63,204 nucleotides of DNA from Methanoculleus sp. (GCA_011048835.1 DSDF01000082.1:1-63204); one strand, 5' to 3'. Shown: positions 1 to 63,204, counted from the stretch's first letter. The notes: a model not told the origin generated them from the letters alone. A program made the numbers and translations.

Positions 1-871
1 CCGGGTAGGCGGCGCGGAGTGGTTCTATGGCCGGCTCCCCGATGGCGATGAGCGAATTGATCGCCCGGCTGCGGACATAGGCGTCCTCGTCGGAGAGCGC
101 CTCGATGAGCGCCTCGATTGCCTCATCGCCACCGATCTCCCCGAGTGCTATCGCCGCCCGCCAGCGGATGTCGTCGTCCTCGTCGTGGACGGCCTTAGCG
201 AGGGCGTGCACGGCGGGGGCCCCGATCTTGCCCAGCGCTTCTGCCGCTTCCCACCGCACCCCGCTGTTTTCGTCCTTGAGGGCGTGGGAGAGGGGTTCGA
301 CGGCGGCAGGGTCGCCGATCTCCCCGAGCGCTATCGCCGCCCGGTAGCGCACCTCCACGTCGCGGTGCGAGAGGGCGGAGACGAGGCCCCTGACGTTGGC
401 GTTCCGCTTGAGGTTCATGACCGTGGTCCCGGCGACGGTCCGGGGCTCGATCTCGCCCATCTCGTCGGCGTGGGCGTCGGGCGAGATGCGCGACCACGAG
501 GAGCGTTCCGCGAGGTAGGTGAGCAGGTCGATGTTGCGCCGCTCGATCACCGCGAAGATGTACCCGCTCACGTAGGCGACCGCCACGAACATGATCGCCC
601 GGAACCACGTCGCCTCGCTGATCGCCCCTGTGTTCATCCACTCGATGGCCACGTGGAGCCCCGCGAGGTAGATGCCGAAAAAGACCGTGTTGCGCTGGAA
701 GAGGATGGCGAGGGGAACGAGGAAGAGGTAGTAGAAATGCGTGTAGCCCGTGGATATGCCGAGGAAGAGGTGCAGGTAGAGCTCCATCAGCGTCCCGGCG
801 ATCAGCACCACGGCGAGTACGGCGGTCCTGAATGTTTTCGACCAGATAAGATCGGAGACGGAAATGGCCAT
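1..871 (-). CDS. Membrane-anchored HEAT-repeat protein (3' end cut by window edge)
   Basis: The gene runs off the left edge; 290 codons are visible from the ATG at 871. Four hydrophobic segments (about residues 16-38, 43-60, 62-78 and 90-108) anchor the N-terminus in the membrane. A polar linker (about 110-155) leads into HEAT/PBS-lyase-like repeats of about 31 residues. At least four repeats are seen from residue 157 onward, each carrying a variant of [10 protein letters not shown] and an acidic turn such as DED. Such repeats normally form protein-binding solenoids, so the likely role is a membrane-tethered scaffold. The partner is unknown. No catalytic motif is visible. The repeat number cannot be fixed because the C-terminus is missing. 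Confidence 0.8.
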
Positions 872-944
872 TGCAATAGTCAATGATTGTTTCCGGTGGG
901 TATTAATATATGCGGGGAGAAACGGGCGCCGCTTCCCGCCCTCT

Positions 945-2315
945 TCACTCATCCAGGTGTTCGACCGTCCGCTGCACGACCTCGCTCAGGGCCGGGTGGA
1001 TGTGCAGGGTTTCGAGCTCGTGCCAGGTGCCACGGCGGGCGATCACGTTGACGACTTCCTGGATGATTTCCGGCGCTCCCGGCCCCACGATATGAAAGCC
1101 CAGCACCTCGTCCGTGGCGGCGTCGACGATCAGCGAGGCCATGCCGGTCTCCTCGGCCATGGCGATCCCCTTCGCCGTGTCCAGGTACGCGGCCCGCCCC
1201 ACCCTGATCGCGCGGGACTGCCGTGCCTCCTCCTCCGAAAGCCCCACCGAGGCCACGGGCGGGTAGCAGAACACGGCATGCGGCACGGCGCGATAGTCCA
1301 TAGCGATTTTGTCGGCGCGGGTAGCGTTGTGCCATGCGAGGCGGGCTTCGCGGTTTGCAGCGTGGCGGAACATGCCCTTCCCGTTGGCGTCGCCGATCGC
1401 CCAGACCCCTTCTGCGGAGGTCTCGAGGTAGGGGGTGGTCGCCACGAAGCCGTGGTCGTCGGTCTCGATCCCGGCTCGCGGGAGGTCGAGGGTGTCGGCG
1501 TTCGACCGCCTCCCCGTGGCGATCATGAGGCGTTCCGCCGAAAACTCCCGCTCCTCCCCGAGAGATTGGTCCCTGCCGCGGACGAGCACGCCGCCGTCCG
1601 CCGCCTCCACCGAGGCCACCTCGATCCCGGTGCTGATCCGGATGCGGCGGGAGAGGGCGGCGGTGAGGCGTATCGTGAGCCACGGCTCCTCCTCGGGGAG
1701 GATGCGAACGTTGCGCTGGATCACGGTGGTCGCCGTGCCGAGGCTCGAGAAGAAATGGGCGTAGCCGATAGCGACGTAGCCGCCGCCGACGATGATGATG
1801 CTCTCGGGCAGCGCCGAAAGTTCGAGGGCCGTTTCGTTGGTCAGGTACTCCACCGCGTCGAGCCCCTCGATGGGAGGAACGGCGGGCCGCGCGCCGGTGG
1901 CGTTGAAGACCTTCTCCCCCGTGAGGGTCGCATCGCCCGCCTGCAGGGTCCGTTCGCCGACGAATCGTGCTTTCGCCTCAAAAAAGTCGAGGTTGTCCGT
2001 CTGAACCGTCCATTCGCGGGCGATGTCACGGCGCCGCTCCCGGTCGCGCCGCATCCGCTCGAAGATCAGTGCAACATCGATGCCGGTGATCTCCGCATGG
2101 ATGCCGACCTTCTCCGCCTCGCGGATCAGGGTGGCCACCTCGGCGGGATAGAAGATCATTTTGGAGGGGATGCACCCCGAATTCGGGCAGGTGCCCCCGA
2201 GCGGCCCCTTCTCTATCAGGGCGACGGAATGGCCCGTATGGGCGGCCTTTCCAGCGATATAGGAGCCCGCCCCCGACCCGATCACCACGACATCATAGTC
2301 CCGTTCCTGTCCCAT
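945..2315 (-). CDS. Dihydrolipoamide dehydrogenase / mycothione reductase-like flavoprotein disulfide reductase
   Basis: This 456-residue protein has the full layout of class I pyridine-nucleotide disulfide oxidoreductases. An FAD-binding GSGAGS sits near residue 13, and the redox-active pair C43/C48 is in [13 protein letters not shown]. An NAD(P)-binding [10 protein letters not shown] lies near residue 175 and a second FAD motif, AIGDANGKG, near 300. The C-terminal catalytic H440-E445 pair is in HPALSE. The natural substrate of the methanogen members is unsettled: no 2-oxoacid dehydrogenase complex is visible here, so a low-molecular-weight disulfide or another oxidant is as likely as lipoamide. 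It starts 11 bases after the stop of the DJ-1/PfpI gene, so the two are probably co-transcribed. Confidence 0.85.
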
Positions 2316-2326
2316 CGGATCGACCT

Positions 2327-2836
2327 CTACTCGAGTATCTCAAGCATGGTGCGGATGAATGCCGGCAGGTCCGCCGGCCCCCGGGACGAGACGAGGTTGC
2401 CGTCCACCACCACTTCCTCATCGACGTATTCGGCGCCGGCGTTTTTGATGTCCTGCACGATCGAGGCATAGCCGGTGATCCGCCGCCCTTCGAGCACCCG
2501 GGCGGTGATGAGCAGCTGCGGGCCGTGGCAGATCACGAAGACCGGTTTGCCGCTCGTGACGAAGGCGCGGACGAATTCGACGGCCTCGTCGAAGACGCGC
2601 AATTTGTCGGGCGAGTATCCGCCGGGGATGAGGAGCGCGTCGAACTCGTCCACGCTCACCGAATCCACCGCCCGGTCGATCTTGACCGGCGAGTTGTCGG
2701 TCTTGCCCCAGACCACCTCCCCCTCCCGGATCCCCACCGTGACCACCGTGTGCCCGGTTTTCTTGAGGGCTTCGGCAGGATCGATAAACTCACTGTCTTC
2801 GAAGAGATTGGTGACGATTGCGGCGACTGTTAACAT
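2327..2836 (-). CDS. DJ-1/PfpI family protein
   Basis: A single 169-residue DJ-1/PfpI (class I glutamine amidotransferase-like) domain. The nucleophile elbow is in VFVICHGPQLL, with Cys followed by His as in PfpI/YhbO-type members. The earlier conserved Glu region is represented by LLIPGGYSPDKLR. I chose the ATG at 2836 because the family begins right at this first beta strand (LTVAAIVT) and GGTG lies just upstream; the open frame continues further but lacks family similarity. Known family activities include deglycase/glyoxalase, protease and chaperone roles. The link to the downstream flavoprotein suggests stress or redox protection, which is inference. Confidence 0.82.
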   Translation of the reverse strand: MLTVAAIVTNLFEDSEFIDPAEALKKTGHTVVTVGIREGEVVWGKTDNSPVKIDRAVDSVSVDEFDALLIPGGYSPDKLRVFDEAVEFVRAFVTSGKPVFVICHGPQLLITARVLEGRRITGYASIVQDIKNAGAEYVDEEVVVDGNLVSSRGPADLPAFIRTMLEILE

Positions 2837-3005
2837 GATTTCACACCCAGGGTTGTATCGGCGGGGCCGGACCGGTCGCCGCCCGGCCTGCCGATGCCCC
2901 TCTTGGGGCGGGTGCAAGGATAAAAGTTACCCGCCTCCCCGGCCCCGTGCAAACGGTCGCGCCGCTCCTCCCCGCCTCCTGAGAGCCCGGGATACCGAGG
3001 GTCCG

Positions 3006-3012
3006 AAAAAAA
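3006..3012 (-). terminator. Oligo-T terminator after the aconitase X gene
   Basis: A run of seven T on the minus strand lies about 18 bases past the stop of the last gene of the HD-ubiX-ubiD-aconitase X operon. Oligo-T runs without a strong hairpin are the usual archaeal intrinsic termination signal. Confidence 0.5.
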
Positions 3013-3029
3013 GAGAGGTCAGGGGGATA

Positions 3030-4199
3030 TCAGGAGGTCGCCTCGGCGACGCACTCCTCGATCGTCCCGATGCGGGCCGCCGCCCCGCACATGCCCGGGA
3101 CGTAGGCCAGCGCCTTGCCCGAGTCGACCATGATGGCGGAAAAGCGCTCCATCGCCGGGGAGACCACCATGCAGGTGTCCTCGTAGACCCGCGCCCCGCT
3201 CTTCTCGATGGCGTCGACCGTCTCCCGGTTGCTCCGGACGACGCCCCGGGCGGCGAAGATGAAGAAGGGTTTGGTGACGGTCTTTCCCCGCAAAAGGCCC
3301 GCGATCCGCTCGAGCTCGGCCGGCGAGCAATGGGGGCATCCCACCGCCACGGCGTCGACCTCGATCGACGAAAAGACCTCCTCGACCTCCTGTGCCTCGA
3401 TGGTGATGGTCTCGAGGCCGCCCGCATCGAAGGAAAACACCCGGGACTCGGGGGTGATTTTGTCCACGTGGAAGAGGGCCACCGCCCCGCTCGCCGCCAT
3501 GGCCGCCCCGAGGCTTTTGAGCTGGTCCTTTGTCGGGCGGATCCCGGAGAAGAAGGGGATGCGGTTGCCGACCTCTTTTCCCGCGAGATGGCCGATGGCC
3601 CCGAAATGGTCGGACCGGAGGCCCCGCGCGGGGTCGCAGCCCTCCACCACGACGGAGACCTGCGGTTTCCGGTTTTCGACCAGATGCAGGCCGTAGAATG
3701 GTGTCTTTCCGATGATCGCCGCGGCGAGTGCGCTCGGCCCCCCTTCCCTGTTGGTCCTCGCCCCGATCACCGAATTGGCGTAGACCACAGCGGAGGATTC
3801 CGACCACGAGAGGTGGTCGCCGTAGTCGGTGATGGCGAGGTAGTAGGGGGTGCAGGTGCACTCGAGCTTGATCCCGAGGCGGCGGTAGGCGGCCAGCACC
3901 TCCTCCTGCCGCTCGGCGAATGCAGGTTCGATGCCCATCTCGAACCACTTTTCCCGGTCCATGCCGATGGGGTTGAGGACCGACGGCACGGCGACCCGCG
4001 CATCGAGGCTCTGCAGCCATTCCAGCCCCCATTTCCCGATAGTCTTGTAGGAAGCCCCGCTGACCTGTGCGCTCTTGATGGGGACGAGCCTCTCCGCGCC
4101 GAAGACCTTGCCCAGCGCCACCAGTATCTCCATCATCTTCTGGCGGGTCTCGCCGTATTCGCCGTTGAGGATTTTTTCATCGTCAGCATCGAGGTACAT
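3030..4199 (-). CDS. Aconitase X, probable phosphomevalonate dehydratase large subunit
   Basis: The 389-residue protein is a stand-alone AcnX catalytic (large) subunit. Typical family stretches include VPIKSAQVSGASYKTIG near the N-terminus and the Cys-containing CTCTPYY, which in this superfamily helps hold the Fe-S cluster. In archaea, AcnX with a small DUF126 subunit dehydrates 5-phosphomevalonate to trans-anhydromevalonate 5-phosphate. Here it directly follows the UbiD-family gene with a TGATG overlap, which supports that role. I prefer the ATG at 4199 over a GTG three codons upstream because of this overlap. The small subunit is neither fused nor adjacent and must be encoded elsewhere. 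Confidence 0.85.
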   Translation of the reverse strand: MYLDADDEKILNGEYGETRQKMMEILVALGKVFGAERLVPIKSAQVSGASYKTIGKWGLEWLQSLDARVAVPSVLNPIGMDREKWFEMGIEPAFAERQEEVLAAYRRLGIKLECTCTPYYLAITDYGDHLSWSESSAVVYANSVIGARTNREGGPSALAAAIIGKTPFYGLHLVENRKPQVSVVVEGCDPARGLRSDHFGAIGHLAGKEVGNRIPFFSGIRPTKDQLKSLGAAMAASGAVALFHVDKITPESRVFSFDAGGLETITIEAQEVEEVFSSIEVDAVAVGCPHCSPAELERIAGLLRGKTVTKPFFIFAARGVVRSNRETVDAIEKSGARVYEDTCMVVSPAMERFSAIMVDSGKALAYVPGMCGAAARIGTIEECVAEATS

Positions 4200-5449
4200 C
4201 AGTCCCACTCCGCCCGTACATACTTCTCTTCTTCTCCAAGCACCATAGTGGCATCGATCCCGATTTTGACGTTCGTGCCGTCCGGGCTCCGGCAGGGGTC
4301 GAGCGATGAGCCCCGCACGCCGGGAATCACCAGGAGATCGCGATCGCCCCGCACCCGGGTGGCGATGGCGTACTCCACGTCCTCGGCGGAGAAGACGTCG
4401 ATGTCCTCTTCCACCACCACCACGTGCTTGAGAGAGGTGTGGGCGGCGAACGCCGCCATGATGGCGTTCTTGGCATCGCCCTGCGTCCTTTTTTTAATCT
4501 GCACGATGGCGTGGAGGTAGCCGCACCCTCCCGTGGTGAGCACCACGGTGCGCACCCCGCACACCCCGGCGACCGACCGGTAGATGGCGGGCTCGTAGGG
4601 CATGCCCATCAGGATCTTGTGCTCGTTGCCGCCGGGAAGGATGCCGTGGTAGATGGGATCGGTTCGTGTGTACATCCCGGTCAGCTCGATGACCGGCTGG
4701 GTGCGGACCGGGTCGTAGGTCCCGGTGATGTCGACGAACGGCCCCTCGTCGGCGGTCTCGGCCCCGATGTAGCCTTCGAGGATGATCTCGGCGTCGGGCA
4801 CCCGCACGCCATTTTCGCAGACGTGCACCGGCAGCGACCCCCCGAGGAGCTCGGCAGCGTAGGCCAGCTCTTTGCCCGGCGGGACGCGGGTGCAGGAGGC
4901 GAAGGTGACCGCGGGGTGAGCGCCGATGACGATCGCCACGGGGAGGCGGTCGCCCGCCGCGAGCGCGAGGCAGTGCAGGCTGTCGGTATGCCGCCCCTCC
5001 ACGAGGCGCGCCACGAGGCGCCGGTCGTCCTGCACCAGCATGCGGTGGATGGAGGCGTTCTGCACGCCGGCGTACTCGGAAAAGACGATCCCGGAGGTGA
5101 GGTAGCGGCCCGCGTCGAGGGGGTAGTGCTTCATCACCGGCAGGGAGAAGAGGTTGGGGTGGCGCATGTGCAGCCTCCCGTCCTCGTGCACCTCGCCGTC
5201 GTAGCGGGCGCCCGCAAGGGTCTGCACGATCGCCTGCTCCTCGATTCGAAGCGCGACCGAGAGGGCCTTTCTCGTCGCCGTCACGTTCATGGCTCCCCGG
5301 CGGGTGCCGTCCAGTTTGTGGAAGAACAGCAGTTTGTCGGTGGTCGCTGCCAATTTCGGGGCGTCATAGGTGGAGGAGACATCCTCCTCGATATCGACGA
5401 CCTCTCCCGCCTCCCGCATCGCCTCAATAAATTCCCGCATCATAGCCAC
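4199..5449 (-). CDS. UbiD-family decarboxylase, probable trans-anhydromevalonate 5-phosphate decarboxylase
   Basis: A 416-residue UbiD-family protein spanning the whole family length. Recognisable segments are SGIVFSEYAGVQNASIHRM and the metal/prenyl-FMN-binding region around VDITGTYDPVRTQPVIEL. UbiD enzymes need prenylated FMN made by UbiX, and ubiX is the gene immediately upstream, overlapping by 26 bases. With aconitase X downstream, the best assignment is the decarboxylase of the archaeal mevalonate pathway, which converts trans-anhydromevalonate phosphate to isopentenyl phosphate. The alternative, an aromatic-acid decarboxylase, is less likely in this context. The assignment rests on family plus neighbourhood. 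Confidence 0.85.
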   Translation of the reverse strand: MAMMREFIEAMREAGEVVDIEEDVSSTYDAPKLAATTDKLLFFHKLDGTRRGAMNVTATRKALSVALRIEEQAIVQTLAGARYDGEVHEDGRLHMRHPNLFSLPVMKHYPLDAGRYLTSGIVFSEYAGVQNASIHRMLVQDDRRLVARLVEGRHTDSLHCLALAAGDRLPVAIVIGAHPAVTFASCTRVPPGKELAYAAELLGGSLPVHVCENGVRVPDAEIILEGYIGAETADEGPFVDITGTYDPVRTQPVIELTGMYTRTDPIYHGILPGGNEHKILMGMPYEPAIYRSVAGVCGVRTVVLTTGGCGYLHAIVQIKKRTQGDAKNAIMAAFAAHTSLKHVVVVEEDIDVFSAEDVEYAIATRVRGDRDLLVIPGVRGSSLDPCRSPDGTNVKIGIDATMVLGEEEKYVRAEWD

Positions 5450-5987
5450 TCCATCGTGCGCTCAGGTGGTGCTGCACGCCGAGGTGATCGAGCGCCCGGG
5501 CGACGACCATGTCCACGAGGTCGTCGATGGTCCGGGGCCGGGTGTAGAACGCCGGACAGGTCACCATCACCGTGGCGCCGGCCTCGTCGGCGGCAAGCAT
5601 GTTCTTCAAATGGATCCGGGACAGCGGCATCTCCCGCAGCATGAGGATGCAGGGCCGCTTTTCCTTGAGGGAGACGTCCGCCGCCCGGGTGATCAGGGTG
5701 CTCGCGTACCCTCCCGCGATCGAGGAGAGGGTCTTCATGCTGCAGGGGACGATCACCATCCCGTCGGCGGCAAACGACCCGCTGGCAACATCGGCGAACA
5801 TGTTGGCATTATCGGTGTACACGGCATCGAACCCGGCGAGGTCGATGTCCTCGAAGCGGGCGATCCGTGCTGCCATCTCCGAGATGATGACGTGCACCTC
5901 CGCCTGTTCGCAGAGCACTTCCAGCAGTCGCCGGGCGTAGATAATGCCGCTCGCCCCGGTGACGCCCACGATATACTTCTTCTTCAT
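5424..5987 (-). CDS. ubiX: UbiX flavin prenyltransferase
   Basis: This 187-residue protein begins MKKKYIVGVTGASGIIYA, the FMN-binding N-terminus of UbiX/Pad1. It contains VIVPCSMKTLSSIAGGYAS and the late LREMPLSRIHLKNM stretch expected for the prenyl-phosphate site. It makes prenylated FMN from FMN and dimethylallyl phosphate, the cofactor of UbiD decarboxylases. The start at 5987 is fixed by a perfect AAGGAGG Shine-Dalgarno sequence; a longer frame upstream runs into the HD gene and is not family-like. It lies 14 bases downstream of the HD gene and overlaps the UbiD-family gene, so the four genes form an operon. Confidence 0.93.
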   Translation of the reverse strand: MKKKYIVGVTGASGIIYARRLLEVLCEQAEVHVIISEMAARIARFEDIDLAGFDAVYTDNANMFADVASGSFAADGMVIVPCSMKTLSSIAGGYASTLITRAADVSLKEKRPCILMLREMPLSRIHLKNMLAADEAGATVMVTCPAFYTRPRTIDDLVDMVVARALDHLGVQHHLSARWSGYDAGIY

Positions 5988-6001
5988 GATCCTCCTTGTA
6001 T

Positions 6002-7207
6002 TCATACCAGGAGCCTGTCCTGTTTGGTCGGTTTTTTGATGTGCAGCACGTCGGTCGCCTCCTCCTCCACCCGGTGCCGGTGGTCGGGCAGCGTGTAGAT
6101 GCCCATCCGCCACTGCTGTTTTCTCGTCTCGTTAAGGGTTTTGACCAGCGGGGAAATTTCGTCGAGGTCGACCAGGTCGTGGCGGTTTTTCACCTGCACC
6201 CCCATCGACATGGGCGAGGGGAAGGGGGGGATGTCCACCAGCACCTGCCACGCTTCGATTCCCGCTCGGTCAGCGATCTCCGCGGCGATGGTCCTCCCTT
6301 CGGCGATCCCGGTACGGTTCATCAGCGAGGGGATGTGGACGAGGTCCTTGCCCACGTAGAGGGCCCGCTTGTAGAGGCGGCGGGCGTAGATCATGCGGGT
6401 TACCTTGCGAGCGGTGTCGCTCGGGGATCCGAGCAGTTCGGAAAAGAACGCCGCATCGTCAAGCCGCATCATCCGCCCGCACGCATCAAGCCCGATGCGC
6501 GAGAGGTGCTCATAGGCGGCAAACTGGATCATGCGCTCGGCGATCCTGCTCACGTGGTGGAAATAGACCGCAGGGCGCATCAGCGTCCGGGCGATCAGTA
6601 GCGACTCCGCGGCGTTGATCCCGCTCTCCGTGACAACGAGGCCGCGGTCGGAAAGAATGGTGCTGCGCATCAGCCGGTGGGCGTCCACGGTTCCGTAGGG
6701 CACCCCCGTGTAGTGGGCGTCCCGCAGGAGGTAGTCCATGCGGTCCACGTCGATATCCCCGTGGATGATGCCGGCGAGGGGGTGGGTGCCCTCGATGACG
6801 GTGCACACCTCTCGTGCGTCCAGCCCCAGCGCCTCAAGCGTTCCAGCGATAGCATCGCCCCTGATGAGGTCCTCCACCTGGTGGTGGCGGTGCCCGCAGA
6901 ACTCCGCCATCAGCTGTTCGGTGGCGTGCGAGTAGGGCCCGTGGCCGATGTCGTGGAGCAGGCCCGCGGCGGCGATCAGCCGCTCCTGCTCGAGATCGAG
7001 GCCGAGCAGGCGGCAGAAGATCTGGGCGAGATGCATGGTTCCCAGCGAGTGCTCGAAGCGGGTATGGTTTGCGCCCGGGTAGACCAGGTGCGAGAACCCC
7101 AACTGCCGGACGTACCGGAGGCGCTGGATGAGGGGCGAGTCGAGGAGGGCCAGCGCGTCGGCGCTCACCTCGACGTAGCCGTGCACCGGGTCTTTGATGA
7201 TTTTCAT
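6002..7207 (-). CDS. HD-superfamily (SAMHD1/dGTPase-like) phosphohydrolase
   Basis: A 401-residue HD-domain protein of the COG1078 type. The metal-binding set is complete: H in NHTRFEHSLGTMH, the HD pair in LLHDIGHGPYSH and the distal Asp in DRMDYLLRDA. Relatives hydrolyse dNTPs or other nucleotide phosphates; the substrate here cannot be read from sequence. It is the first gene of the minus-strand operon with ubiX, ubiD-like and aconitase X. Its start codon lies 50 bases from that of the divergent cofD, with the two starts almost equidistant from an inverted repeat. A role in isoprenoid metabolism is not supported beyond co-transcription. Confidence 0.88.
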   Translation of the reverse strand: MKIIKDPVHGYVEVSADALALLDSPLIQRLRYVRQLGFSHLVYPGANHTRFEHSLGTMHLAQIFCRLLGLDLEQERLIAAAGLLHDIGHGPYSHATEQLMAEFCGHRHHQVEDLIRGDAIAGTLEALGLDAREVCTVIEGTHPLAGIIHGDIDVDRMDYLLRDAHYTGVPYGTVDAHRLMRSTILSDRGLVVTESGINAAESLLIARTLMRPAVYFHHVSRIAERMIQFAAYEHLSRIGLDACGRMMRLDDAAFFSELLGSPSDTARKVTRMIYARRLYKRALYVGKDLVHIPSLMNRTGIAEGRTIAAEIADRAGIEAWQVLVDIPPFPSPMSMGVQVKNRHDLVDLDEISPLVKTLNETRKQQWRMGIYTLPDHRHRVEEEATDVLHIKKPTKQDRLLV

Positions 7208-7224
7208 GGCGTTTTCAGTTAAGA

Positions 7225-7241
7225 ATCAACAAATAGTTGAT
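7225..7241. promoter_or_regulatory. Inverted repeat centred between divergent HD and cofD starts
   Basis: ATCAAC-AAATA-GTTGAT is a perfect 6-bp inverted repeat with a 5-base AT spacer. Its centre (7233) is 26 bases from the HD start (7207) and 25 bases from the cofD start (7258), the spacing expected for a TATA region of leaderless transcripts in both directions. Whether it is a core promoter, an operator or both is inference. Confidence 0.45.
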
Positions 7242-7257
7242 GATAAAAGTATGTGTC

Positions 7258-8169
7258 ATGAATATCACGTTTCTCTCGGGGGGAACGGGGACGCCCAAGC
7301 TGATCGCCGGGGCACGCCGGCACCTCGCCGACCGCGACCTCGCCGTGGTGGTCAACACCGCCGAGGACATGTGGGTGTCGGGAGGGCACCTGTCGCCCGA
7401 CATCGACACGGTCATGTACCTGTTCGCGGGCCTCCTGAACACCGCTACGTGGTGGGGGATCCGGGGCGACACCTTCGTCACCCACGAGTACCTCGACCGC
7501 TTCGGCGAGGCGGAGGTGATCGCGCTTGGTGACCGGGACCGTGCGGTCAACCTCGCTCGTGCGGCGATGCTCCGCCGGGGCCTCTCCCTCACCGAAGCGA
7601 CGGCGCGGCTCTGCGAGCGGATGGGCATCGAGGCGGCGGTGCTCCCCATGACCGACACAGAGGTGACCTCCTGCATCGACACCGCCGAGGGCCTGCTCCA
7701 CTTCCAGGAGTACTGGGTGAGGCGACGGGGGCAGGTCGCGATCCGCGGGGTCGTGCGCCGCTATGACGAACCGCCGGTCGCCACTTCGTCGGTGATCGGG
7801 GCGATCGAGGAGTGCGACGCGGTGGTCATCGGCCCGAGCAACCCCGTCACCAGCATCGGCCCCATCCTCGAGTGCGAGAGCGTCAGGGAAGCGCTCCGCG
7901 CCCGGTTCGTCGTCGCCGTCAGCCCGTTCATTGGCGATGCGCCGGTCAGCGGCCCGGCGGCGGCGCTGATGGAGGCGTGCGGGCACCCACCCACCGCGGC
8001 AGGGACGTTCGCCCTCTACGAGGACTTCGTCGACCTCTTCGTGCAGGACACCCGCGACACCCGCCCGATCGAGGGGGCGGCGGTGCTGGACACGCTCATG
8101 GTGGACGAGGACATAGCCGCGGTTCTCGCCGGGGCCATCCTCGATCGCATCCAGAACGCCGCCCCCTGA
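7258..8169 (+). CDS. cofD: 2-phospho-L-lactate transferase (coenzyme F420 biosynthesis)
   Basis: CofD joins the 2-phospholactyl (or related) group to the deazaflavin Fo, giving F420-0. The 303-residue protein has the family signature SGGTGTPKL at its N-terminus, VVNTAEDMWVSG, PDIDTVMYLF, WGIRGDT, the GPSNPVTSIGP loop and VAVSPFIGDAPVSGPA. I chose the ATG at 7258 because CofD proteins start directly at this first strand; the frame extends seven codons further upstream without similarity. F420 is the main hydride carrier of hydrogenotrophic methanogenesis. The gene is followed by a membrane protein gene and a divergent CofD paralogue. Confidence 0.93.
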   Translation: MNITFLSGGTGTPKLIAGARRHLADRDLAVVVNTAEDMWVSGGHLSPDIDTVMYLFAGLLNTATWWGIRGDTFVTHEYLDRFGEAEVIALGDRDRAVNLARAAMLRRGLSLTEATARLCERMGIEAAVLPMTDTEVTSCIDTAEGLLHFQEYWVRRRGQVAIRGVVRRYDEPPVATSSVIGAIEECDAVVIGPSNPVTSIGPILECESVREALRARFVVAVSPFIGDAPVSGPAAALMEACGHPPTAAGTFALYEDFVDLFVQDTRDTRPIEGAAVLDTLMVDEDIAAVLAGAILDRIQNAAP

Positions 8170-8177
8170 AGCGCACA

Positions 8178-8193
8178 CGAAGGCATATATCTC
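8178..8193 (+). promoter_or_regulatory. TATA-type promoter before the polytopic membrane protein gene
   Basis: The AT-rich box CATATATC (8184-8191), preceded by a purine-rich BRE-like stretch, sits in the 38-base gap after cofD. Its centre is 20-27 bases from the two candidate start codons (8208, 8214), which suggests a leaderless transcript. Confidence 0.5.
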
Positions 8194-8207
8194 CCGAAAT
8201 CACCTGC

Positions 8208-9191
8208 ATGAATATGGCTTCAACATACGCCGCGTTCAGCGCACTGGATGCGGCCATCGACAGGACAAAATCGCTGCTCTGGCCCTTCGATCTCGGCGTA
8301 TGGCTGCGTCTTGCGGTGATCGCCTTTTTTGTCGGGGGCACGGGCTTCAATGTCCCGAGCGGCCCTTCGTATAGTGTTTCGGGTGACGAGTTCGCCGGCA
8401 TCGGCCCTGCCGATATCGGGATCCCCGGCGGGGTCCCCGGTTTTCTCCTGCTCCTCATCGTCGTCATCGTCGCCGTCGCCATCGTGTTCTGGGTGCTAGG
8501 GGCGATCTTCCAGTTCGTCTTCGTCGACAGTCTCCGCACCGGCGAGGTCGGCATCCGGCGCTATGTCGGGCCCCGGGCAGGCAAAGGGTTCCGCCTTTTT
8601 CTGTTCGAGGCGGGACTGGCACTGCTGATTTTGTTGTTCGTCGTCATCCCGTTCGCGCTGATCTTCTTCACCACGGGGGGCCTGGATGTCAGGTTCGGGG
8701 CGCTGATGCTCATCCCCATCGTACTGCTCTTCATCGCTGCCGTCTTCGTGCTGGCGATCCTCCTGGGCCTCATCATGCTCTTTACCATCGACTTCGTGGT
8801 GCCCATCATGATCCGCGACGACTGCGGGGTGATCGACGGGTGGCGGTCCGCCTGGCGGATCATCCGGTCCGAGTGGAAACAGGCGCTCGTCTACGCAATC
8901 GTCAAATTCCTCCTTGGCATCGCCGTGGGCATCCTCATGATCATTGCCGTCGTCATCGCCGCCATCATCCTGGCCATCCCCTTTGGCATCGTCGGCGTCC
9001 TCATCGCCGCTGCAGGGGGTTCGGTGCCGGTCTATATCGTCCTCGTGGCGCTCTTCGTCCTTTTCCTGATCGTGGCCGCTCTCTTCATCTCGGTGCCCTT
9101 CGTCACCTTCCTGCGCTACTACTCACTGGAAGTGCTGGCGGCGATCGCGCCGGAGTACACCCTGCTTCCCGGGGCGGGCCCCGTAGCATAA
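8208..9191 (+). CDS. Polytopic membrane protein of unknown function (DUF7544/DUF4013-like)
   Basis: A 327-residue protein with about six long hydrophobic segments (around residues 30-45, 80-110, 140-165, 170-200, 235-275 and 280-310) rich in I, V and L. A short glycine/serine-rich loop follows the first segment. The charged stretch IRDDCGVIDGWRSAWRIIRSEW between membrane segments resembles archaeal DUF4013/DUF7544-type proteins, which have no assigned activity. The start may be the ATG at 8208 or the one two codons later. It lies between cofD and a CofD-like gene, but nothing in the sequence shows a role in F420 synthesis. Confidence 0.72.
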   Translation: MNMASTYAAFSALDAAIDRTKSLLWPFDLGVWLRLAVIAFFVGGTGFNVPSGPSYSVSGDEFAGIGPADIGIPGGVPGFLLLLIVVIVAVAIVFWVLGAIFQFVFVDSLRTGEVGIRRYVGPRAGKGFRLFLFEAGLALLILLFVVIPFALIFFTTGGLDVRFGALMLIPIVLLFIAAVFVLAILLGLIMLFTIDFVVPIMIRDDCGVIDGWRSAWRIIRSEWKQALVYAIVKFLLGIAVGILMIIAVVIAAIILAIPFGIVGVLIAAAGGSVPVYIVLVALFVLFLIVAALFISVPFVTFLRYYSLEVLAAIAPEYTLLPGAGPVA

Positions 9192-9200
9192 CTCCCATCC

Positions 9201-9206
9201 TTTTTT
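9201..9206 (+). terminator. Oligo-T terminator
   Basis: A run of six T lies 9 bases after the stop of the membrane protein gene and before the CofD-like gene. No strong hairpin precedes it. This is typical of archaeal intrinsic termination. Confidence 0.4.
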
Positions 9207-9250
9207 CCACCGGCGCAATGCTCTAGAGGAACGCCGCGCCATCAGTACTG

Positions 9251-10162
9251 ATGATCACCTTCCTTGCCGGCGGCGACGAGACCTGCAAACTGATCCGCGG
9301 CCTGCGGTCTTTTGCCGACGACAGTGACCTCGCGGTCGTCGCCGGCACCGCCGACGGCATGTGGGTGAGCGGCAACTACGCCCTGCCGGCGCTGGACGCG
9401 GTGCTGTTTCTCTTTTCGGGCATGCTCGATACGCGGGACTGGTCGGGGATCCGGGGCGATTCCTGCGCCACCGCCCGCTTCCTGCAGACCATGGGGAGGA
9501 GCGAGCCCATCATCGTCGGCGACCGCGAACGCGCCGTCCACATCGCCAGGAGCGATCTCCTTGCGGCGGGTCTCCCTCTCACCGCCGCCACCGAGGTCAT
9601 CGCCGGGCAGTTCGGCATCGCGTCGACCCTCCTCCCCATGTCCGACGACGAGGTGCACGTTGCCGTCGAGTGCGACGGCGAATGGCTGCACCTGCTCGAA
9701 TACGAGCGCATGCAGCCTCCCGTATCGGCGATACAGCGCGTCGTGCCCGTCTACCCACGCCGTCCGCGGGCAGGTGCGAAGGCGCTGGCATGCCTCGCGG
9801 CATCCCGTGCGGTCGTCATCGGGCCGGACAACCCGGTCTCGCGAGTCCTGCCGTTTCTCTGCTGCGAGGGGATGCGGGAGGCGCTCGAAGAACGGTTTAT
9901 CATCGCACTCTCCCCGTTCTCCCCCCGTGCACCGCACCGCCCCGAAATCGAGGCGATGCTTTTCGCCGAGGGGTTTTCTCCCGACGCCGCCGGGGTGCGC
10001 CGGCTCTACGGGGACATGGTCGACGTCTTCGTGCAGGACGCCCGCGATCCTGTGGAGGTCGAGGGGGCGATGCGGCTCAACTACGCCCTCACCTCGCAGG
10101 GCCGGGCGGAATCGCTCGCCTGGGACCTCATGGCGGTGATCCGGCAGCACGCCGGTGCATGA
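9251..10162 (+). CDS. CofD-like paralogue with altered active-site motifs
   Basis: This protein has exactly the same length (303 residues) and layout as the CofD encoded 1.1 kb upstream and is clearly its paralogue: DAVLFLFSGMLDTRDWSGIR and GPDNPVSRVLPFL align to CofD. Key motifs have changed. The N-terminal GGTGTPKL is GGDETCKL. VNTAEDMW is AGTADGMW. The late SPFIGDAPVSGP is SPFSPRAPHRPE. Loss of the glycine-rich nucleotide/phosphate loops argues against normal 2-phospholactate transfer from a GDP-linked donor. It may use another donor, act as a partner of CofD, or be decaying, although the frame is intact. I know of no assigned function. Confidence 0.75.
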   Translation: MITFLAGGDETCKLIRGLRSFADDSDLAVVAGTADGMWVSGNYALPALDAVLFLFSGMLDTRDWSGIRGDSCATARFLQTMGRSEPIIVGDRERAVHIARSDLLAAGLPLTAATEVIAGQFGIASTLLPMSDDEVHVAVECDGEWLHLLEYERMQPPVSAIQRVVPVYPRRPRAGAKALACLAASRAVVIGPDNPVSRVLPFLCCEGMREALEERFIIALSPFSPRAPHRPEIEAMLFAEGFSPDAAGVRRLYGDMVDVFVQDARDPVEVEGAMRLNYALTSQGRAESLAWDLMAVIRQHAGA

Positions 10163-10181
10163 TACGGCGGTGCGGTGCGCG

Positions 10182-10200
10182 GGAATCCATTCCGGATTCC
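10182..10200. repeat. Inverted repeat upstream of aspS
   Basis: GGAATCC-ATTCC-GGATTCC has perfect 7-bp arms around a 5-base spacer, 47 bases before the aspS start. It could be an operator or a weak terminator of the CofD-like gene. No second copy was noticed. Confidence 0.4.
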
Positions 10201-10246
10201 ACAACACAGAATAAGCCGGAGGTTCCATAGTTGAGCAGGATTTTTC

Positions 10247-11536
10247 ATGGCTCAACCAATCAGCACGGTAACCCCGGAAACCGAATACGCAGAGATCCAC
10301 GGATGGGTGCACGAAATACGCGACCTCGGCGGCCTCTCCTTCTTTTTAATCAGGGACCGCACCGGCATCATCCAGGTGACCATCGTCAAGAAGAAAGCCC
10401 TCGAAGCCGTCGTCGAGGCGGCCAAAGCGGTGTCGCGTGAATCGGTGGTCCGCGTCGCCGGGACGGTCAAGGGCATCGAGAAGGCCCCCGGCGGCCGCGA
10501 ACTCGTCCCGGACACCTTCGAGATCATCGCCCTCGCCGCCGTCCCGCTGCCCCTCGACGTCTCGGAAAAGGTGCCCGCTGAGCTCGACACCCGGCTCGAC
10601 GGCCGGTACCTCGACGCCCGGCGCCCGCGGGTCACCGCGGTCTTCCAGGTGCGGAGCTGCGTCCTCGGCGTCATCCACGAGCTGCTCTACGCCGAGGGCT
10701 TCATCAACATCCAGACGCCGAAAGTGGTGGCGGCGGCGACGGAAGGCGGGACAGAACTCTTCCCCATCGCCTACTTCGAAAAGGAGGCATTCCTCAACCA
10801 GAGCCCCCAGCTCTACAAGCAGATGATGATGGCGGCGGGCTTCGAGAAGGTCTTCGAGATCGGCCCCATCTTTCGCGCCGAGGAGCACAACACCACCCGG
10901 CACCTCAACGAGGCGACCTCCATCGACGTCGAGGTCTCCTTCGCCGACCACCATGACGTGATGGACCTGCTCGAGCGCATCATCGTCGAGGTGTACTCCC
11001 GGGTGGCCGACACCTGCCCTGCAGCGCTCGCACAGCTGGGCACCGATCTCGACGTGCCGAAGGCGCCCTTCCCGCGCCTCCCCTACGCCGAGGCCATCGA
11101 CATCGCCTCCTCCCGGATCGAAGAAGACCTCGCCTACGGCGATGACATGGGCACCGCAGCGGAGCGGGCGCTCGGCGAGGAGATGGGCGAGCACTACTTC
11201 ATCACCGACTGGCCCACCGAGATCAAGCCCTACTACGCCATGCCCTACGAGGACGACCCCGGGATCTGCAAGGCCTTCGACCTCATGCACCCCCGGATGG
11301 AACTCTCCAGCGGTGCCCAGCGCGTCCATGACCACGACCTCCTGGTAAGCCGGATCGAGAGCAAGGGCCTTTCTGCGGAGAGCTTCGAATTCTATCTCGA
11401 GCCGTTCCGGTACGGCATGCCCCCCCATGCGGGATGGGGGCTGGGGGCCGAGCGCCTGGTCATGACCATGCTCGATCTCCCCAATATCCGCGAGGCGGTG
11501 CTCTTCCCGCGGGACCGGCACCGGTTGACGCCATGA
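10247..11536 (+). CDS. aspS: Aspartyl-tRNA synthetase, archaeal type (Asp or Asp/Asn)
   Basis: A 429-residue class IIb synthetase. The N-terminal OB-fold anticodon-binding domain (about 1-105) includes [19 protein letters not shown]. The class II core has motif 2 in [20 protein letters not shown] and motif 3 in [21 protein letters not shown]. The compact length without the bacterial GAD insertion marks the archaeal/eukaryotic type. Many archaeal members are non-discriminating and also charge tRNA-Asn for later amidation; sequence alone does not decide this. It shares an ATGA overlap with the downstream methionine synthase gene, so the two are translationally coupled. Confidence 0.95.
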
Positions 11537-12429
11537 CGCTGATGCGAAAACTGCTGCCGACCACGGTGGTGGGCAGCTACCCCGTCGTCCGGGGCAAAGG
11601 GCTTCGCACCCTCCTCGACCCGCTCGGCCACGCGGTGGAGATGGCCATTGCCGACCAGCTGCAGGCGGGCATCGACATCATCTCGGACGGACAGGTGCGG
11701 GGCGACATGATCGGCATGATCGCCGGCTCGTTGCCTGGCATCAAGCACCGCGACGTGACCGGGACCGTGCGGGCGCCGACGAAGCCCATCACCCTCGCCG
11801 ACACCCGCTACGCCCTCTCCCGCCACCCCAAGGTCAAGGGGATTCTCACCGGCCCCTCGACGCTCGCCCACGGACTCAGGATCGCCACCCCCGCCTATCG
11901 CAACAAGGCCGAAGTGGCGCTCGACATCGCCCAGGCGCTCGCCGTCGAGGCCCGGGCGCTGGAGGATGCGGGCGTGACCGTCATCCAGATCGACGAGCCC
12001 ATCCTCTCCACGGGGGCGGTTGATCTCCACGCCGCCCAGCACGCGGTGCATACCATCACCTCCCTGCTGCGGGTGCCCACCTGCCTGCACGTCTGCGGCG
12101 ACCTCTCGGCGGTGATCGACGATATCCTGCGGATACGGGTGAACATCCTCGATTTCGAGTTTGCCAACAACCCGGCGAATCGCGATCTCATCTGCCGCAA
12201 AGACCTTGGGGGAAGGATGCTCGGCTACGGCGTGGTCGACTCCTCCGATCCGGCGGTGGAGAGCGTCGAGGTCATCGAGGGCCGGATCCGGCAGGCGGTC
12301 GACTCCTTCGACCCGGCGACGCTGCTCATCGACCCCGACTGCGGGCTGCGCATGCTCACGCGCGAGGCGGCGTTTGAAAAACTGCGCAATATGGCGACCG
12401 CAGCCGCTCGGGTGCGAACCGGGCTGTAA
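11533..12429 (+). CDS. Core methionine synthase (MetE C-terminal domain type, corrinoid-dependent)
   Basis: A 298-residue single-domain relative of the C-terminal half of MetE. The zinc-binding His and Cys are in CLHVCGDL, and the final Cys ligand is in [23 protein letters not shown] and [10 protein letters not shown] are typical of the family. It lacks the N-terminal folate-binding half, as in methanogens, where methyl groups reach homocysteine from methylcobamide (probably on MtrA) rather than methyl-tetrahydrofolate. It starts at the ATG overlapping the aspS stop. A second, more divergent core-MetE protein lies in the acs operon at 61765. Confidence 0.88.
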
Positions 12430-12447
12430 GGTGGGGAAAAAGAGGAT

Positions 12448-12822
12448 TTATTCTCTGGGGGAGAAGGCGATCTCGATGGCGGACCGCAGTGCGTCGTCGG
12501 TGAAGGGCTTGAGGATGAATCCCTCCGGCCGTATTGCTCTCGCCCTCTCGATAGTGTCCATGTCAGAGTAGGAGGTCAGAAAGACACAGGGGATGCTGAA
12601 GTCCGACATGATCTCGCCGGCGGCGTCGATGCCGTCGATTGCGCCCCGCAACCGGATGTCCATCAGCACCAGGTCCGGTCGGTGATCGGCGGCGTTCACA
12701 ATCGCGTCTTCCCCCGCATCAAATATGCCGCAGACCTCATAGCCGAGTTTTTTCAGCCTGTTCTCGATGAGCGAGGCGATGATGACATCGTCCTCGACCA
12801 CCATGATGCGCTTTTTTGTCAT
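12448..12822 (-). CDS. CheY-like response regulator (receiver domain only)
   Basis: The 124 residues form one complete receiver domain: acidic pocket D11/D12, phosphoacceptor D55 in LMDIRL, switch T83 and conserved K105 in ILKPF. There is no output domain, so signalling must pass through a protein-protein contact. It starts 3 bases after the stop of the histidine kinase gene and is the last gene of the FIST-kinase-regulator operon. The kinase upstream is its likely phosphodonor. The target is unknown. Confidence 0.92.
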   Translation of the reverse strand: MTKKRIMVVEDDVIIASLIENRLKKLGYEVCGIFDAGEDAIVNAADHRPDLVLMDIRLRGAIDGIDAAGEIMSDFSIPCVFLTSYSDMDTIERARAIRPEGFILKPFTDDALRSAIEIAFSPRE

Positions 12823-12825
12823 GCA

Positions 12826-15141
12826 CTATCTCATCCGATCAGTAGGGCGTTTGAAAGTGATGGTATAAGTAACTCCTGCATTGCTCTTTACGTCCAGCGT
12901 GCCCTGCAATTGCTTCACGGCGAGCATGCGGACCAGGTGGAGGCCGAGGGACCCGGACCGGTCCGGGATAAAGCCCTCGGGCAGGCCCACCCCGTTGTCG
13001 CTGATGCGGATGGCGCACGTACCGTCGCCGTCATCGGCGATACATATCGCAATCTCCCCGTCCCGGTCGCCGGGAAAAGCGTATTTGAGGGAATTGTTGA
13101 CCAGTTCGCTGATGATCATGCCGCAGGGGATGGCGGTGTCGATGTCCATCTCCCCAACCGACACGGCAGTGCGAAAGTCGACATGGGCGGCTTTCGGCCC
13201 GAAGATACAGGCGATGTGATCGAGCAGGTGATCCACGTACTCGGCGAAGTCGATCCGCAGGAAATCCGAACCCTGGTAGAGTTTTTCGTGGATGAGCGCC
13301 ATGCTGATGATCCGGTTCTGGCACTCACGCAGCACCTGCAGGGTCGATTCGTCTTCGAGACAGTCGGCCTGCAGGGAGAGGATGGCCGATATCACCTGCA
13401 TGTTGTTTTTCACCCGGTGGTGCACCTCCTTGATCAGCATCACCTTCTCGTCGAGCGATGTCCGGATCAGCTCCTCCTGCGCCTTCTGGTCGCTGATGTC
13501 GGTGGCGATGCCCCGTATGCCGGCGGGAACGGTGCCGGCGAGGATGGGCGAGGCATGGACGAGCACGTGGACGGCATTGCCGTCTGCGTTGACGAGCGAA
13601 AATTCACGGTGCATGCTCCTCCTCGTTCCGGTACGCAGGCCTTCGAGGAAGTTCTCGAGGGCGGATCGCTCCTCCGCGCCGAAGGCATCCGCGAGGCGGA
13701 GGCCACCGGTGAGATCCGCGGCAGTGAGCCCGAGCATCCGCTGGCCGATGCGGTTGAGGAAGAGGATCCGGCCCATGGAATCGGTCTCGAACACGATCTG
13801 GGGGAGGGAGTCGGCCAGTTCTCGGAACCGTTTCTCGCTCACCCGGAGCGCCGCTTCGATTTCCTTGCGCTCGGTGATGTCCACGCAGGAGCAGAGAATG
13901 GAGGCCATGCCCTCCTCCTCGGCGGGGATTCGGGTCATGGACAGCTGCACGTCGAAGAGCATCCCGTTCGCCCTGGTTGCGGAAAGCTCGCCGATCCACC
14001 AGCCGTTGCTCTCGAGGGCCCGCTCGATCTCCCCGGTATGGGCGGGACCCGCATTGAAATACGCCCAGATCGGGCGGCCGATGAAGTCTTCCTCCCGGGC
14101 GTAGCCCCACATCGAGAGGACAGAATCGTTGATGTAGGTGATATGGCCGGAAGGCGAGGCCAGGAACGTGCCGTTAATGGAGGAATCGAGAGCATTTTTC
14201 ATGATACGCAGGGACTCCTCCGCCTGTTTCCGCTCGGTGATGTCCATCACGGAGGCGATGGTGTCACCCGTTCCGGGGATGATTGCCGTGGTGACATATG
14301 CCCGCCGCACCACCCCGTGCCGCGTGAGATAGGAAAATTCGTACGCGTTCGGTGCGGCGATGGGGTTTTCCCTGCGCAATGCGCTGAGTTCCCTGACGCG
14401 CATCGCTTCGGGGGGGACGAGAAGAACGTCAATCCCCGCTCCCACCAGATCGCTGCGTGCATAGCCGCTGAGCCGCTCGGCTTCCGAATTGACGTGAGTG
14501 ATGAGCAAATCGGGGTTCAAAATGACGATGGCCGTCCCCGTCGACTCGAAAATGGTCTGGTAGAGTTTTTCTGAGTCGATCCGGGCGCGTTCTGCCCGTT
14601 TTCTCTCTTCCGTCTCCTTCCGGAGCTGCTGTTCGTGGGCAAGGCACCCTTTGAGGGAGATAGCGAACCTGGCGATCACCGCGTGCAGCTGGTTGAGCTC
14701 GTAGTCGGGCAGGGGAGCGGTGCGCCGGGCGGACGCGATCTCGAGGACCCCGATGTCCCCGAGGGGGAAGAAGGCGACGACGCCGGTGCTGATCCTCCGT
14801 GTGGCGGACGCCCCGGCGAACAGGGGGTCCTGTGCACAGCACGAGAGGGGTTGCCTGCAGGCGATGCGGGAAAACAGGGGGTGATCAAGCGTGATGCACC
14901 GGACATCCGCCATCGATTCAGGGTTGGCGTAGACCAGCGTGGCATGGGTGCCCGGTTTTCCCGTGATGGCCCGGTTGGCAATCCAGACCGCCGCATAGGT
15001 GAAGTTCTTTTTTGAGAGCAGTTTTTTGATGAACTGGTCGCAGTTCTCGATCAGGTCGAGCGAGCTCCCCACCGAAAGGGAGAGCTCATAGAGGAGGGAG
15101 AGGTCGCGCAGCACCGTGCTCGTGCCCGTCCGCTCACTCAT
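12826..15141 (-). CDS. Sensor histidine kinase with GAF-like and three PAS domains (HisKA_2)
   Basis: A cytosolic 771-residue kinase without membrane segments. In order: a GAF-like domain (about 10-165), a short coiled linker with KETEERKRAERAR, three PAS domains (about 195-310, 320-440 and 450-565; each of the first two is followed by a DITERK motif and the third by DISDQK), and a HisKA_2 dimerisation domain with the phosphoacceptor His in EVHHRVKNNMQVISAIL. The HATPase domain has N boxes in ISELVNNSLKYAF, the G1 box in DNGVGLPEG and GSLGLHLVRML. The ATG at 15141 overlaps the FIST stop by 8 bases (ATGAGTGA) and has GGAGG upstream. It probably receives the FIST or GAF signal and phosphorylates the regulator downstream. 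Confidence 0.92.
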   Translation of the reverse strand: MSERTGTSTVLRDLSLLYELSLSVGSSLDLIENCDQFIKKLLSKKNFTYAAVWIANRAITGKPGTHATLVYANPESMADVRCITLDHPLFSRIACRQPLSCCAQDPLFAGASATRRISTGVVAFFPLGDIGVLEIASARRTAPLPDYELNQLHAVIARFAISLKGCLAHEQQLRKETEERKRAERARIDSEKLYQTIFESTGTAIVILNPDLLITHVNSEAERLSGYARSDLVGAGIDVLLVPPEAMRVRELSALRRENPIAAPNAYEFSYLTRHGVVRRAYVTTAIIPGTGDTIASVMDITERKQAEESLRIMKNALDSSINGTFLASPSGHITYINDSVLSMWGYAREEDFIGRPIWAYFNAGPAHTGEIERALESNGWWIGELSATRANGMLFDVQLSMTRIPAEEEGMASILCSCVDITERKEIEAALRVSEKRFRELADSLPQIVFETDSMGRILFLNRIGQRMLGLTAADLTGGLRLADAFGAEERSALENFLEGLRTGTRRSMHREFSLVNADGNAVHVLVHASPILAGTVPAGIRGIATDISDQKAQEELIRTSLDEKVMLIKEVHHRVKNNMQVISAILSLQADCLEDESTLQVLRECQNRIISMALIHEKLYQGSDFLRIDFAEYVDHLLDHIACIFGPKAAHVDFRTAVSVGEMDIDTAIPCGMIISELVNNSLKYAFPGDRDGEIAICIADDGDGTCAIRISDNGVGLPEGFIPDRSGSLGLHLVRMLAVKQLQGTLDVKSNAGVTYTITFKRPTDRMR

Positions 15142-16294
15142 AGATCCTCCCCACGACGACCGTCTTGTTGAAAAATTCCAGAAACACGTCGCCCTCGCCG
15201 GCAATCTCTCCCAGGCTCAGCACGCCGAAGGGATCTGCCGATCCGTCCGCTGTGGCGACCGTGGCGGAAATGACGGCGAGTTCCTCTTCGAAGACATCAC
15301 CGAGGTAGAGCATCCGGGAGACGCAGTCCACGACCATGGTGCCCCGCACGGGTGCTTGCCCGGCATCCATGCAGTCCCGTGCGGCGCATCCCGCCGCAGC
15401 GATGAGATTGGCACGCTCTCCTCGCAGGATACTGAGCACCGAGTGTTCGGGGACTTCGCCCACGCAGACGATGTCCGTGCCCTGCACCCGGATGGGATCG
15501 CGCACGATGTACTCGTTGGCCTCGGTGCCGATACCGAACGGGTACCGCTTTGCGAGCGAAAAGAAGTCATTTGCCGAGAGTGTCTCCCCGCAGTCGGCTT
15601 CGATTGCCCTCGCGTAGACCTCGAACGCCGGCCGCCAGTTCAGCTCGCGGATCGTCGTTCCGTCGGTGTTCGTGGCGATGAACGGGCCGTCGAAATGGGA
15701 CCACCCGTGCCGCACGCCGATCCTGCTTGCGAGGGGAAGAAAGCAGACCACCGCGGCGTCGCAAAACACCCCCTCGCGGGTGAAGATGCACGGTTCCTGT
15801 GCGAGGCTTAAGGATCCCGCCCCCCCGCCGAGGTAATTGACGGCGCTCCCGAGCTTGTTGAACACCTCCGAGAGGAAGTGGGAGATGTGAGCCGAGAGCC
15901 CGTCCATGAACATGAGCGCAGTTGCTTTCTGGGGAGGGCTGCGGGTGAGAAATGCGGGGAAGTCGGGGAGCGCGAGCCCGGGCCGGTCCAGTCCCCTGAT
16001 CAGGACGGGGGGGCTCAGCACGGGCAGGGAGACGACGAGTGCGCCTGAGGCCGAGACGTGTGCCCCGTGGATGATCCCCGGGAAAAATCCCCCGAAAAAT
16101 GCGATGTCCCGTTCGTTCAGCGCCGCGACCAGCTGGTCCAGATCGGGTCGGTGCGCTTCCCCGAGGAAGATCGCCACCACCTCGTCGGTTTCGGGCGCGC
16201 GCTCGTCGACGGCGGCGGTGATGGAATCGATGGTGGCTTCGCGGATGTAGATAGACCTGTCCTCCTGAAGAGCAGCAGGGAAAAGGCGCCGCAT
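15134..16294 (-). CDS. FIST-domain ligand sensor protein
   Basis: A 386-residue protein with the FIST N and FIST C domains and nothing else. FIST modules are small-ligand sensors usually fused or coupled to signal-transduction proteins. Typical features are FFGGFFPGIIHGAHVSASGA in the N domain, VNYLGGGAGSLSLAQEPCIF, and NDFFSLAKRYPFGIG followed by VRDPIRVQGTDIVCVGEVPE in the C domain. No signal peptide or membrane span is visible. Its overlap with the kinase gene shows it is the sensor component of this system. The ligand (family precedent: amino-acid-like small molecules) is not known. Confidence 0.87.
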   Translation of the reverse strand: MRRLFPAALQEDRSIYIREATIDSITAAVDERAPETDEVVAIFLGEAHRPDLDQLVAALNERDIAFFGGFFPGIIHGAHVSASGALVVSLPVLSPPVLIRGLDRPGLALPDFPAFLTRSPPQKATALMFMDGLSAHISHFLSEVFNKLGSAVNYLGGGAGSLSLAQEPCIFTREGVFCDAAVVCFLPLASRIGVRHGWSHFDGPFIATNTDGTTIRELNWRPAFEVYARAIEADCGETLSANDFFSLAKRYPFGIGTEANEYIVRDPIRVQGTDIVCVGEVPEHSVLSILRGERANLIAAAGCAARDCMDAGQAPVRGTMVVDCVSRMLYLGDVFEEELAVISATVATADGSADPFGVLSLGEIAGEGDVFLEFFNKTVVVGRIYE

Positions 16295-16419
16295 CCCCGC
16301 CCTTCGTACAGTTTATGTCAGGCATTCCGGTGTATATGTGTATTTTTTTGTATCGGGGGGGTCCTCTGCCGAACAGAAAGGCTGCCCGGGCGATTGCGCG
16401 AAAAGAGTGGGACGGGGTA

Positions 16420-17031
16420 TCAGACCACACGGGCGGTGGTGGAGAGCTCCAGCCCGTAATCCATGATATTATAGGGGTAAATCCGGGACGGCACATCCGC
16501 GTAGAGCAGTTTATTGATGACGAGCTTCCGCTCGACGACGTTGCCGTGGTACTCCTCGAGAAGGGTGATGAAAACGTCCGCAGCCCGCATCACCCGTATC
16601 TCCTCCATGCGGGTGTGCAGCCCGTCGTACATGAGGAAGAGCGCGTTGCCCCCTGACTTCTTTACGGCGCCGACCCCATCGGTCAGGAGCCGGAGGGCGA
16701 CCTCGATCCCCTCCTCGATGATGATGCTGGAGAGCGAATCGACCACGATCCTATCGCCCTGTATCTCTCTGGTGAGGTCTTCGGGCTTCGTGCTCAGCAC
16801 GTCGATCATTCCGTCCTCGACTACCGAATCGATCATGAAGTACCTGCCCTCCCGATCGTCCGCTTTCCAGAACTGTTTGGCCATGCGGTCCGACCCGGTG
16901 AGCGGGCTCCCGTAGAGCACGACAGAGGTGCCTTCCGGAAACCCTCCCCCCAGCTGGAAATCGAGGCCTGCTATCCCCGTCGGGCGTCGCGGCCGCCCTT
17001 CGACGTCTTCCGCCTTCGTATCCTGTGGCAT
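16420..17031 (-). CDS. KaiC/RAD55-like protein with degenerate P-loop
   Basis: A 203-residue RecA-fold protein of the archaeal KaiC-like/RAD55 type: RPTGIAGLDFQLGGGFPEGT is the usual N-terminal signature, and Walker B is in DRIVVDSLSSIII. The Walker A position reads YGSPLTGSDRMAKQF, with no GKT/GKS. The catalytic lysine is therefore missing and normal ATP hydrolysis is unlikely. Such degenerate members often accompany signal-transduction genes in Methanomicrobiales. Here it lies 125 bases upstream of the FIST-kinase operon on the same strand. A regulatory or nucleotide-sensing role is inference. Confidence 0.78.
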   Translation of the reverse strand: MPQDTKAEDVEGRPRRPTGIAGLDFQLGGGFPEGTSVVLYGSPLTGSDRMAKQFWKADDREGRYFMIDSVVEDGMIDVLSTKPEDLTREIQGDRIVVDSLSSIIIEEGIEVALRLLTDGVGAVKKSGGNALFLMYDGLHTRMEEIRVMRAADVFITLLEEYHGNVVERKLVINKLLYADVPSRIYPYNIMDYGLELSTTARVV

Positions 17032-17050
17032 TCCAATACCCTATCTTCTG

Positions 17051-17072
17051 CCCACAAATAAATAAGTATCCA
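17051..17072 (-). promoter_or_regulatory. TATA-type promoter of the KaiC-like gene
   Basis: On the minus strand, GATACTTATTTATTTG lies about 30 bases before the start codon at 17031. This predicts a transcript with almost no leader. Confidence 0.45.
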
Positions 17073-17132
17073 CGTGTATTTAGCGCAAATTGCCTGTAGC
17101 ATTCGGATATCGGGGGATCACGAGAGCGCAAT

Positions 17133-18668
17133 TCAGGCCTCGCGGAACCGGTCCCGCAGGTCCCTCCGGAGCAGCTTCCACCCGTGGACCCGGGGCAGCT
17201 CGTCGAGGATCACCACTTTCCGCGGGACTTTGTAGCCGGCGAGGCGGGCCTTCCCGAACGCCATGAGCTCTTCGGGGGAAATGACACAGCCGTTTTCGGG
17301 CACCACGGCGGCGACGGGGATCTCACCGCGGTGGAGATCGGGAATCCCGAAAATGGCGATGTCCCGTATCCCGGGATGTTCGATGAGCACCTTCTCCACT
17401 TCGGTGGGGTAGATCTTCCACCCCGACATGACGATCATGTCTTTTTTCCGGTCGGTGATGGCCAGCATGCCGTCTTCGTCGATATACCCGATATCCCCGG
17501 TCAAAAACCACCCTTCTGGCAGGAAAACATCCCGCGTCGCCCCGGGCATATTCCAGTAGCCCCGCGCCACCGCCGGCCCCCGCAATGCGATCTCGCCCAC
17601 CTCGCCCGCGGGAAGGGAGACAGACGGGTCGGTGACATCGACGATGGTCACCTCGGAATAGCCGACGGGTTTTCCGACGCTCCTGAATTCATCGGCGGTC
17701 TTATAGTCGTCGGGGCGGATGGCCGTGCCGGTGCCGACCACGATGGTCTCGGAAAGCCCGTATGCATTCACGATGGGGGTGTCGAACCGCGCGTGGAACT
17801 CCTTCCAGATGCGCGGGTGAAGCGGCCCGCCGCCGCTGATCATCAGGCGGGCGCTCGAGAACGTATCCTCCGTTCCGGGCGGCGTGGCGAGGAGGGAGTG
17901 GATCACTGGTGGCATGCCGGCCACCACGGTCGCTTGCATCGATTCGACGAGATCGAGGTAGCGGTCGAGATCGAAGCGCTCCATGATCACCCAGGTCCCC
18001 CCGGCCTTCACCACGGCGATCCCCCAGCTCACGCCCACGTGGGCCATGGGGTAAATGCCGAGGTAGACATCTTCGTTGCACAGATCCAGGACGTCCCGTT
18101 CGGCGTCCATCGCCGCCATCCAGTTGCCGTGGGTGAGCATCGCCCCTTTCGGCTTTCCGGTCGTCCCCGAGGTGTACTGGAGCTGGCAGAGGTCGTTGCA
18201 GTCGCAGTGGACGGGGGCAAATCTTGCGTCCTGCTCCCCGAGACTGCTCCACGGGACGGTGCCTTTGACGTCGCCGTCCACGATGATGATGGCGGTGAGC
18301 GTGGCGGCGCGTGAGCAGGCCCCCCGTGCGGTCTCCCAGCCCTGCTTCGAGGTGATGAGGGCTTTGGCCCCTGCATCGTCGACATGGTAGCGCACCTCGC
18401 CTTTGCGGAGGGCGATATTGAGCGGCACGGCGATGGCGCCTGCTCGCCAGACGGCACAATAGCTGATCAGGTACTCCGGCGAACTGTCGAGGTAGATACA
18501 CACCCGGTCTCCTTTGGAAACACCGAGCGCCGCAAGGCCGGACGCCACGCGCATCGTTTCGGCGAGCAGGTCCCGAAAGCTGCAGGTCCGGCCCGACGCC
18601 GGGTGGACGAGTGCGGGTTTATCCTCGTAGCGTGCGTTGTTATCCAGAAATGCGGTGAAATTCGTCAT
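17133..18668 (-). CDS. AMP-forming acyl-CoA synthetase / ligase
   Basis: A 511-residue ANL-superfamily enzyme that adenylates a carboxylic acid and transfers it to CoA. The phosphate loop is YTSGTTGKPKGAMLTH (near 165-180). The adenine-binding motif is NAYGLSET, the hinge region EGWFLTGDIGYID followed by DRKKDMIVMSGWKIYPTEVE, and the catalytic C-terminal lysine is in HGWKLLRRDL. Substrate-pocket residues do not allow a confident call; the length and pattern fit medium/long-chain or aryl acyl-CoA ligases. A methanogen might use it to salvage fatty or branched acids. It appears monocistronic, with a TATA-like ACTTATAC upstream. Confidence 0.88.
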   Translation of the reverse strand: MTNFTAFLDNNARYEDKPALVHPASGRTCSFRDLLAETMRVASGLAALGVSKGDRVCIYLDSSPEYLISYCAVWRAGAIAVPLNIALRKGEVRYHVDDAGAKALITSKQGWETARGACSRAATLTAIIIVDGDVKGTVPWSSLGEQDARFAPVHCDCNDLCQLQYTSGTTGKPKGAMLTHGNWMAAMDAERDVLDLCNEDVYLGIYPMAHVGVSWGIAVVKAGGTWVIMERFDLDRYLDLVESMQATVVAGMPPVIHSLLATPPGTEDTFSSARLMISGGGPLHPRIWKEFHARFDTPIVNAYGLSETIVVGTGTAIRPDDYKTADEFRSVGKPVGYSEVTIVDVTDPSVSLPAGEVGEIALRGPAVARGYWNMPGATRDVFLPEGWFLTGDIGYIDEDGMLAITDRKKDMIVMSGWKIYPTEVEKVLIEHPGIRDIAIFGIPDLHRGEIPVAAVVPENGCVISPEELMAFGKARLAGYKVPRKVVILDELPRVHGWKLLRRDLRDRFREA

Positions 18669-18737
18669 GGCGGGCTCCCGGCGAGTTGCGGCACTACTGT
18701 ACTCTGGCGTATAAGTCTGCGCATTGCGCCATAAAGG

Positions 18738-18761
18738 TTCGGAAAACGCCGTCCGAAAAAA
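18738..18761 (-). terminator. Hairpin plus oligo-T after cdc48
   Basis: On the minus strand, six T follow the stop of the Cdc48 gene directly and run into a small inverted repeat (TTCGGA, 8-base loop, TCCGAA, at 18738-18757). The T-run is the likely termination signal; the repeat may assist. Confidence 0.45.
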
Positions 18762-18764
18762 GGA

Positions 18765-21296
18765 TTACTGGTATTCGGGAGGCTGGATCTCGGCAGGGAG
18801 ACCTCCCTTGAAATGCTGCTGGATGCGGCGGTAGTGCTCGCGCAGGCGCTCGTTCATCATGGGGTGCACTTTTCCGAGAGCGGTTTCGAAATGGTGCTGG
18901 TCAATCAGGTTCGACCCGTCCCGCATGGCGTACATCGCTGCCTCGCGGCAGAGCAGCTCGAGGTCCGAGCCCACGTACCCCTCGGTATGCTCGGCAAGGA
19001 AATTGAGCATGGCATCGCGTCCAGGATCGACCAGATGGAGCGATCCGGCCCGAATATGCGCGAGAATGGAATCCCTGCGCTCGGACATGCTCAGCGGCTC
19101 GCCGTGGTTTTTGCTCAAGCCCGCGAGCTCGGCCTTCATATCGTCGATGGTGACGATCATCCGGTCACTCATGGACTCGAAGAGATCTTCCAGCCTGTTC
19201 TCGTCCAGCCCTTCGGTAATCCGGACCAGATCGTCGATGCTCGACCCTTTCAGGGGAATGGGCCGGGTGTGGATGTCGAGGATCCGCTTGCGGCTTTCCC
19301 TATCCGGCTCGGCGATGTAGATGAGGCGGTCGAACCTGCCCGCCCGGAGCAGCGCCGGGTCGATGAGTTCGGGACGGTTGGTCGCCCCCATCACCACAAC
19401 GCCCCGCATGTCCTCGAGTCCGTCCATCTCGGTGAGGATCTGGTTAACCACGCTCTCGATGACGTGGGAATCGCCTCCGCCGCCCCGTGCCGGCGCGAGG
19501 GCATCCATTTCGTCGAAGAAGATGATCGCGGGGGCGACCTGACGCGCTTTGCGAAAGACCTCCCGCACTGCGCGCTCGCTTTCTCCCACCCACTTGGAGA
19601 GCAGCTGCGGGCCCCGGACGGCGATGAAGTTCGCCCCGCTCTCGTTTGCCACCGCCTTGGCGATGAGGGTCTTTCCTGTGCCGGGCGGGCCGTAGAGGAG
19701 CACGCCGCGCGGGGGCTCGATCCCGAGGCGCTCAAACCGGCTCCGGCGGGTGAGCGGGTACTCCACCGCTTCCCGCACCTCCTCTTTTTCGTTCTCGAGC
19801 CCGCCGATATCGTTCCAGGTGATGTGGGAGACCTCTAAAAACACCTCCCGCATGGCGCTGGGGTGCATCTCCCGCAGGGCATCGCGGAAATCGTTGATGG
19901 TGACCTCCATCGACTCGAGCATCTCGGTCGGGATCTCGTCCACCTCGAGGTCGATCTCGGGCATATACCTTCTCAGGGCTTTCATGGCCGCTTCCCGGGC
20001 AAGTGCGGCGAGATCGGCCCCCACGAACCCGGTTGTCCGGGTGGCGAACTCCTCGAGGAACCGCTCACGCGTCCGCATCACCTCGTCTTCCAGCACCTTG
20101 AGCTCCTCGCGCATATCGGCCCTGCCCGCCTCATCGAGATCCCCCTCTTTTACGAGCACTTCCCTGCGCTTGTCCAGGATCCTGCTCTCGCCTTCCAGCG
20201 GCATCCCGCGGGTGTGGATGCGGAGCACTTCAAGACGGTCCTCCTCGTTGGGGACCCCGATCTCGATCTCGCGGTCGAACCGGCCGGGACGGCGCAGCGC
20301 CGGGTCGATGGCGTCGAGGCGGTTGGTGGCCCCGATCACCACCACCTCGCCGCGTTCCTCGAGCCCGTCCATCATGGTGAGCAGCTGGGCGACGACACGG
20401 CGCTCCACCTCGCCGGTCACCTCCTCGCGCTTGGGGGCGATGGAGTCCAGCTCGTCGATGAAGATGATGGAAGGCGCGTTGTTCTGCGCCTCCTCGAAGA
20501 TCTCTCGCAGGCGCTGTTCGCTCTCCCCGTAGTACTTGGAGATGACCTCGGGCCCGGCGATGGGGATGAAATTCGCCCCGCTTTCGTTTGCCACCGCCTT
20601 GGCGATGAGGGTCTTGCCCGTGCCCGGCGGGCCGTAGAGGAGCACGCCCTTGGGGGGATCGATACCCAGCTTGCGGAAGAGCTCGGGGTGGCGCATGGGC
20701 AGTTCGATGGTCTCCCGCACGCGCTGGAGCTCGCCCTTCAGCCCGCCGATGTCCTCGTAGGAGATGTATCGCAGTCCCTCGAACCCCGCCGCCGGTTTGT
20801 CGGAGAACTCTATCTGTGTATTTTTCGTGATGATGACCGCGTGTTCCGGCTCCATGACCACCGCCTTGAACGAGATGATCTGCGGTTGCATGAAGGGCAT
20901 CCCGGCCTGGACGGGGACGGTATCGTTTTTTGCCATCGGGAAATCGATGAAATGGTTGATGGCCTGGTTGAAGTTGATGGGCGCCTGCCGGGGGAGGTCT
21001 TCGGGGGGTGCGAAGACTACCCGTTCAGCCTCGATCTCTTCGGTGACCTTGGCTATCTGGACGCGCTCCCCGATACTCACTTCAGCGTTGGCGCGGGTGA
21101 AACTGTCGATGCGAATCTTCCCCTGGTTCCAGTCGTTCACCATCATCCGCCAGACCTTGGCGACGGTCCGGCGTTTTCCTTCGATATAGATGAGGTCGCC
21201 GGGGGAGAGCCGCAGCTGCAGCATGGTGTCCGGATCGAGGCGGGCTTTCCCTCCGCCCTGATCCTCGGGATATGCACTATCCACCTTGAGGAACAT
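18765..21296 (-). CDS. Cdc48/VAT-type AAA+ ATPase with lid insertions
   Basis: An 843-residue double AAA+ unfoldase, related to VCP/p97, that extracts or unfolds proteins for the proteasome. The N-terminal double-psi barrel region is about 1-175. D1 has Walker [13 protein letters not shown] (222-233) and Walker B FIDELDS near 279. D2 has Walker A at 536-547 and Walker B FFDEMDA near 593. Compared with usual archaeal homologues, both ATPase lids contain charged helical insertions at equivalent sites: about 37 residues in D1 (near 369-415) and about 73 in D2 (near 684-762). The C-terminus (ending PPEYQ) lacks the classic HbYX motif. It shares a short divergent promoter with larC. Confidence 0.93.
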
Positions 21297-21313
21297 ATCG
21301 AATCACTCTAAAA

Positions 21314-21323
21314 CCATATATGG
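21314..21323. promoter_or_regulatory. Palindromic TATA box shared by cdc48 and larC
   Basis: CCATATATGG is a perfect palindrome in the 51-base gap between the divergent starts at 21296 and 21348. Its centre lies about 22 bases from the cdc48 start and 29 from the larC start. It can therefore serve as TATA element in both directions for nearly leaderless transcripts. Confidence 0.5.
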
Positions 21324-21347
21324 CATAGTTAATAAGTACTGTTACGC

Positions 21348-22541
21348 ATGCAGATTCTCTTCTTTGATCCCTTCAACGGCGCTGCGGGGGACATGGTGAC
21401 CGCCGCCCTCCTTGCCCTTGGTGCTGACCGCGATGCGGTTGCCCGCGCCATGCGCTCGGTGGTGGGCGAGCCCGAGATCACCGTGGTCGACCGTTGCGGC
21501 ATCCGGGCGCTGCGCATCGAGACCGGGGCGGGAGGAGAGCACCGGACGCTCGAGGAGGTGCTGGCGCGGGTCGCCGCCTGTGATGCCCCAGAAACCGCCA
21601 GACGGATGGCCAGGAGGGTGTTCGAGCGCATCCACCGGGCCGAGACGTCGGTCCACGGCGATCAAGCCCACTTTCACGAGGTGGGTGCGGACGATGCCGT
21701 CGCCGACGTGATCGGGGCCTGCACGGCGTTCCACGCTCTTGCTCCCGGTGCCGTGGTGGTGCGCCCCGTCGGGCTCGGAGAAGGGACCACGGAAGGATCG
21801 CACGGCAGGTTTCCTCTCCCCGCGCCGGCGACCATCGCGATCCTGCGCGAGGCGGGCCTGCCGGTCAGGTTCACCGGGGAGCAGCGTGAGCTCTGCACCC
21901 CCACGGGGGCGGCGCTGCTGGCGGAGTTCGCCGCGGTGGGCGGCGTCCTTCTCGCCGACGCCCGTATCCGCGGCATCGGCTACGGTGCCGGGAGCAGGGA
22001 CCCGGACCACACCCCCAATGTCCTGCGCGCCCTCCTGCTCGAGACCGGCGATCCCGGCGGGGAGGGAGATCGGGTCGACATTCTCGAGACCAATGTCGAC
22101 GACGTGACCGGGGAGGTGATCGGCCACGCGATCGGGCGGCTGATGGAGGAGGGGGCGCGGGACGCGTCGGCCGTTCCTGCGGTCATGAAAAAAGGGCGTG
22201 CAGGCCACCTGGTGCGCGTCGTCTGCGCCCCCGCCGATACCGACCGCCTCGCCGCCCTGATCACCCGCGAACTCGGCACGCTGGGCATCCGGTGCATCCC
22301 CTCCGTCCACCGCTTCGTGGCCCGGCGCACCGTGGAGGAGGTGGCGGTAATGGTCGGGGGTTCGGAGTACTCGCTCAGAGTGAAGGTGGGATGGGACGGC
22401 CCCTTCCCCTCGTCGCTGAAGGCGGAATACGAGGACGCGCGGGCCTGTGCACAGGCGGCGGGCATCCCCCTGCGCGAGGCGATGCGGCTCGCGGAGGAGG
22501 CCGGCTGGCGCAGGATCCGGGAGAGGGGAGCGGAGCGATAG
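21348..22541 (+). CDS. larC: LarC nickel insertion protein (nickel-pincer cofactor synthesis)
   Basis: A 397-residue full-length LarC in one uninterrupted frame, unlike the bacterial case where a programmed frameshift joins LarC1 and LarC2. The N-terminus FFDPFNGAAGDM is diagnostic. The HFHEVGADDAVADVIG motif and the C-terminal ETNVDDVTGEVIGHAI are also present. LarC inserts nickel into the pyridinium bis-thiocarboxylate mononucleotide cofactor of lactate racemase and its relatives. LarB, LarE and a LarA-type racemase are not in the window. The stop codon directly abuts the radB start, so the two are co-transcribed. Confidence 0.92.
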   Translation: MQILFFDPFNGAAGDMVTAALLALGADRDAVARAMRSVVGEPEITVVDRCGIRALRIETGAGGEHRTLEEVLARVAACDAPETARRMARRVFERIHRAETSVHGDQAHFHEVGADDAVADVIGACTAFHALAPGAVVVRPVGLGEGTTEGSHGRFPLPAPATIAILREAGLPVRFTGEQRELCTPTGAALLAEFAAVGGVLLADARIRGIGYGAGSRDPDHTPNVLRALLLETGDPGGEGDRVDILETNVDDVTGEVIGHAIGRLMEEGARDASAVPAVMKKGRAGHLVRVVCAPADTDRLAALITRELGTLGIRCIPSVHRFVARRTVEEVAVMVGGSEYSLRVKVGWDGPFPSSLKAEYEDARACAQAAGIPLREAMRLAEEAGWRRIRERGAER

Positions 22542-23210
22542 ATGGACTCATCGCGTGTGTCCACCGGGTCGCCCGCCCTCGATGATCTGCTGGGCGGGGG
22601 GCTGGAGCGCAGGACCATCACTCAGGTCTACGGCGAGCCGGGATGCGGCAAGAGCACCCTCTGCCTGCTTGCCGCCGTAGCGGTGCTGGCCGAAGGCCTG
22701 CCGGTGGTGTACATCGATTCCGAGGGCTTCTCCGCCGACCGGTTCCGGCAGATCGCCGGTGACGCCGCAGAGTCCTGCGCCGACCGGCTCTTCCTCTTCG
22801 AGCCCGAGACCTTCGACCAGCAGGCGATCATGATCGGGGAGTGCGAGGCAATCGTGCGGTCACGGCATGCGGGGCTCATCGTGCTCGATTCGGTGACCGC
22901 CCTCTACCGCAGTGAGATGCTGCCGGGAGGTGAGGTGCAGCGCCGCCTCGGGCACCAGCTGGTCAGGCTGCTGGGGTACGCCAAACGCTTCGACATTCCC
23001 GTGCTCGTCACCAACCAGGTGTACATGGACATCGACCGAGGGGTCGTGAAGGGGCTTGGCGGCACCACGCTCCGCCACATCTCCAAGGCCATCGTGCGGA
23101 TCGAAAAGCGCAACGGCTCGCGGCGTGCCGTACTGGAAAAGCACCGTTCCCTGCCCGAAGAGGGAGCATTCGAGTTTGAAATCGTAAAAGAGGGGATTAA
23201 AAGGTTATAA
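22542..23210 (+). CDS. radB: RadB recombination-associated RecA-family ATPase
   Basis: A 222-residue RadA paralogue consisting of the ATPase core only, without the N-terminal helix-hairpin-helix domain of RadA. Walker A is GEPGCGKST, Walker B is LIVLDSVTAL, and LVTNQVYMDIDRG matches the RadB/RecA loop region. RadB binds DNA and modulates RadA or Holliday-junction processing in Euryarchaeota. The ATG follows the larC stop with no spacer. Its last 14 bases overlap the 3' end of the opposite-strand dapF gene. Confidence 0.92.
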   Translation: MDSSRVSTGSPALDDLLGGGLERRTITQVYGEPGCGKSTLCLLAAVAVLAEGLPVVYIDSEGFSADRFRQIAGDAAESCADRLFLFEPETFDQQAIMIGECEAIVRSRHAGLIVLDSVTALYRSEMLPGGEVQRRLGHQLVRLLGYAKRFDIPVLVTNQVYMDIDRGVVKGLGGTTLRHISKAIVRIEKRNGSRRAVLEKHRSLPEEGAFEFEIVKEGIKRL

Positions 23211-24042
23211 CGCCGGTGAACACGCTCACCGCGGGCCCTTCCATCTTCGTCTCCTCGTCGAGGTAGATGGTGAGCGGCCCGCCGGGGGTGTGCACCTCGA
23301 CGGTCGTCCCGATGGGCGCCATCGCCGCCATCCCCTGTTCGGCAAGGTGGTGGGCGACGGCGGCCGAAGCGGTCGCTCCGGTGCCGCAGGAGAGGGTTTC
23401 ACCCTCGATGCCCCGCTCGAACGTCCTGATGCGCAGCTCGTTTTCACCGGCGATCTCGACGAAGTTCACGTTGGCACCTTCGGGAAAGGAGTGATGGCGG
23501 CGGATGATGGGGGCTACCTCGTCGAGAGGGATATGGGCGATCTCGTCGACGAATACCACGGCGTGGGGGACGCCGACGCTCACCGCATAGACCTCGTAGT
23601 CGGCGATGCTCTCTTTGTATTCTCCTTCACCCTCGGCGGGGATGTCGGCCCGGTCGAATCTGGGCGTGGGCATCGAGACCACGGCACTGAACCCCCCTTC
23701 CCCGGTGCCCTTCATCTCCATGGTGATCTCGCCTGCCGGGGTCTCCACGGTGCAGAAATCCTTGGCGAGATTTGCATCGTAGATATACCTGCCCAGGCAG
23801 CGGATCCCGTTGCCGCACATCTCCGCTTCGCTCTCGTCCGGCTGGAAGAGACGCATCTTAAAGAGTGACGTGGCGGACCCCGAGAGGAACAGCACGCCGT
23901 CCGCCCCGATGCCGTAGCGCCGGTCGCAGTAGAGGCGGGCGAATACGGGCTTCATGTCATCGGGAATCACAGTCCCCTGTAGTTCATTAATGAGAATGAA
24001 ATCATTCCCGTTGCCATGTAATTTGGTGAAATAAATTTCCAT
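23197..24042 (-). CDS. dapF: Diaminopimelate epimerase
   Basis: DapF interconverts LL- and meso-diaminopimelate in lysine synthesis. The 281-residue protein has both catalytic cysteines: the first in MCGNGIRCLGRY and the second in SCGTGATASA, plus FTKLHGNGNDFILIN at the N-terminus. The length is normal. Pseudomurein or peptidoglycan genes are not nearby, so lysine synthesis is the likely role. It converges on radB with a 14-base overlap of coding ends. The 96-base gap upstream holds a small inverted repeat (24099-24116). Confidence 0.95.
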   Translation of the reverse strand: MEIYFTKLHGNGNDFILINELQGTVIPDDMKPVFARLYCDRRYGIGADGVLFLSGSATSLFKMRLFQPDESEAEMCGNGIRCLGRYIYDANLAKDFCTVETPAGEITMEMKGTGEGGFSAVVSMPTPRFDRADIPAEGEGEYKESIADYEVYAVSVGVPHAVVFVDEIAHIPLDEVAPIIRRHHSFPEGANVNFVEIAGENELRIRTFERGIEGETLSCGTGATASAAVAHHLAEQGMAAMAPIGTTVEVHTPGGPLTIYLDEETKMEGPAVSVFTGVITF

Positions 24043-24098
24043 ACAGCATCAACCCTCGTGCGGTCACAGCAAGGCTGCGTGCACATGTAGCATGATCT

Positions 24099-24116
24099 AT
24101 CAGGTGGTAGCCTGAT
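24099..24116. repeat. Small inverted repeat upstream of dapF
   Basis: ATCAGG-TGGTAG-CCTGAT, 57 bases before the dapF start. A second, overlapping pair (ATGATC/GATCAT, 24092-24119) surrounds it. Function unknown; operator or RNA hairpin are both possible. Confidence 0.3.
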
Positions 24117-24138
24117 CATACAATAAGGATTGTGTTTT

Positions 24139-25338
24139 TCAGCGTGATCCCCATTTTGAAAGCGCCCGTGCAAGTTCGGGATGGTCCTGTGCGTATTCTT
24201 CGGAGCCCACGCCCGCCAAGAACGCGTCCACCGCCTGCCGCATGGCCCGGGCGCCGGCGGCCGTGCCGTCGGGGTGCCCGTGGATACCCCCGCCCGCCTG
24301 GAGCACCACGTCGGTGCCGAGGGTGCTCAGTTCGGCATGCACCTTGCCGGGGTGCAGCCCGCCGCTTGCCACGGGGAACGCGGCGTTCATCCCGAACGAC
24401 GCTTCGGTGAGCGCACGGTTGTCGCCAAGGAGTTCCTCCAGGTTGTGCTCCATCTTGCCGCTCACCGTGCCGGTATGCAGCTGGTCGCCGCCCAGCATGC
24501 GCACGATCCGGGCGATGGGCCGCATGGCCACGCCATGATGGGGATTTCTCGTCATCGCCGCATGCATGGTGCGGTGGACATGGATGGGAACCCTGATACC
24601 CGGGGCCTCGGCGAGCGCCTGCAGTGCGGAAAAGCCGCAGGTGATCACGTCGACCATGAGGGTATTGGCCCCGAGGTCGATGGCATACTCCGCACGCTCC
24701 ACGATGCGGTCGGCCCGGTCCGAGACATTGACCGCATAGAGCACCGTTCTGCCGGTCTCCGATGTCGCCTCGTCGAGCCGGGCCATGACCGCCGGCACGC
24801 GCTCGTCGAGGGGGCAGAATGCCTGGCTGGTCAGGGTCTCGTCGTCCTTGATGAAATCCACACCTCCCATTGCGGCCTCGTAGGCGACCGCGGCGGTGTC
24901 TTCGGGGTTCAGCCCCACTTTCGGCTTGATGATGGTCCCGACGTGGGGGCGCCGTGTCGTGCCGATCAGTTTCCTGACCCCCTTGATGCCGAATTTCGGC
25001 CCCTTGAAGGGGACGAGCCCGGCGGGCAGGTCGATGTCCAGCAGGCGGACCGCGGCCAGGCTCGAGAGGCCAAAGAGGTTTCCGGCAACCACGGAGAGGT
25101 ACTGGGGGACATTGCCGGGCTCGAAGATCTCCGCGGGGAAATGTATCTTCGTGACATATCCGTCTCCTCGCGCGTCCACGCTCTCGACGCTGCCGTCGAG
25201 CCGCTGGACATAGGCGGTGCGGGTGGTAAGATCGGTCCACGTGCCGGTCGTCTCCTCCTCGGAGATCGCCTGCGCCGCCTGCTCGGGGCTCGTTCCCTGA
25301 TCGGGGATGAAGAAATAGGTTGCAATCACATCTGGCAT
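24139..25338 (-). CDS. rbcL: RuBisCO large subunit, form III
   Basis: A 399-residue catalytic RuBisCO. Conserved residues are present: lysines in GTIIKPKVGL, the carbamylated Lys and metal ligands in GGVDFIKDDET, the catalytic His-Arg in HVHRTMH, His in GDQLHTGTVSGK with the loop-6 Lys, and the phosphate sites in ASGGLHPGK and LQAGGGIHGHPDG. The residue pattern is that of archaeal form III. The partner gene 5 bases upstream encodes ribose-1,5-bisphosphate isomerase, which makes its substrate ribulose 1,5-bisphosphate. The likely role is AMP/nucleoside salvage into 3-phosphoglycerate. I chose the ATG at 25338, which has GGAG upstream, over a GTG at 25347. Confidence 0.93.
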   Translation of the reverse strand: MPDVIATYFFIPDQGTSPEQAAQAISEEETTGTWTDLTTRTAYVQRLDGSVESVDARGDGYVTKIHFPAEIFEPGNVPQYLSVVAGNLFGLSSLAAVRLLDIDLPAGLVPFKGPKFGIKGVRKLIGTTRRPHVGTIIKPKVGLNPEDTAAVAYEAAMGGVDFIKDDETLTSQAFCPLDERVPAVMARLDEATSETGRTVLYAVNVSDRADRIVERAEYAIDLGANTLMVDVITCGFSALQALAEAPGIRVPIHVHRTMHAAMTRNPHHGVAMRPIARIVRMLGGDQLHTGTVSGKMEHNLEELLGDNRALTEASFGMNAAFPVASGGLHPGKVHAELSTLGTDVVLQAGGGIHGHPDGTAAGARAMRQAVDAFLAGVGSEEYAQDHPELARALSKWGSR

Positions 25339-25343
25339 GCTAC

Positions 25344-26306
25344 TCACTCCTGATCTTGGTGATCGATTTCAAATATTTTCTGGAACTCCTCGATATCCCA
25401 GCCGAGGTACTCCCTGATGATGACATAAGCGAGTTCGGGGGGGAACGCCCCCTGCTCGGTGACGATGAGATCGACGTATTCGGCCGGGGTCACGTCGAAT
25501 GCGGGATTGTGAACCGTTACGTGACGAAGGGCGCCTGCGATGTCCGCGGCGAGCACCTCCCCCGGGTCCCGCTCTTCGATCTCGATCAACTCCCCGAGAA
25601 TTGTCCGCGGCGCGAACTTGTAGGTTTCGGCGGCCACGACGAGGTTGGTGCGGGCTTCGTGGGCGGCGAGGGCGATCTGTGAGGTGCCGATCTTGTTGAC
25701 CACCGCCCCGTTGACCGCAATGGCGTCCGATCCCACGATGACGAGATCGATGTCGTTCATGAAGGAGCGCGCTGCGGAGTCGACGATATAGCGGGTGGGT
25801 ATCCCGGCGTCGTTGAGCGCCCTGATGGTCAGCAGCCCCTGGTTGCGGGGGCGCACCTCGGTAGCGAAGACCTCGACCTCTTTGCCCTGCCGGTGGGCCT
25901 CGAGGATGCAGGCGAGCGCCGCCTGCGAGTTGCAGTGGGTCATCAGGACATCGCCGTCCGAGATGTGGCGCGCCCCGATCTCGCCGATCCGCTCGACCGC
26001 CGTGGTCGAGGACGCGATGAACGCATCGGCCCGCGAGTGCAGGGCACGGCGGGCTTCGTCGAGGCTGGCAGCCCGCCGGACGCTGTTCATCACGAAATGA
26101 AGCGCATTGGGAAGCGATACTGCTGTCGGCCTCGTGGCGAGGAGGGTGCCCGCGGCCCGCTCCATCTCCTGCAGATAGCGTTCGAGGGACGACGCATCGA
26201 CGGTGTGATCATGGTCTTTGAGGGCTTCGACCGCGGCGCGGGCGATTTTCCCCGCCCCCCGGATCTCCATTGTCCGTATCTTCTCCGCGGTTTCGTAAAG
26301 CGACAT
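25344..26306 (-). CDS. Ribose-1,5-bisphosphate isomerase (eIF2B-alpha-like fold)
   Basis: A 320-residue member of the eIF2B-alpha/MtnA superfamily. It has the R15P isomerase pattern rather than that of methylthioribose-phosphate isomerase: MTHCNSQAAL with the catalytic Cys, EVRPRNQGLLTIRAL, and DLVIVGSDAIAVNGAVVNKIGT with the catalytic Asp. It converts ribose 1,5-bisphosphate to ribulose 1,5-bisphosphate for the RuBisCO encoded 5 bases downstream. The AMP phosphorylase of the same pathway is not in the window. The start at 26306 lies about 27 bases from an AT-rich box shared with the divergent HAD gene, which suggests a leaderless transcript. Confidence 0.9.
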   Translation of the reverse strand: MSLYETAEKIRTMEIRGAGKIARAAVEALKDHDHTVDASSLERYLQEMERAAGTLLATRPTAVSLPNALHFVMNSVRRAASLDEARRALHSRADAFIASSTTAVERIGEIGARHISDGDVLMTHCNSQAALACILEAHRQGKEVEVFATEVRPRNQGLLTIRALNDAGIPTRYIVDSAARSFMNDIDLVIVGSDAIAVNGAVVNKIGTSQIALAAHEARTNLVVAAETYKFAPRTILGELIEIEERDPGEVLAADIAGALRHVTVHNPAFDVTPAEYVDLIVTEQGAFPPELAYVIIREYLGWDIEEFQKIFEIDHQDQE

Positions 26307-26324
26307 TACCTTCAATGAGGAGGT

Positions 26325-26346
26325 GATAATATAATAATTGATAGAA
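26325..26346. promoter_or_regulatory. AT-rich bidirectional promoter between R15P isomerase and HAD genes
   Basis: GATAATATAATAATTGATAG is the only AT-rich block in the 56-base gap. Its centre is about 28 bases from each start codon (26306 and 26363). It probably contains the TATA elements of both leaderless transcripts. Confidence 0.45.
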
Positions 26347-26362
26347 TTATTGCCGTGAATCT

Positions 26363-27190
26363 ATGTCGATTGCCGTGGTATTTGACAGTGCGGGAACGCT
26401 TCTCCGCACCTTTCGGGTGGCGAAGGATATCCGGAAAGAAGAGATCATCGAGGACGTGGAAACCACCACGCTCGCGTATTCATGCGAGGAGCGGGCGCTG
26501 GTCACCCTCTATCTCCACTCAATGGATGTCATGGAGGCACCCGCGGAGCAGCTGCTCTCCGAGTTCCTCACCTCCCGGCAGATCGGGTTCGGGATCGCCT
26601 GCGCATGGCAGGTGGTCACCGCAGAGGACGTGGCGGCAATACTCTACCATGACAGGCTGGCCCGCGTCGGTGATTTGCAGGACTGCATCCGGAGGGTGTG
26701 GGGGATCTGCAAGCGTGAAGTGGTCGTTGCCCTTGCAAGCGGCGTCATGATCAACCAGATGATGGAGGGGATCGAGTACACCATCACCTCCGGCGGCCGC
26801 CCGTTCAAGGGTGCGCGGGAGACGGTCAGGGAACTGCACAAAATGGGGATCGCCACCTACGTGGCGTCCGGCGACCGGACGGACAAGCTGGTGCGGATGG
26901 CGGACTACCTCGGCATCCCCCACGACAATGTCCACGGGGTGGCCACCCCCTCCATCAAGGCACAGGTGGTCCGGGATTTGAAGTCCCAGTACGATACCGT
27001 GGTCATGGTCGGCGACGGCATCAACGACCTGACGGCACTGCGGGAAGCTCACGTCGCCATTCTCTCAAAACAGCAGCCCGGCAACAAACCGCAGGCGCTC
27101 ACCGACGCGGCGGATTACATCATCGAAAGTGTGACGGAGGTGGCCGATATCGTGAGAAAACTGCAATGTGGCACCGAATCGGCCTTGTGA
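26363..27190 (+). CDS. HAD-superfamily protein (soluble P-type-ATPase-like)
   Basis: A 275-residue HAD-fold protein. The nucleophile loop is VVFDSAGTLLRTF, motif II is YVASGDRTDK and motifs III/IV are in VVMVGDGINDLTAL, as in the phosphorylation domain of P-type ATPases and COG4087-like soluble relatives. The position two after the nucleophile Asp is Ala, not Asp, so ordinary phosphomonoesterase acid/base catalysis is doubtful. There are no membrane segments. It lies 53 bases upstream of atwA on the same strand, separated by an inverted repeat. Whether it belongs functionally to MCR activation is unknown. Confidence 0.78.
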   Translation: MSIAVVFDSAGTLLRTFRVAKDIRKEEIIEDVETTTLAYSCEERALVTLYLHSMDVMEAPAEQLLSEFLTSRQIGFGIACAWQVVTAEDVAAILYHDRLARVGDLQDCIRRVWGICKREVVVALASGVMINQMMEGIEYTITSGGRPFKGARETVRELHKMGIATYVASGDRTDKLVRMADYLGIPHDNVHGVATPSIKAQVVRDLKSQYDTVVMVGDGINDLTALREAHVAILSKQQPGNKPQALTDAADYIIESVTEVADIVRKLQCGTESAL

Positions 27191-27210
27191 CAATATAAAG
27201 ACTAATATTG
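27191..27210. promoter_or_regulatory. Inverted repeat in the promoter region of the MCR-activation operon
   Basis: CAATAT-AAAGACTA-ATATTG, perfect 6-bp arms, begins right after the stop of the HAD gene and ends 33 bases before the atwA start. AT-rich sequence inside it may contain the TATA box. An operator role is inference; GAGAGG further down (27232-27237) is the atwA ribosome-binding site. Confidence 0.45.
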
Positions 27211-27243
27211 TGTTAATGCAACAGTAAAAATGAGAGGTTACGT

Positions 27244-28854
27244 ATGGCCCCCTTGATCACGGTTAATAATCTTTGCATGGCATTTAACGGAAATGAGGTG
27301 CTGAAAAATATCAATTTCACCATGGAGGATGGTGAAATCCTCGGCATTATCGGCAGGAGCGGTGCGGGAAAAACGGTGCTCATGCACCTGATACGGGGGG
27401 TTGACGAACCCCCCACGAGCGGGGAGATCCTCTATCATATCGCAGCGTGCGAGGGCTGCGACCATATCGATGTGCAGAGCGCAGCGGGATCGGCCTGTCC
27501 CCGGTGCGGGGGCGCCATGACTGCCGCTGATGTCAATTTCTGGAATCCGGACAACGAGGTGCTGAAGAAGCGGATCATGCGCCGGACGGCAATCATGTTC
27601 CAGCGCACCTTCGCGCTCTACGGCGACGACCGGGTCATCGAGAACGTGCTCCATGCGCTCGACGATGTACGCTATCCGGTCGAGCATGCCGTGGGGCGGG
27701 CCGCCGACCTGCTCGATGAGGTCCGTCTCTCTCACCGGATGATGCATATCGCCCGTGACCTTTCAGGCGGGGAAAAACAGCGTGTCGTGCTGGCGAGGCA
27801 GCTGGCGAAAGAGCCCTTGCTCCTGTGTGCCGACGAGCCGACCGGCACCCTCGATCCCAAGACCGCCACGGTGGTGCACGATCTCCTCAACGAGGCGGCC
27901 GCGAAGAACAATATGGGCATGATCGTCACCTCTCACTTCTCCCAGGTTGTCGAGGATATTGCCGACCGTGCAATCCTGCTCGACGACGGAGAGATCGATG
28001 CCATCGGCTCCCCCTCCGAAATCATCCAGAAGTTCATGGAAAATGCAACGGATACCGAGACGTTCGAGCAGGCGGAACTCGGGGAGAATATTCTCGTCGC
28101 ACGCGATGTCGCCAAACGCTACCTCTCGGTCGACCGCGGGGTGATCAAAGCGGTGGACGGCGTCTCCTTCAACGTGTCCGAGCGCGAGATCTTCGGCATC
28201 ATCGGGACGAGCGGTGCCGGGAAGACCACCCTGTCCCGGATCATCGCCGGGATTATCGAGCCGACCGGCGGGGAGATGAACATCCGCATCGGCGAGGAAT
28301 GGATCGACATGACCAAGCCCGGCATCCAGTTCCGGGGCCGGGCCAAGGCCTATATCGGCCTGCTCCACCAGGAATACGACCTCTATCCCCACCGCACAGT
28401 CCTCGACAACCTCACCGACGCTATCGGCCTTGAATTCCCGAAAGAGCTGGCGATCCGCAAGGCGATTCTCACCCTGCGCATGGCGGGCTTTTCGGAGGAA
28501 AAAAGCCATTTAATCCTTGAACGCCGCCCCGACCAGCTGTCCGAGGGGGAGAAGCACCGCGTGGCGCTCGCCCAGGTGCTGATTCGCGAACCGAGAATTG
28601 TCCTCCTCGACGAGCCGACCGGCACCATGGACCCCATCACGAAGATCGACGTCAAGCACTCGATCATGCATGCCCGCGAGGAGATCGACGAGACATTTAT
28701 CGTCGTGTCCCACGATATGGACTTCGTGACTGATATCTGCGACCGTCTGGCACTCATGCGGGGCGGAAAAATTGTGAAAATTGGGCCCACAAAAGAGGTG
28801 ATCGAAGCGCTCTCCGCCGAAGAGCGTGAGATCATGGCAAAACCGGAACCCTGA
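27244..28854 (+). CDS. atwA: Methyl-coenzyme M reductase activation component A2 (twin ABC ATPase)
   Basis: A 536-residue protein with two ABC ATPase domains and no membrane part. This is component A2, which powers ATP-dependent reductive activation of F430 nickel in methyl-coenzyme M reductase. The first domain has Walker A GRSGAGKT, signature LSGGEKQR and Walker [12 protein letters not shown]. The second has [17 protein letters not shown] and [11 protein letters not shown]. Between Walker A and the signature of domain 1 are two CxxC pairs (CEGC and CPRC), a zinc-ribbon-like insertion. It heads the marker operon, and mmp3 follows after 9 bases. Confidence 0.95.
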
Positions 28855-28863
28855 GGTGGCGAG

Positions 28864-30417
28864 ATGATCGAGATCCACCTCGACGGGACGAGGTTGGAGC
28901 TACAGGAAGGGACGACACTGGGGGACATTCTCCCCGCCCGGAAAAAAAAGTGCTGCGTGGCAATCGTCCGTCCGGTGGAGGCGGAACTTGCCGAGACAAA
29001 GAACATCAAATTCTACACCACTGCCGGCGAGGTGGTGGTCGAGCTCAACGATGCAGCAACGCCCTTTCTCAAAGGAAGAGACCTGGCAGCGCTGTTTTCG
29101 CCGGAAGAAGGCGAACAGGGGCTCGCAGTCGGGTGGGGAGACCGCTATGCTGTATCGTTCGGCCCGTTTTCTGCGCAGTTTTCGCCTTCGCGCAGGCCCT
29201 TCCGGTACGCGAAAGGCGACCTGGTTGTCGGCTGCGGTGGATATGACCCGCGCCGTTCGTTTTTGATCTTTTCACGAGCGGACCACATGGCGGATTTCGG
29301 CGCCGCAGCGGACGGCGGCGTGATCGGGAAGGTGGTGAGCGGCAGGGGGGTGCTCGGCCGCTGGGCCCCCGGCGATGCCGTGGAACGCATCGAGCGGGTG
29401 ATCAGCTGGGCGGACCAGACCAATTCCTTCATCGCCTCGGACGACAGCCTGCCGCTCGAAGATGGTATGTATATCGTCTCGTTCGTGCGGGCGGTGGCCG
29501 AGGGGTATTCGCCGGATGCCATCGACACAGCAACGGCCGAGAGCGTGGAGCACCTGCTCATGACGCTGGAGGACGGGTATTTTCTGGTGAAGCGCAGCAC
29601 GAGCACCCATATCATGGACCAGAAACTGATCGGGACGCCTGTTCCCCAGGAGAACAAGGCCTCCCGCCTCGAAGGGATCGTTACCGCACGGACACGCGGC
29701 AAAGCAAAAGGGTGCATCTATATTTATACGCAGGATACCCCGGGAAGCCCGGCGCACACGGTGGTCGGCAGGGTCGAACACGGGATCGAGCTGGTCAAGC
29801 TGGTGCGCGAGGGGGATGCCTTCTGCTTCGCGGTCGAGCCCGAACGCCTCGATTTCATGGGCATGACGGTCGCAGAGGCGCGATCGGTCGCAGCAGCCCG
29901 TGGTGTTTCAATCGAGATCGATGAGGAGGATGACCGCCGGGTCGTGGTGGGGCAGGAGCCCGGGACCACCCTTGAAGTCCTCGCTGGATCGCATGCCGCC
30001 CTCACCACGGTCCCCGCGGACAACGTGCTCGCCATCCGCCTCGACGACAAGCACGCACCCATGACCTGCACGATCTTCCGGGACGTCACGGGCCTCAAAG
30101 AGCACCGGATCGGGTTTATGCCGTTTTTATTCAATTTCGAGGACGTCTATCTCTTCAAGCCGAAGATCGCAACCGGCAGAAAGATCAACCTTGAAAACCT
30201 CCCCACGGAAGAGGTTCCCGCGTTCACGCTCGCCATGACCAATGACTCCCGCAAGAGCAGTGGCCTCGTGGGCGTCCGCGTCGCGCCCAGCACCGAGTTC
30301 GGCCCCACATCGGAGCCGTTCGGCGGTACGAACGTCTTCGGCATGCTGCTCGAACCCGAAAAGCTGGTGAGCTTCAAGGAAGGGGACACCGTCGTGGTCA
30401 GGGAGGTGCGGTCGTGA
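28864..30417 (+). CDS. mmp3: Methanogenesis marker protein 3
   Basis: A 517-residue protein matching methanogenesis marker 3. A small ubiquitin-like N-terminal part (about 1-70) precedes a cyclophilin-like region with the stretches YGFP-type FGPFSAQFSPS and GMYIVSFVRAVAEGYS. The C-terminal half contains TNDSRKSSGLVGVRV. The protein is confined to methanogens and their relatives and, as I recall, is part of the MCR activation complex with A2, Mmp7, Mmp17 and McrC. The biochemical role of the individual protein is not established. It ends in a GTGA overlap with mmp6. Confidence 0.9.
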   Translation: MIEIHLDGTRLELQEGTTLGDILPARKKKCCVAIVRPVEAELAETKNIKFYTTAGEVVVELNDAATPFLKGRDLAALFSPEEGEQGLAVGWGDRYAVSFGPFSAQFSPSRRPFRYAKGDLVVGCGGYDPRRSFLIFSRADHMADFGAAADGGVIGKVVSGRGVLGRWAPGDAVERIERVISWADQTNSFIASDDSLPLEDGMYIVSFVRAVAEGYSPDAIDTATAESVEHLLMTLEDGYFLVKRSTSTHIMDQKLIGTPVPQENKASRLEGIVTARTRGKAKGCIYIYTQDTPGSPAHTVVGRVEHGIELVKLVREGDAFCFAVEPERLDFMGMTVAEARSVAAARGVSIEIDEEDDRRVVVGQEPGTTLEVLAGSHAALTTVPADNVLAIRLDDKHAPMTCTIFRDVTGLKEHRIGFMPFLFNFEDVYLFKPKIATGRKINLENLPTEEVPAFTLAMTNDSRKSSGLVGVRVAPSTEFGPTSEPFGGTNVFGMLLEPEKLVSFKEGDTVVVREVRS

Positions 30418-30875
30418 AGGAGTATGTCCCGATCTACGTGGGCACGGTCACCCGGTACGTGTTCGTGGACTCGCCCGACATCACCCCGCAGACGCTCGCC
30501 ACGCGGGCTTACGAGGTGTCGGAGGGCGTGATGATCAAGGAGACCTGTTTCGGCCTGCAGGTCACCGGTATGCCGGAGGAGGTCGACCGCCTGATCGAGC
30601 ATATCCGGCTGATGGACCCCAACCACATCTTTGTCAAGGACCGGGGATTTCCGCCGGGCGACCCGAGGCGGTGCCGGGCCAATCTCGGGGGAGCGCGGCC
30701 CGGCTACTACGGGCACGAGTTCGAGATGGGGCTGATCCGTTTCGTGTCCCACGGTCTGGACGCAATAGAACTGATGGACGAGCAGGACTACCCGGAGGTC
30801 AAACACACCCGGACCGCCGGACCGGGGCTCGATGCCAGAACACTCAAACGACTTATTGACGCTGAGGAGAAGTGA
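30414..30875 (+). CDS. mmp6: Methanogenesis marker protein 6
   Basis: A 153-residue protein starting with GTG in a GTGA overlap with the mmp3 stop. KEYVPIYVGTVTRYVFVDSP and MIKETCFGLQVTG fit methanogenesis marker 6, with DPRRCRANLGGARPGYYGHE in the centre and two cysteines (TCFG and RRCR). It is found only in methanogens and related archaea, with no catalytic motif that I recognise. Its position inside the atwA-mmp operon ties it to MCR assembly or activation. Confidence 0.88.
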   Translation: MKEYVPIYVGTVTRYVFVDSPDITPQTLATRAYEVSEGVMIKETCFGLQVTGMPEEVDRLIEHIRLMDPNHIFVKDRGFPPGDPRRCRANLGGARPGYYGHEFEMGLIRFVSHGLDAIELMDEQDYPEVKHTRTAGPGLDARTLKRLIDAEEK

Positions 30876-30876
30876 A

Positions 30877-31326
30877 ATGGTAAAAGTGTTTATTTATCCC
30901 TCGACGAGCCTGATACTCTCGGATATGGTGGACAGGTGGGGACACGAGCCGCTCGGTGCGGCGCTGCAGATCCGGGAGCGGATCCAGACCCCGGGATTCG
31001 ACTCGCCCCCCCTCCAGATGACCCCGGATGACCCGAAACGGGGCCTGCGGTATGCCGCGGTCGAGGTGCCCTCGGGCGTGCGGGGGCGGATGGCACTTAT
31101 GGGGCCGCTGATCGAGGAGTCGGAGGCGGCGATCGTCATCAACGATGCGGATTTTTCGTTCGGGTGTATGGGATGCGCACGGACCAATGAGCTGGTCAAG
31201 CTGCTGATCCGGCACCGGGATATCCCGATTCTCGAGCTGACCTACCCCCGCTCCGAGGAGGAGGGGGTGGCGTTCGTGGGGGCGATAAAGCAGTTCCTCA
31301 CCGGCCTTTCGGAGGGCGCCGCGTGA
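30877..31326 (+). CDS. mmp5: Methanogenesis marker protein 5
   Basis: A 149-residue protein with the methanogenesis marker 5 pattern: [26 protein letters not shown] at the N-terminus is family-like, and a CxxC pair sits in [14 protein letters not shown]. The CxxC could bind metal or an Fe-S cluster, which is inference. I chose the ATG at 30877, one base after the mmp6 stop and preceded by GAGGAG, rather than an in-frame ATG 15 codons upstream inside mmp6. It overlaps mmp15 by GTGA. Confidence 0.87.
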
Positions 31327-32576
31327 CCCAGAAGGTGCGGGTGGCTCAGCTCTCCTGCGGGCCTGAACATTCCGGGGTACAGGGGGAGATCTACGAAGCA
31401 GCGGAAGCGGTGAACGCGGAGATGTTCTTCCCCGATCTCACCCTCGCCGACATCCGCAGGTACTACGACGAGTTCGGGCTCGAGGCCCGGAGCCCCGACC
31501 TGAAACTCGCCATCGCCCGGGCCAAAGCGCTCGTCGAAGGGCGCGTGGACGCCGACGCCGTGTTCATCGCCACATGCTTCCGGTGTGCGGAGGCTGCGAT
31601 CGTGCGCAACGAACTGCGCCGCTATATCCACGAGCACTCCGACCTTCCGGTGGTCAGCTACTCGTTTACGGAGCGGACGACAGCCGGAACGCTGCTGACG
31701 CGGATGGAGGCGCTGACCACCATCGCCCGGCGCCGCGCCCTCCTGGCCCGCGAGGTGCAGGAGGGGCTCACCCTCGGGGTGGACAGCGGGTCGTCCACCA
31801 CCAAGGCGGTGGTCATGCGCGACAACGAGATCATCGGCACCGGCTGGGTCCCCACGGTCAGGGTGAATGAGAGCGCCGACGAGGCGGTGGCGCTGGCGCT
31901 CAAGGAGGCGGGGGTGACGATCGACGAGATCGAAGCCATCGGGACGACCGGCTATGGGCGCTTCCTGGTGGGCGACCACCTCGCCGCAAATCTCGTGCAG
32001 GAGGAACTGACCGTGAACTCCAAGGGAGCGGTCTACCTTGCAGACCGCCAGCACGGTCCGGCCACGGTCATCGATATCGGTGGCATGGACAACAAGGCCA
32101 TCTCGGTGCAGGACGGCATCCCGGGAACCTTCACCATGGGCGGCATCTGTGCGGGCGCCAGCGGGAGGTTCCTCGAAATGACCGCGAAACGGCTGGGGAT
32201 CGACATCACCGAGCTCGGCCCCATCGCCATGAAGGGGATCTCGAAGAAGGTCCCCATGAACAGTTACTGCATCGTCTTCGGTACGCAGAGTCTGGTCAAT
32301 GCGCTGGCCGCCGGCAGCACCCCGGAAGACGTGGCGGCCGCGGCCTGCCACAGCGTTGCCGAACAGGTGTTCGAGCAGCAGCTGCAGGAGGTGGACATCA
32401 AGGAGCCGGTGATCATGGTGGGCGGGACGTCGCTCATCGAAGGGCTGGTCCACGAGATGGGCCAGCTCCTGCAGACGGATATCCTGGTCCCCCCGCACTC
32501 GCAGTTCATCGGTGCGGTCGGCTGCGCACTGCTTGCCTCGGGGTTCAGGGGTGGACGATCCGATGAAAGCGTTTGA
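31323..32576 (+). CDS. mmp15: Methanogenesis marker protein 15 (activase-like ATPase)
   Basis: A 417-residue protein with a methanogen-specific N-terminal domain (about 1-150) followed by a BadF/HgdC-type ASKHA ATPase domain. The phosphate motif is [14 protein letters not shown], followed by DIGGMDNKA and [12 protein letters not shown]. Homologous activases use ATP to drive low-potential electron transfer through a bridging [4Fe-4S] cluster. That chemistry suits reductive activation of MCR, but the specific role here is inference. The start is GTG in a GTGA overlap, and the end overlaps mmp17 by 14 bases. Confidence 0.9.
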
Positions 32577-33147
32577 GTATTTCGAGGTGGAATGCGAGGA
32601 TGCGGTGGGGGCGGAATCCTACCGGCGGATAGCCGGGGATATCCTCGGCGACCTCGACCTGATCAAGGTGATCGGCAGGCTGCACATCTACATCGATCCG
32701 AAGGTGCCCCTCTTTCTCGCGGTGGGCCTGACCCGAAAACTGCCCCGGCGGGTGCGGCTCCGTGAATTTGCAAACGTGCTCGAGAAGGGAGACGGGGTGG
32801 TCATCGATATTTCCGACGAGACCCATTTGTCCCGGCTCCTGCACATCCTCTGGGAGCGGTTCGGGCGCGACCAGGTGGAGCAGCCCGACCGGTGGACGAT
32901 CCAGATCCGGGGCGGCGGGGCGGACCCGTCCGAGATCGAGGAACTGATCGTATTTGATCCCACCGAAAGCCTGGCAAAAGACATCATCTACGCCTTCCAG
33001 TACATCGCCCCCGAGGGCTTCAAGGTCCGGCGCCAGCTCGTGAAAGAGGGGAGGTTTTACTATGTGGCGAGCGAGAACACGCTTGATGTGGACGAGGTGG
33101 ACCGCCTGCTCGCGGAGAACTTTGCCAAGATCGGGGTGAACGAATGA
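32563..33147 (+). CDS. mmp17: Methanogenesis marker protein 17
   Basis: A 194-residue protein with the marker 17 signature: [19 protein letters not shown] near the start, [19 protein letters not shown], and [20 protein letters not shown] in the second half. I chose the ATG at 32563, which is preceded by GGGGTGG; it lies inside the end of mmp15. As I recall, Mmp17 is a subunit of the isolated MCR activation complex. It overlaps mmp7 by ATGA. Confidence 0.88.
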
Positions 33148-34082
33148 CGCTCGTGCCGATCACCTACAAGGGAGGCGTCTACCGCCACGACGAAGTTGTC
33201 GATCTCATCGACGATCTCGGGGGGTATGTCATCCAGAAGCACCAGCTCGCCCAGGAGATCGTCCTCCAGTCCCTGGTGCCCAAAGAGGATATCGACTTCC
33301 TGCGCGCGGTTGCCCGCCCCCTCGCCGGAGAGGTGATCGAGGCGCCGCTCGTGGGCACCGAGATCGCCGTTATAAGCCCCAGTCTCGAGATCCACCACCT
33401 CCCGCACGCCTCCTGCGATGTGGCCGAATACCTGCGCCGCGTGGGCGCAAAGACAAACGTGATCGGGCTTGCCCGCGGGTTCGGAAAACGGATAGCCAAC
33501 CTCAACCTCGAGGAACGGGACGTGATCAACGAGCACGACTGCGCGGTCTACCTGCTGGGCAACTTCGAGGAGTGCATCCGGGAGAAACTGCCTTCGCTCC
33601 GTCGCGGCGTCACCGTCCCCATCGTGGTCGCCGGCGCCCCCTCGGCCGATCGCCTGAAAGAGATCATCGAGCCGCCCGTCGAGGGCTATGTGGGTGGTCT
33701 CGGGAGAGTTGCGCACCGGATGCGAAAAGAGGAGGAGCTCGAACCCCTCGACCGGGTTGTCGACGAGGTCTCGAGCGTGCTCAGCGCCTACCGCGAGGAG
33801 ATCGCCAAGGACCCGCTCTCGATCTCCCCGGCCCGTTTGATGGTGGTTATCGATGAAAAGATGCACATCACGGCCGAATCCACGCACCCCACCCCGATCA
33901 CCGTCCAGATCGCGGGCCTGCGGGTGAAGGTGGACTACGAGATCTATGCGGATGAGCTGCGCGCGCTGGAGATTGAGGAGGGGGTTACGGTGGGCGATGT
34001 TGCAGACGTTCTCCCGTCACGAATGCGCAATTACATATGGCTAAAGATACGACCTTTTTCAGAAACCAATGTCATGGTCTGA
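33144..34082 (+). CDS. mmp7: Methanogenesis marker protein 7
   Basis: A 312-residue protein, the last gene of the MCR-activation operon. The pattern VPITYKGGVYRHDEVVDLID, HLPHASCDVAEYLRRVGAK and YVGGLGRVAHRMRKEEE fits methanogenesis marker 7. Cysteines occur in ASCDV and HDCAVYL. As I recall, Mmp7 with Mmp17 and McrC carries the complex iron-sulfur L-clusters that feed electrons to MCR; the cluster ligands cannot be assigned here. No strong terminator follows. Confidence 0.88.
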   Translation: MTLVPITYKGGVYRHDEVVDLIDDLGGYVIQKHQLAQEIVLQSLVPKEDIDFLRAVARPLAGEVIEAPLVGTEIAVISPSLEIHHLPHASCDVAEYLRRVGAKTNVIGLARGFGKRIANLNLEERDVINEHDCAVYLLGNFEECIREKLPSLRRGVTVPIVVAGAPSADRLKEIIEPPVEGYVGGLGRVAHRMRKEEELEPLDRVVDEVSSVLSAYREEIAKDPLSISPARLMVVIDEKMHITAESTHPTPITVQIAGLRVKVDYEIYADELRALEIEEGVTVGDVADVLPSRMRNYIWLKIRPFSETNVMV

Positions 34083-34155
34083 ACCGTGACTGCCCCCGGT
34101 GCGGGGGATCCGCTCCATCCCGCGCCGGTCAGCAACAGTAGCGTGGTGCATACGA

Positions 34156-34611
34156 GTGGATTTTGAAGCGATGCTGAAGGAGATTGGCGAACGCGGTCTG
34201 GCAGAGACAGCGGAGGAATGCCTGCGGAAAATCGAGGAGGAATCGGGGGCGGTTCCCCTGATTTTCCGGCGGATGGCCGGGCGCCCCGAGGTGCTCCTCT
34301 CCCATCTCCTCTACAAGAATGCGGTGACGGAGACGAGCTCCATCGAACCAAAATACGTCGAGCTGATCAGCCTCGCGGTGAGCGCCGCCCTCAACTGCAG
34401 CCACTGCGTCGAGTACCACATGACTACTGCGCTGAAGAAGGGCGCGACCCGCGAGGAGATCCTCGAGGTCATCCTGATCGCCGGGTCGCTCGCGAACGCC
34501 TCGGTGCTCGCCGATGCCTACCGGGTGGTCGACCCGAACGGGGATCCCTGCGGCGCCTCCTGTGATGTCAACGGCGTGGGCCTGAAACGCACCCTGAAGA
34601 GTGAAAAATAA
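34156..34611 (+). CDS. Carboxymuconolactone decarboxylase / AhpD-like protein
   Basis: A 151-residue CMD-family protein with the AhpD-type redox motif CSHC in LNCSHCVEYHMTTALKKGA. This indicates a thiol-peroxidase or disulfide-reducing function rather than lactone decarboxylation. A second cysteine pair, CGASC, is near the C-terminus and is unusual. The start is uncertain: GTG at 34156 with GGTG upstream, or ATG at 34171. It follows mmp7 by 73 bases and may be read from the same transcript, as part of oxygen defence in an anaerobe (inference). Confidence 0.82.
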   Translation: MDFEAMLKEIGERGLAETAEECLRKIEEESGAVPLIFRRMAGRPEVLLSHLLYKNAVTETSSIEPKYVELISLAVSAALNCSHCVEYHMTTALKKGATREEILEVILIAGSLANASVLADAYRVVDPNGDPCGASCDVNGVGLKRTLKSEK

Positions 34612-34837
34612 GTTCTATCTCTTGTTTCCTGCCGAACGCCGCTTTCGTCGTGGCAGGCCCCACCGGGCGGCGGCCTATAGATCTCTATAGGTATGATGCA
34701 AACACAGGGGTTGTATTTCCTGCTATTGTATCACCTGCACATCTATATTTATAAATAACTATAAATCTACGGCCCCGGTATAAAAATACGATGATTAACC
34801 AGCGACAATTCTGCGGTGCGCCCGTCCGGAGGGACGC
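34612..34837 (+). promoter_or_regulatory. Intergenic control region of the glycan operon
   Basis: This 226-base gap contains an 18-base inverted repeat (34674-34691, listed separately). An AT-rich stretch follows (34743-34766, with TTTATAAATAAC). A good BRE/TATA candidate, GGTATAAAAATAC, is at 34777-34789. GGAGGG (34830s) directly before the ATG at 34838 is the ribosome-binding site. I see no gene or stable long RNA structure in it. Confidence 0.5.
34674..34691. repeat. Inverted repeat with CCTATA/TATAGG half-sites
   Basis: CCTATAGA-TC-TCTATAGG: perfect 8-bp arms around a two-base centre, 147 bases before the GH57 start and upstream of the TATA candidates. A perfect palindrome with the same half-sites lies at 40381-40398, before the second HAD gene. 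This is a candidate operator. Confidence 0.55.
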
Positions 34838-36298
34838 ATGACCGACCCCTGCGTCTGTTTCGCGTTCGAGGTCCATCAGCCGTTCCGCCTGAACGAGGCC
34901 ATTCGCAGCAGTAATCCGGGGAAGGGAATCTCATTTGAGTCCTGGTTGTTCTCCCCGTCGAACAGGGACTACTGCACGCGCATCGCCGCACAGTGCTATA
35001 TCCCGGCGACGGAACTGCTGCTCGAGTCACTGGATAGGGATTTCCGGTGTGCCCTGAGTTTTTCCGGCACGCTTATCGAGCAGCTCGAGCGGTGGTCGCC
35101 CGACGCGCTGGACCTCTTTTCCCAGGCGGCGGCGCACCGGAATACGGAGGTCCTCGGGCAGACCTACTATCACAGCCTTGCGGGCCTTTTCGAGAACCAC
35201 GAGGAGTTTGCCGCGGAGATCCGGCATCACCGCCAGCTCATGGAGGACCTCTTCTGCGAAACCCCGTCGGTCTTCGAAAACACGGAACTGATCCTCGACG
35301 AGAGGATCGCACGGACTGCCGCCGACCTCGGGTTCGATGCGATCTATACGGAAGGGGCGGACCGCGTGCTCGGTGGGCGGAGCCCGAATTTTGTCTACTC
35401 CACGGCGGGGATACCCACCCTGCTCCGCCACGGGCGCCTCTCCGACGACATCGCCTTCCGCTTTTCGGACCGCACCTGGGACGAATGGCCGCTTACCGCC
35501 GCCACCTATGCATGCTGGCTCGCGGCGACCCCCGGCGACTGCACCCACGTGTTTCTCGATTATGAGTCGTTCGGCGAGCACCACTGGACGGAGACAGGGA
35601 TCCTCGACTTTTTTGAGGGCCTTCCCGCGGCATGCGAGGAGCAGGGGGTCGAATGTGCACTCCCCGCCGAGGTCGCATTGCTCGACCCGGTCGGCGAGCT
35701 CTCCATCCAGTACCCGCTCTCGTGGGCAGACCGGGAAAAGGACGTCTCGGCGTGGCTCGGCAACCGGATGCAGAAGAGCGCGTTCTGCTCGATACAGGAG
35801 ATCGTGGCGCTCCGCCCTGAAGATCCCCTCCATCGCTACTTTCTGACCAGCGACCACTTTTACTATTTCTCCACGAAGAACGGCTCCTGCGGTTACGTGC
35901 ACGAGTATTTCAACCCGCAGGACACTGCTGAGGATGCCTTTTCCCTGTATATGCATGCGGTGGCTGCGTATTTTCGCCGCATCACCGCCCTTCGGAAATC
36001 CCGCACCGCCGCACGGGGCCTGCGCATCGTCCCGCCGGAGGAGGCCTTCCATTTCAGGGACGCCGACGGGCAGTATATCACCTCCGCCCACTGCCTCGCC
36101 GAGTTTGCCGACGCACTGTCGTGGGTGCCTGCCGGAGCGCTCTGCTCCCACGCGGAACGGGGGGACTTTGCCCGGTGGGCCGAACACGTCCTCGGCGACG
36201 TAAAACTGGCCGACGAGATCGAGGGCTGCACGGAGAGGCTTTCGCTGTGCGGGGCGGTGAACGCGAGGAGGGATGCCCTGTGGAAACGCTTAAAATAG
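34838..36298 (+). CDS. Glycoside hydrolase family 57 protein (alpha-amylase-like)
   Basis: A 486-residue GH57 enzyme starting with FAFEVHQPFRLNE, the first conserved GH57 region. The probable nucleophile Glu is in FENTELILDE and the acid/base Asp in VFLDYESFGEHHW. Family members hydrolyse or transfer alpha-1,4-glucans. This shorter amylase-like subgroup is common next to glycogen-synthase-like genes in methanogens. No signal peptide is present, so it acts in the cytosol. It heads an operon with two GT4 glycosyltransferases, an APH-fold kinase and a HAD protein, and overlaps the first glycosyltransferase by 19 bases. Confidence 0.9.
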   Translation: MTDPCVCFAFEVHQPFRLNEAIRSSNPGKGISFESWLFSPSNRDYCTRIAAQCYIPATELLLESLDRDFRCALSFSGTLIEQLERWSPDALDLFSQAAAHRNTEVLGQTYYHSLAGLFENHEEFAAEIRHHRQLMEDLFCETPSVFENTELILDERIARTAADLGFDAIYTEGADRVLGGRSPNFVYSTAGIPTLLRHGRLSDDIAFRFSDRTWDEWPLTAATYACWLAATPGDCTHVFLDYESFGEHHWTETGILDFFEGLPAACEEQGVECALPAEVALLDPVGELSIQYPLSWADREKDVSAWLGNRMQKSAFCSIQEIVALRPEDPLHRYFLTSDHFYYFSTKNGSCGYVHEYFNPQDTAEDAFSLYMHAVAAYFRRITALRKSRTAARGLRIVPPEEAFHFRDADGQYITSAHCLAEFADALSWVPAGALCSHAERGDFARWAEHVLGDVKLADEIEGCTERLSLCGAVNARRDALWKRLK

Positions 36299-37416
36299 CC
36301 CATTTTGCCTGGGAATCGCTGTATTCCGAAAAAGTGGGCGGGCTCGCGAGTGCGGCGACCTGTCTTGCCGAATCGCTTGCCGCCCGACACGAGGTGCACT
36401 ATTTCACCCGGGGAAACAAGCCGGATGAGGAGATCAACGGTGTGCAGTATCACTACGTCCACCCCTGCGGCGACAATATCGTCGAGTACTGCCGCCGCAT
36501 GAGCCATATGGCGGAGCGGCGGTTCCACGAATTCGACCGCCCCCGCTTTGATATCCTGCATTTCCACGACTGGCATTTCGTGGAGGCGCTGCACCTCTTA
36601 AAAGACCGGCACACCGTCCTCACCTTCCATTCCACCGAGTGGGGCCGGAACGGGAACCGGCACGGGGACTGGTGGGAATTCCGGGAGATCTCTGGCAAGG
36701 AATGGTACGGGGCGTACATCGCGGGACGGTGCACGGCGGTCTCCGAGACGCTCCGCCGGGAGGTGATGGCCCTCTACAACGTGCCGGACTGGAAGATCGC
36801 GGTTGTCAGAAACGGCGTCAATCCCGAGCGGTTCTATGCGGAGGTCGATGCCGGCGACGTGAAACGGAGCTACGGCATCCACCCCCTCGCCCCGCTCGTG
36901 TTCTACGCGGGCCGCCTCTCGGTCCAGAAGGGCCCCGACCTGCTGCTCGCCGCCGTCCCGGAAATCCTGCGCCACCGGTGGGACGCGCGGTTTCTCTTCG
37001 CCGGCGGCGGGGACATGTATCACTCGCTCCAGAGAAAGGCAAAGCGCCTGCCGGTATCCCTGCTCGGGCATATCCCCGACGCAGAGTTTGTCAGGCTTCT
37101 CAACGCCAGCGACATCGTGGTCATCCCGAGTCGCAACGAGCCTTTCGGGCTCATCCTGCCCGAGGCGTGGAGTGCGAGCCGGTGCGTGGTCGCCACCGAC
37201 GTGGGCGGGCTCTCGGAGAATATCACGCATGCGGTCGACGGGATCAAGGTCTCGGTCCACCCGAAGGGGATTGCCCGCGGCGTCATCTCCGTCATCGACG
37301 ATGCGAGCGAGGTGCGTGCGCTGGGACGCAGAGGGCGGGAAAATGTTGATCGCCGTTTCCGCTGGGACAGGATTGCCGGGACCGCCGAGGCCGTCTACGC
37401 GGATGTGCTGGTATGA
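36280..37416 (+). CDS. GT4-family glycosyltransferase (glycogen-synthase-like)
   Basis: A 378-residue GT-B fold glycosyltransferase. The N-terminal domain carries a KVGGLASAA loop for the sugar nucleotide. The C-terminal domain has FYAGRLSVQKGPDLLL and the EX7E motif in NEPFGLILPEAWSA. The GTG start at 36280, preceded by GAGGAGGG and lying inside the end of the GH57 gene, fits the family N-terminus KIAHFAWE. The donor and acceptor are unknown; pairing with a GH57 suggests alpha-glucan or a glucosylated solute. It overlaps the next glycosyltransferase by ATGA. Confidence 0.88.
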   Translation: METLKIAHFAWESLYSEKVGGLASAATCLAESLAARHEVHYFTRGNKPDEEINGVQYHYVHPCGDNIVEYCRRMSHMAERRFHEFDRPRFDILHFHDWHFVEALHLLKDRHTVLTFHSTEWGRNGNRHGDWWEFREISGKEWYGAYIAGRCTAVSETLRREVMALYNVPDWKIAVVRNGVNPERFYAEVDAGDVKRSYGIHPLAPLVFYAGRLSVQKGPDLLLAAVPEILRHRWDARFLFAGGGDMYHSLQRKAKRLPVSLLGHIPDAEFVRLLNASDIVVIPSRNEPFGLILPEAWSASRCVVATDVGGLSENITHAVDGIKVSVHPKGIARGVISVIDDASEVRALGRRGRENVDRRFRWDRIAGTAEAVYADVLV

Positions 37417-38669
37417 AGATTGCCTGCATGGTTGACGAATACCCCCCCTATTTTCTGGGGGGGCTTGGCACCTATGCACGGGAACTCTCGCGGGAATGCA
37501 CGCGGATGGGGCATGAAATCACCATCTTTTCCCGCAACAGGGGCGCCGATCCCCTCCGCGATGTCTGTGAGGGCATCGAGGTGCACCGCCCCTACCTGAT
37601 GAACTTCACCGGTGTACTCCCCATCGTGGTGCCCCCCGATGTGCAGAGATGGTCGTCCCGGGGGCAGGAATTCTTCCAGGAAACGCTGCACTACAATTTC
37701 ATGGCGGCGTCCGAGCTCGTCAACCAGCTGGTCCGTGTCGAGAACAGGAGCTACGATATCGTGGTGGCGCACGACTGGCTCTCTGCGATGGCCGGTATCA
37801 TGGCGAAACGCAACCTCAACCTTCCCTTTGTCTTTCACTTCCACTCCTCGGAGCGGGGGAGGACCGGCAACGGGTCGGAGACCATCAGGGAGATCGAGCG
37901 GATCGCCGCGCAGGAGGCGGACCGCATCATCACCGTCTCCTACGCCATGCGCGACGAGCTGGTCCGGCAGGGCATACGGGAAAATGACATCCGGGTCGTC
38001 TATCCGGGAGTCGATACGCACAAGTACCGCCCGGATATCTACACCGCCGACGAGATCCGGGCGATCCGGGACGAGATCGGGGTGGGCCGCCAGCCCATGA
38101 TCCTCTACGTAGGCAGGCTGGCGTGGACAAAGGGCGTCGATTCCCTCATCCGCGCCATGCCCATCATCCGGTCCGGCGTGCCCGATGCGAAACTGGTCAT
38201 CCTGGGCTGCGGGGAGGAGGAGCAGCTCCTCGGACACCTCGTCCAGTGCCAGTGCGCCGATGCGGTCATCACCAACCTCTCCTACGTCGAGGAGGAGGAG
38301 CGGATACGGTACTACGCGGCCTGCGATGTGGCGGTTTTCCCCTCCAAGTACGAGCCGTTCGGCCTTGCCGCCACCGAGGCGATGGCAATGGGAAAACCGG
38401 TGGTGGTGGGCGGACGGGGGACATCGGGCATGCGCGAACAGGTGATCTGTGCGGGTGAGCATGCCTGCGGGTTTCACATCAACCCCAACGATCCCGCGGA
38501 TATCGCCACATTTACGGTGCGCCTGCTGAAGGATGCGGACCTGCGGGCGGCGGTGGGACGGGCGGCGCGCGCGCGGGTGGAGGAGCACTTCACGTGGCAT
38601 CTCTGCGCCCAGCGCACGCTGGAAGTCTACCGCGGGGCGATTGACGTGCACAGAAGGGCAACGCATTGA
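37413..38669 (+). CDS. GT4-family glycosyltransferase (second of pair)
   Basis: A 418-residue GT-B retaining glycosyltransferase, longer than and clearly distinct from its neighbour. It has the nucleotide-sugar loop PPYFLGGLGTYARELS and an acceptor-side AHDWLSAMAG as in glycogen/starch synthases. The C-terminal domain has LYVGRLAWTKGVDSLIRA and the EX7E motif in YEPFGLAATEAMAMG. The HDW motif and the upstream GH57 favour a glycogen-synthase-like reaction, but sucrose- or mannosylglycerate-type transfer is not excluded. It starts at an ATGA overlap. Confidence 0.88.
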   Translation: MKIACMVDEYPPYFLGGLGTYARELSRECTRMGHEITIFSRNRGADPLRDVCEGIEVHRPYLMNFTGVLPIVVPPDVQRWSSRGQEFFQETLHYNFMAASELVNQLVRVENRSYDIVVAHDWLSAMAGIMAKRNLNLPFVFHFHSSERGRTGNGSETIREIERIAAQEADRIITVSYAMRDELVRQGIRENDIRVVYPGVDTHKYRPDIYTADEIRAIRDEIGVGRQPMILYVGRLAWTKGVDSLIRAMPIIRSGVPDAKLVILGCGEEEQLLGHLVQCQCADAVITNLSYVEEEERIRYYAACDVAVFPSKYEPFGLAATEAMAMGKPVVVGGRGTSGMREQVICAGEHACGFHINPNDPADIATFTVRLLKDADLRAAVGRAARARVEEHFTWHLCAQRTLEVYRGAIDVHRRATH

Positions 38670-38718
38670 AACAGAGCATGATTGGGATGGCAAAGCGGCG
38701 TTCGGGCAGGGGTGCGTG

Positions 38719-39666
38719 ATGGTTCGCGAAAAAGAGGTCGGGGTGCTCCACGAGGGCGACGTATTCCGCCAGTGGCTCATTGACAAGATCGGGGGGCGCA
38801 TCGGCAACCCGCGGTGCAGGGTGGTCGTCTCCCTGCTCAGGCCCGCCTCTCACACGGTCTGCAAGTACCGCTTCGTCGGAGAGGACTATGCCGTGGTGGC
38901 GAAATTCTTCGCCGAGCCGAAGGGGAAGGGAACCAACTACAATGCGAAATGCGCGATGAACAACGAGTACGCACTCCTGAAAAAAGCGGGGAGGGTTATC
39001 CCCGCCGCCTATCCGGTTGCCTGCAGCGCCGAGTTCAACTGCGTCCTTGTCACCGAGTATGTCGCCGGCAGATCCCTCGTGCACTCCCTGCGCAAAGAGC
39101 GCCACCCGTTCCAGCGGATCGCCACGGTCGCCCGTATGCACGAGACCCTCCACTCGCGCACCCGCGGGGGGTATGATAAAACCCGGGAGTTTTCGACGTT
39201 TCACGACGCGCTCGACCGGCTACACCTCCCGGGCGCCGAGCGCCGGCACTTCGACGACCTGCTGGGGGAGTGGTGGCACAGCGGGAGGCTCGATCGCGGC
39301 CATGGCTGCATGATCCACCGGGACGCAACGCTTGCAAACTATATCTTCACCAACCACCACGCGTTCGCCGTTGATTTCGAGAGTGCGTGGGAGCACGCCC
39401 ACCCGGTGCACGACGCCGGGATCTTCTGTGCGGAGCTGCGGCATTCCTTCGCGCTGCGCAACCAGGATGCCGCCCTTGCCGAGCCCTATATCGGGCACTA
39501 TCTGGCGCAGTACTGCAGGGATGACAACGAGTTCGGGTACGTAACCGACGTGCTCCCGTTCTTCATGAGCCTTGGCTACCTGCGCATCGCGCGGCTGGAT
39601 ATGCCGGACCAGTACCGGAATTATTTAATCAGGGAGGCGATCGCATGCCTGTCCTCGAAGGGGTAA
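38719..39666 (+). CDS. APH/choline-kinase-fold phosphotransferase
   Basis: A 315-residue kinase-like protein of the aminoglycoside phosphotransferase superfamily. The catalytic Brenner motif is intact (MIHRDATLANYIF) and the metal-binding DFE is in FAVDFESAW. The ATP-side Lys is likely in YAVVAKFFAEPKG. Relatives phosphorylate small hydroxylated compounds such as choline, sugars (maltokinase) or drugs. In this sugar operon a carbohydrate or sugar-lipid substrate is more likely than an antibiotic. The ATG at 38719 has GGGGTG upstream. It overlaps the following HAD gene by 22 bases. Confidence 0.8.
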   Translation: MVREKEVGVLHEGDVFRQWLIDKIGGRIGNPRCRVVVSLLRPASHTVCKYRFVGEDYAVVAKFFAEPKGKGTNYNAKCAMNNEYALLKKAGRVIPAAYPVACSAEFNCVLVTEYVAGRSLVHSLRKERHPFQRIATVARMHETLHSRTRGGYDKTREFSTFHDALDRLHLPGAERRHFDDLLGEWWHSGRLDRGHGCMIHRDATLANYIFTNHHAFAVDFESAWEHAHPVHDAGIFCAELRHSFALRNQDAALAEPYIGHYLAQYCRDDNEFGYVTDVLPFFMSLGYLRIARLDMPDQYRNYLIREAIACLSSKG

Positions 39667-40334
39667 AAGGGATCCTGTTCGACTGTTATGATACCCTTAT
39701 CGAAATCCGGCGGGATGAGGAGGATATCGCGGCATACGAAGCCCTGAGCGCGTGGCTGCGCTACCAGGGCGTGAGCATCGACCCGTCCGCGATCCGGGAT
39801 GAGTACCGTACGCGTATCCGGCGGACGATGGACCAGCGCAAGGAGAAGTACCCGGAAGTACGTCTGGAGGAGATCTTCCGTGGGATCTGCGCCGACTACC
39901 GGCTCTGGGAGATCGACGAGATGATCGTGGGCATCCAGGCCGCCCGGACCTTTCGTGCGGCATCGCTGCGGCGGTTCCGCGCGTTCCCGGAGACCGTCCG
40001 CCTTCTCGACCACCTCGGCTACGTGGCAAAGGGTATCGTGTCCAATGGCCAGCGCGTCTTTTCCGAGATCGAGCTCAAGTACCTCGGCCTCCACCACCAC
40101 TTCGACGTCATCGTCTTCTCCTCGGACATCGGGGTGAAGAAGCCCGACCCCAGGATTTTCCAGGTGGCGCTCGATGCACTGTCCCTTGAGCCGGAAGAGG
40201 CACTGTTCATCGGGGATTCGTTTGAAGCCGACATTCTCGGGGCGCAGAAGGTGGGGATGCAGGCCATGTTCATCAGGGAGGCGTGGCGCATCCCCGACCG
40301 GGGGTACACCGAGTACCTCTATGCCCGCCGCTGA
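39645..40334 (+). CDS. HAD-like hydrolase with DxYxT nucleophile loop (copy 1)
   Basis: A 229-residue subfamily IA HAD protein. The nucleophile loop is LFDCYDTLIE, motif II is GIVSNGQRVF, the Lys is in GVKKPDPRIF and motif IV is LFIGDSFEADILGAQ. The position two after the nucleophile Asp is Tyr, as in L-2-haloacid dehalogenases, instead of the Asp that serves as acid/base in phosphatases. The activity is therefore uncertain. It is the last gene of the GH57 operon and is closely related to the gene at 40584. Confidence 0.82.
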   Translation: MPVLEGVKGILFDCYDTLIEIRRDEEDIAAYEALSAWLRYQGVSIDPSAIRDEYRTRIRRTMDQRKEKYPEVRLEEIFRGICADYRLWEIDEMIVGIQAARTFRAASLRRFRAFPETVRLLDHLGYVAKGIVSNGQRVFSEIELKYLGLHHHFDVIVFSSDIGVKKPDPRIFQVALDALSLEPEEALFIGDSFEADILGAQKVGMQAMFIREAWRIPDRGYTEYLYARR

Positions 40335-40583
40335 CGCGAACCGGCGTGGTGTACCGGCACCGCACAATAATATATTAATTGCCCTATAATTATAGGGCAC
40401 TCTATAGTAATTTGCGAAGGTCTATATGGGGCCGGAAGCTACGCTGATCGGGTAAGGGCACCGGCGGGAGCGTCCGGCGCACGGGGAAATCGCCTGCGGC
40501 GGCCCGTTCTCTTCGCATGCCGGGGCGACCGGATCCCATACGCTGGCGCGACCCGCCTTTTTTCTATCCCGGGTGAATAGGGC
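40335..40583 (+). other. Intergenic region with palindrome, promoter-like box and possible structured leader RNA
   Basis: The longest gene-free gap of the window. It opens with AT-rich DNA, an 18-base palindrome (40381-40398) and a TATA-like CTATAGTAAT (40402-40411). A GC-rich stretch from about 40430 follows, with a nested hairpin (ACGGG...CCCGT, 40478-40504, enclosing CGCC-TGC-GGCG). Six T lie at 40558-40563, followed by the start of the second HAD gene at 40584. It could be a long 5' leader or a small RNA ending at the T-run. No coding sequence is convincing, and I recognise no known riboswitch. Confidence 0.35.
40381..40398. repeat. Perfect 18-bp palindrome with CCTATA/TATAGG half-sites
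   Basis: GCCCTATAATTATAGGGC equals its own reverse complement. It shares the half-sites CCTATA and TATAGG with the inverted repeat at 34674-34691, with closer spacing. It lies 186 bases before the second HAD gene and next to a TATA-like CTATAG. It is a candidate binding site for a dimeric regulator. Confidence 0.55.
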
Positions 40584-41318
40584 ATGGCGGCACTTGACGA
40601 AATAGAGGCGGTCTTCTTTGACTGCTACAATACGCTGATCGATATCAGGACCGATGAGCGCAGCATCGAGACCTACCGCATGGTGAGCGCGTGGCTGGCG
40701 TACCATGGCGTGAGCATCGATCCCGTGACACTGAAATACGAATACCGGCGCGTATGCAGGGACCACTTCGAGGGGGCGGGCGAGCGGTTCGCCGAGATAC
40801 GGATCGAAGAGGTCTTTTCCGACATCTGCTCCCGGCACCGCATCTGGCGCATCGACGAGACCACGCTGGGGCGAGGGGCGGCGCGGACGTTCCGGGCGGC
40901 GTCCATCCGGAGAAAACAGGCGTTTCCCGAAAGCCTCCGCCTGCTCGAGCACCTGCGCGGCATGCCGATGGGCATCGTCTCCAACGGCCAGCGCGTCTTC
41001 TCCGAGCAGGAGCTGCGGTATCTCGGCCTCTATGACTATTTTGATACGGTGGTATTCTCCTCCGACCACGGGTACCAGAAGCCGGATCCCCGGTTATTCG
41101 CACACGCGCTCGATGCAATGCGTGTTGCGCCCGAAGCGGTCCTGTTCGTGGGGGATTCCTTCGAAAATGACATCCTCGCCCCTCGAACGCTCGGGATGCG
41201 CTCCATGTTCATCCACGACGCGTGGACCATCCCGGACGAAGGATGCCGGGAACCATCGCGTCCGCCGGCGTGGGAGGGTGCAGAGCGGGCGAAAGATGCA
41301 GGCGGGACAGTACCCTGA
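40584..41318 (+). CDS. HAD-like hydrolase with DxYxT nucleophile loop (copy 2)
   Basis: A 244-residue paralogue of the HAD protein encoded at 39645, matching it along the whole core: FFDCYNTLIDIRTDE, RTFRAAS, MGIVSNGQRVFSE and LFVGDSFENDILAPRTLGM. It has the same Tyr two positions after the nucleophile Asp. The C-terminal about 25 residues (rich in P, R, E) are extra. The two genes clearly arose by duplication. This copy has its own upstream region with a palindrome, so it may be regulated apart from the glycan operon. Confidence 0.82.
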   Translation: MAALDEIEAVFFDCYNTLIDIRTDERSIETYRMVSAWLAYHGVSIDPVTLKYEYRRVCRDHFEGAGERFAEIRIEEVFSDICSRHRIWRIDETTLGRGAARTFRAASIRRKQAFPESLRLLEHLRGMPMGIVSNGQRVFSEQELRYLGLYDYFDTVVFSSDHGYQKPDPRLFAHALDAMRVAPEAVLFVGDSFENDILAPRTLGMRSMFIHDAWTIPDEGCREPSRPPAWEGAERAKDAGGTVP

Positions 41319-41321
41319 ACG

Positions 41322-42311
41322 CTAGCCCCAGAAATCCCTCCCCCGGTCCGTCTCTGCTTCGGAGATCTCCATCAAGTGGTCAGGGAACGGGGCAAAGAAG
41401 GTCTGTTCGCCGAGATATGGGTCGTCGAAGCGGACGATCCAGCTCTTGAGGATATTTTTCGGGGCGCAGATGGAGATGTATCCCTGCCGGTACTGCTCCA
41501 GGCTGTCGAGGAACAACGCTTTCTCGTCGCGGGAGAGGTGGCCGGAGACGTGTCCCAGCGCGTGCAGGAGGACATTGATGTTTGCCGTGTAGGGCGGCGC
41601 CCGCGCCAGTGCGGCGAGGAGACGCTCCCTGTACTGAGCAGCTGCCGAGGCGAAGGGTTGATCGCCACCATGGGCAATTATGGTCCCCATCTCGCGCTGG
41701 AGCCGCTGGTTGCAGGCCATCAGGAGGAATTTGTTCCGGGTGTGAAACCGGACGAGCCGTTCCGGTCTTCCCGAGGTTTCCACCCTGTCGAAATCTGAGA
41801 GGGTGAAGATGCAGGTGAGGAAATGGTCCCTGATACGCACATTCCGCAACCTTCCCTCGTCTTCTATGGGGTGGAGGGGGAATCGCTCCTGCACCGCACC
41901 CGCGAAAAATCCTGCCGATTTGTCGATGGCGGCCGAACGTCCCGGACGGGGATACACATTGACATCCTTGATCCCGCAGGAGGGCGATCTCGTTTTGAGG
42001 ATCACCCCGTCGATAGGGGGGAGCGAGTGCAGGAACGCCTCCGAAAACCGGTGCATCTCCTCCGTTACATCGCGGCCGGTCGCGGGCTGGATGAGCCGGT
42101 TTTCCCCCTCGACCCTGACGATGCGCACCGGATCGCGGGGGACGCCGAGGCCGATATCGTTCTCGGGACAGACATGGATGAACTCTGCGTCGCCTTTCAG
42201 CTTCCGGACAATATGGCTGGTAATCATATCGCCGTTGTACCGGCAGTGGTCGAATTCGATGCACCTGCTGACCAGGATGTGCGGGGAGATGAACGTGCGC
42301 GTCTTCACCAT
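41322..42311 (-). CDS. DUF523-DUF1722 protein
   Basis: A 329-residue two-domain protein. DUF523 (about 10-150) carries conserved cysteines in LVSRCIEFDHCRYNG and TRSPSCGIKDVNVY. DUF1722/YbgA (about 180-300) includes HTRNKFLLMACNQ and HVSGHLSRDEKALFLDSLE. Bacterial and archaeal fusions of this kind are widespread. One recent link is thiouracil metabolism (DUF523 desulfidase), which I cannot confirm here. The cysteines suggest a metal or Fe-S site. I chose the ATG at 42311, preceded by GAGGTG. Its stop lies just 3 bases from the convergent HAD copy 2. Confidence 0.82.
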   Translation of the reverse strand: MVKTRTFISPHILVSRCIEFDHCRYNGDMITSHIVRKLKGDAEFIHVCPENDIGLGVPRDPVRIVRVEGENRLIQPATGRDVTEEMHRFSEAFLHSLPPIDGVILKTRSPSCGIKDVNVYPRPGRSAAIDKSAGFFAGAVQERFPLHPIEDEGRLRNVRIRDHFLTCIFTLSDFDRVETSGRPERLVRFHTRNKFLLMACNQRLQREMGTIIAHGGDQPFASAAAQYRERLLAALARAPPYTANINVLLHALGHVSGHLSRDEKALFLDSLEQYRQGYISICAPKNILKSWIVRFDDPYLGEQTFFAPFPDHLMEISEAETDRGRDFWG

Positions 42312-42377
42312 CAACACCTCGGCAGGGTAGAGCTATGGCGAATAATATACATTTCCCCATGTCTGCAGGAAGGAAAT

Positions 42378-42388
42378 GATTATATAGG
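42378..42388 (+). promoter_or_regulatory. TATA-type promoter of the UbiA-family gene
   Basis: GATTATATAGG, preceded by a purine-rich AAGGAAAT, lies 51-61 bases before the ATG at 42439. A GGAGAGGA ribosome-binding site follows. The 127-base gap also contains an opposite-strand TATA-like box (around 42342-42352) for the DUF523 gene. Confidence 0.5.
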
Positions 42389-42438
42389 TTCCTCCGCTCG
42401 TATTCCTCTGGGAACGCCCTGCGGCGAGGGAGAGGAAC

Positions 42439-43347
42439 ATGGCGGCAGAGTTCGTGTGCAGGATGCTTCGGATGGGGAGGCTGCCGTTTCTGGCCGGGGG
42501 CTTTCTGCTCTTTTGCATGGGTGCACTTGCCGCTGTCGAGAGGGGTGCTTCCCCTGATCCCGTGGCATTCTGGACGGGGTATACGGCGTTCGGGCTCGTC
42601 CATCTCTCGGTTTCCTACAGCAACGAGTATTTTGACAGGATATCGGATCGCGCGGGGTTGAGGACGCTGATCTCGGGCGGCAGCGGGATGCTCGTCCGTC
42701 ACCCCGAACTGGCGCCGGCCGCCCTGAAGCTGGCCCTCGTCCTGAACGCGCTTGCCGTTACCCTCGCCGCAAGCCTGGCGGTGGCCGGTATCGTTTCCCC
42801 CTTATTCACCGGCATGGTCGGGCTGGGCGCTGTTCTCGGGTGGTGGTATTCCGCTCCCCCGTTGCGGCTCGTGGGCCGGGGGCTCGGGGAGGTGAGCACC
42901 GCGGTGACCCTCGGGGCACTCATCCCGGCAACAGGCTATCTGGTCCTGGCGGATCGTTTCGATCCTGCCCTGATCCCCTTCCTCGTCCCCCTCCTCTGCT
43001 ACGGGATGATATTCATCCTGAGCGTGGAGCTGCCCGATATGGAGGGCGATCGCCTGAGCGGGAAACGGACCTTTGTGGTCCGGTACGGGAGAAAGGCGAG
43101 TGGATGGACTATTGCGGGGTGTGCGATTGCGGCATCACTCTTCTACGCCCTTTATCCGTGGGAGAGGGGCGGTTTCTGTATTCTCGCCGCCCTCTCCCTG
43201 CTCATAGTGGGCACCGCTGGCGCGGGCGTGCTGCTCCCCGGTGAGAGCCGCCGGGGCCTTGTCTGTCGCGCCACCGCAAATCTCGCCTCCCTGAACGCAT
43301 TTGTGCTCCTCGGAGACCTCTTTCTCCTGGCAGGTATCGCAAGCTGA
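42439..43347 (+). CDS. UbiA-family prenyltransferase
   Basis: A 302-residue integral membrane protein with about eight to nine hydrophobic helices. Both Asp-rich Mg-diphosphate motifs are present: NEYFDRISD near residue 62 and DMEGDRLSGKR near 200. UbiA enzymes attach polyprenyl chains to aromatic or lipid acceptors. In methanogens, candidates are geranylgeranylglyceryl-phosphate geranylgeranyltransferase or a quinone-like prenyltransferase. The pattern GGSGMLVRHPELAP resembles the menaquinone (MenA-like) branch more than the lipid enzyme, but this is not decisive. Confidence 0.85.
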   Translation: MAAEFVCRMLRMGRLPFLAGGFLLFCMGALAAVERGASPDPVAFWTGYTAFGLVHLSVSYSNEYFDRISDRAGLRTLISGGSGMLVRHPELAPAALKLALVLNALAVTLAASLAVAGIVSPLFTGMVGLGAVLGWWYSAPPLRLVGRGLGEVSTAVTLGALIPATGYLVLADRFDPALIPFLVPLLCYGMIFILSVELPDMEGDRLSGKRTFVVRYGRKASGWTIAGCAIAASLFYALYPWERGGFCILAALSLLIVGTAGAGVLLPGESRRGLVCRATANLASLNAFVLLGDLFLLAGIAS

Positions 43348-43357
43348 AGCCGGCCTG

Positions 43358-43364
43358 AAAAAAA
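43358..43364 (-). terminator. Oligo-T terminator after the tautomerase gene
   Basis: Seven T on the minus strand, about 26 bases beyond the tautomerase stop codon. Confidence 0.4.
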
Positions 43365-43389
43365 GATGGGGCGAATCCTGTCTGCCCGG

Positions 43390-43578
43390 TCAGTTCGTTT
43401 CGCTGAGGGGCACGCCCGCCTTGCCGATGTTCTCGCGGTCGAGTTCGTGGAGGAGGACGGTCACCCACCCGGGGTCGACGCCGAGGGTGTCGACAAGGAC
43501 GGCGGTGACGCCCTCGATGATCTGCTTCTTCTGTTCTGCGGTCCTGCCTTTTGACATCTGTATGGTCACGATTGGCAT
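43390..43578 (-). CDS. 4-oxalocrotonate tautomerase-family protein
   Basis: A 62-residue protein of the small tautomerase family. The start at 43578 makes Pro the first residue after Met (MPIVTIQMSKGRT). This is required because the amino-terminal proline is the catalytic base; an open frame extends upstream but would bury it. Arg in KGRTAEQK is also conserved. The physiological substrate in methanogens is unknown. It is divergent from the flavodoxin gene, with a 158-base gap between them. Confidence 0.88.
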   Translation of the reverse strand: MPIVTIQMSKGRTAEQKKQIIEGVTAVLVDTLGVDPGWVTVLLHELDRENIGKAGVPLSETN

Positions 43579-43736
43579 ACATATCCATCTCCGGTATGCA
43601 GGCTTATCGGTTGCGAATGGGTCCGTGCGGCGGGGGTGCACGGCACGGGGGTGTTATCACTGCGGAGGAAGGTTTATGCTTGAGATGCGACATTTCAGTG
43701 ATAGACAGAATGGATTTGATCGGTGGAGGTGCAACG

Positions 43737-44249
43737 ATGGCAGGAAAAAAAGTCCTCGTGGTCTATGCGTCACGCTACGGTTCCACAGGGGAGATAGCAG
43801 AAGAGATTGCAGAGGTGCTGAGAGACGTGGGCGTGGACGTGGCAGTCAGCAACGTGCTGGAGACCGAACGCGTGGCAGGGTATGGCGGCGTGGTGATCGG
43901 CAGCCCGATCTACATGGGCAAATGGCTTCCCGAGGCGGTCGATTTCGTCAAGAATTTCCAGAACGACCTGCGCCGGGTGCCGGTGGCGGTGTTTGCGGTG
44001 GGATTTTCCATGAAGGAGCCGAGCGAGACGAACCGCGAGAGCGGACGGGCGGCGATCTCGGTGATACGCCCCTACGTGCATCCCTTCGATGTCGGCATTT
44101 TCGCCGGCAAACTCTCGTTCGACGAGCTATCCCCACCTGATGCGGAGATCATCAGAATGGCGGGCGTCACGGAGGGCGATTACCGCGACTGGGACGAGAT
44201 CGCCGCATGGGCGGGCGAGCTCGAACCACTCTTCAAAGACCTCCCCTGA
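43737..44249 (+). CDS. Flavodoxin-domain protein (HemG/FldA-like)
   Basis: A 170-residue flavodoxin-fold protein. The FMN phosphate loop is VYASRYGSTGEIAEEI, and VVIGSPIYMGKWLPEAVDFVKN and AVFAVGFSMKE resemble the menaquinone-dependent protoporphyrinogen oxidase (HemG) subtype. In methanogens a general redox-partner role is more likely. The ATG at 43737 is chosen for GGAGGTG upstream; the frame extends far upstream without similarity. A second, unrelated-in-context flavodoxin lies at 49286. Confidence 0.85.
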   Translation: MAGKKVLVVYASRYGSTGEIAEEIAEVLRDVGVDVAVSNVLETERVAGYGGVVIGSPIYMGKWLPEAVDFVKNFQNDLRRVPVAVFAVGFSMKEPSETNRESGRAAISVIRPYVHPFDVGIFAGKLSFDELSPPDAEIIRMAGVTEGDYRDWDEIAAWAGELEPLFKDLP

Positions 44250-44260
44250 TGCGGTCATCC

Positions 44261-44266
44261 TTTTTT
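44261..44266 (+). terminator. Oligo-T terminator after the flavodoxin gene
   Basis: Six T, 11 bases after the stop codon, in the short gap before the convergent polB. Confidence 0.4.
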
Positions 44267-44280
44267 CGGCCCCGCGGTTG

Positions 44281-46716
44281 TCAGAGCCCGAAATCGAAGA
44301 GCGTGGTCCGTGTGGGGTCGACGTCCTCCCATTTCCAGCCGACGGCCTCGATGATGCGGGAGATGGGCTGCTTGACCGTCCGCTCGAGCATCGTCTCGTA
44401 GTCAACCACGAACTCGGGCGGTACCTGGTCGGCGTACTCGAAGCAGACCACGTCGGTCTTGGGATACTTCGCCGTCACGTTCTTGATATAGATCCGTTTG
44501 GGCTTGCTCCCCCGCTTGAAATCGGTGCCAAGATAGGAGTTCGAGTAGATCGCGCCCCTGATATGGGCGTCTTTCGTGGCGTAGGCGTCGAGTTCCTTGC
44601 CGATCCCGCCCGGGATGCCGATCTCGTCGAGGGCGTACTCTCCCCGGCGGTAGGCGGCGATGACCCCGGCGAGGAAGGCCTTCACCGGCGCGAAATCGGT
44701 CTCCCTGAGGATGAGGTCGATGACCGTGTACTGCACCTCCCGCGTGATCTGCGGGGAGTCGCTGCGCCGCATCTCGAACCCGACGATGTCGATCCGGTCG
44801 ACGGTCTGCCCCTCTTTCCAGACCAGCGTGCCTGCATAGCGCTTCTTTTTCCCGGCCTGGAAGAACCGTCGGTAGACTTTTTCGAACTTGATGGAGAAGT
44901 AGTGCGAGTCGGCATTGAGCACGGTCCGGGCGAATTCGGCGTAGCTGTCGTTGACGCGCTGCTCGATTTCCCGGGCCCCGGCGATCGTCTCCTCGAGGTC
45001 TCTGGGGGGGAGCTGCACCATGCAGGAGTCGGTGTCGCCGTAGATGACCGTATATCCCATCCCGTCGATGACGGCGCGGGTGTGCTCGATGATCGCCCGC
45101 CCGACCGAGGTGACCGCCGCCCCGATCTCGCGGTCGTACAGCCGGAACCTCGCGTACCCGGAAACCCCGTAGTAGGTGTTCATGATCACCTTCAGGACGT
45201 TCTGCTGCAGGTCGTAGAGGACGTATTCCGGCGACCCGTAGGGATGGGCATCGCGCTGGGCCTTCCTCTCGTCCCGCTCCCGCAGGAGTTCTGCAATGAT
45301 GCTCCTGGTCAGCCCGTCGGGCCGGCGGCGGAACCGCACGCCGTTCGGGGCGCGCAGTTCTCCCTCGGGATCCTTCGTCTCCGGCGAGGCGTTGATGGTC
45401 ATCATGCACATGGGATAGAGGGATTTTAAGTCGAGCACCACCACGTTCTCCCGCACCCCCCGCGAGGGGTCGAAGACGGTCGCTCCCTCGAACTCCTCCG
45501 AGGCGGCGTAGCCTTTCGAGGGGAGCACGAACTTCCCGTGCGCTTTCCGCAGGATGTAGATGTCGATGACGTTCGAGGAGTTGAGCGTCCGGTCGAGCGG
45601 GAGGCCCACGTACCGTGAGATCTCGCGGTAGAAGTCGATGATGCTGTCTTTCCGGTCGATTGCCACACAGAGTTCCACATCGCGGAAGTTGTAGGCGATC
45701 AGGTGGCGGGGGTCGTTTTTCCAGAGGTCGCTGATGGTCCCGGCGTAGCGGATCTTGCCTTCGCCGAGCTCCTCTTCCGCCACCGCGTCGAGCCGGTAGG
45801 ACTCTTTCTGGGTGGCGTGCATCTTTTTGTAGGCGGAAAGCAGGTCGAAGAGCGCCCGCCCGCGGATGGCGCTGCGCTCGGTCTGGCCCGGCAGGCGGGA
45901 GAGCGCATCGCCCCGCATCCCCAGCGCCCCTGTCCGTTTGAGGGTGTAGTCGATGTCGAACTCGGTGAAGTTCCACCCGCTCATGATGTCGGGGTCCGTG
46001 TCCCGGATATAGGCGGCGAATGCCTCCAGCATCGCCCTCTCGCCATCGAAGATGCTGATATGGTGGTCGTCTCCGAAACACCGCCCCGTCCCATCCTGCC
46101 TGAGCGCCGCATCGTCGAGGCGGGTCCCTTCGGCGACGAGGTAGAAGGTGGTATAGGCGTCGTCGAAGGAGTCCCAGCAGGTGATGCAGATGATTTTGTC
46201 GCGGTCCGGCGAGGGAAAGCCCCGCTCGTCCTCGCATTCGATGTCCATGAGGCAGATGCGGGCCGGCGCCTGCACCGAAGCGGGGCGCACGCTCCGGTAG
46301 TCGCACTGCAGCGCGGGCACCGCCACCCCGCCGGTCAGCCCCATGTCGATCATGAAGCGGGTGGCGAAGGGGATATCGGCCTCGTAGTGGGAATAGCGGT
46401 CCCTGACCTCGCGCACATCGGTGGGTTTCCGGGTGTAGAGGCGGCGCAGATCCTCGCCCCGGATCGAGGAGTACGGCGTTGCAGGGTCGGGCTCCACCTC
46501 TGCCGGCGGGGGGACCGTTGCCACTTCCCCGGCAGGTGCGTAAAAATACGGCCGGAACCCGGCAACCTCGATGTGGGCCGCCTCGCCGCCGGGGTCGCGA
46601 CCGAAGATGTGGACGACGGGGCCCCCGGCGGCGACGGAGTACTCCACCTGGTTGATGGCAAAGAGGCGTTCCTGCGATTTTTCCGGGGTTTTCGCCGGGA
46701 TGGTTTGGTCACTCAT
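44281..46716 (-). CDS. polB: DNA polymerase family B
   Basis: An 811-residue replicative polymerase. The 3'-5' exonuclease motifs are LMDIECE (exo I), SGWNFTEFDIDY (exo II) and YNFRDVELC (exo III). The polymerase motifs are DLKSLYPMCM (A; usually DFxSLYP), QQNVLKVIMNTYYG (B) and YGDTDS (C). The C-terminus TTLFDFGL is a good match to a PCNA-interacting (PIP) tail. No intein is present. The ATG overlaps the malate dehydrogenase stop by 8 bases (ATGAGTGA), an unusual partnership of a metabolic and a replication gene. Confidence 0.95.
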   Translation of the reverse strand: MSDQTIPAKTPEKSQERLFAINQVEYSVAAGGPVVHIFGRDPGGEAAHIEVAGFRPYFYAPAGEVATVPPPAEVEPDPATPYSSIRGEDLRRLYTRKPTDVREVRDRYSHYEADIPFATRFMIDMGLTGGVAVPALQCDYRSVRPASVQAPARICLMDIECEDERGFPSPDRDKIICITCWDSFDDAYTTFYLVAEGTRLDDAALRQDGTGRCFGDDHHISIFDGERAMLEAFAAYIRDTDPDIMSGWNFTEFDIDYTLKRTGALGMRGDALSRLPGQTERSAIRGRALFDLLSAYKKMHATQKESYRLDAVAEEELGEGKIRYAGTISDLWKNDPRHLIAYNFRDVELCVAIDRKDSIIDFYREISRYVGLPLDRTLNSSNVIDIYILRKAHGKFVLPSKGYAASEEFEGATVFDPSRGVRENVVVLDLKSLYPMCMMTINASPETKDPEGELRAPNGVRFRRRPDGLTRSIIAELLRERDERKAQRDAHPYGSPEYVLYDLQQNVLKVIMNTYYGVSGYARFRLYDREIGAAVTSVGRAIIEHTRAVIDGMGYTVIYGDTDSCMVQLPPRDLEETIAGAREIEQRVNDSYAEFARTVLNADSHYFSIKFEKVYRRFFQAGKKKRYAGTLVWKEGQTVDRIDIVGFEMRRSDSPQITREVQYTVIDLILRETDFAPVKAFLAGVIAAYRRGEYALDEIGIPGGIGKELDAYATKDAHIRGAIYSNSYLGTDFKRGSKPKRIYIKNVTAKYPKTDVVCFEYADQVPPEFVVDYETMLERTVKQPISRIIEAVGWKWEDVDPTRTTLFDFGL

Positions 46717-47575
46717 GCGCCTGCCCGATCAGCTGCTGCTCGAAGGCGGCCGCCTCGCGGAAGCGCCGCTGCTCCCACGCGTCGAGCTCCCATTCGAGGA
46801 TCTCCTCGACGCCCTGTCCGCCGATCCGCGCCGGCACCCCGAGGGAACAGCCCTCGACGCCGTATTCGCCGTCCAGCACGCAGGAACAGGGGTAGACCTC
46901 CCCGGCGTCCTCCAGGATCGTTCGGATAAGGGTCACGGTGTGGTACGCGGGCCCGAAGACGGTGCCCCCCTTGCCCCGGATCACCGGCATGCTTGCGCTG
47001 CGCAGTGCGCCGAGGATCTCATCGCGGATTTGCTCCGGCACCGACCGTGTAAGCCGGGAGAAGACCGGGACCTGGTGTTCGCCGTGCTCCCCCAGCACCC
47101 AGCCCTCGCCGTCGATACCGCGCTGCCGCAGAAACCCGGAAAAGCGCGCCGAATCCAGCATCCCCCCCGACCCGATGCAGCGGCCCCGGTCGAGCCCGGT
47201 CTTCTTCCAGAGATAGTAGTTGTTGGCGTCCATCGGGTTGGTGATGGTGATGAGCACGCCGTCGAAGCGGCGGAGGTACTTGCTGCAGATGTCCGCGACC
47301 GGGAGGTTGGCCTGCAGGAGGTCGGCGCGGGTTTTGACATCGGGGGTCCGGGGGGTTCCCGCCGCAAACACGAACACATCCGCATCGTGGATGTCCCCCG
47401 GATCGCGGGAGACCCGGATATCGAGCCCGGTGTGCTCGAGATCCTGGATCTGCGCCTCGAGAAGAGGCTTATAGGTGTCATGGAGGTTGATTGTGTCGAC
47501 GAGGCCCAGCACCGCGGCCAGGTAGGCGACCTCGCCCCCCACACGCCCCACACCCATCACGGAGAGGCTGGTCAT
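46709..47575 (-). CDS. mdh: Malate dehydrogenase (LDH/MDH family)
   Basis: A 288-residue NAD(P)-dependent 2-hydroxyacid dehydrogenase of the lactate/malate family. The Rossmann loop is MGVGRVGGEVAYLA. Substrate arginines are in GTPRTPDVKTRADLL, where Arg rather than Gln at the specificity position favours malate, and catalytic His is in LGEHGEHQVP. In methanogens it serves the partial reductive TCA path to 2-oxoglutarate. The ATG at 47575 is chosen at the Rossmann strand. An AT-rich promoter 27 bases upstream is shared with divergent pyrD, suggesting a leaderless transcript. Confidence 0.9.
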   Translation of the reverse strand: MTSLSVMGVGRVGGEVAYLAAVLGLVDTINLHDTYKPLLEAQIQDLEHTGLDIRVSRDPGDIHDADVFVFAAGTPRTPDVKTRADLLQANLPVADICSKYLRRFDGVLITITNPMDANNYYLWKKTGLDRGRCIGSGGMLDSARFSGFLRQRGIDGEGWVLGEHGEHQVPVFSRLTRSVPEQIRDEILGALRSASMPVIRGKGGTVFGPAYHTVTLIRTILEDAGEVYPCSCVLDGEYGVEGCSLGVPARIGGQGVEEILEWELDAWEQRRFREAAAFEQQLIGQAHE

Positions 47576-47590
47576 GTGACTACAATATGG

Positions 47591-47610
47591 GCATGCTAAT
47601 AATAAATAAC
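47591..47610. promoter_or_regulatory. Bidirectional AT-rich promoter between mdh and pyrD
   Basis: The block CTAATAATAAATAAC (47596-47610) is the only AT-rich stretch in the 50-base gap. Its centre lies about 24 bases before pyrD and 27 before mdh, so both transcripts are probably leaderless. Confidence 0.5.
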
Positions 47611-47625
47611 TACAATTTCTGTGCA

Positions 47626-48513
47626 ATGCTGGCACTGAAACCGGGCGCAATTGAGGTGGGCGGGGTGGCGCTGGACAACCACCTCCTGCTCGCTGCGGGA
47701 ATTCTGGGGACCACGGGGGCGTCGCTTGCACGGGTGCTGTCGAGCGGGGCGGGGGGCGTGGTCACCAAGTCCATCGGCCCCGCACCCTTCCCCGGGCACC
47801 CCGGCCCCTGCGTGGCGGTGCTCGAAGACGGCCTCCTCAACGCCATGGGGCTGCCGAACCCCTCCGCCGATTTCGCGGGCGAACTGGACGGGCTCGCCGG
47901 GCGACCGGTGGTGGTGAGCGTCTTCGGCGGGTCGCCGGAGGAGTTTGCGGAGGTCGCCGCATGGTTTGCCGACCGTGCCGCCGGCTTCGAGCTCAACCTC
48001 AGCTGCCCGCACGCGGAAGGCTACGGGGCGGCCATCGGCACCGACCCGGCACTGGTGGAGGCCTGCACCCGGGCGGTGGCCTCCCTCGGCCTGCCCACCT
48101 GGGTGAAGCTCACCCCGAACGTCACCGATATCACCGGGTGCGGGAGAGCGGCGGAGAAGGGCGGGGCGTCGGCCATCGTGGCAATCAACACCGTGAAAGC
48201 GATGCGCATCTCCACCGGCCTGCGAAGGCCCGTCCTCGGCAACCGGTTCGGCGGGCTCTCGGGCCCCGCCATCTTTCCCGTTGCGGTCCGCTGCGTGTAC
48301 GAGCTCTATGAGGCGTGCCGCATCCCCATTGTCGGGTGCGGCGGGATCGCCTCGGCGGACAATGTGCTGGAGATGATGATGGCCGGGGCGAGCGCCGTGG
48401 AGATCGGCAGTGCGGTAATCAGGGGTGTCGGGGTCTTCGAGGCCATCGCGGCGGATCTCTACGCCGACGACGGCGTGGACGCCGCGACAATCGTGGGGTG
48501 CGCCCATGCATGA
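47626..48513 (+). CDS. pyrD: Dihydroorotate dehydrogenase, class 1B catalytic subunit
   Basis: A 295-residue FMN TIM-barrel enzyme of pyrimidine synthesis. VVTKSIGPAPFPGHPGP, the substrate loop FELNLSCPHAEGYG with the class 1 catalytic Cys, VKLTPNVTDI, and the FMN phosphate sites GCGGIASADNVLEMMMAGA are all present. Class 1B enzymes need PyrK for electron transfer to NAD, and pyrK follows with an 8-base overlap (ATGCATGA). The ATG at 47626 is 24 bases from the AT-rich promoter box. Confidence 0.95.
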   Translation: MLALKPGAIEVGGVALDNHLLLAAGILGTTGASLARVLSSGAGGVVTKSIGPAPFPGHPGPCVAVLEDGLLNAMGLPNPSADFAGELDGLAGRPVVVSVFGGSPEEFAEVAAWFADRAAGFELNLSCPHAEGYGAAIGTDPALVEACTRAVASLGLPTWVKLTPNVTDITGCGRAAEKGGASAIVAINTVKAMRISTGLRRPVLGNRFGGLSGPAIFPVAVRCVYELYEACRIPIVGCGGIASADNVLEMMMAGASAVEIGSAVIRGVGVFEAIAADLYADDGVDAATIVGCAHA

Positions 48514-49270
48514 ATGTGCCTCCGCCCCTGTCACCATCACCCGCATCATCGATGAGACGCCATGCATCAAGACCTTCGAGTTCTCCCGCGCCTTCACCTT
48601 CCGGCCGGGCCAGTTCGTGATGGTCTGGGTGCCCGGGGTGGACGAGATTCCCATGGCCCTCTCCTCGCCGTGGTCGATCTCCGTCCAGAAGGTGGGCGAC
48701 GCCACCGCGGCGCTCTTCGCCTGCGATGAGGGTGATATGCTCGGCATCAAGGGCCCCCTCGGTACCGGGTTTTCGGTCGGGGGCCGAACGCTTGCGGTTG
48801 CCGGCGGGATCGGGGCGGCCCCCCTGCGGCACCTCGCCATCGAGGGGAGCGTCGATACCTTCCTGCTGGGGGCGAGGACGGCGGCGGAGTTGCCGTTTGC
48901 GCACGAGATCGCAAGGATGACCGATATCGTGGTGGCGACGGACGACGGAAGCATTGGCCACCACGGCTTCGTGACCGACCTCTGTGCAGAGATCGATCTG
49001 ACCTCCTACGACCACGTCTGCGTCTGCGGGCCGGAGGTCATGATGCGGGCGGTGCTCGGGCTGCTCGACGAGGCGGGCTGTGCGGGCCGCGGCCAGTTCT
49101 CCCTGCACCGGTACATGAAGTGCGGGGTGGGGATCTGCGGGTCGTGCTGCATCGACCCGTCGGGTCTCTGCGTCTGCAGAGACGGCCCGGTGTTTTCCGG
49201 GGACCTCCTGCTGGGATCCGAGTTCGGTAGATACTCCCGGGATGCAAGCGGCAGGAAAAAAGGGCTTTAG
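48506..49270 (+). CDS. pyrK: Dihydroorotate dehydrogenase electron-transfer subunit
   Basis: A 254-residue ferredoxin-reductase-like protein. FAD is bound by FRPGQFVMVW and SSPWSIS, NAD by VAGGIGAAPLRHLA, and the C-terminal [2Fe-2S] cluster by the cysteines in KCGVGICGSCCIDPSGLCVC. It passes electrons between PyrD FMN and NAD(H). The extra Cys next to the cluster (GSCC) is a small variation. Translational coupling to pyrD by an 8-base overlap supports the heterotetramer. Confidence 0.94.
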   Translation: MHECASAPVTITRIIDETPCIKTFEFSRAFTFRPGQFVMVWVPGVDEIPMALSSPWSISVQKVGDATAALFACDEGDMLGIKGPLGTGFSVGGRTLAVAGGIGAAPLRHLAIEGSVDTFLLGARTAAELPFAHEIARMTDIVVATDDGSIGHHGFVTDLCAEIDLTSYDHVCVCGPEVMMRAVLGLLDEAGCAGRGQFSLHRYMKCGVGICGSCCIDPSGLCVCRDGPVFSGDLLLGSEFGRYSRDASGRKKGL

Positions 49271-49285
49271 GAGGAATCGGGTTGT

Positions 49286-49795
49286 TCAGTGCGCCTGCTC
49301 AGGACTCTCCCCTGCGGGCGCGTGCTTTTTTTCGGGAACGGACGCCACAAGCGATGCGGCGAACCGCCGCGCCCGTGCGAGGTCGCCCGCATCGGGCCTC
49401 CCTTTGTTGACCCCGCCGATCACCCCACAGAGGCCGTCGGTGGACAGGCCCTTGCAGGAAAAGTCGCCGTACACGACGAGATCTTTCCGCCGGAGCTTCC
49501 GGGCGAGCGACCGGTGCCAGACCGCCTTCAACTCGGGGAAGGCGGCGGTCGAGAAGACGAATGCCGGTGTACCGTCAAGGTGCGGCATCCTGCGCACGAA
49601 GTTCAGCAGGCTGACGTGGTGCCTGCCCGCGTAAATCCCGGAGCCGAACCCGACAAGATCGTAGCCGGCAAGGGATGCGTACTCCGCGTCCGTGGACTTC
49701 ACCATATCCGCGTGCAGCTCCTGCGCCATGGTGCCGGCGATCTGTTTCGTATTCCCGTGGTGATAGGACTCATACACAATCAGGCATTTCAACAC
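49286..49795 (-). CDS. Flavodoxin-family protein
   Basis: A 169-residue flavodoxin domain. The FMN loop is IVYESYHHGNTKQIAGTMA and the second loop is GFGSGIYAGRHHVSLLNFV. The C-terminal part has CKGLSTDGLCGVIGGVNKGRPD, typical of archaeal flavodoxins of this subgroup. It is probably a cytosolic electron carrier. It is the last gene of a minus-strand operon with mobA, 72 bases after the mobA stop. It is distinct from the HemG-like flavodoxin at 43737. Confidence 0.85.
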   Translation of the reverse strand: MLKCLIVYESYHHGNTKQIAGTMAQELHADMVKSTDAEYASLAGYDLVGFGSGIYAGRHHVSLLNFVRRMPHLDGTPAFVFSTAAFPELKAVWHRSLARKLRRKDLVVYGDFSCKGLSTDGLCGVIGGVNKGRPDAGDLARARRFAASLVASVPEKKHAPAGESPEQAH

Positions 49796-49867
49796 AACCC
49801 CTCCAAGCAGATTCGCGGGTGCGTCTGCCCGGAGATCTCTTCAACCTTTGGATGAGGGCGCCGGGGA

Positions 49868-50464
49868 TCACCGGTCGGGCCGGCGGTCGAGGTCGTGCAG
49901 TTCCTCGATCTTATTGATGTTGGTGAAGGTCTGCAGGTGCGGGTCGAGGCGCCGCAGATCGTGGACGTTCACGTAGCGCGCATGCAGCGATTTGACCATG
50001 TCTCGCATGGAGAGGGATTCGTGGCGCTCCAGGTACTGCATTACCGCACCGCGCCGGTAGACGGCGTGGAGGGGCTCGAGCATATCGTGGTTCCACGTCG
50101 GGATGACGGCGTCGTAGCCGTCGAGAAGCGAAAAGAGCAGGCTGACCACATCGGCGTGCACGCAGGGCATGTCGCAGGCCACCACGAAGACCTCCTCCCC
50201 GTGCGCATGCAGGAGGCCTGCGTGCAGGCCGCCGATGGGACCGATGCCGCGCCTGATGTCCTCCACCACCCGGACGCCGATGACCGCCGCGATTTGGTCG
50301 CGCTGGTCGGCATCGCGGGCGACAACGACGATCTCGTCGACCTCGCGGCTCAGGGTCTCAATGAGGCGGGCGATGAAGGTCTGGCCGCGGTAGCTGAAAA
50401 AATACTTCTCCAAGCCTCCCGCACGCCGCCCCTCGCCCCCGACGAGAATGATGCCCGTCCTCAC
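49868..50464 (-). CDS. mobA: Molybdenum cofactor guanylyltransferase
   Basis: MobA adds GMP to molybdopterin (or the tungsten cofactor) for enzymes such as formate and formylmethanofuran dehydrogenases. The 198-residue protein has the GTP-binding N-terminus GIILVGGEGRRAGGLEKYFF, slightly divergent from the usual LAGGxGxRxGG-K, and the metal-binding Asp in VVACDMPCV. The GTG start at 50464 lies in a GTGA overlap with the ketopantoate reductase stop. The open frame continues far upstream but overlaps that gene in another frame. Confidence 0.85.
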   Translation of the reverse strand: MRTGIILVGGEGRRAGGLEKYFFSYRGQTFIARLIETLSREVDEIVVVARDADQRDQIAAVIGVRVVEDIRRGIGPIGGLHAGLLHAHGEEVFVVACDMPCVHADVVSLLFSLLDGYDAVIPTWNHDMLEPLHAVYRRGAVMQYLERHESLSMRDMVKSLHARYVNVHDLRRLDPHLQTFTNINKIEELHDLDRRPDR

Positions 50465-51399
50465 GCCGTCCGCACTCCCCTCTCCTTCGTGCACAATGCT
50501 TCGCGGAACCGGATCAGCCGTGCCAGCATGTCGTTGGCGGGCGTCGGGATGCCGTGCTGCTGCCCGCGCGCAACAACGGCCCCGTTCATAAAGTCGATTT
50601 CGGTCTTGCGGCCCAGGGTGAGGTCCTGCAGCATGGAGGAGTGGTGGCGTGCGGTCGCCGGCAGCTGCACCCCTGCGAGGTAAGCGAGGTAGTCGCCGGG
50701 CGCCTCCCATGCGAGGGAGACCCCTTCTTCCCGGCAGACGGCGAACGCCTCCCCGACGACGTCTGCGATGATCTCCCAGGCCGCAGGATCGTCCAGCTCG
50801 CCGTAGGGGACGTTCATGATCGCGCCGAGCGGGTTGAGGGCGCAGTTGTAGAGCGTCTTTCCCCACAGGTCCCCCCGGATCTCGCCGCTCTCCTCACACC
50901 GTATCCCGGCACGTGCAAAGAGCTCCGCCAGTGCCCGCACCGCATCGTCGTTGCCCCGGGGAAACCTGCCCAGTTTCACCGGCCCCGCCTCGACCGAGAC
51001 GTGCACCCGCGCATCGCCCTGCCACTCGAACCCGGTGATGATCATCCCCCCGATCACCCGGTCGGTATACCCGGCGATGATCTCCTCGTTGCCGATGCCG
51101 TTTTGCAAGCTGACGACCTCGGATCTGGCGATGGCGTCCGAAAACTGCTCGCAGACCGCTCGCGTGTCGGTCGATTTGGCCGTGATGATGATATAGTCGA
51201 ATTCACGATGCGGGAGGTATGATTCGGAGCAGGTGAACCGATAGGTTCCGTCGCCCCAGATCCCGGTCATCTCAAATCCCCGGCTCGCGATTGCCTCCAC
51301 ATGGCGCGGCCGGCAGACGGCGTGCACCGTGCACACCGCCGAGAGTTTTGCCGCCACGGAGAGCCCAACCGCGCCCGCCCCGAGCACTGCTACCTGCAT
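50461..51399 (-). CDS. panE: Ketopantoate reductase family protein (2-dehydropantoate 2-reductase)
   Basis: A 312-residue ApbA/PanE enzyme that reduces ketopantoate to pantoate for coenzyme A. It has the NAD(P)-binding GAGAVGLSVAAKL, the conserved Asn in VSLQNGIGNEE, the catalytic Lys in GDLWGKTLYNCALNPLGAI, and the C-terminal DLTLGRKTEIDFMNG. Archaeal PanE is the usual route in methanogens. The family also contains reductases of other 2-oxoacids. It is coupled to mobA by GTGA and follows the MGMT gene by 33 bases. Confidence 0.88.
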   Translation of the reverse strand: MQVAVLGAGAVGLSVAAKLSAVCTVHAVCRPRHVEAIASRGFEMTGIWGDGTYRFTCSESYLPHREFDYIIITAKSTDTRAVCEQFSDAIARSEVVSLQNGIGNEEIIAGYTDRVIGGMIITGFEWQGDARVHVSVEAGPVKLGRFPRGNDDAVRALAELFARAGIRCEESGEIRGDLWGKTLYNCALNPLGAIMNVPYGELDDPAAWEIIADVVGEAFAVCREEGVSLAWEAPGDYLAYLAGVQLPATARHHSSMLQDLTLGRKTEIDFMNGAVVARGQQHGIPTPANDMLARLIRFREALCTKERGVRTA

Positions 51400-51432
51400 G
51401 CTTCCATCCCACCGTTTGTAATTACATCTCCT

Positions 51433-51882
51433 TCACGGGCTAAAAATGCGTCTTTCTCCCGCCTCCATGCGCAGGAGCGCGCGCTTGATACCGATGTCGG
51501 GGGTAAACCCGCCGATCCCGTCCCGGGCGACGATACGGTGGCAGGGGATGACGAGGGGCGTGGGGTTGCGCTTCATCGCCGTGCCCACGACCCGGGGAGA
51601 CGTACCTGCCTGTGCGGCGATGGCGCCGTAGGTCGCGGTGCTGCCGTAGCCGACCTCCCGGACCGCCCGGTAGACGGCGGCAAACGGCGCATGGTCGGCG
51701 GCGGCAGCAGACTGCAGGGACGCGGGGTCGACGTTCTGTCCCGCGAGGTAGCGGCGCACCACCGGGGGCACGGCGCCCTCCTCGCCCGTTGTTGCAAACC
51801 GCACCCGGAAGACGACATCGTCGGCCCACGCGACGTGCACCCACCAGAGCCCGAACCGGCAGGCGCCATCGTTCAGCGCCAT
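51433..51882 (-). CDS. Methylated-DNA--[protein]-cysteine S-methyltransferase
   Basis: A 149-residue MGMT/Ogt protein that repairs O6-alkylguanine by transferring the alkyl group to its own cysteine. The acceptor C114 is in LVIPCHRIVARDGIGGF, and the DNA-binding helix is in YGAIAAQAGTSPRVVGTAMKRNP. I prefer the ATG at 51882, which overlaps the helicase stop by 10 bases and has GGTG upstream, to the ATG 12 codons earlier. Its coupling to an XPD-like helicase gives the operon a DNA-repair theme. Confidence 0.9.
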   Translation of the reverse strand: MALNDGACRFGLWWVHVAWADDVVFRVRFATTGEEGAVPPVVRRYLAGQNVDPASLQSAAAADHAPFAAVYRAVREVGYGSTATYGAIAAQAGTSPRVVGTAMKRNPTPLVIPCHRIVARDGIGGFTPDIGIKRALLRMEAGERRIFSP

Positions 51883-53876
51883 GTCCGCACCGCTTCCGCA
51901 AACGAGGCCGTATCGCATGCTTCCAGCTCCTCCTGCATCCACGGCGGCAGCCCGGCGTGCACCTTTCTGTCCAGGAACCTCGAGTCGCCGAGGACGAGCA
52001 GCCCCGTATCCTCCGGCGTCCGCAGCACGCGGCCCAGCGCCTGCAGCGCCCGGTTGATTGCCGGCAGGGTGTAGGAGATAAACTCTCCCTCCTCGCCGAA
52101 CTTGGAGCGGTAGTACTCGATCACCATTTTGCGCACCGGGTTGAAGGGGGCGAGGGGGAGGCCGATGACCATTGCCCCGGTGAGCAGTTCCCCCCGGTAG
52201 TCGAGCCCCTCGCTCCATTTCCCCCCGCACACCCCGAAGAGGATCCCCGCCCTGCCCTGCGCGGGCAGGGAGAGAAAGCGCTTCAGGGCCGCTGAGGCCT
52301 CGGACGAGTTTGACGGCTCGATGAATACCTCTTTTCCGGCGAGCGTGGCGCCGATGGACGCGGTGTGCGTGTTGAGCAGGTCGTAGGAGGGGAAATACAC
52401 GGCGAGGTTACCGCCCACCCCCGCAAATGTCCGGATGTATTCGCCGATGCGGGCGGTGTTTTCGGGATCGCGCCGCTGGCGGTAGGCGGAGGTGATGTCG
52501 CGGGTGCACAGGAGCCTGCGATGCTCTTGCGGGAAGGCGTTGGGGAGGGAGAGGGTGGCGACCTCTGCATTGCCGAAGTAGTAGCGGCGGTAGCTCTCGA
52601 CCGGCGAAAGGGTGCCGCTGATGAGCACCGTGCAGGGATGGGCAGCGGCGATCTCCTGCAGGGTGTCGGCGGGATCGATGTTGCGCACCTCCAGAAACAC
52701 TTCCTCGTCCACCTTTCTATAGACGGAGAGAAACGCGTTGCTCTCCGTGGAGCGCAGGATGTGGTAGAAGAAATCGCACAGCCGTTCGGCGGCGCTCTCC
52801 CGGAACTCCCCCGCCTGCATGTTCCGCTCCCGGATCGCCTCGGAGAGCGAGAGGAGGTCTTCGATGATCTGGTCGAAGGTCGCATACAGCGATCCGCCCA
52901 GCACATGGCGGGTAAAGATCGCCGGATCAAACCAGTCCTCCTCCTTCCACGAGCGGCGCAGGGACTCCATGAACGCCGTGATCCGGGGGAGGATCCTGAG
53001 GACGGCGTCGGCGCTGCTCTGCCGCGAGCGCATGCCCCCGATCTCGTGGTAGGCCGCCTCGAGGTTCCTCTCCCCGAGGCTCACGCTCTGGATGCTCTGG
53101 ATGGTATCGCCGCAGTTGTGCGCTTCGTCGATCAGAAGGAGGGTCCGTTCCGCTTCGATATCGAGCGAATCGAAGATCTGCTCCCTGATCTGCCCGTCAA
53201 AGAGGTGGTGGAAGTTGACGAGCACCACGTCCGCCTCCCGCGCCGCCTGGAGCATCACCTCGTAGGGGCAGAGGTCGCCGCAGAACTCGTGGAGGGTTTC
53301 GGGTGCGACAAGGCGCGAGCACGCCCGCTCCCCGAGGGTGCGCAGTTTGGCCGATGGCAGCATCTTGAGCCCTTCGCTTGTCTCTGCGTAACTGCGCGTG
53401 TGGATAAAATAAGGGCAGATGACGGGGTGGTCCATCGACACCCTTCGCATCTGCTGCCTGATGAACGGGTCTTTCGTGGGCACGAGCGCTCCCCGCTGCG
53501 CTCGTTCGCGCATCAGCGAGGTGGAAAAGGTCTTGAGGCCTTCGCAGAGGCGGTAGGTGTCGCCCGCACCCGCCATGGGGCACATGTTCCCCTTCCCCAC
53601 GAGGTAGGCGAATTTCAGGCGCCCCCGCTTCTTCCGGATGAGCTCGAGCTCGCGGACGAAGGTGGTGAGCTGGCTGACGGTGCGCACCGCAACGACCACT
53701 TTCCTGCCCGCAGCAGCGGCGAGCAGCGCTGCCACGACGCTGGACTTGCCGCTCCCGGTCGGCGCGTCGATCATGGCAATCCCGCCCTCTGCGGCGGTCC
53801 GGGCTACCAGGTCGAGCATCCTCTGCTGGTGGGGGCGATAAGACTCGTAGGGAAACCACGCATCGAGGTCGTCCAT
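51873..53876 (-). CDS. XPD/Rad3-type (DinG-like) superfamily 2 DNA helicase
   Basis: A 667-residue helicase. Walker A is DAPTGSGKSS (37-46) and the DEAH box is LLIDEAHNCGDTI. The cluster cysteines fall between motifs I and II (C100, C112, C155 and C204 in DLCPYEVML), as expected for the [4Fe-4S] domain of XPD. Motifs V/VI are in FFGVCGGKWSEGLDYRG-like and INRALQALGRVLRT-like stretches. XPD helicases unwind DNA 5'-3' in repair. The ATG at 53876 is chosen where family similarity begins; start codons further upstream are possible. MGMT follows with a 10-base overlap. Confidence 0.9.
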   Translation of the reverse strand: MDDLDAWFPYESYRPHQQRMLDLVARTAAEGGIAMIDAPTGSGKSSVVAALLAAAAGRKVVVAVRTVSQLTTFVRELELIRKKRGRLKFAYLVGKGNMCPMAGAGDTYRLCEGLKTFSTSLMRERAQRGALVPTKDPFIRQQMRRVSMDHPVICPYFIHTRSYAETSEGLKMLPSAKLRTLGERACSRLVAPETLHEFCGDLCPYEVMLQAAREADVVLVNFHHLFDGQIREQIFDSLDIEAERTLLLIDEAHNCGDTIQSIQSVSLGERNLEAAYHEIGGMRSRQSSADAVLRILPRITAFMESLRRSWKEEDWFDPAIFTRHVLGGSLYATFDQIIEDLLSLSEAIRERNMQAGEFRESAAERLCDFFYHILRSTESNAFLSVYRKVDEEVFLEVRNIDPADTLQEIAAAHPCTVLISGTLSPVESYRRYYFGNAEVATLSLPNAFPQEHRRLLCTRDITSAYRQRRDPENTARIGEYIRTFAGVGGNLAVYFPSYDLLNTHTASIGATLAGKEVFIEPSNSSEASAALKRFLSLPAQGRAGILFGVCGGKWSEGLDYRGELLTGAMVIGLPLAPFNPVRKMVIEYYRSKFGEEGEFISYTLPAINRALQALGRVLRTPEDTGLLVLGDSRFLDRKVHAGLPPWMQEELEACDTASFAEAVRTWR

Positions 53877-53970
53877 GATTGCAGGTACTGTTGGAGTCCC
53901 TGTCACATGTACCCTTGGATTGGCCCCCGTACGCCCGGTGCAACCGGTAATCTGCCGGTACATTTCGTAA

Positions 53971-53994
53971 TTTTTATAATCTCACACATATATC
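53971..53994 (+). promoter_or_regulatory. TATA elements upstream of the small membrane protein gene
   Basis: Two boxes, TTTATAAT (53973-53980) and CATATATC (53987-53994), precede the ATG at 54014. The nearer one is at the spacing of a leaderless transcript. Confidence 0.4.
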
Positions 53995-54013
53995 TGGGGG
54001 TTGAGGCTCGTAC

Positions 54014-54247
54014 ATGGCTCTGAAATTTGAGGTCATTGACAAGATTGCAGCGCTTCTCACTGCTGCATTTGGGCTGGTTGCCGCTCTTGCCTGGAACGGC
54101 GCAATACAGGCAATATTTGCAGAGGTATTCGGCGAAGCCGGGAACATCGCAGCGATGCTGAGCTATGCGGTTGTCGTGACCGTGATTGCCGTCCTGGTGA
54201 CCATCTGGATAGGGCGGGTTGCGGAGAAGGCAAAGAGCGAATCCTGA
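54014..54247 (+). CDS. Small two-helix membrane protein (DUF5654-like)
   Basis: A 77-residue protein with two membrane helices (about residues 9-30 and 44-68) and charged ends. The stretch VIDKIAALLTAAFGLVAALAWNGAIQ matches a family of small archaeal membrane proteins without known function (DUF5654-like). It stands alone between the XPD-helicase gene and corA, with its own TATA box. A regulatory or scaffold role for a membrane complex is possible but not shown. Confidence 0.78.
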   Translation: MALKFEVIDKIAALLTAAFGLVAALAWNGAIQAIFAEVFGEAGNIAAMLSYAVVVTVIAVLVTIWIGRVAEKAKSES

Positions 54248-54367
54248 ACGGGTTCCAGGGCCATTTCTCTCCACGCGGGGTCGTATCATCCTAGCCGGGG
54301 CTCTGCAGGCACATATACCGCGGTGCTTTAAGGTCAGCTGTCACATACCCACATGATTGGTGATGTC

Positions 54368-55426
54368 ATGACGGAACCCGCGCCCTCCCCTTCTGCGAAA
54401 GCGGGGATGCCCCCCGGCTCGCTCGTGCACATCGGCCCGGCACCCCCGCTGGCGACTGCGATTACGCTGTTCCGGTACAGCGGAAAGGGAATTGCCGAGC
54501 GAAAGGGAGCGACGCTTGCAGAGGTGACCGCCCCCCTCCCCGAAGGAGCGGTGACCTGGATCGATTGCTCGGGCCTGGGCGATATCCGGGCGGTGGAGGC
54601 GATCGGCGCACGGTTCTCGATCCACCCCCTCACCCTCGAGGATATCCTCAACACCCGGCAGAGGCCGAAAATCGAGTATTTCGACCACTACATCTACGTG
54701 GTTTGCAAGATGCTTTCGCTCGAGGAACGGGAAATCCGCACCGAGCAGGTCAGCATTCTCCTCGGCGAAGGGTTTGTCCTCACCTTCCAGGAGCGGGAGG
54801 GCGACGTGTTCGACCCGGTGCGCGCCCGTCTGCGTGCGGGGGGAAACCGGATACGAAGGGAGGAAGCCTGCTATCTCGCCTATTCTCTGCTCGATGCCGT
54901 TGTCGACGGCTACTACGCCATTTTCGAGTGGTTCGGTGAGGTGATCGAGGATCTGGAAGACGAACTCCTCGACGGGCCCGGTACCCGGACACTGCAGGCA
55001 ATCCACGAGAAAAAACGCCTCCTTATCATGATCCGCCGCTCCATCTGGCCGCTGCGCGAGGTGGTGGGTGCGTTCGAGCGGGTGGAATCGCCGCTCGTGA
55101 CCGGCATCACCCCCGTGTACCTCCGTGATGTCTACGACCATACCGTCGAGCTCGTCGAAACCCTCGAGACCTACCGTGATATGATGGGCGGCATGATCGA
55201 TATCTACCTCTCCACAACCAGCAACCGCATGAACGAGATCATGAAGGTGCTGACCATCATCGCCACGATTTTCATCCCTCTCACGTTTATCGCGGGCCTT
55301 TACGGGATGAACTTTGTCGGGATGCCAGAGCTCTCGCATCGCTATGGCTACCCGGCGGTGCTGCTCCTCATGCTTGCGGTGGGGCTCGTCGAGATCTGGT
55401 TTTTCAGGAAGAGAGGGTGGTTGTGA
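54368..55426 (+). CDS. corA: CorA-type magnesium/cobalt/nickel transporter
   Basis: A 352-residue CorA family channel. The cytosolic funnel domain (about 1-285) contains HPLTLEDILNTRQRPKIEYF. Two C-terminal membrane helices follow, with the signature YGMNFVGMPE after the first helix and a basic tail RKRGWL. CorA conducts Mg2+, and some members Co2+ or Ni2+. The neighbouring nickel- and cobalt-dependent acs operon makes metal supply attractive, but this is only context. I prefer the ATG at 54368 (GGTGAT upstream) over the one five codons earlier. Confidence 0.92.
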   Translation: MTEPAPSPSAKAGMPPGSLVHIGPAPPLATAITLFRYSGKGIAERKGATLAEVTAPLPEGAVTWIDCSGLGDIRAVEAIGARFSIHPLTLEDILNTRQRPKIEYFDHYIYVVCKMLSLEEREIRTEQVSILLGEGFVLTFQEREGDVFDPVRARLRAGGNRIRREEACYLAYSLLDAVVDGYYAIFEWFGEVIEDLEDELLDGPGTRTLQAIHEKKRLLIMIRRSIWPLREVVGAFERVESPLVTGITPVYLRDVYDHTVELVETLETYRDMMGGMIDIYLSTTSNRMNEIMKVLTIIATIFIPLTFIAGLYGMNFVGMPELSHRYGYPAVLLLMLAVGLVEIWFFRKRGWL

Positions 55427-55458
55427 CCGGCGAAGATCCCCGTTCGTTCGCAGAAAGC

Positions 55459-55473
55459 CGAAAGCTTATTAAG
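55459..55473 (+). promoter_or_regulatory. BRE/TATA promoter of the acs operon
   Basis: The purine-rich CGAAAG followed by CTTATTAAG lies 43-57 bases before the acsB start, and GGGATGATGC near 55500 is the likely ribosome-binding region. This is the only promoter-like element I see for the six-gene operon. Confidence 0.5.
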
Positions 55474-55515
55474 GTACCACCCCTGCCACTTCGATAACAG
55501 GGATGATGCAAGAGT

Positions 55516-57546
55516 ATGACGTCGATTGATACTGTCCTGGCATCGGGTCGGGAGCGTCTCGATGAGGAAATGGATGCGCTGGAAGGGAGTGTCGGGTACG
55601 AGGAGACGGCATATGCGCTCCCCGTGACCTATGCCGTCACCGGCATGGCGGTGCATGACGCGGCAAGCGCACGGGAGGCATACGCCGCTTCCGGATCCAG
55701 CGTGCTCGTGGCGGGAGAGTGCCTTGCGGCGGCGGGGTATGCCGCCGAAGGGGGGGAAGGGGAGCCCTACACGGGGTTTGTGCCCGACACGGTGCTGCGC
55801 AGGCTCGGGTATTCGCTGGTGGACGGCAGTATCGCAGGGATCGGTCTCGTCGCCGGATCGCCGGATGACGCCGATGCGGCCGCCGCCATCTGCCGGGAGA
55901 TGCAGGAGAAGTACCTGCTCACCTTCCTTGCAGGCGGGGTGATTAAAACCCTCACCGAGGCGGGGGTGAAGGTGGGGCTCGAGTACCGCCTCGTCCCCCT
56001 GGGCTCCACCGGCATGGCGGCGATACATTTCGCCGATATCATCGCCCGCGTGGCGATGATGTTCGGGGGCGTTCAGCCCGGGGATACGGACCGCCTGCTC
56101 AATTACGCCGCCGAACGGGCGAAAGCATTCGTGATTGCCTTTCCGGGCCTCGAAGACGAGGAGGTCGCGGTCATCGATGGTTTCCGGGTGCTGAGCATCC
56201 CCATCCTCACCCCGGAGGGGTATGAAGGCGGGGAATGGATCCGCGTCCCCTACCTCGAAGCGGTGCGGGAAGGGATGGAGCGGCGCGGGATCCGGGTCAA
56301 CGTGGTCGCCATCCCGATTCCCATGGCCTGCTCTCCGGCGTTCGAGGGGAAAAGCATCCGGAAAGAGGAGATGTACGTGGAATTCGGGGGGGCGAAGGCG
56401 GCGGCATTCGAACTCCTCCGCGTGCGGCCCGCGGACGAGGTGGAGGACGGCCGCGTCGAGGTGATCGGCCCGGAGGTGGGCGACCTCGAAGAAGGGTCGG
56501 CGGTGCCGCTGGCAATTCTCGTGGACGTGGCCGGCGCATCGATGAAGAAGGATTACGAACCGGTCCTCGAGCGCAGGATCCACACGTTCCTCAACTACGG
56601 GGAGGGGTCGTGGCATGTCGCCCAGCGCGACCTCGTCTGGGTGCGGCTCACGAAAGACGTGGTCCGGCGGGGCGTAGCGATCGCGGACCTGGGCAGGCTG
56701 CTCGCAAGCAAGTTCCGCGTGGAGTTTCCCGACCTGCTCGATGCCGTGCAGGTGACGCTGGTGACGGACCGGGAGCGCGTGGAGGCGATGCTCGAGGAGG
56801 CCCGGGCCATCTACGACGAGCGCGACGAGCGCATCGCGGGCATGAAGGACGAGGATGTCGGGACCTATTACTCCTGCACCCTCTGCCAGACATTCGCCCC
56901 CAACCACGTCTGCATCATCACCCCCGAACGCCCCGCCCTCTGCGGTGCGATCACCTGGCTGGATGCGAAAATCGCCTACGAGATCGCGCCTGCGGGGGCC
57001 AACCAGCCTGTGGAGAAAGGCGAGCTGATCGATCCCGTCCTCGGCCAGTTCGAGGGGGTGAACCGCTTCGTGAAGAAAGCCTCGCACAGCGCGGTGGACC
57101 GGGTCTCTCTCTACGGGATGATGGAGGAGCCGATGACCTGCTGCGGGTGTTTCGAGTGCATTGCCACGATCCTGCCCGAGGTGAACGGGATCATGATCGT
57201 CAACCGCGATTACCTCGGCGACACGCCGCTGGGCATGACCTTCTCCACTCTCGCCGGCACCATCGGCGGCGGGGCCCAGACACCCGGGTTCGTGGGAATC
57301 TCGAAGGGCTATATCCTCAGCGACCGGTTCCTGCAGGCGGAGAACGGGATCGAGCGGGTGGTCTGGATGCCGTCGCTGCTCAGAAACGAATTGAAGGGCC
57401 GGCTCGAAGAGAAGCTCGAACGGATGGGCATTCCTGAATTGTTCGACAAAATCGCCGACGAGACGGTCGCCGTGAGCGTCGAGGACCTGGCCGAATTCCT
57501 GGCGCGGGTGGATCATCCCGCCCTCGCGATGCGGCCGCTTATTTAG
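55516..57546 (+). CDS. acsB: Acetyl-CoA synthase, bacterial type (AcsB)
   Basis: A 676-residue acetyl-CoA synthase that makes or cleaves acetyl-CoA from CO, CoA and a methyl-corrinoid. All A-cluster ligands are present: C454, C457, C466 and C476 for the [4Fe-4S] cluster, then C543-G544-C545 for the distal nickel. The spacing is identical to that of Moorella AcsB (506, 509, 518, 528; 595-597). About 450 residues precede the cluster, so the N-terminal CODH-contact domain is kept. Archaeal CdhC lacks this domain, which marks the protein as bacterial type. It heads the operon. No CODH gene is adjacent on its 5' side. Confidence 0.95.
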   Translation: MTSIDTVLASGRERLDEEMDALEGSVGYEETAYALPVTYAVTGMAVHDAASAREAYAASGSSVLVAGECLAAAGYAAEGGEGEPYTGFVPDTVLRRLGYSLVDGSIAGIGLVAGSPDDADAAAAICREMQEKYLLTFLAGGVIKTLTEAGVKVGLEYRLVPLGSTGMAAIHFADIIARVAMMFGGVQPGDTDRLLNYAAERAKAFVIAFPGLEDEEVAVIDGFRVLSIPILTPEGYEGGEWIRVPYLEAVREGMERRGIRVNVVAIPIPMACSPAFEGKSIRKEEMYVEFGGAKAAAFELLRVRPADEVEDGRVEVIGPEVGDLEEGSAVPLAILVDVAGASMKKDYEPVLERRIHTFLNYGEGSWHVAQRDLVWVRLTKDVVRRGVAIADLGRLLASKFRVEFPDLLDAVQVTLVTDRERVEAMLEEARAIYDERDERIAGMKDEDVGTYYSCTLCQTFAPNHVCIITPERPALCGAITWLDAKIAYEIAPAGANQPVEKGELIDPVLGQFEGVNRFVKKASHSAVDRVSLYGMMEEPMTCCGCFECIATILPEVNGIMIVNRDYLGDTPLGMTFSTLAGTIGGGAQTPGFVGISKGYILSDRFLQAENGIERVVWMPSLLRNELKGRLEEKLERMGIPELFDKIADETVAVSVEDLAEFLARVDHPALAMRPLI

Positions 57547-57560
57547 GAGAGGATGGGCAC

Positions 57561-58538
57561 ATGAGCGAAGAGCACAATCCTGAACCGGGCAACCGGATCC
57601 TGGAGGTCCGCCTTGGCGCGACGAAGGCGGAGGGAGGGACGCGGGAACGCGTGTATACGGTGGGGGGCGCGGGTACGTTCCCGTTTCTCGGCGCGGGGCC
57701 CGCCGCGGGCCACCCGCCCCGTATCGCCCTTGAAATCTGCGATGATACCCGCACGTGGTCGCCGATCGTGCTCCGCGAGGTCGGGGATCTTGCGGAGGAT
57801 ACGGGTGCATGGGCTGCGGCGGCCGAGACGACGTTCGGCGCGGATATGGTGCGCCTCTCCTTCACCAGCACCCGGCAGCGGGGATTCGACGATTTCGCCT
57901 CGCTGGGCACCACGGTGGAGGAGGTGATCGGGGCGACGAAGTACCCCCTGATCGTCGAGGGGAGCACCGAACCCGCCATCGATTCCGAGGTCTACCGGCG
58001 GATCGGCGAGGCCGCGGAAGGCGAACGCGTCCTGCTCGGGACCGCGGAAGCCGACCGCTACCGCAGCGTGGCGGCATCGGCGCTCGCCTACGGGCACGCC
58101 GTGGTCGCCCAGACGCCCATCGACATCAACCTGGCAAAGCAGCTCAACATCCTGCTGCATGAGACTGCGCTCCCCCCCGAGAGGATCGTCATCGACCCGT
58201 ACACCGGCACCCTGGGGTATGGTTTCGAGTACTCCTACTCGGTGATGGAGCGCATCCGCTCAGTCGCCCTGCAGGGGGACGCCGATCTCGCCCGCCCCAT
58301 GATCAGTTCGGCCATCGATTCCCTCAATGTCAAGGAGGTGCGGGAGGCGGACCCGGAGACCGCGGACGAAGTGGCGATCCGCTGGGAATTTTATGCGGCG
58401 TTTTCCGCGCTCATCGCAGGGGCGGAGATCGTGTGCGTCCGCCACCCCGGCACGGTGGCGCTGTTGCGGGAGGCGCTCCGGGCGCTTCTGGAAGGATCTC
58501 ATCCACAGGAGGAAGCATATGGCGATGAAAGCGCTTGA
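57561..58538 (+). CDS. acsD: Corrinoid iron-sulfur protein small subunit (AcsD)
   Basis: A 325-residue TIM-barrel subunit of the corrinoid iron-sulfur protein. The pattern RIALEICDDTRTWSP, ADMVRLSFTSTRQRG, YPLIVEGSTEPAID and IVIDPYTGTLGYGFEYSYSVMERIR fits AcsD/CdhD. With AcsC it carries the cobalt corrinoid that donates the methyl group to AcsB. It starts 15 bases after acsB with GGAGAGGAT upstream, and overlaps acsC by 20 bases. Confidence 0.94.
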   Translation: MSEEHNPEPGNRILEVRLGATKAEGGTRERVYTVGGAGTFPFLGAGPAAGHPPRIALEICDDTRTWSPIVLREVGDLAEDTGAWAAAAETTFGADMVRLSFTSTRQRGFDDFASLGTTVEEVIGATKYPLIVEGSTEPAIDSEVYRRIGEAAEGERVLLGTAEADRYRSVAASALAYGHAVVAQTPIDINLAKQLNILLHETALPPERIVIDPYTGTLGYGFEYSYSVMERIRSVALQGDADLARPMISSAIDSLNVKEVREADPETADEVAIRWEFYAAFSALIAGAEIVCVRHPGTVALLREALRALLEGSHPQEEAYGDESA

Positions 58539-59853
58539 CATCTACAAGTTACTCCCCAAAACCAACTGCAAGAAATGCGGGTTTCCCACCTGCCTCGCAT
58601 TTGCCATGAAACTTGCCTCGGGCAAGGTGGATGTGGATCTCTGCCCCGACCTCGACGAGCAGACGCGGGAGTTGCTGGGCGGGGCCACTCGCCCCCCCAT
58701 CCGGCTGGTTGCCATCGGCGCGGGGGAGCGGTCGTTTACCGTGGGCGAGGAGTTCGTGCTCTACCGGCATGAGCGGACGTTCTACCATCAGCCCGGGCTG
58801 ATGATGCAGGTTGCCGATACGTGGCCGGAGGAGCGGATCGAGGGGGTCGTGGCGCGGGTGCGTGACGAGACCTTCCACCGCGTCGGGGAGGATCTCTCCG
58901 TCGACGGCATCGCGTTCCGCTGGGAGTCCGGCGATGCGGACCGGTTCGGCGGGGTTGTCGGGACGGTGGAGGCGTGCGCGAGCGTTCCCGAAGTGATCAT
59001 CGCCGACGACCCGGAGGCGCAGGCGGCGGCGCTCGCCCATTGCGGCAACTTCCAGCCGCTCATCCATGCGGCATGCGCCGACACCGCCGAGGCGATGTGC
59101 GATCTCGCCAGAAAATACGGCTGTGCGCTGGCGGTGCGGGCAGGCGACCTCGAGGAACTCAAACGCCTCGTGGGGTTGTGCAGGGACCGCGGCGTCGAGA
59201 ACCTGATGCTCGACCCCGCTCCCGCGACCCTGCGCGACTTCCTCGCCCGGTCGGTCGAGATACGCCGGCGTGCGGTGGAGCGTACCGATCCCGACCTCGG
59301 CTACCCGGTGGTCTTCGATACCGTGCCGCTCGGTCTGCCCGACGCTGCGACGGCGCTCGGGATCCTGAAATATGCCGGTGTCATCATCATCGACGAGCTC
59401 GGGCCCGCCTCCACGATGGCAGCCCTCACCCTCCGCCAGAACATCTACACCGACCCGCAGAAGCCCATCCAGGTGACGCCGGGGCTCTACCCGGTCAATG
59501 CCCCGACCGGCAGCGCCCCCGTGCTGATGACCGTCAATTTCTCCCTCACCTACTTCACCCTGCTCGGCTACCTCGAGGCGGCGGGCATTCCCTGCTATCT
59601 CTTCATCGTGGACACGGAGGGGATGTCCGTGCTCACCGCCGTTGCCGGCGGCAAGCTCACCGAGACGCTGGTGGCGGACGCGATCAAAACGACTGAACTG
59701 GAGAACCGGGTCGATCACCGGGTCCTGATCATCCCCGGCTACGCGGCACCGCTCAGCGGCAAGATCGAGGAGGAGACGGGGTGGGAGGTGCGGGTGGGCC
59801 CGGGCGATGCGGCCGAGATCGGGGAGTACCTGGAGACCGGGTGGGAGGCCTGA
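58519..59853 (+). CDS. acsC: Corrinoid iron-sulfur protein large subunit (AcsC)
   Basis: A 444-residue protein. The N-terminal [4Fe-4S] domain has cysteines C17, C20, C25 and C42 (NCKKCGFPTCLAFAM). A TIM-barrel and a C-terminal corrinoid-binding domain (ITPGLYPVNAPTGSAP-like and VDTEGMSVLTAVAGG stretches) follow. It is the methyl carrier between a methyltransferase and acetyl-CoA synthase. The ATG at 58519 is chosen for AGGAGGAA upstream; the frame extends further up but lies inside acsD. The acsV ATG follows after one base. Confidence 0.94.
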   Translation: MAMKALDIYKLLPKTNCKKCGFPTCLAFAMKLASGKVDVDLCPDLDEQTRELLGGATRPPIRLVAIGAGERSFTVGEEFVLYRHERTFYHQPGLMMQVADTWPEERIEGVVARVRDETFHRVGEDLSVDGIAFRWESGDADRFGGVVGTVEACASVPEVIIADDPEAQAAALAHCGNFQPLIHAACADTAEAMCDLARKYGCALAVRAGDLEELKRLVGLCRDRGVENLMLDPAPATLRDFLARSVEIRRRAVERTDPDLGYPVVFDTVPLGLPDAATALGILKYAGVIIIDELGPASTMAALTLRQNIYTDPQKPIQVTPGLYPVNAPTGSAPVLMTVNFSLTYFTLLGYLEAAGIPCYLFIVDTEGMSVLTAVAGGKLTETLVADAIKTTELENRVDHRVLIIPGYAAPLSGKIEEETGWEVRVGPGDAAEIGEYLETGWEA

Positions 59854-59854
59854 T

Positions 59855-61765
59855 ATGCCCACGGTCACCTTTCTGCCCGGGTTTCACAAAGCCGACGTCC
59901 CCCGGGGGGCCACCATCCTCGATGCCGCCCAGCGCGCCGGGCTGCACGTGAACGTGGTCTGCGGGGGCCAGGGCCGGTGCGGAAAGTGCGTGGTGTACCT
60001 GAAAAGCGGAAAGATCACCTTCGACCGGGAGAAGTTCGGGCACTTTTTCACCGCTGAGGAGCTGGACCGCGGGGCGTGCCTCGCGTGCCAGTCGCTCGTG
60101 AGAAACGACCTGCGCGTGGAGGTGCCGGCATCGTCGCTCGTGCAGGAGCAGAAGATCCTCGTCGAGTCCCGTGCGGCGGAGATCCCGTTCCGCCCCTCCG
60201 TCAGGAAGTACTCCCTCGAGCTCACCCCTCCATCGCTCACCGACACCACCCCCGATATCACCCGCCTGCTGGAGGGGATCGAGGCGCAAGGCGGTCCTGC
60301 CGCGAACAAGATCTACGCGCCCCTCGAGGTGCTCCGCTCCGTTCCCCAGCTGCTGCGGCAGGGGGGCTGGCGCGTCACCGGCACCGTCGCGCTGGTCCCC
60401 GGCGGCTACCGCCTCATCAAGGTCGAGGAGGGCAACACCGAGGGGCGCCTCTACGGGGCGGCGGTCGATCTCGGCACGACCACCATCGTCGTATACCTCT
60501 GGGATCTCGCCACCGCCTCCGTGATCGCCACCGCCTCCAACTACAACCGGCAGATCGGGTACGGCGAGGACATCCTCTCCCGAGTCAACTTCGCCCGGAA
60601 AAACGGTCTGTCCAAACTGCAGCGGCTCGCCGCCGAGAGCATCAATCAGGCCCTCACCGCGGCGGCGAACAATGCCGGGATCGACCGGGAGGACATCCAC
60701 GAGGTGGTCGTCGCCGGCAACACGGTGATGACCCACCTTTTGCTCTGCATCGATCCGGGGTACATGATCGCCGAGCCTTACGTGCCTGTGGTCCGCCGGA
60801 TGCTTTCCACGGCGGCAGGCAGGATCGGCCTTGCCGTGCATCGCAATGCGGGGGTCTATACCTTCCCGGCGGTCTCCAACTTCATCGGGGGGGACATCAT
60901 CGCGGACATCCTCGCCTGCGGGATGACCGAGCGGGAGGAGATCTCCCTTTTGATCGATATCGGCACCAATTTCGAGGTGGTGATCGGCAACCGGGACTGG
61001 ATGCTCTCCTGTGCGGGTGCCGCCGGACCGGCGCTCGAGGGTGGCGAGGTGCTCTTCGGGATGCGGGCCAACCCGGGAGCGATGGAGAAGGTCCGCATCG
61101 ACGGCGGCACCCTCAAGCCCACCTATGAGACCATCAACCGCGTCCGGCCCAAAGGCATCTGCGGTTCGGGGCTCATCGATCTGCTTGCAGAGCTCATCCG
61201 CGCCTGCGTCATCGACCGCAACGGGCACATCAATATGGGTATCAGGCACCCGCGGGTCCGGCAGGGCCGCTACTTCCCCGAGTTCGTGATCGCCTGGGCC
61301 GACGAGACCGATGGCGAGCGGGATATCGTGATCACCGAAAACGACATCAAAAACCTGATCATGAGCAAAGCGGCGATCCTTGGCGCCTGCATGACCCTGA
61401 TGGACGCCGCCGGGATCACGCGGGAGGATCTCGCCGGCATCTACTTCTCCGGCGCGTTCGGCAACTACCTGAACAAGGAGAACGCCATCGCCGTCGGCCT
61501 CATCCCGGAAGTCCCCCTCGACGCGGTGAAAAACATCGGCAACGGAGCCATCACGGGGGCCAATCTCGCCCTTATCAGCCGCGACCGCCGCCGCAACCTC
61601 GACCGCATCGCCCAGCAGATCACGTATATCGAGCTCAATGCTGAACCCTCCTTCATGGACCAGTACACCTCCAGCTGCTTTCTGCCCCACACCGATCTCT
61701 CTCTCTTTCCGGGGGTGCAGCGGGTGCTCGACGAGTGCCGCATCCGCTACGGGGGGGCGGAGTGA
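59855..61765 (+). CDS. acsV: Corrinoid reductive activator (AcsV / RACo type)
   Basis: A 636-residue protein that uses ATP to reduce inactive Co(II) corrinoid protein to Co(I). The N-terminal plant-type [2Fe-2S] ferredoxin domain (about 1-95) has cysteines in VCGGQGRCGKCVVY and ACLACQS. A linker is followed by the ASKHA ATPase core: GAAVDLGTTTIVVYLWDL, NYNRQIGYGEDILSR, IDIGTNFEVVIGN and CGSGLIDLLAELI. It matches bacterial AcsV from acs operons. It overlaps the MetE-like gene by TGATG. Confidence 0.94.
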   Translation: MPTVTFLPGFHKADVPRGATILDAAQRAGLHVNVVCGGQGRCGKCVVYLKSGKITFDREKFGHFFTAEELDRGACLACQSLVRNDLRVEVPASSLVQEQKILVESRAAEIPFRPSVRKYSLELTPPSLTDTTPDITRLLEGIEAQGGPAANKIYAPLEVLRSVPQLLRQGGWRVTGTVALVPGGYRLIKVEEGNTEGRLYGAAVDLGTTTIVVYLWDLATASVIATASNYNRQIGYGEDILSRVNFARKNGLSKLQRLAAESINQALTAAANNAGIDREDIHEVVVAGNTVMTHLLLCIDPGYMIAEPYVPVVRRMLSTAAGRIGLAVHRNAGVYTFPAVSNFIGGDIIADILACGMTEREEISLLIDIGTNFEVVIGNRDWMLSCAGAAGPALEGGEVLFGMRANPGAMEKVRIDGGTLKPTYETINRVRPKGICGSGLIDLLAELIRACVIDRNGHINMGIRHPRVRQGRYFPEFVIAWADETDGERDIVITENDIKNLIMSKAAILGACMTLMDAAGITREDLAGIYFSGAFGNYLNKENAIAVGLIPEVPLDAVKNIGNGAITGANLALISRDRRRNLDRIAQQITYIELNAEPSFMDQYTSSCFLPHTDLSLFPGVQRVLDECRIRYGGAE

Positions 61766-62799
61766 TGGCCTCGCTCCTCCCCCCGCCCCGCCTTGCCGCC
61801 ACCGGCGTGGGCGGGCTTCCCCACAGCGACCCGGAGGTCGCCTGCAGGGCGGTGCTGGAGAGTTTCCCGGAGGTGCCCTACGCCCCCACCCTGCCCAACC
61901 GGGGGCCGCGGGAGGCGATCGTCTTCAATGACGCCGAATACCTGCCGGGTGCGGTGTTTGAAGGCGACAAACTCTACGCAAATACCGCCGCGGACCATGC
62001 AGGCCAGATGGAGCAGATCATGCTCGACTACATGGAGGGGAATTTCGCTGCGTACGGTGCGTCGGAGGAGTACAATTCGGGCTTTCTCGCGATGCTGGAA
62101 TGCGATCTCTCGGGGGCGCTGTTCGCCAAGGCGCAGGTCACCGGGCCCCTGACCTTCGGCATGCAGGTGGTCGACCAAAAGAAACGCCCGCTCCACTACG
62201 ACCCCGAATACGCGGACCTGCTCAACAAGATGATCGCGCTGCGCGCCCGGTGGTACGAGGAGCGGCTGACTGCGCGGACCGGGGCGCCGCACACCCTCGT
62301 GGTGCTCAACGAGCCCTACCTTGCCGCCTTCGGCTCGTCGGTGATCCCGGTGGACCGCGACCTTGTGGCGGCGGGGTTCGAAGAGACCGCAGCGCTGCTG
62401 GAGGGGGGTATCGGGGTTCACTGCTGCTCCAATACCGACTGGGCCTTCGTGCTCGGCATGGATATCGGGTTCGTCTCCCTCGATGCCTACCGGTATGCCA
62501 GGGAATTCCTGCTCTACCGGGACGCGATCACCCGGTTCATGGAGGCGGGAGGCGTGGTCGCCTGGGGCATCGTGCCCGCGGAGTATGATGTCTACGAAGG
62601 AGAAACACCGGATTCGCTCTATACCCGCATGAGCGCCATCCGGGATGACGTCTGTTCGTGGCTCGACCCGGAACTCTTCGCCCGCCAGTCGATGATCACG
62701 CCGACCTGCGGGATCCGGTTCGCCGACGAGCGGGGGGCGGGAGCGATCATGCGCGCCGCCGCCGACCTTTCGCGCCGGGCGCGGGAGGAATGGGCGTGA
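61765..62799 (+). CDS. MetE/UROD-fold methyltransferase, probable corrinoid-dependent methionine synthase
   Basis: A 344-residue TIM-barrel protein of the MetE-C/UROD group. TGVGGLPHSDPEVACRAV and AQVTGPLTFGMQVVD are family-like. Zinc ligands are plausible in IGVHCCSNTDWAF and TPTCGIRFADE. It is embedded in the acs operon, overlapping acsV by one base and the AcsF-type gene by GTGA. It is therefore expected to exchange methyl groups with the corrinoid iron-sulfur protein (AcsCD), for example to make methionine. A second core MetE lies at 11533. Replacement of the absent AcsE methyltransferase is the alternative. Confidence 0.78.
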   Translation: MASLLPPPRLAATGVGGLPHSDPEVACRAVLESFPEVPYAPTLPNRGPREAIVFNDAEYLPGAVFEGDKLYANTAADHAGQMEQIMLDYMEGNFAAYGASEEYNSGFLAMLECDLSGALFAKAQVTGPLTFGMQVVDQKKRPLHYDPEYADLLNKMIALRARWYEERLTARTGAPHTLVVLNEPYLAAFGSSVIPVDRDLVAAGFEETAALLEGGIGVHCCSNTDWAFVLGMDIGFVSLDAYRYAREFLLYRDAITRFMEAGGVVAWGIVPAEYDVYEGETPDSLYTRMSAIRDDVCSWLDPELFARQSMITPTCGIRFADERGAGAIMRAAADLSRRAREEWA

Positions 62800-63204
62800 G
62801 CAGGACGTGCACCATCGTGGTCTGCGGGAAGGGGGGGACCGGCAAGACCACCATCTCGGCCCTGCTCGTCCGGTCGTTCATCGAGGCGGGGGTGAGGCCC
62901 GTGCTCGCCGTCGATGCGGATCCCAACGCCAACCTCCACGAGGCGCTGGGCGTGGATCTGGCAGAGACGCTCGGATGCATGCGGGAGGAGGCGTTCACCC
63001 GGAGCATTCCCCCCGGGATGGACCGAACCTCGTACATCAAATACCGCTTCCGGACGGTGCTCGTCGAGGCGGAGGGCTTCGACCTGCTCGCCATGGGCCG
63101 GCCCGAGGGAACGGGCTGCTACTGTTTTCCGAACTCCCTTCTGGGAGAGTGCATGCACCTCCTCGGGGAGGAATACCCGGTCACCGTCGTCGATTCGGAG
63201 GCCG
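62796..63204 (+). CDS. acsF: AcsF/CooC-type nickel-insertion ATPase (cut by window edge)
   Basis: The first 136 residues of a MinD-like metal-insertion ATPase, starting with GTG in a GTGA overlap. The deviant Walker A is VVCGKGGTGKTTISALL. AVDADPNANLHEALG is the switch region. The metal-binding CxC is in GTGCYCFPNSLL, and VTVVDSEA at the edge begins Walker B. These proteins load nickel into CO dehydrogenase (CooC) or acetyl-CoA synthase (AcsF). The operon context favours AcsF, but CooC cannot be excluded without the rest. Confidence 0.88.
   Translation, partial: MSRTCTIVVCGKGGTGKTTISALLVRSFIEAGVRPVLAVDADPNANLHEALGVDLAETLGCMREEAFTRSIPPGMDRTSYIKYRFRTVLVEAEGFDLLAMGRPEGTGCYCFPNSLLGECMHLLGEEYPVTVVDSEA

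Follow-up and report, generated by a model that had tools for sequence, protein, structure and literature searches.

What would an acetyl-CoA synthase (ACS) operon of bacterial build do in a methanogen whose genome shows no CODH? The question is raised by the end of a 63,204-nucleotide stretch of Methanoculleus sp. DNA (the window), which comes from a MAG of 139 contigs that is 96% complete. An earlier note had listed AcsB, AcsD, AcsC, an activator and an AcsF/CooC ATPase in this operon; all are present, but a mesB-like gene between acsV and cooC (61765-62799) had been missed. The operon reads acsB-acsD-acsC-acsV-mesB-like-acsF/cooC, and the contig end at 63204 truncates its last gene. The features discussed here are as follows.

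11434..12429, + strand: mesA-type core methionine synthase, far from the operon and with a probable start at 11533 (PF01717, 147 bits)
54353..55426, + strand: corA divalent metal transporter, directly upstream of acsB (TIGR00383, 317 bits)
55516..57546, + strand: acsB, acetyl-CoA synthase with N-terminal A1 domain, 676 aa (NF040764, 901 bits; PF19436, PF03598)
55810..55812, + strand: codon of AcsB Tyr99, aligned with CO-alcove position Ile146 (Moorella) or Ile149 (C. hydrogenoformans)
57561..58538, + strand: acsD, corrinoid iron-sulfur protein small subunit (NF003376, 328 bits, above cut-off; PF03599)
58525..59853, + strand: acsC, corrinoid iron-sulfur protein large subunit, with a 4Fe-4S motif (NF003195, 531 bits, above cut-off; PF04060, PF03599)
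59855..61765, + strand: acsV-like RACo reductive activator, 2Fe-2S plus ASKHA (PF14574, PF17651, PF17650, PF00111)
61765..62799, + strand: mesB-like zinc thiol methyltransferase, 344 aa (zinc ligands, MetE fold, co-occurrence with long AcsB)
62790..63204, + strand: acsF/cooC nickel-insertion ATPase, 3′ end lost at the contig end (complete in locus L003)

The genes are tightly packed: acsC, with its ATG at 58525, overlaps acsD, and the stop codon of acsV and the ATG of the mesB-like gene have one base in common. The acsV product scores 566 bits against NF040756, below that model's 800-bit cut-off. In L003, a close relative whose AcsB is 96% identical, acsF/cooC is complete (249-255 aa) and is followed by a convergent neighbour, and therefore we take the acs unit to comprise six genes. 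The window acsF/cooC is 39-44% identical to the AcsV-adjacent CooC copy of most Bacillota operons, as against about 30-35% for the Bacillota copy upstream of acsB. Adjacency of corA to the operon in 11 of the loci examined only suggests that it belongs to the unit; apart from corA in one subclade, no conserved flanking partners were found across the order. Scanning the window for Rfam families and tRNAs gave no matches.

The window AcsB does have the long bacterial N-terminal region attributed to it earlier. Its score exceeds the cut-off of 800 for NF040764, the bacterial AcsB model, and it aligns with C. hydrogenoformans ACS from residue 57 onward, spanning A1, A2 and A3. In a Foldseek search, its AF2 model matched the monomeric C. 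hydrogenoformans ACS (1ru3) and an isolated A1 domain (6yua), with a TM of 0.84 by query against the full C. autoethanogenum subunit (6ytt). The six A-cluster cysteines (454, 457, 466, 476, 543 and 545) are kept in every aligned row, and the spacing of 3-9-10-67-2 is, as had been noted, that of Moorella AcsB (506/509/518/528/595/597). Judged by alignment and predicted structure, this is an A1-containing, bacterial-type ACS. Its A1 domain starts about 45-50 residues short of that of Carboxydothermus; we do not read this as loss of docking to CODH, since the ACS of C. autoethanogenum is almost equally short.

One residue of the CO alcove sets these proteins apart. The conserved bacterial alcove consists of Ile, Leu, Val or Thr at 146 together with Val149, Phe229 and Phe512; the Methanomicrobiales AcsB keeps the last three, along with Arg142 and all cluster cysteines. 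At position 146 it has Tyr in 75 of 75 distinct sequences, whereas 49 of 49 distinct bacterial ones have V, I or L. A 2025 study gives this position only as Ile, Leu, Val or Thr, suggests that the residue there puts the Ni-acetyl bond under strain, and reports that the N-terminal (A1) domain is critical for C-C cleavage, the reverse reaction (PMC12289521). Bulkier alcoves can also raise CO affinity, with F229W binding CO 80-fold tighter (PMC11321310). Between strain and affinity, the effect of the tyrosine could go either way.

The 344-aa product of the overlooked gene had no match of its own in searches of Pfam, NCBIfam and PDB sequences, and a MesB profile made only chance matches to PDB sequences. 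The best fold matches of its AF2 model (pLDDT 94) are cobalamin-independent methionine synthases (MetE). The predicted zinc ligands are H219, C221, D240 and C315, and the pattern H-C-D/E-C is invariant across the family rows. On this modelled fold and these ligands, the protein is a MesB-type core-MetE homologue. It shares with MesB both the zinc site and the genomic link to acsC and acsD, here within one operon; the homocysteine-binding Ser and Asp are missing, with G17 and N182 at the positions equivalent to Ser433 and Asp599. In about 60 of the 65 rows from Methanomicrobiales these positions are taken by A/G and N/S, an observation that weighs against the function we favour below. Ser and Asp, which grip homocysteine by its carboxyl and amino groups, are both present in 10/10 bacterial MesB sequences and in 3/3 sequences of the archaeal family (f7) from outside the order, and W40 and Q42, invariant in bacterial MesB, are likewise changed in the Methanomicrobiales clade. 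Three sequences nested within that clade (L029, L042 and L057) have both Ser and Asp, which weakens loss of the pair as proof of a new substrate.

The window also encodes a MesA-type enzyme, the only PF01717 match in the genome, which retains its zinc ligands along with the Ser and Asp that bind homocysteine. MesA was found in 132 of 135 Methanomicrobiales genomes regardless of operon status. Methionine synthesis is thus already covered, a further point against our favoured reading.

To place the operon in its order, we surveyed these 135 genomes, each at least 90% complete. A CdhC-family ACS occurs in 73; when long (A1) and short (archaeal CdhC) forms were told apart by frame length and place, 63 genomes proved to have the long AcsB, 41 the short type and 31 both. 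This presence of archaeal Cdh in 31 operon genomes speaks against the favoured reading too. The MesB-like gene accompanies the long AcsB without exception (63/63) and is found in none of the 72 other genomes, including ten with archaeal CdhC alone. The gene order acsB-acsD-acsC-acsV-mesB-cooC is kept in essentially every Methanomicrobiales locus that is long enough (about 50-60). AcsE, reported as not visible in the window, was absent from the operon regions of all loci seen, and no MesB gene adjoined acs in any of the 20 regions from Bacillota. The operon is therefore a trait of the order: the view that it is unusual for methanogens holds as to its A1 type, apart from Cdh, but it is not peculiar to the window genome. 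Nearly half of these hydrogen-eating Methanomicrobiales carry a compact, CODH-less acetyl-CoA gene set with an overlooked zinc methyltransferase.

Is CODH really dispensable? The statement that no CODH subunit is visible extends from the window to its whole genome, which has no match to PF03063 or TIGR01702. Since G060, the sister genome, has CooS, this absence from one MAG is weak evidence, and the argument rests on the order-wide pattern. With CooS identified by TIGR01702 (a distinction of long from short prismane frames was dropped, as it missed some CooS genes), among operon genomes lacking CdhC it was present in 21 of 32, and among genomes lacking any ACS in 37 of 62 (Fisher p = 0.66). 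Intracellular CO supply is thus possible in those 21, which also tells against the favoured reading. CODH and archaeal CdhC are both lacking in ten operon genomes, including the window genome and the complete single-contig genome G033; three of these carry Hcp alone. Across the order, CODH is optional for the operon.

The reading we favour, tentatively and as falling somewhat short of probable, is a CODH-independent module in which acetyl-CoA would be split and its methyl group passed by way of the corrinoid protein to a thiol, either homocysteine or coenzyme M; we infer the direction, the acceptor and the release of CO. Splitting is favoured by the strict co-occurrence of MesB-like gene and long AcsB, by independence from CooS, by the presence of MesB and absence of AcsE in the operon, and by the reported need for A1 in C-C cleavage. 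The Ni-Ni-[4Fe-4S] A-cluster of AcsB would be the site where acetyl-CoA binds. The CO alcove would come from the protein's own A1 domain, so that AcsB could run without CODH, from which archaeal CdhC must borrow the alcove. On cleavage of the C-C bond, CoA and CO would depart and the methyl group would move to Co(I) of AcsCD; AcsV would re-reduce inactive Co(II), and AcsF/CooC would load the nickel. The MesB-like enzyme may then activate a thiol on zinc and accept the methyl group from methyl-AcsCD. The simplest acceptor would be homocysteine, the thiol known for this family, yielding methionine, as in Dehalococcoides mccartyi, which has no AcsE and in which AcsB, AcsCD and core-MetE carry the acetate methyl group to methionine (PMC7005905, PMC7857596). 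The altered pocket would permit another thiol, such as coenzyme M.

Because the pocket is altered and MesA is nearly ubiquitous, coenzyme M is a serious rival acceptor. The MesB-like protein would then be a methyl-corrinoid:coenzyme M methyltransferase (acetyl-CoA + HS-CoM <-> methyl-S-CoM + CO + CoA) that links acetate to the methanogenic methyl pool without CODH, an alternative we regard as possible although unlikely. Such a build resembles the methylotrophic MT1/corrinoid/RamA/MT2 systems, with a parallel to the MT2 enzymes, and AcsV also matches the RamA activator model. The clade has changed the homocysteine pocket at Ser, Asp, W40 and Q42 while its zinc ligands stay invariant, and relatives outside the order keep Ser and Asp. 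Against this, the three nested sequences suggest that the two residues can be exchanged, no signature of CoM binding was recognized in the MesB-like enzyme, and its top fold matches are MetE rather than CoM methyltransferases. In its fullest form, CODH-free acetyl-CoA:coenzyme M methyl transfer by a Tyr-alcove A1-ACS, AcsCD and an enzyme derived from MesB whose thiol specificity is new, we consider the proposal unlikely; if it is true, hydrogenotrophic methanogens would have a link between acetate or CO and their methyl pool that does not need CdhABCDE.

Alternatively, the operon might make acetyl-CoA, with a methyl group from the C1 pool passing through the MesB-like enzyme to AcsCD and with CO supplied by CooS or scavenged from outside. 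ACS is reversible, CooS is present in many genomes, and the alcove Tyr might suit the scavenging of trace CO, given the tighter CO binding of a bulky alcove. Methylation of the corrinoid from methionine is nevertheless uphill, the ten operon genomes without CODH would have no such partner, and net autotrophic synthesis with CooS was rejected as the main reading since CooS is not associated with the operon. Methanospirillum hungatei requires acetate, yet it has an acs/Cdh cluster, of 'undefined' role (PMC4704411), which argues against net synthesis; a Methanospirillum MAG (L074) has the operon itself. We consider this alternative rather improbable. Of the two roles once suggested, acetyl-CoA supply is accordingly the less favoured, and transfer of methyl groups by acetyl-CoA cleavage is preferred because the mesB-like gene, rather than the missing AcsE, is the functional clue.

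The descent of the operon bears on a third alternative, considered below. AcsB separates from archaeal CdhC with 100/100 support, and the Methanomicrobiales form a single clade in each of the AcsB, AcsC, AcsD and MesB trees. In the AcsB tree a long stem leads to this clade, which stands next to the bacteria sampled, in a position relative to them that is not fixed. A quick AcsB tree places it outside the sampled bacteria (SH-aLRT 96), and nesting within bacteria therefore cannot be claimed. The bacterial sampling left out Chloroflexota and Desulfobacterota, and no donor was located among the bacteria sampled. AcsD groups weakly with archaeal CdhD. The presence of AcsV was rejected as a mark of bacterial origin because AcsV-like genes also occur near some archaeal cdh loci. 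The best fit is that the operon has long been in the order and was lost many times, and a bacterial donor is plausible, judged from the A1 domain. The suggestion of an old transfer thus survives as to age and separateness from Cdh but not as to bacterial nesting. Base composition was correctly described as like that of the neighbours: operon GC is 0.660, against 0.635 +/- 0.013 elsewhere, within the local range (0.615-0.661) but at its top. That the operon is plain archaeal Cdh or a recent bacterial contaminant is highly improbable: the MAG is fragmented, with the operon at the edge of a contig, but the A1 domain is present, CdhC branches apart, GC falls inside the local range, corA is kept as a neighbour in relatives, and the operon occurs in dozens of independent assemblies, complete single-contig genomes included.

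These results bear on published views. A 2024 cryo-EM study states that A1 is missing in all methanogens and all modern archaeal ACSs, CODH providing the CO alcove instead (PMC11474084); the 63 Methanomicrobiales genomes contradict this statement, which is the basis of an evolutionary argument. In the Methanospirillum genome papers, the acetate requirement leaves the role of ACS open, and a CODH-independent methyl-salvage module offers a testable answer that may explain why acetate-dependent methanogens keep acs genes. In the invariant alcove Tyr, nature has run an experiment on what determines the direction in which ACS works. In a literature search that mostly excluded subscription papers (e.g. 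Adam et al. 2018), methanogen A1-type ACS, its CODH independence, strict AcsB-MesB co-occurrence, the alcove Tyr and the pocket change were not found; the A1 domain in a methanogen ACS and the Tyr alcove appear new.

Among known systems, the archaeal ACDS complex (CdhABCDE) shares with this operon the ACS A2 and A3 domains and the corrinoid protein, and in some relatives an AcsV-like gene likewise lies no more than 10 kb from the Cdh locus; unlike AcsB, which lies in a separate clade, CdhC has no A1 and takes its alcove from CODH. The bacterial CODH/ACS systems of Moorella, Carboxydothermus and C. autoethanogenum share the A1-A2-A3 AcsB, the A-cluster, AcsCD, AcsV and AcsF, whereas the Methanomicrobiales operon has no CODH partner and no AcsE, places acsD second and has the alcove Tyr. 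The link of mesB with acsCD in methanogens was already published by Price et al. in 2021; the HCDC zinc ligands and acsC/acsD linkage of that family recur here, the Ser433 and Asp599 equivalents mostly differ, and the accessible part of that paper gives neither the kind of ACS involved, nor its independence of CODH, nor the co-occurrence across the order. The closest likeness is to the incomplete Wood-Ljungdahl pathway of D. mccartyi, in which ACS and a corrinoid protein are likewise tied to a core-MetE enzyme (MesB), AcsE is lacking (here, from the operon), CODH is dispensable and the hosts depend on acetate. The Methanomicrobiales differ in the MesB-like thiol pocket, in one ACS alcove residue and in also possessing MesA, and they gather all six genes in a single operon.

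Upstream of acsB in the window, and on the same strand, lies a gene for the metal transporter CorA (54353-55426), and in 11 relatives corA likewise precedes acsB on the same strand, at a spacing of 37-95 bp. Its product could possibly supply nickel or cobalt for ACS and the corrinoid protein. At some Methanoregula loci (L055, L020, L060 and L061) acsC and acsV are set apart by ~0.6-3 kb, which splits the operon. Two genomes (contigs G095:C1 and G130:C6) differ from the remaining genomes checked in that CooS-type CODH is encoded within ~11 kb of the acs operon.

ACS proteins without the N-terminal A1 domain were present at two Bacillota loci:

L187, 8566-9753: ACS without A1, ~396 aa, genome G549
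L188, 13740-14930: ACS without A1, ~396 aa, genome G372

Both cluster with archaeal CdhC in the tree (support 100/100) and both are accompanied by their own AcsC and AcsD; in G372, the A1-less gene also adjoins a full bacterial acs operon. The occurrence of this CdhC-grouping ACS in Bacillota looks like a mirror-image transfer.

In three genomes of the archaeal family f7, outside Methanomicrobiales, MesB has its homocysteine residues intact (loci L230-L232; genomes G643, G641 and G644). At another f7 locus (L151, genome G135), a single 1377-aa reading frame (8167-12300, minus strand) encodes both a CooS-type CODH, which PF03063 matches over residues 53-621, and a full-length ACS of the bacterial type in one fused protein; acsC, acsD, acsV and cooC adjoin it. 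A natural CODH-ACS fusion of this kind may be new.
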